Origin: an uncultured Clostridia bacterium
GTDB taxonomy: Bacteria; Bacillota; Clostridia; Oscillospirales; Ruminococcaceae
NCBI GenBank assembly: GCA_945931735.1
Contig: CAMEPN010000013.1
Span: forward strand, 1-14,139
Length of the DNA: 14,139 nt
Reading direction: 5' to 3'
The position numbers and the translations under genes are program-made. The notes under the pieces are model-generated. The model saw nothing but the letters and a program-made list of their open reading frames with translations, had not been told where the DNA came from and made no database searches. Numbering within the stretch: position 1 is the first letter of the stretch; each line of letters begins with the position of its first letter. Below are positions 1-14,139 of the stretch, piece by piece.

Positions 1-10
1 AATTGTATGT

Positions 11-38
11 AAGGGCGGAGCGTTCCGCCCTGTTTTTT
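11..38 (+). terminator. Rho-independent terminator of an upstream + strand gene
   Basis: The arms AGGGCGG and CCGCCCT enclose a short loop and are followed by six T residues on the + strand, so the signal fits transcription from the left edge of the window. On the minus strand the hairpin lies just past the galactokinase stop, but no good T-run follows there. It may still help end that transcript, since the two units converge. Confidence 0.75.
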
Positions 39-1287
39 ATCCCAAAACGACTTCTGTGCCGCCGATTGGGCGTACCGAAAGCACATGGCAGGAGCCTGCG
101 CCGAATATTCTGTCCATATTCATCTTAAACTGCTGGAGCGACTCGAGCGGAACAAACGCCTGTATCGTCCCCGCGAAGCCGCCGCCGTGAACTCTGCACG
201 CGCCCTTTCTGTGGAGCGTGTTTTCGGCAATGTTGAGCGCAATGCTGAGGCACTGGTTCTTGACGTCGGAGTTTGCGTAGATGTTCTGGAGGTACTTGAA
301 CGAGGAGTCGCCGCTCTCTTTTACGGAGGAGAGGAAGTCCTCGAAGCAGCCCGATTTCAGCGCGTGAACGACCTTTTCCACGCGGTCGTTTTCATGGAAG
401 AAATGTATGGAGCGTAGCACCGCCCTGTCCCCGAACTCGCGGCGAAGCTCGTTCATGTTGAGGATAATGTCCTCGAGGGAGAGCTGGCGCAGATTATCGC
501 AGTCAAAGAAATGCGCGACTGCCTTCATTTCCGCAGGAATAGACGCATATTCATCGGTGAGGTCCGCGTGGTCGCCCTTTGCGTCGACTATGCAGAGCGC
601 ATGACCGTGCTCCTCGAAATTAAAGGGAATGCTCTCGATAACGGGGGACTCGGTGTCGCGGAAATCAATAGCGACGAACCCTCCGACGGAGGACGCCATC
701 TGATCCATCAGACCCGAGGGCTTGCCGAAGTAGACGTTCTCGGCGTACTGCGCTATCTGCGCAATTCTCGGCGCGGATATCTGCCCGTCGTTGAAGAGGT
801 GGGAAAGTATTGTTCCCGTAAGCACCTCGAACGCCGCCGAGGAGGAAAGTCCCGAGCCTTTCATTACGTTTGAGGTGGTGTAGGCGCGGAAGCCGCCTAT
901 TTTGTAGCCGTGCTTGACGAAGCCGCCCGCAACGCCGCGTATGAGAGAAGCGGAGGTGTTCTTTTCCTCGGGACGTACCTCAAGCGAGGACAGGTCGATC
1001 TTATCCTCGGGGAAGCCCTCGGATTTGATGGTTATGCAGTTGTCGTCGGTAAGCTCGACCACTGCGATAACGTCGAGGTCAACGCTTGCCGCGAACACCT
1101 TGCCGTTGTTGTGGTCGGTATGGTTTCCGCATATCTCGGTGCGCCCGGGGGCAGAGAAGAAGCGGTGCTCGCCGAGTGATCCGAAATACTCGGCGAACGC
1201 GCTTTCCGCCTTGTGGTAGCGCTCTTTCTGCGCCCCGAGCTGGCTGTCGGGGTAAATGTCCTTGAGTGTTGATACGATGGGTTTCAT
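37..1287 (-). CDS. galK: Galactokinase (GHMP kinase family)
   Basis: Cytosolic enzyme that phosphorylates alpha-D-galactose at C1 with ATP, the first committed step of the Leloir pathway. All family landmarks are visible: the sugar-binding signature at residues 48-62 in the GRTEICGNHTDH form common in clostridia, the GHMP ATP-binding loop GSGLSSSAA near residue 145, the catalytic Asp in SGLMDQMASS, and the C-terminal HGGGFAGT motif. Length is about 416 residues, slightly longer than the usual 390-400. I chose the ATG at 1287 because AAAGGAAAGG sits about 7 bases upstream; an in-frame ATG at 1317 would add ten residues but lacks as good a site. It begins 58 bases after the rodA-like stop, with no terminator between, so the two are probably co-transcribed. 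No galT or galE is in view. Confidence 0.93.
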   Translation of the reverse strand: MKPIVSTLKDIYPDSQLGAQKERYHKAESAFAEYFGSLGEHRFFSAPGRTEICGNHTDHNNGKVFAASVDLDVIAVVELTDDNCITIKSEGFPEDKIDLSSLEVRPEEKNTSASLIRGVAGGFVKHGYKIGGFRAYTTSNVMKGSGLSSSAAFEVLTGTILSHLFNDGQISAPRIAQIAQYAENVYFGKPSGLMDQMASSVGGFVAIDFRDTESPVIESIPFNFEEHGHALCIVDAKGDHADLTDEYASIPAEMKAVAHFFDCDNLRQLSLEDIILNMNELRREFGDRAVLRSIHFFHENDRVEKVVHALKSGCFEDFLSSVKESGDSSFKYLQNIYANSDVKNQCLSIALNIAENTLHRKGACRVHGGGFAGTIQAFVPLESLQQFKMNMDRIFGAGSCHVLSVRPIGGTEVVLG

Positions 1288-1345
1288 AAGATGACCTTTC
1301 CTTTGTTCGTCATTCATTAACAGGTTAAACCTGCGGGTTACTTAG

Positions 1346-2485
1346 TCAGTCCTTTTCTGTGTAGAACATATGCTTTGCCTTTTCCTTGTGGGTGGAAACG
1401 CTTAGCACAAGCCCTATGGAGGCGTACATCATTATCATGGAGGTACCGCCCGTGCTGATAAACGGCAGCGGGATACCGATAACGGGAATTACCGACAGCA
1501 CCATGCCGATGTTGATTATGCAGTGGAATGTGACCATAGCGAAAACGCCCGTGCATATAAGCTTTCCGAGCATATCGCAGGCGGCGGAGGCGTTGGACAG
1601 CAGCTTAAGGCATAGCACCGTCAGCGTGATAACGACCGCCATGCAGCCGATGAACCCGAGCGTCATGCCGATATACGAGAACACGAAGTCGTTGTATATT
1701 TCGGGGACATAGGTGTAGCTGTCCGAATGGAAGCCAAGCCCCGTGAGCTGACCCGAGCCGAGCGCTATCGTGCCGTTGTACTGCTGCATATATGCGTCGA
1801 GCCGCTCCTGCTCCTGAAGCTCCTTGTCAAACAGCATGAGAATGCGTATCCTGTGGTGGTCGCCCATAATGTAGTTCCACGCCACATAGAGTATCGGCGG
1901 GACTGCTGCTGCGGAAACAAGAATATATTTCCATGAAATTCCCGCAGCGAAGAGCATACACAGGAAAATAAACAGGAACACAAGCGCGGAGCCTGCGTCG
2001 CCCTGTATGATTATGAGCGCGACGGGGAACAGCCCGTGAACGCACAGCAGAAGCAGGTGCGGAAGGCTGTTTATTTTATCGCCGAGCTTAACTATATGAG
2101 TTGACAGCGTGAGGATAAACGCAAGCTTGAGTATCTCCGACGGCTGTATTGTAAACGCCCCGAGATCCAGCCACGCGATATCGTCGTCGCGCTGTATTGC
2201 GAGCGGGGTGAACAGCAGAAATTGCAGTATAAGCGCCGCAGGAGCATAGATATACCACACCTTTGACATGAACTTATAGTCTATCATGCCGATAAGCAGC
2301 GCGGCAACAAAGCCGATAACAGCGGAATAAAGCTGCGTTTCATAGACCTTGACGCCGATGAAGCCGTTTTCGTACATGGAATACACGAGAATGATGTCAA
2401 AAACAGTCAGAGCAGCGCAGATGAGCGGAAGAATTTTGTCCAGCCGCTTGAAATATCCGCCGAGAAATTTTAAAACAGTTTTCAT
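1346..2485 (-). CDS. rodA: SEDS-family peptidoglycan polymerase, RodA/FtsW-like
   Basis: Polytopic membrane protein of 379 residues, usual for RodA/FtsW/SpoVE. This family polymerises lipid II into glycan strands, working with a class B penicillin-binding protein. Visible family motifs in order are QPSEILKLA near residue 117, the QGDAGSALVF segment carrying the conserved Asp near 162, the ALGSGQLTGLGF segment near 241, NDFVFSYIGMTLGFIG near 265, and the C-terminal PFISTGGTSM loop (canonical PFxSYGGSS). RodA rather than FtsW is favoured by the overall pattern and by the absence of division genes nearby, but the subfamily cannot be settled here, so the symbol is tentative. A GGGAG site lies 4 bases before the ATG, and a consensus promoter lies just upstream. 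The downstream neighbour is galK, an unusual partner. Confidence 0.88.
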   Translation of the reverse strand: MKTVLKFLGGYFKRLDKILPLICAALTVFDIILVYSMYENGFIGVKVYETQLYSAVIGFVAALLIGMIDYKFMSKVWYIYAPAALILQFLLFTPLAIQRDDDIAWLDLGAFTIQPSEILKLAFILTLSTHIVKLGDKINSLPHLLLLCVHGLFPVALIIIQGDAGSALVFLFIFLCMLFAAGISWKYILVSAAAVPPILYVAWNYIMGDHHRIRILMLFDKELQEQERLDAYMQQYNGTIALGSGQLTGLGFHSDSYTYVPEIYNDFVFSYIGMTLGFIGCMAVVITLTVLCLKLLSNASAACDMLGKLICTGVFAMVTFHCIINIGMVLSVIPVIGIPLPFISTGGTSMIMMYASIGLVLSVSTHKEKAKHMFYTEKD

Positions 2486-2526
2486 TTCGCTCCCGATTAA
2501 ACAGAAATTAAACCCTATACATCAAT

Positions 2527-2555
2527 ATTATAAACCATTTTTTCCGAGTTTGCAA
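2527..2555 (-). promoter_or_regulatory. Sigma-A type promoter for the rodA-galK unit
   Basis: On the minus strand there is TTGCAA (2550-2555), a 17-base spacer, and a perfect TATAAT (2527-2532). Transcription would begin near 2520, about 35 bases before the rodA-like ATG. Confidence 0.85.
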
Positions 2556-2605
2556 TAGAAAGTCGAGGTAAAAAAAACGTTAAATGAAAATTCGCCAAAA
2601 ATGAT

Positions 2606-2643
2606 AAAAAGCCGAGGATTTATTAAAAATCTTCGGCTTTTTT
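2606..2643 (-). terminator. Terminator of the degenerate GGDEF/EAL gene
   Basis: The arms GCCGAGGATT (2611-2620) and AATCTTCGGC (2628-2637) pair over ten positions with one mismatch or wobble. The hairpin is flanked by A-runs and T-runs on both sides, so it can work in either direction. It lies about 35 bases past the stop of the minus-strand gene ending at 2675 and isolates that gene from rodA. Confidence 0.85.
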
Positions 2644-2674
2644 AACAATAATGTGACGGGCTGGGACGCAAGCG

Positions 2675-5221
2675 TCATTTGCCCACGGCGGCGCCGCCTG
2701 CGACCAGCCTGCCGAGAAATTCGGTGGAATGGAGCGGTCTGCCGTTGAAAATTCCCTCGACGAGGTCGATGTCGAACTTTCTTACCTTGCCGAATATTTC
2801 GGCGTTGTCAACTCCGCGGATACATACGGAGATGTCCTTTTCGTGCGCAAGGTTTATTACGGAGCGCATGAACATATCGGAGATCGGGTCGCCCTTGAAG
2901 CGGTCGGCGCGTATTTTTACGGTCTTGACCGCGGGGTTGTGGAGCGGCGCGGTGGTGAAAAAGCTTTCGCCCATGTCGTCGGCGATGATGTTCACGCCTA
3001 TTTTCGCGAGCTGCTGGAGGAACATATTTCCCGTGTTTAGCGTGCCGGCGCTTTCGGACACGGAAATGCTGACGGCGGTCGGCGGGAGTGAGTATTCCAG
3101 CAGCGACCCGCGCAGCGCCTCGACGCAGGCGTCGGAGTTGAGAATATTTTCGGGTACGGCGTAGCTTACGCGGAAGTTCTCGAAGCCGTTCTCACGCACC
3201 GTCGCGCAGAATTCGCATATCCTGTCGATAACGTAGCGGTACATCTCGATAGAAAGCCCGAGCCTGTCGATTATGGGAAGGAACCTCTCGCGCGACACGA
3301 TGATGTCGTCGTTGCCCCAGAAGAGGTTTGCTTCGCAGCAGTGGAGGTCGCCGGAGTTTACGGCAAGTATCGGGGTGTACAGCAGGTAGAACCCGCGGAA
3401 CTCGTTCTCCGCTGCGTCGATGATAAGCTTTTTAACGCGGAGGTTATCGCTCAGCTGCTCCTCCAGCCCGTCGGAATAGAACACGGCGTCGCCGAGCCTG
3501 CGCTCCTTTGCAAGGCGGAGCGTCCTTGTCGCCGCCTTTATGCAGTCGAGGATATCCTCGGCGTCCTCGGGATATGTGGTAACTCCCGCGTAGATCTCGA
3601 GGTGGTGCTCGGTGTCCCTAAGGTACCAAGGCGAGCGGAATTTCGTTAGTATTGCCTGCGCGAGCTGGCGGGCTTCTTCAGCGTTGCAGCCCGTAAGGGT
3701 GATGAACAGAATATCGTTGCTGAAGCGGTAAACCTTTTTCTGCGAGGTGCAGGGTATGGCGGAGATGTATTCCGCAATGCTGCGGACAATGTCGTCGGCG
3801 TATTCGCAGCTGTAAATCTCGGAGATAGTCTTTAGGTTGGAAATTTCCGCCGAAATGACCGCGCCGCTCTGTCCGTCGGCGATAAGCGCCGCGAAGTCCT
3901 TTTCAAACATACTGCGGTTGGGGATATTGGTGGTGAAGTCGTAGTACGCGAGGCGGGCGAGGTGCTCCTGAGACTGCTCAAGCTCTGCCTCGATGATAGA
4001 CTTGTTTATTACGGTGGAGAGTATCTGCGTTATCGTTTTCAGCAGCTTTCTGCTGCGGTTGTTCCACTGATCGCTGTTCTTGGAGATGTATACGATAACG
4101 CCGCTTTTCTGCCCGTTTTTATAGGTCAGCGACATTGCGAAACTGCGGGTGCCGTTTTTGTTTGCGGAGATATTCTTCTCGTCGGCGAAAACGACGCTGC
4201 TGTAATCAAGCTCCTTTTCGACCGCTTCGTTGTATGTAAAGCCGGTCACCACGGGGAGCAGCATTCCGCTTTCGTCCCAGCGGTAGACCTTTGCCGACGC
4301 GCTCAGCCCAGAGTAAAACATGATGTCGTCAAGGCTGAAGTAGTCGCAGATAAGCGGGATAATGCCGCTGATGGAGGATTTTGTGTCGGGGCTTTGGAGA
4401 ATGAGGGAATAGATGTTGTTTATCAGTATCTGATCCTCAAAATTCTGCCCGAGCATTTTATTGGCGTTCTGTGAGTTATCCATCTCCTCGCCGAGCACGA
4501 CGTAGGAGTTCGCTATGCCCGATACGGTCTTTACCATGGTTTCGAGGAGCTGCGCGTTTGAGTCGACTGCTTCCTGCGATTCGCCCGCAATGACCCATGC
4601 CGCGACTGGCTGATGCTTCACGCGGATATTCTTCTTGCGCTGGTAGCTCATTTTGTTGAGGTTGGCGCGTTTATCCTGTCCCGAGGCGGCTGCAATGACC
4701 TTTCCGTCCGGGTCGACTATCGCGGAGAAAAGTCCCTTTATATGTGCGAACGGCTGCTGTATCCGCACGAGATAATCCTCGCCGAGGATATCTATGAGCG
4801 GGGGAGTGTTCTGCGCGGAGGTAAGGGAGTGCCTGCTCTTGCTGCGGTAGCGCGCCATGACCGCGTCGTCGCCGTCACAGTCGAGGTAAGCAGAAACATC
4901 GAACATCATGCCGTCCAGCTCGGACAGCATACCGTCGGCGGTGCGCTGCGCCGTGGCGGAGATGAAGTACCATTTATATTCGCCGTCGGTCATAATGCGC
5001 GCGTGGACGCGAAGCTCGTTTTCGGAGCCGTTTACAATCTCGTTTATTACCTCGCAGAACGGCTGATAGTCGTCGGGGTGAATTATTTCTCCCATCTGCA
5101 CCGTATTTTCGGCGGAGAACGGATTTGGCGCGGAAAGAAATTCAACGGGCAAGCCCGGTCTGAAACGCATTGAGAATGCCGCATTGCCGCTGCCTGAAAT
5201 CGCTTGTTCAAGTTTCGTCAA
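2675..5221 (-). CDS. PAS-sensor-GAF protein with degenerate GGDEF and EAL domains
   Basis: Soluble protein of about 848 residues in the c-di-GMP protein superfamily. Order of parts: PAS_3-like fold at about 1-115 (IHPDDY, then a GEYKWYFISATA strand), a second sensor-like region at about 140-240 of uncertain family, a GAF-like domain at about 265-400, a GGDEF-type domain at about 415-575, and an EAL-type domain at about 585-840. The GGDEF signature is replaced by SNDIL at 501-505, so cyclase activity is not expected. In the EAL domain the first Glu survives (E630 in EAN) and DDMG is at 748-751. However, the Asn motif, the LELTES Glu, the AEGVE Glu and the final QGY motif are changed, so hydrolysis is also unlikely. 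It may be a c-di-GMP sensor or a scaffold. The start is TTG at 5221, five bases after GAGGTGG; a GTG at 5230 overlaps that site. Confidence 0.85.
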   Translation of the reverse strand: MTKLEQAISGSGNAAFSMRFRPGLPVEFLSAPNPFSAENTVQMGEIIHPDDYQPFCEVINEIVNGSENELRVHARIMTDGEYKWYFISATAQRTADGMLSELDGMMFDVSAYLDCDGDDAVMARYRSKSRHSLTSAQNTPPLIDILGEDYLVRIQQPFAHIKGLFSAIVDPDGKVIAAASGQDKRANLNKMSYQRKKNIRVKHQPVAAWVIAGESQEAVDSNAQLLETMVKTVSGIANSYVVLGEEMDNSQNANKMLGQNFEDQILINNIYSLILQSPDTKSSISGIIPLICDYFSLDDIMFYSGLSASAKVYRWDESGMLLPVVTGFTYNEAVEKELDYSSVVFADEKNISANKNGTRSFAMSLTYKNGQKSGVIVYISKNSDQWNNRSRKLLKTITQILSTVINKSIIEAELEQSQEHLARLAYYDFTTNIPNRSMFEKDFAALIADGQSGAVISAEISNLKTISEIYSCEYADDIVRSIAEYISAIPCTSQKKVYRFSNDILFITLTGCNAEEARQLAQAILTKFRSPWYLRDTEHHLEIYAGVTTYPEDAEDILDCIKAATRTLRLAKERRLGDAVFYSDGLEEQLSDNLRVKKLIIDAAENEFRGFYLLYTPILAVNSGDLHCCEANLFWGNDDIIVSRERFLPIIDRLGLSIEMYRYVIDRICEFCATVRENGFENFRVSYAVPENILNSDACVEALRGSLLEYSLPPTAVSISVSESAGTLNTGNMFLQQLAKIGVNIIADDMGESFFTTAPLHNPAVKTVKIRADRFKGDPISDMFMRSVINLAHEKDISVCIRGVDNAEIFGKVRKFDIDLVEGIFNGRPLHSTEFLGRLVAGGAAVGK

Positions 5222-5263
5222 GAAAACCACCTCGTTTATTAATGTCGCAGCCGTGGCAATAAT

Positions 5264-5291
5264 TGTATATTTTGCGTTAATTTCTTAACAA
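5264..5291 (-). promoter_or_regulatory. Probable promoter of the degenerate GGDEF/EAL gene
   Basis: On the minus strand there is TTGTTA (5286-5291), a 16-base spacer and TATACA (5264-5269), about 40 bases before the TTG start. It is a moderate match, and an inverted repeat abuts its upstream edge. Confidence 0.55.
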
Positions 5292-5293
5292 TT

Positions 5294-5326
5294 GGAAGCG
5301 TATATTGTTGTTTCAAAATCGCTTCC
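5294..5326. repeat. Inverted repeat upstream of the GGDEF/EAL promoter
   Basis: GGAAGCG (5294-5300) and CGCTTCC (5320-5326) form a perfect 7-base inverted repeat with a 19-base gap. It starts two bases beyond the -35 box of the minus-strand promoter. An activator or repressor site is a reasonable guess; no regulator can be named. Confidence 0.5.
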
Positions 5327-5371
5327 TATATGTATTTTAACATAAAATTTTCAACTTTGCAAGTGCTTTTT

Positions 5372-5391
5372 GTGATTTTTATAAAATTCAC
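5372..5391. repeat. Near-perfect 20-base AT-rich dyad
   Basis: The segment reads GTGATTTTTATAAAATTCAC, which equals its own reverse complement except at one symmetric pair of positions. It lies between the divergent minus-strand promoter and the leader of the Asn/Gln-rich gene. Its symmetry fits a dimeric repressor site, but AT-rich DNA gives such dyads by chance. Confidence 0.35.
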
Positions 5392-5433
5392 GAAATTTTC
5401 ATATTCATTTGTCGGAAACGCCGCGCACGGGCA

Positions 5434-5463
5434 TTGACAATCTTGCGGCAGAGTCTGCATATT
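5434..5463 (+). promoter_or_regulatory. Possible promoter of the Asn/Gln-rich small gene
   Basis: A perfect TTGACA (5434-5439) is followed after 18 bases by CATATT (5458-5463), a 4-of-6 match to the -10 box. The -35 is strong and the -10 weak, which would suit a gene that needs an activator or a special growth state. If used, the leader is about 80 bases long. Confidence 0.4.
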
Positions 5464-5535
5464 TTCCGTCGGTCTGCGCAAAATAACCCTGCGGCAGAAA
5501 TTGCCGAAAAAACGTGAAACATTCATATAGTTCAC
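5443..5535 (+). promoter_or_regulatory. Structured leader before the Asn/Gln-rich gene
   Basis: TTGCGGCAGA (5443-5452) can pair with TCTGCGCAA (5473-5481), with one bulged G. A second copy of TGCGGCAGA at 5490-5498 can pair with the same TCTGC, so the two pairings exclude each other. CGGCA/TGCCG (5492-5506) and GTGAA/TTCAC (5514-5535) give two more short hairpins, the last one directly before the ribosome binding site. No known riboswitch class is recognised. Part of this region overlaps the proposed promoter, so the first arm is transcribed only if transcription starts further upstream. Confidence 0.3.
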
Positions 5536-5548
5536 AGGAGGAACCAAA

Positions 5549-5677
5549 ATGTCCAATCAGAATAATCAGAACAATCGTCAGCAGAACAACCAGCAGAACC
5601 AGAACAACCAGAACAATCAGCAGAACCAGCAGAATCAGAACAATCAGCAGAACAACCAGCAGAACCGCAGCAGATAA
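5549..5677 (+). CDS. 42-residue Asn/Gln-rich low-complexity protein
   Basis: Unrecognised small protein. It starts MSNQNNQNNRQQNN, continues as an irregular mix of QNN, QQN and QQNN blocks, and ends NRSR. Nineteen Asn and seventeen Gln make 36 of 42 residues, with three Arg, two Ser and no acidic, aromatic or hydrophobic residue after the initiator Met. All seventeen Gln codons are CAG, while Asn uses both AAC and AAT. A perfect AGGAGG (5536-5541) stands 7 bases before the ATG, and a hairpin with a T-rich tail follows the stop, so the frame is framed as a gene and not just a repeat. The other + frame gives Arg/Thr-rich text and the antisense frames a Leu/Val run; neither has a ribosome site. 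The composition recalls gamma-type spore proteins and prion-like segments, but none of the gamma-SASP repeat motifs is present. Function unknown. Confidence 0.72.
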   Translation: MSNQNNQNNRQQNNQQNQNNQNNQQNQQNQNNQQNNQQNRSR

Positions 5678-5691
5678 TCGCGGCAAATGCG

Positions 5692-5727
5692 CGGGCGGGA
5701 ATATCCTGCCCGTTACATATTTTCTAT
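5692..5727 (+). terminator. Probable terminator of the Asn/Gln-rich gene
   Basis: CGGGCGGGA (5692-5700) and TCCTGCCCG (5704-5712) pair over nine positions with one G-U pair and a three-base loop, followed by a T-rich stretch. It lies 15 bases past the stop and ends where the next promoter begins. Confidence 0.65.
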
Positions 5728-5755
5728 TGACATAAAACCTCAAACGGGTTATAAT
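5727..5755 (+). promoter_or_regulatory. Consensus sigma-A promoter for the DUF308-GH3 operon
   Basis: A perfect TTGACA (5727-5732), a 17-base spacer and a perfect TATAAT (5750-5755). Transcription would start near 5762, giving a leader of about 29 bases. This is the strongest-looking mRNA promoter in the window. Confidence 0.92.
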
Positions 5756-5790
5756 AAAGTAAATAATACTTTATTACGGAGGTAATCGCA

Positions 5791-6378
5791 ATGGATGCCG
5801 AAAAACTCAAAGGTATGAGAAAAAACCTTGTCATCATGTCTATGCTGGAGCTTGTGGGCGGACTTTTCATGATAATCTGCAACGCGTATTCCCTTGAAAC
5901 GGTCGTGAAAGTTTTGGGGATAATCGCGGCGGCATACGGACTGGTGAGCCTGCTCGTATGGCTCGCTAAAAAGGAAAAGCAGAACGGCGCGGCGGTCATT
6001 ATCACCGCGATACTCGGCGTTGTTGCGGGCGCGGCTCTTATTTTCCTTACGGAATATGTCATGTCGGTGTTCACTATCATTGCGGGCGTTATTTCCGCGG
6101 TGCTTGGCATCGTGAAAATACCCAATATGTTCGCGATAAAAAAGGGCGGGTACAGCAGGTGGTACATAATGCTCATTCCCATCGCGCTGACCGTTGCCGC
6201 GGGTATAGTTATCGGGCTTAACCCGTATAATTCCGACCAGATTACTGCGATAATCATAGGCGTATCGCTCATACTGTGCTGCGCGGCGGACATTATCGGA
6301 ACAGCGGGCGCCGGCGCGGCTGCAAAGGAGCTTATCATTGACGCGGAGGGCACGGAAAATCCCCCCGCGGAAAAGTAA
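5791..6378 (+). CDS. DUF308/HdeD-like membrane protein
   Basis: Small integral membrane protein of 195 residues. A charged N-terminus (MDAEKLKGMRKN) is followed by about six hydrophobic segments arranged as three pairs, at roughly 13-30, 38-57, 66-83, 88-107, 126-144 and 151-175, then a charged soluble tail rich in Glu. This paired-helix pattern with Gly/Ala-rich helices is that of the DUF308 family, whose best known member is HdeD of the enterobacterial acid-resistance region; molecular function in Firmicutes is not established. GGAGG is 8 bases before the ATG, which lies 36 bases past the -10 box. The GH3 gene begins 18 bases after its stop, so the two are almost certainly one operon. Whether the protein has any role in sugar use is inference from that position only. 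Confidence 0.8.
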   Translation: MDAEKLKGMRKNLVIMSMLELVGGLFMIICNAYSLETVVKVLGIIAAAYGLVSLLVWLAKKEKQNGAAVIITAILGVVAGAALIFLTEYVMSVFTIIAGVISAVLGIVKIPNMFAIKKGGYSRWYIMLIPIALTVAAGIVIGLNPYNSDQITAIIIGVSLILCCAADIIGTAGAGAAAKELIIDAEGTENPPAEK

Positions 6379-6396
6379 AAGGAAAGGGTACATACC

Positions 6397-9165
6397 ATGA
6401 TCAGGATAACTCTCGACTGGAACAAATATCTCGACACAGCGCGCGAGGCGGTGTCGGAGGGCATAGTGCTGCTTGAGAACAACGGCGCGCTCCCTCTTAA
6501 GGAGGGCTGCACTGTTTCGCTTTTCGGGCGTATGCAGGAGCACTACTACAAGAGCGGCACAGGCTCGGGCGGAATGGTGAATGTTTCTAAGGTGTGGGGC
6601 ATTCCCGAGGGGCTTGCCGAATGCGGCGTTAAGCTCAACGAGGAGCTTCGCGGGATATATTCACAATGGTCTGCGGAAAACCCCGTAGACCTCGGCGTGG
6701 GCTGGGGCGGAGAGCCGTGGTCGCAGAAAGAAATGCCGCTTTCCGACGAGGTTGCTGCGAGCGCCGCCGCTAAGTCCGACTGCGCGGTGTGCATAATCGC
6801 GAGGACGGCGGGTGAGGAGCAGGATCAGTCCGACGAGGGCGGCTCCTACCGTCTGACCGAAACCGAGCTTGAAATGCTGAAAACCGTCCGCAGGCATTTT
6901 TCCAAAATGACCGTTCTGCTTAACGTCGGCGGTATCATCGACATGAGCTTTGTCGGCGAGGTTAAGCCCGACGCGGTTATGTACATATGGCAGGGCGGAA
7001 TGACAGGCGGACTTGGCACTGCGGACGTACTCACGGGTAAGGTATCCCCGAGCGGAAAGCTCCCCGACACCATTGCGTACAGCATTTCCGACTACCCCTC
7101 CGCTCCGTATTTCGGCGGCAGGGAGCGCAATTTCTATTCCGAGGACATCTACGTCGGCTACCGCTATTTTGAAACATTCGCGAAGGACAGGGTGATGTAT
7201 CCGTTCGGGTATGGGCTTTCCTACACGAAATTCGACGTTTCTGCGGACAGGATAAGGACTGACGGCGGCAGCGTTTCGTTCGACGCAGTGGTAAGAAATA
7301 CAGGCTTCCGCTCGGGCAAGGAAGTTGTTCAGGTGTATTTCGAGGCGCCGCAGGGGAAGCTCGGAAAGCCGCTTCGCGCGCTGTGCGCATACGCGAAAAC
7401 AGGCACGCTTGCACCCGAGGGCTTCGCAAGGCTGCATTTCGATATTTCCAAGGAAGAGATGGCGTCCTTTGACGACAGCGGCGCGACAGGCTTTAAGGAC
7501 TGTCTTGTGCTTGAGGAGGGGGAATACTCCGTATACCTCGGCACCGATGTCCGCTCCGCAGAGAAGATCTGCACCTTTAACATTGACCGCACATACGCTG
7601 TGAGCCGCCTTTCCGAGGCGTGCGCGCCCGTGCAGCCGTTCGAGAGAATGCGCCCCGAGCGTGACGGGGAGGGCTTCAAGCCCGCATTCGAGCCTGTTCC
7701 GCTTATGGAAAAGGATATGGACGTCCGCCGCGCCGAAAACCTGCCCCGCGAGATTTCGCAGACAGGGGACAGGGGGATAAAACTCGCGGACGTGAAGAGC
7801 GGCAATAACACCATGGACGAGTTTATCGCCCAGCTTTCCGACGACGACCTTTCCTGCATCATACGCGGGGAGGGCATGGGAAGTCCGCGCGTTACGGCGG
7901 GAACAGCGGCGGCTTTCGGCGGAGTTTCCGACGGACTGACCTCGCTCGGGATACCTGCGGGCTGCTGCGACGACGGCCCGTCGGGAATGCGGCTCGACTG
8001 CGGCACCAACGCGTTCAGCCTGCCGAACGGAACGCTGCTCGCAAGCTCGTTCAACACCGAGATACAGCAGCGGCTGTTTTCGCTGGCGGGCATTGAGATA
8101 GCCGCGAACAACGTGGAATGCCTGCTCGGCCCGGGAATGAATATCCACCGCCACCCGCTCAACGGACGTAATTTTGAATATTTCAGCGAGGATCCGTATC
8201 TGACGGGCACCTGTGCGGCTGCGCAGCTCCGAGGGCTTCACAGCGCGGGCGTTACGGGAACGATAAAGCATTTCTGCGGAAACAACCAAGAAACGGGTCG
8301 CCATGTCATTGACTCCGTGATATCCAAGCGTGCGCTCCGCGAGATATACCTCAAGGGCTTCGAGATAGCCGTAAAGCAGGGCGGCGCGCGCAGCGTGATG
8401 ACGACCTACGGCTCGCTCAACGGCATATGGACGGCGGGCTGCTACGACCTCTGCACGACGATTCTCCGTGAGGAGTGGGGCTTCGACGGCTTTGTGATGA
8501 CCGACTGGTGGGCTAACATAAGCGAGCGGGGAAAGGCTCCCGATAAGAACGACTTTGCGCAGATGGCGCGCGCTCAGAACGACACATATATGGTATGCGC
8601 GGACGCGGCGCATAATGCGACCGGCGACAACACTCTTTCCTCTCTTGCTGCGGGAACGCTCACGCGGGGCGAGCTTCAGCGCAACGCCGCAAACGTCTGC
8701 CGCTTCCTCATCAACACCCGCGCGATGAGCAGGCTGTGCGGAAATGCGCCGGAGATTGAGATAATCAACCGTCCCGACGACGGCGCTGCGGCTGACAGCG
8801 GCGAGGTAGTATTCTATGACCTTGACGGCAGCCTGACGATCCCTCTGGACAATGTTCCCGCAGAAAGGGGGAGCAGCTTCGTATTCGCCCTTGATGTCAA
8901 GATAATCGGCGCGTACGACGTGACGATAGCGGCTTCCTCCGACTCCTCCGAAACGGCGCAGATTCCCGTTACGTTCTTCACGACGGGCTTCCCCGCGGGA
9001 GTTTACACCTTCAACGGCACGAACGGTGCGCTCGCGGAGCTTACAAGGGACGCGCGGCTTTACTCCCGCTTTATCACCTGCCGCCTGTATTTCGGACAGA
9101 GCGGGCTGAAATTAAAGGAGATCCGTTTCGATTACAAGAACGATATCCCCGACGGACAGCCGTGA
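6397..9165 (+). CDS. GH3 beta-glucosidase-type enzyme with reversed domain order
   Basis: Cytosolic glycoside hydrolase family 3 protein of 922 residues, no signal peptide. The usual order is permuted: the alpha/beta sandwich domain (GH3 C-terminal type) comes first at about 5-275, then a fibronectin III-like domain at about 280-400, a linker, and the TIM-barrel domain (GH3 N-terminal type) at about 470-770. The Ruminococcus albus and Butyrivibrio beta-glucosidases have this order. The barrel carries KHFCGNNQE from K624 and the nucleophile Asp703 in GFVMTDWW. By alignment in memory with Thermotoga Bgl3B (SGEG motif), Glu140 in AGEEQDQ is the likely acid/base. The last 130 or so residues (about 790-922) are an extra beta-rich region that may be a carbohydrate-binding module. 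GGAAAGG precedes the ATG. Substrate is uncertain: beta-glucosidase, beta-xylosidase or a related activity. Confidence 0.88.
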   Translation: MIRITLDWNKYLDTAREAVSEGIVLLENNGALPLKEGCTVSLFGRMQEHYYKSGTGSGGMVNVSKVWGIPEGLAECGVKLNEELRGIYSQWSAENPVDLGVGWGGEPWSQKEMPLSDEVAASAAAKSDCAVCIIARTAGEEQDQSDEGGSYRLTETELEMLKTVRRHFSKMTVLLNVGGIIDMSFVGEVKPDAVMYIWQGGMTGGLGTADVLTGKVSPSGKLPDTIAYSISDYPSAPYFGGRERNFYSEDIYVGYRYFETFAKDRVMYPFGYGLSYTKFDVSADRIRTDGGSVSFDAVVRNTGFRSGKEVVQVYFEAPQGKLGKPLRALCAYAKTGTLAPEGFARLHFDISKEEMASFDDSGATGFKDCLVLEEGEYSVYLGTDVRSAEKICTFNIDRTYAVSRLSEACAPVQPFERMRPERDGEGFKPAFEPVPLMEKDMDVRRAENLPREISQTGDRGIKLADVKSGNNTMDEFIAQLSDDDLSCIIRGEGMGSPRVTAGTAAAFGGVSDGLTSLGIPAGCCDDGPSGMRLDCGTNAFSLPNGTLLASSFNTEIQQRLFSLAGIEIAANNVECLLGPGMNIHRHPLNGRNFEYFSEDPYLTGTCAAAQLRGLHSAGVTGTIKHFCGNNQETGRHVIDSVISKRALREIYLKGFEIAVKQGGARSVMTTYGSLNGIWTAGCYDLCTTILREEWGFDGFVMTDWWANISERGKAPDKNDFAQMARAQNDTYMVCADAAHNATGDNTLSSLAAGTLTRGELQRNAANVCRFLINTRAMSRLCGNAPEIEIINRPDDGAAADSGEVVFYDLDGSLTIPLDNVPAERGSSFVFALDVKIIGAYDVTIAASSDSSETAQIPVTFFTTGFPAGVYTFNGTNGALAELTRDARLYSRFITCRLYFGQSGLKLKEIRFDYKNDIPDGQP

Positions 9166-9261
9166 TAACGGGGGATTATCCGCAAGGTTAAACCGAAGCT
9201 TTGGGAGCTAATTATCCCGAGGTCGGCCTCAGCGTGTGATAACTTTCCCCGAAAAAATGTG

Positions 9262-9294
9262 TAAAACAAATCCCCGAGGAAAAGACCTCGGGGA
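9262..9294 (-). terminator. Terminator of the EAL phosphodiesterase gene
   Basis: TCCCCGAGG (9271-9279) and CCTCGGGGA (9286-9294) form a perfect nine-base stem with a six-base loop. On the minus strand it begins 5 bases past the stop and is followed by TTTGTTTT. The convergent GH3 gene has no clear terminator of its own in 9166-9270, and this hairpin may stop it too, though no T-run follows on the + strand. Confidence 0.8.
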
Positions 9295-9299
9295 AGATC

Positions 9300-10961
9300 T
9301 TAGTTGACTTTTTTGAACTGCGCGTCGAAATCATTCTGAGGCAGCGGCTTTGAGTAATAGAACCCCTGCGCCGCGTCGCAGCCGCAATGGCTTAGGAAAA
9401 GCGCCTGCTCCTTTGTTTCGACACCCTCGGCGATGATGTCCAGCCCGATATCGCGGGACATTGATATCGTGTGTGCGATTATTTTTCTGCCGCGCTCTGA
9501 TTCCATAAATTCGGACAGGAAGTCGCGGTCTATCTTTATGACGTCAAATCGGGTAGCCTTTAGCATATTGAGCGATGAATAGCCCGAGCCGAAGTCGTCC
9601 ATTAGCATGGTAAAGCCGGTGTCCTTGAGTTTTCCGACGACCTCTTCTACGCCCGCAGATTCGGCGGACTCGGTTATTTCAAGCTCCAACAGCTCGAACG
9701 GGATATCGTATTTTTTTACCAGCTTGGATATCTGCCCGACAACGTCGAAGCTGTGGAGGTATTCCCGCGAAACGTTGACCGAGATAGGTACAGGGGTCAG
9801 TCCGCTGTCTATCCAGCTGCGGATTTTTTTGCAGGCTTCCTCCCAGATAAACCGGTCGAGCTTTACGATGAAGCCGTTTTTTTCAAACAATGGGATAAAC
9901 TCAGCGGGGGATATCATGCCCTTTTCGGGGGATATCCAGCGTGTGAGAGCCTCGGCGCCGATTATTTTACCGGTGGAAATAGAATATTTTGGCTGGAGAT
10001 ACATCACGAACTCGTTGTTGAGCAGCGCGTTCTGCATATCGTCCTCCATTTCCTTTTTCCTATGGATATCGCGGCGCATGGAGTCGTCGAAGAAGCATAT
10101 GTTGTTTATCGCGCTGCCTTTTATGGAGCGCCGCGCGATTGTCGCGTTGTCGCCGTAAATACGGGTTGGACCGTTGATTTTGTCGGCTGTCGCGACGCCG
10201 AAAACCATCTTGTATTCCATTCCGTTGAAGTCGCTGAGCAGCGTTTCAAGGCGGTGGATAAAGTCGATCAGCTCCTGCTTTTCCTCGAACGCGGTGACTA
10301 TCATGAAAACGTCTGCCGTAAGGCGCGTGAAGGGCTGCTCTGCGGAGCATATCATGCCGAGGGAGCTGCCGATGAATTTTAAGAGTTCATCGCCTGCTTG
10401 TTCACCGTAGGTTTCGTTTAATATTTTGAAGCGCTCGATGTCGAACTGGATAAATGCAAATTTTCTGCCGGGGTTATTTCTGATGAGATCCTGCACTCTT
10501 TTGGTGAAAAGCGAGGGGTTCATATCGGAGGTGAATTTTGCCGCCTCGAGGGCGAAAAGCTCCTTTTCGTTATATGGGCGGACATTGAAATTCAAATCGG
10601 TTATGCGGCCGTTTTGGTCAAGCAGGAACAGCGCATAGACATGGCACAGGGCGTAATCGGCGTTCGGGCTTATGCGCATTTTTATTTCGGCGGTAATATT
10701 TTTCTGTGTTGTGCCGCGGAGTATGCCATTTTCGATCTGCTCGCAGAAAATATCAAATTCGGACATCGACTCGGGTGACACGATATCGTTTTCGCGCATA
10801 TAGTCGAGGGGATCGAGCGTGTTTTCGGGGAACATATTCCCGCAAAGCTGTTCGACATAATTATCCGAAACGCTCCATACATAGTGCAGCGTTCCGCTGT
10901 CATTAGATATGATCTTGAGTAATTTATCGGCACATCTTTCCGATGTTCCGGTGATATTCAT
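9300..10961 (-). CDS. c-di-GMP phosphodiesterase: PAS-like, degenerate GGDEF, intact EAL
   Basis: Soluble protein of 553 residues predicted to hydrolyse c-di-GMP to pGpG. A PAS_3-like region occupies about 20-135, a GGDEF-type domain about 160-305 and an EAL domain about 315-548. The GGDEF signature is TADVF at 215-219, so no cyclase activity is expected; such domains often act as GTP-sensing modules. All main EAL residues are visible: E337 in GAEALTRW, the Asn in SVNVS, the Glu in LELEITES, DDFG at 455-458, the Lys in VIKID, AEGVET, and the Gln in AQGFYYSKP. The frame is open to 11111, but the ATG at 10961 is chosen because GGTGGTGAG precedes it and the longer form begins upstream of the promoter. 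It is the active-looking counterpart to the degenerate protein at 2675-5221. Confidence 0.9.
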   Translation of the reverse strand: MNITGTSERCADKLLKIISNDSGTLHYVWSVSDNYVEQLCGNMFPENTLDPLDYMRENDIVSPESMSEFDIFCEQIENGILRGTTQKNITAEIKMRISPNADYALCHVYALFLLDQNGRITDLNFNVRPYNEKELFALEAAKFTSDMNPSLFTKRVQDLIRNNPGRKFAFIQFDIERFKILNETYGEQAGDELLKFIGSSLGMICSAEQPFTRLTADVFMIVTAFEEKQELIDFIHRLETLLSDFNGMEYKMVFGVATADKINGPTRIYGDNATIARRSIKGSAINNICFFDDSMRRDIHRKKEMEDDMQNALLNNEFVMYLQPKYSISTGKIIGAEALTRWISPEKGMISPAEFIPLFEKNGFIVKLDRFIWEEACKKIRSWIDSGLTPVPISVNVSREYLHSFDVVGQISKLVKKYDIPFELLELEITESAESAGVEEVVGKLKDTGFTMLMDDFGSGYSSLNMLKATRFDVIKIDRDFLSEFMESERGRKIIAHTISMSRDIGLDIIAEGVETKEQALFLSHCGCDAAQGFYYSKPLPQNDFDAQFKKVN

Positions 10962-11014
10962 AAAACTCACCACCAATCCGTTTTTGTTACAGAAACAATT
11001 TTTACGTTTGATAG

Positions 11015-11028
11015 CCGCGATCTCGCGG
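11015..11028 (-). promoter_or_regulatory. Short GC inverted repeat in the leader of the EAL gene
   Basis: CCGCGA and TCGCGG, two bases apart, lie within about 30 bases of the expected transcription start. As RNA they form a five-pair hairpin with a four-base loop; as DNA they could be an operator. Too short to assign. Confidence 0.3.
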
Positions 11029-11049
11029 TTCCAACTTGATCTTATGTAT

Positions 11050-11078
11050 ATTATAGCACATTGTTTTTCATTTTTCAA
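11050..11078 (-). promoter_or_regulatory. Extended -10 promoter of the EAL phosphodiesterase gene
   Basis: On the minus strand there is TTGAAA (11073-11078), a 17-base spacer and TATAAT (11050-11055) preceded by TGC, an extended -10. The leader to the ATG at 10961 is about 80 bases. It has none of the conserved core of the c-di-GMP-I riboswitch. The remaining bases 11080-11230 are AT-rich and I see nothing else in them. Confidence 0.88.
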
Positions 11079-11232
11079 GCCTAATTTTGTGGAATTGTAT
11101 AAAAAATGCATTAAGAAGAATACTTTTTTCTACATTTTCACCCCAGCTTAACACTTATTATGTGCCAAATGCCGACGGTCGTGCAGCTGATAATCTGCTT
11201 CAAAAAAATATGAATTAATTTGAAAAAAGTGC

Positions 11233-11261
11233 TTGACAAATTGAGGACAACGTGATATAAT
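11233..11261 (+). promoter_or_regulatory. Consensus promoter of the tRNA-Arg gene
   Basis: A perfect TTGACA (11233-11238), 17-base spacer and perfect TATAAT (11256-11261), about 25 bases before the tRNA 5' end, as is usual for stable RNA genes. Confidence 0.92.
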
Positions 11262-11285
11262 ATATGAGTACTCAAGAGAGCGTAA

Positions 11286-11362
11286 GCGCCAGTAGCTCAG
11301 CTGGATAGAGTATCTGGCTACGAACCAGAGGGTCGGGGGTTCGAATCCCTCCTGGCGTGCCA
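11286..11362 (+). tRNA. tRNA-Arg, anticodon ACG
   Basis: A 77-base cloverleaf with encoded CCA. The acceptor arms GCGCCAG and CTGGCGT pair with one G-U pair. The D arm contains AGCTCAGCTGGATAGAG, the anticodon loop is CTACGAA with anticodon ACG (read as ICG, serving CGU, CGC and CGA), and the T arm holds GGTTCGAATCC. G73 and CCA end at 11362. The antisense reading frame across it (MARQEGFEPPTLWF) is a well-known spurious ORF. Confidence 0.97.
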
Positions 11363-11366
11363 TAAG

Positions 11367-11405
11367 AAAACCGCTTAACCGATAGGGTTGAGCGGTTTTT
11401 CTTTT
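11367..11405 (+). terminator. Terminator of the tRNA-Arg gene
   Basis: AAAACCGCTTAACC (11367-11380) pairs with GGTTGAGCGGTTTT (11386-11399) with one T-G pair and a five-base loop, followed by a TTTTTCTTTT tail. It begins 5 bases after CCA. Confidence 0.88.
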
Positions 11406-11419
11406 ATCTTGATTTCTTT

Positions 11420-11453
11420 GGTCACAGGCGAAATGGTCACACTTTTGGTCACA
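11420..11453. repeat. Three tandem GGTCACA copies
   Basis: GGTCACA occurs at 11420-11426, 11435-11441 and 11447-11453. The last two are part of a 12-base tandem repeat, TGGTCACACTTT. The copies lie 58-91 bases from the tRNA end, where arm-type recombinase sites of an integrated element could be, or they simply reflect the repeated Val-Thr codons of the integrase-like frame. Confidence 0.5.
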
Positions 11454-11541
11454 CTTGGGGTTAGGACTTCTCTGAACGAGTGGGGGTTCGGGTCAAATTT
11501 TATTTTGGCACAGAATATTGTCAGCGCTGCATATAAATACA

Positions 11542-11580
11542 AAAACAGGAGTACCGATTGAGATACGGTACTCCTGTTTT
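11542..11580 (-). terminator. Strong bidirectional hairpin after the XRE-type gene
   Basis: A perfect 15-base stem, AAAACAGGAGTACCG (11542-11556) with its complement at 11566-11580, and a nine-base loop. T-runs follow on both strands. It lies 14 bases past the minus-strand stop at 11594. Confidence 0.88.
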
Positions 11581-11593
11581 ATATCTCTGATTG

Positions 11594-12070
11594 CTATTTG
11601 ACGTGTTTGTCACCGAGGCAGGGCTGTTTATTATCCTTTAGTGCTTCATTGATGCCATCATAACTCTGCCCGTGCCACAGCCCGAAATATATTATTGCAT
11701 CGCGTACATCCTTTGAGCGCAGGGCGCTGCATTTTCCCAGTTTCAGGACGCGGTTGGTTTCATCAACCGTCAAACCCATGGCGATGGAAATTTCCAGCAG
11801 CGTTTCACGAGAAGGCTTCTCCTTGCTGTTGGGGTCGAATATGCGATATACATACGACTTGTTAAGGCTGGTTGTGTCAACGATCTTGCTGATAGATATC
11901 TTGCCCTCTCTGCCCATAAGAAGGGCGTTAAGATACTGTGAAAGAGTCTGATTTTTCGCCTGCTTCAGCTGCTCAAGAATTTCGGTAATTGTTGTAGCGT
12001 TTTCCAGACGTTTGTCCTGTTCAGCGCTGCTTAGCTCAAAATGGCTTGTATCCTTTGAAAAATCCGACAC
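11594..12070 (-). CDS. XRE-like helix-turn-helix regulator
   Basis: Probable DNA-binding regulator of 158 residues. Residues 1-40 are polar and likely flexible or helical. A Cro/C1-type helix-turn-helix region spans about 44-110, with ISISKIVDTTSLNKSYVYRIF as the helix-turn-helix core and SRETLLEISIAMGLTVDETNRVL as the later helices. A conserved-looking tail (RDAIIYFGLWHGQSYDGINEAL) follows at about 120-145. This type is seen in Firmicutes near signalling or vWA genes; its target is unknown. The start is GTG at 12070, five bases after GGGAGGGG; an overlapping ATG at 12072 is in another frame. It is divergent from the vWA gene, sharing a 152-base spacer, so it may control itself and vWA. Confidence 0.78.
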   Translation of the reverse strand: MSDFSKDTSHFELSSAEQDKRLENATTITEILEQLKQAKNQTLSQYLNALLMGREGKISISKIVDTTSLNKSYVYRIFDPNSKEKPSRETLLEISIAMGLTVDETNRVLKLGKCSALRSKDVRDAIIYFGLWHGQSYDGINEALKDNKQPCLGDKHVK

Positions 12071-12096
12071 ATTATCCCCTCCCTTTGGCTTTCTAT

Positions 12097-12125
12097 ATTA
12101 TATACCATTCCCGCAGATTTTGCAA
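12097..12125 (-). promoter_or_regulatory. Promoter of the XRE-like gene
   Basis: On the minus strand there is TTGCAA (12120-12125), a 17-base spacer and TATAAT (12097-12102), about 27 bases before the GTG start. Confidence 0.85.
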
Positions 12126-12170
12126 GCAATTTGTCTCCTGACAGTGGACGATTGTTTTACTTTCTTTGAG

Positions 12171-12176
12171 TATAAT
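12171..12176 (+). promoter_or_regulatory. -10 box of the vWA gene, without a good -35
   Basis: A perfect TATAAT lies 47 bases before the vWA ATG. No hexamer at 16-18 bases upstream resembles TTGACA, and there is no correctly spaced TG extension. This suggests an activator-dependent promoter, perhaps controlled by the divergent XRE-like regulator. Confidence 0.5.
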
Positions 12177-12222
12177 TAAATTAAAGGAAGCCGAAAGGCG
12201 GCAGATTTGAAAGGAGTACACC

Positions 12223-12948
12223 ATGAAAAAGGGACTTACAGAACTGGTATTTATAGTAGACAAAAGCGGCTCTATGAGCGGGCTTGAGCGCGACACCATC
12301 GGAGGTTTCAACTCTATGCTGAAAGAACAGCAGGAAGTTTCGGGCGAAGCAGTTGTCACGACCTTACTTTTCAGCGACCGTGTAAAGCTTCTGCACGACA
12401 GGCTGGATATTCAGGCAGTTGCGCCGCTGACTGACGATGATTACTCCGTCGGCGGGAACACCGCGCTGCTTGACGCTCTCGGTGCGGCAATGCACAAGGT
12501 CAAGGAGGCGCACCGCAAAATGCGCAAGGATTTTCTGCCCGAAAAGGTGTTGTTCGTTGTTATCACCGACGGCGAGGAAAACGCAAGCAGGCACTATACA
12601 GCAAGGATGATTCGCGAGCGAATTGAGAAGTACAAAAAAACTGGATGGGAGTTCATTTTCTTCGGGGCAAACATGGATTCGGTTATGCAGGCAGGTTCGC
12701 TTGGAATTTCTTACGACCGTGCCTTTGACTACTTCTCGGATTCCGTCGGCACACGCTCGGCATACTCGGAGATTTCGGCAATATCCTCAGCGATACGCAC
12801 CGGCACGGCTGTTCCGAAATCCAGCGCAGACGATGTTAAGAATGCTTTGGGAAACCTGAAGAACATAGTCGGAAATCTTCGCGACTCGGTCAGCGAGCTT
12901 AGGATACTATCACAAGACAAACCTTTATATCAAGGCAGTCATAGGTGA
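12223..12948 (+). CDS. von Willebrand factor A (TerY-like) protein
   Basis: Cytosolic vWA-domain protein, 241 residues in the present reading frame. The metal-ion-dependent adhesion site is complete: DKSGS at 13-17, Thr80 in GGNTALLDALG and Asp116 in VITDGEEN. These residues bind Mg2+ and mediate metal-dependent protein contacts; in bacteria such small vWA proteins occur with kinases, phosphatases and tellurite-resistance (TerY) systems. No such partner is visible here. AAAGGAG stands 6 bases before the ATG. From about residue 227 (RILSQDKPLYQ) the translation reads DNA that in another frame belongs to the following mobile-element fragment, so the last 15 or so residues are probably not native and the gene may be 3'-truncated. 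Confidence 0.85.
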   Translation: MKKGLTELVFIVDKSGSMSGLERDTIGGFNSMLKEQQEVSGEAVVTTLLFSDRVKLLHDRLDIQAVAPLTDDDYSVGGNTALLDALGAAMHKVKEAHRKMRKDFLPEKVLFVVITDGEENASRHYTARMIRERIEKYKKTGWEFIFFGANMDSVMQAGSLGISYDRAFDYFSDSVGTRSAYSEISAISSAIRTGTAVPKSSADDVKNALGNLKNIVGNLRDSVSELRILSQDKPLYQGSHR

Positions 12949-14139
12949 TGACTCAATCGGCTATGAGTGCAGATTTGATATAGGCGACGGCAGAGGCTCC
13001 GGCGGCGGTTCTCTCATTGACCACATAAAGCAATTCTGCGAGTATTACTATGAGAACAATCCGCTGAAACTCCCCGAAGAAGAACGAGCCGGATATAAGC
13101 AGAACCTTGATATTCTTGTGCCGTTTCTTTTGGAACATTCACAGCTTACGGACGAGGAACAGCGTATCCTTGATGAATTCAAGCAGGCACACCCTATCAG
13201 CTGTACTCCTTGTATTGCTGCTTATGCCGCGCTGATGAACGGTGCGAACATCATTCCGCTTGAATATAGCGAACCAAATTCCGAAACCAAAATAGACGGG
13301 TATCACCTTATTGCAGACGCAAGCAGCCCCAAACTTTCCGACCTAAAGCTTGTCAGAACCGATGAGGGCAAATTCAACATCACCGGCACCTCAAATGGGT
13401 TTTCGGGCAGACATGAAAACTGTATCCTCAACACATTTGAGGATATTGAAAGAGCATTTGAGTATATCACAACAAATGAGAGAATGTCATTTGCACCGAT
13501 AACCGATGAACCGCAGCCCACAGCCCAGCCCGAACCCAAACCGAGGGTATCCCCCGATATTCTGAAGGTAGGCGATTTGATTCGCTTGGACGGAAAGGTA
13601 TGGCGCATTACGGATATTGACGGTGATTTCAGCCTGTCTTTTGAGAATACGGATAAAAATGACATGGAGGCGGTAGGCTCAATATATGGGCGTTGGAAAC
13701 AAAACCTTGAAAGGCAGGGTTTTGAGCTTGTATCAAGCAGCGCACAGCCCCAAGATACCAACTGGGGCAGAAAGCTATCCGTAACCAAGAAAGGCAGCTT
13801 TTATGAGCTTGTCGGCGATGAAGATACGGCGACACAAGCCGCTAATCTTCTCGGAACAATACCGATACGCGGCGAGTATGGCGGAAAACTTGGAATACGC
13901 GATATAGATATTGACCGCATTTCCGAACAGCTTAAAGACAACGGCTTTATTATTGAAGCTGCCGAAGCCGCCGAAACTGCTGAAAAAGAAACAACAGAGC
14001 CGCTTACACCTGTTATTCCCGAACAGACGCCAAAGGCACAGAATTACTCTTTCCCAGATGATTTTACCTACTCCCACGGAAAGAAAGCAAAGTACCAGGA
14101 TAACATCGCTGCAATAAAAACGCTGCTGAATATCGAGCG
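12911..14139 (+). pseudogene. 5'-truncated large polyvalent helicase/methylase-like gene of a mobile element
   Basis: A single frame is open from 12869 to the window edge, with no in-frame ATG until 13235 and no ribosome site at the GTG (13118) or TTG (13130). Plausible coding text starts around 12911 (HKTNLYIKAVIGDDSIGYE). It goes on with a Gly-rich GDGRGSGGGSLIDHI stretch, a small domain with LKVGDLIRLDGKVWRITDIDG (about 13550-13620), and KGSFYELVGDEDTATQAANLL (from about 13792), which resembles the MutS-I-like domain found in giant conjugative-element and phage proteins. It ends in the window with KKAKYQDNIAAIKTLL, which resembles the segment preceding the helicase/methylase core of such proteins. 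The 3' part lies outside. It overlaps the vWA stop in another frame, which points to a recombination junction or frameshift. Confidence 0.55.

Follow-up and report, generated by a model that had tools for sequence, protein, structure and literature searches.

The window, as we call the whole stretch of 14,139 nucleotides from a gut bacterium analysed here, carries a conserved gene for a very small protein composed mostly of Asn and Gln, and judging from the sequence evidence, it is very probable that this is a real gene with a forespore promoter. We propose, with about an even chance of being right, that the product is a disordered protein made in the forespore which works like the gamma-type SASP known as SspE, serving as a bulk protein of the spore core and as a reserve at germination. 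In short, the peptide may store nutrients for the spore or protect it, and ordinary gene searches overlook it. The features of the gene are collected in Table 1.

Table 1 Features of the N/Q peptide gene in the window.
Feature	Position	Strand	Basis
-35 box TGCATA of the putative sigma-G/F promoter	5456..5461	+	promoter scoring; register conserved across the genus
-10 box CAAAATA, 17 nt 3' of the -35 box	5479..5485	+	promoter scoring
Small leader hairpin CGGCA-N5-TGCCG	5492..5506	+	CGG...CCG at the same position in most relatives; fold in the window z only -1.42
Inverted repeat GTGAA...TTCAC, abutting the Shine-Dalgarno site	5514..5535	+	read from the sequence
Shine-Dalgarno site AGGAGG	5536..5541	+	GGAGG present in 36/36 genus loci
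CDS of the N/Q peptide, 42 aa	5549..5677	+	translation, genus-wide frame conservation, comparison of indels and codons
Terminator-like hairpin, 10 pairs, then TACATATTTT	5691..5713	+	hairpin search, fold compared with shuffles

A conserved Asn/Gln coding sequence

Translation bore out the composition given in the preliminary description, as 36 of the 42 codons specify Asn or Gln. The remark that the product lacks a hydrophobic core also stands; the window copy consists of M, S, N, Q and R only and contains neither a cysteine nor any segment that is hydrophobic or would act in export. Among ORFs of at least 25 aa on both strands of the window, this is the only one with at least 50% N+Q, and a scan of 281,614 bases from 90 other fetched loci at a cut-off of 60% N+Q returned only the peptide gene and its nearest ortholog. 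At the DNA level, the gene is a diverged tandem repeat with units of 9, 18 and 27 bases. Such short repetitive DNA with hairpins on either side, for which protein searches give no usable homologs, could in principle be a slipped repeat or a small RNA that is open in one frame by chance, and the comparison with relatives makes this reading scarcely credible. When positions 5430-5790 were used as a DNA query against 43 genomes of the same genus, 36 genomes were hit at 41 places, 40 of which were examined (all but a weak secondary match in G015). The best locus of each of these 36 genomes encodes a peptide of 26-44 aa with 59-88% N+Q behind a Shine-Dalgarno site, starting with MSN in 35 cases, so that retention of start, ribosome site and frame, a check set beforehand, held at 36/36 genus loci. 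The expectation that indels in the repeat come in multiples of three held as well for every indel that separates the window gene from its nearest ortholog. The only two close pairs that are ungapped and usable show seven codon differences, six of them synonymous, against about 18% expected. The strong preference for CAG described below likewise argues against a non-coding element. The peptide ORF is thus confirmed as a conserved gene. Within the genus, four weak secondary DNA matches show no N/Q peptide ORF behind a Shine-Dalgarno site, and seven of the 43 genomes (G061, G005, G032, G018, G030, G001 and G024) gave no match to the DNA query, G001 being 98% complete.

Genes of this kind occur well beyond the genus. 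At the order level, a DNA query taken from the relative L042 hit 59 of 394 genomes in 37 of 168 genera; loci from 30 of these 59 genomes were examined, and 26 of the 27 that lie outside the genus, from 11 families, contain a standalone ORF of 36-80 aa with at least 40% N+Q (L160 being the sole locus without one). At the class level, DNA matches were found in 13 of 391 genomes. Outside the order, five of nine loci (L195, L197, L199, L202 and L203) have an N/Q ORF, and six of the 13 class-level loci besides the window's own (L192, L193, L196, L198, L200 and L201) have none. A coding-motif scan of named genomes gave 30 loci, mostly in assemblies of uncultured Clostridia, Oscillospiraceae and Ruminococcaceae; eight of them were translated, four of which encode N/Q peptides (L162, L166, L171 and L176) and four do not (L163, L164, L168 and L169). 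A divergent yebC neighbour occurs in two families, at L135, L140 and L141 in f3 and at L138 and L147 in f13, with a profile confirming three of the five, which argues for common descent at least there.

Protein searches miss this family. A protein query of 61 genomes recovered the window's own copy only, none of 436 candidates from a database of 5.8 billion proteins passed at E 0.001, and the single hit of a further search (P0001, E 0.46) belongs to the family, its start being placed upstream. Most likely, composition correction removes the relatives, and the gene is indeed easily overlooked, as had been anticipated. Where searches by protein homology fail, low-complexity genes can thus still be found through their DNA and the context of their promoters.

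Promoter, leader and expression signals

The preliminary description had pointed to an upstream TTGACA, whose reading as the promoter we had to abandon. This box, at 5434, pairs with CATATT at a distance of 18 nt, and as a sigma-A promoter it was rejected because nothing comparable is present in the nearest relative (best sigma-A score 7/12) and sigma-A scores show no excess over shuffles (z 1.4 in the genus and -0.1 in the order). The conserved promoter is instead of the forespore sigma-G/F type, a well-supported assignment from sequence comparison within which sigma-F and sigma-G are indistinguishable here. The sigma-G consensus of B. subtilis is TGHATA-N17/18-CATAMTA, and promoters were scored against it on a scale with a maximum of 13. 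Genus copies have TGAATA-type and CAAAATA-type boxes with a spacing of 17 nt, and several copies from other families have CATACTA. Scores of at least 11 were obtained for 35 of the 36 genus copies (shuffles: mean 1.0, maximum 4) and for 21 of the 26 other-genus copies (shuffles: mean 0.57, maximum 3). Being related to one another, the genus copies do not amount to independent observations, and the other-genus copies are the better test. In the same loci, only one of 69 other ORFs used as a control scored at least 11. Against shuffles, sigma-G reached z 22.9 in the genus and 19.4 in the order, whereas the excess was smaller for sigma-E/K (8.2 and 5.3) and for the sigma-G boxes with wrong spacers (5.8 to 9.1). 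Of the five N/Q loci outside the order, three scored at least 11, with a perfect 13 at L202, and the named-genome loci of Acutalibacter (L171) and Ruminococcus (L176) scored 10/13 and 8/13.

The promoters of known spore genes were also compared. Starts were located in 28 of 30 alpha/beta-SASP loci of the genus, and 21 of these 28 genes have TTAATA-N17-(A/G)ATAATA, with a score of 11 and the same 17-nt layout as the peptide gene. As a positive control, gpr was mostly negative, with scores of at least 11 in 4 of 30 cases, including the gpr of the window genome itself.

The view that the ORF is a gene in its own right, equipped with a ribosome site and a terminator-like hairpin, is also upheld (Table 1). 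The hairpin is followed by a loose T tract in the window, and a hairpin with TTTACATATTTT is seen again 3' of the peptide gene in many relatives. The fold of 5670-5735 is more stable than that of most shuffles and is not exceptional (z -1.88, 9/200 shuffles as good), and folds after the stop codon are below -8 kcal/mol in 60 of 62 copies, a raw count with no shuffled control. In the leader, the CGG...CCG stem is conserved with weak covariation, as one pair changes in a compensatory manner and is broken in 9 of the 35 sequences. At the place of the inverted repeat at 5514-5535, L034, L036, L039 and L064 have GGAGC...GCTCC, possibly a compensatory swap. Most alpha/beta-SASP genes of the genus (L072-L099) have their own inverted repeat, GCAAAGG...CCTTTGC, right after the promoter, and together with the hairpin in the peptide leader this suggests that a hairpin may stand at the 5' end of either forespore mRNA. 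A perfect TTGACA-N17-TATAAT promoter was also noted at 5727-5755 of the window, right after the terminator-like hairpin and before the DUF308 gene at 5791.

Codon use points in the direction of high expression. The CAG:CAA ratio of Gln codons is 438:4 in the genus peptide genes and 419:24 in the 26 other-genus copies, compared with 132:0 in SASP genes, 210:87 in the longest ORFs of 35 genus loci and 87:11 in seven other genes of the window. This bias, which is shared with the SASP genes, suggests that the peptide is highly expressed.

Neighbourhood and candidate roles

Three genes recur upstream of the peptide gene on its own strand, and at 24 of the 36 genus loci the fetched flank contains one or more of them. 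They are spmA/spmB/DUF2508-type genes, two for 'Gate' proteins of PF07670 and one for a protein resembling DUF2508; the first Gate protein is presumably SpmA, and relatives of the second go by the names 'spore maturation protein' and 'spore maturation protein B'. Viewed in reverse, 19 of 30 spmB-type loci have the peptide gene. Two reports place spmAB of C. difficile under the control of sigma-E in the mother cell (PMC5311115, PMC3789822), so the linkage suggests a connection with sporulation, not expression in the same compartment. In the window and the nearest relative, the peptide gene precedes a DUF308 gene and does not lie 3' of spm-type genes. A DUF308 match occurs in 33 of the 43 genus genomes, and a scan of 30 DUF308 loci found adjacency only in the window and in G035, the nearest relative; functional coupling to DUF308 or to a GGDEF/EAL gene was rejected. 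In the window, the DUF308 and GH3 genes are flanked by two minus-strand genes for GGDEF-EAL proteins (2675-5230 and 9300-11111), and the glycoside hydrolase family 3 protein at 6397-9165 has a permuted order, with the C-terminal domain before the N-terminal domain.

The genus has much of the equipment for sporulation. Alpha/beta-SASP was found in 41 of the 43 genomes and an spmB-type gene in 35. GPR occurs in 39, including the window genome, and so does a full-length sigma-G-type protein (389-416 bits; partial in two genomes and absent from two), every score of which is below the NCBI cut-off of 457 yet far above the next hits. Neither SASP nor spmB was found in the window's own 2.15-Mb assembly, which is 70% complete. 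Each of the 41 SASP-bearing genomes yielded a single alpha/beta-SASP gene, and the GPR protease of the genus is short (237-250 aa, L206-L235), covering about positions 15-249 of a 353-position profile. Across the order, SASP was found in 53 of the 59 genomes that match the DNA query and in 279 of the 335 that do not; it does not discriminate, and its co-occurrence was dropped as proof of a sporulation link.

The 36 genus copies of the product average 38% N, 38% Q, 8% S and 9% K+R, and all 62 copies, of 26-80 aa with a mean of about 75% N+Q, have a positive net charge (+1 to +3 in the genus, +2 to +6 in the 26 others). There is a strong avoidance of runs in which N or Q stands three or more times, with 12 against 78 in shuffles for the genus and 23 against 82 for the order, a pattern that speaks against an amyloid role and would be compatible with a condensate. 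A spore-packing role had been listed in the preliminary description and is contained in our proposal, whereas the RNA-binding and prion-like roles listed beside it gained no evidence.

Our preferred reading, of an SspE-like bulk protein and reserve, can be put as a sequence of steps. The gene would be transcribed as a monocistronic forespore gene by RNA polymerase with sigma-G (or sigma-F) from TGCATA-N17-CAAAATA, and the strong Shine-Dalgarno site and favoured codons would give a high output of the peptide. This small, soluble, slightly basic and disordered protein would accumulate in the spore core and would be degraded at germination to Asn and Gln, a reserve of nitrogen and carbon. The conserved gene, promoter type, codon bias and neighbourhood are the parts supported at the sequence level; core location, abundance, degradation and the reserve role are what we infer beyond them. 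A bulk Asn/Gln store would fit the composition, the signs of expression, the drift in sequence and a report that clostridia have no SspE (PMC3533761). Against the proposal stand the result with gpr (4/30), the non-discriminating SASP distribution, the failure to find SASP and spmB in the window genome, the sigma-E control of spmAB, the missing GPR-type cleavage site, the seven genus genomes with no match and the sigma-E/K scores above shuffles.

The same expression evidence would suit a protein that is made in the forespore and is not mainly a food store, acting as a hydrophilic filler that stabilises the core during dehydration or as a reversible Asn/Gln condensate. We regard this as possible and clearly less probable. 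Run avoidance and the constant positive charge (+1 to +6) would be a constraint on pattern that a pure store does not need, and the linked spmAB-type genes have a part in dehydrating the core of B. subtilis and C. perfringens spores (PMC3789822). However, run avoidance might also stem from the loss of slippage-prone repeats, and the searches gave no match to a known family of protectants or condensates. In a bolder form, which we consider rather doubtful, the peptides would be a class-wide clostridial spore-core family that is invisible to homology search, with selection acting on a two-letter composition and N/Q spacing (no long runs, slight positive charge) and not on sequence; a non-amyloid, reversible condensed or glassy phase would pack the dehydrating core, be consumed at germination and replace gamma-SASP.

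A small regulatory or surface protein, such as a GerG-type coat or germination factor of the mother cell, a toxin/antitoxin-like peptide or an RNA-binding peptide, is quite improbable. There is a precedent in GerG, an Asn-rich gel-forming sporulation protein of C. difficile (PMC5241399), and the sigma-E/K models do score above shuffles, but the sigma-G-type excess is far larger, the window peptide has none of the cysteine, hydrophobic or export features noted above, and no partner gene is retained across families. Apart from its role, the family offers dozens of natural proteins with about 75% Asn/Gln, apparently selected against long runs, as a test bed for aggregation avoidance.

Comparison with known spore proteins

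Sixteen family members gave no match at E 10 in Pfam and one irrelevant weak match in NCBIfam, both tests being weakened by composition filters, and the peptide does not match the alpha/beta-type SASP profile PF00269. In the open-access literature, we found no paper on such an Asn/Gln mini-protein family. Like the peptide gene, the alpha/beta-type SASP genes occur in the same genomes and have the -35/17-nt/-10 layout and the CAG bias; unlike the peptide, their products have a conserved, fold-forming sequence, and the two show no sequence relation. Gamma-type SASPs are rich in Asn and Gln and carry a GPR cleavage site motif, and their variability is reportedly the subject of a study by Vyas in 2011. 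As the residue set of the window peptide means that a GPR cleavage site cannot exist, and no profile matches, we agree with the earlier statement that it is not a gamma-type SASP by motif, and our claim is that it works like one, not that it is one. SspE, at least about twice as long as the N/Q peptide, differs from it in this respect and in the profile match and GPR-type site that the peptide lacks. GerG of C. difficile is likewise a sporulation protein with Asn-rich low-complexity repeats, but its repeats are rich in Asn, Met and Pro and lie inside a larger protein, which the composition of the N/Q peptide does not fit; GerG has been reported from C. difficile only and acts on the loading of the Csp germination proteins (PMC5241399).

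The closest parallel is with SspE of Bacilli, which the peptide resembles in being small, disordered and Asn/Gln-rich and in its putative sigma-G expression in the forespore. The N/Q peptide occurs in Clostridia, a class with many gut spore-formers in which SspE, the major gamma-SASP, is reported to be missing (PMC3533761). A conserved N/Q mini-protein that has a promoter of forespore type and is found in at least 11 families of one order would close this gap.
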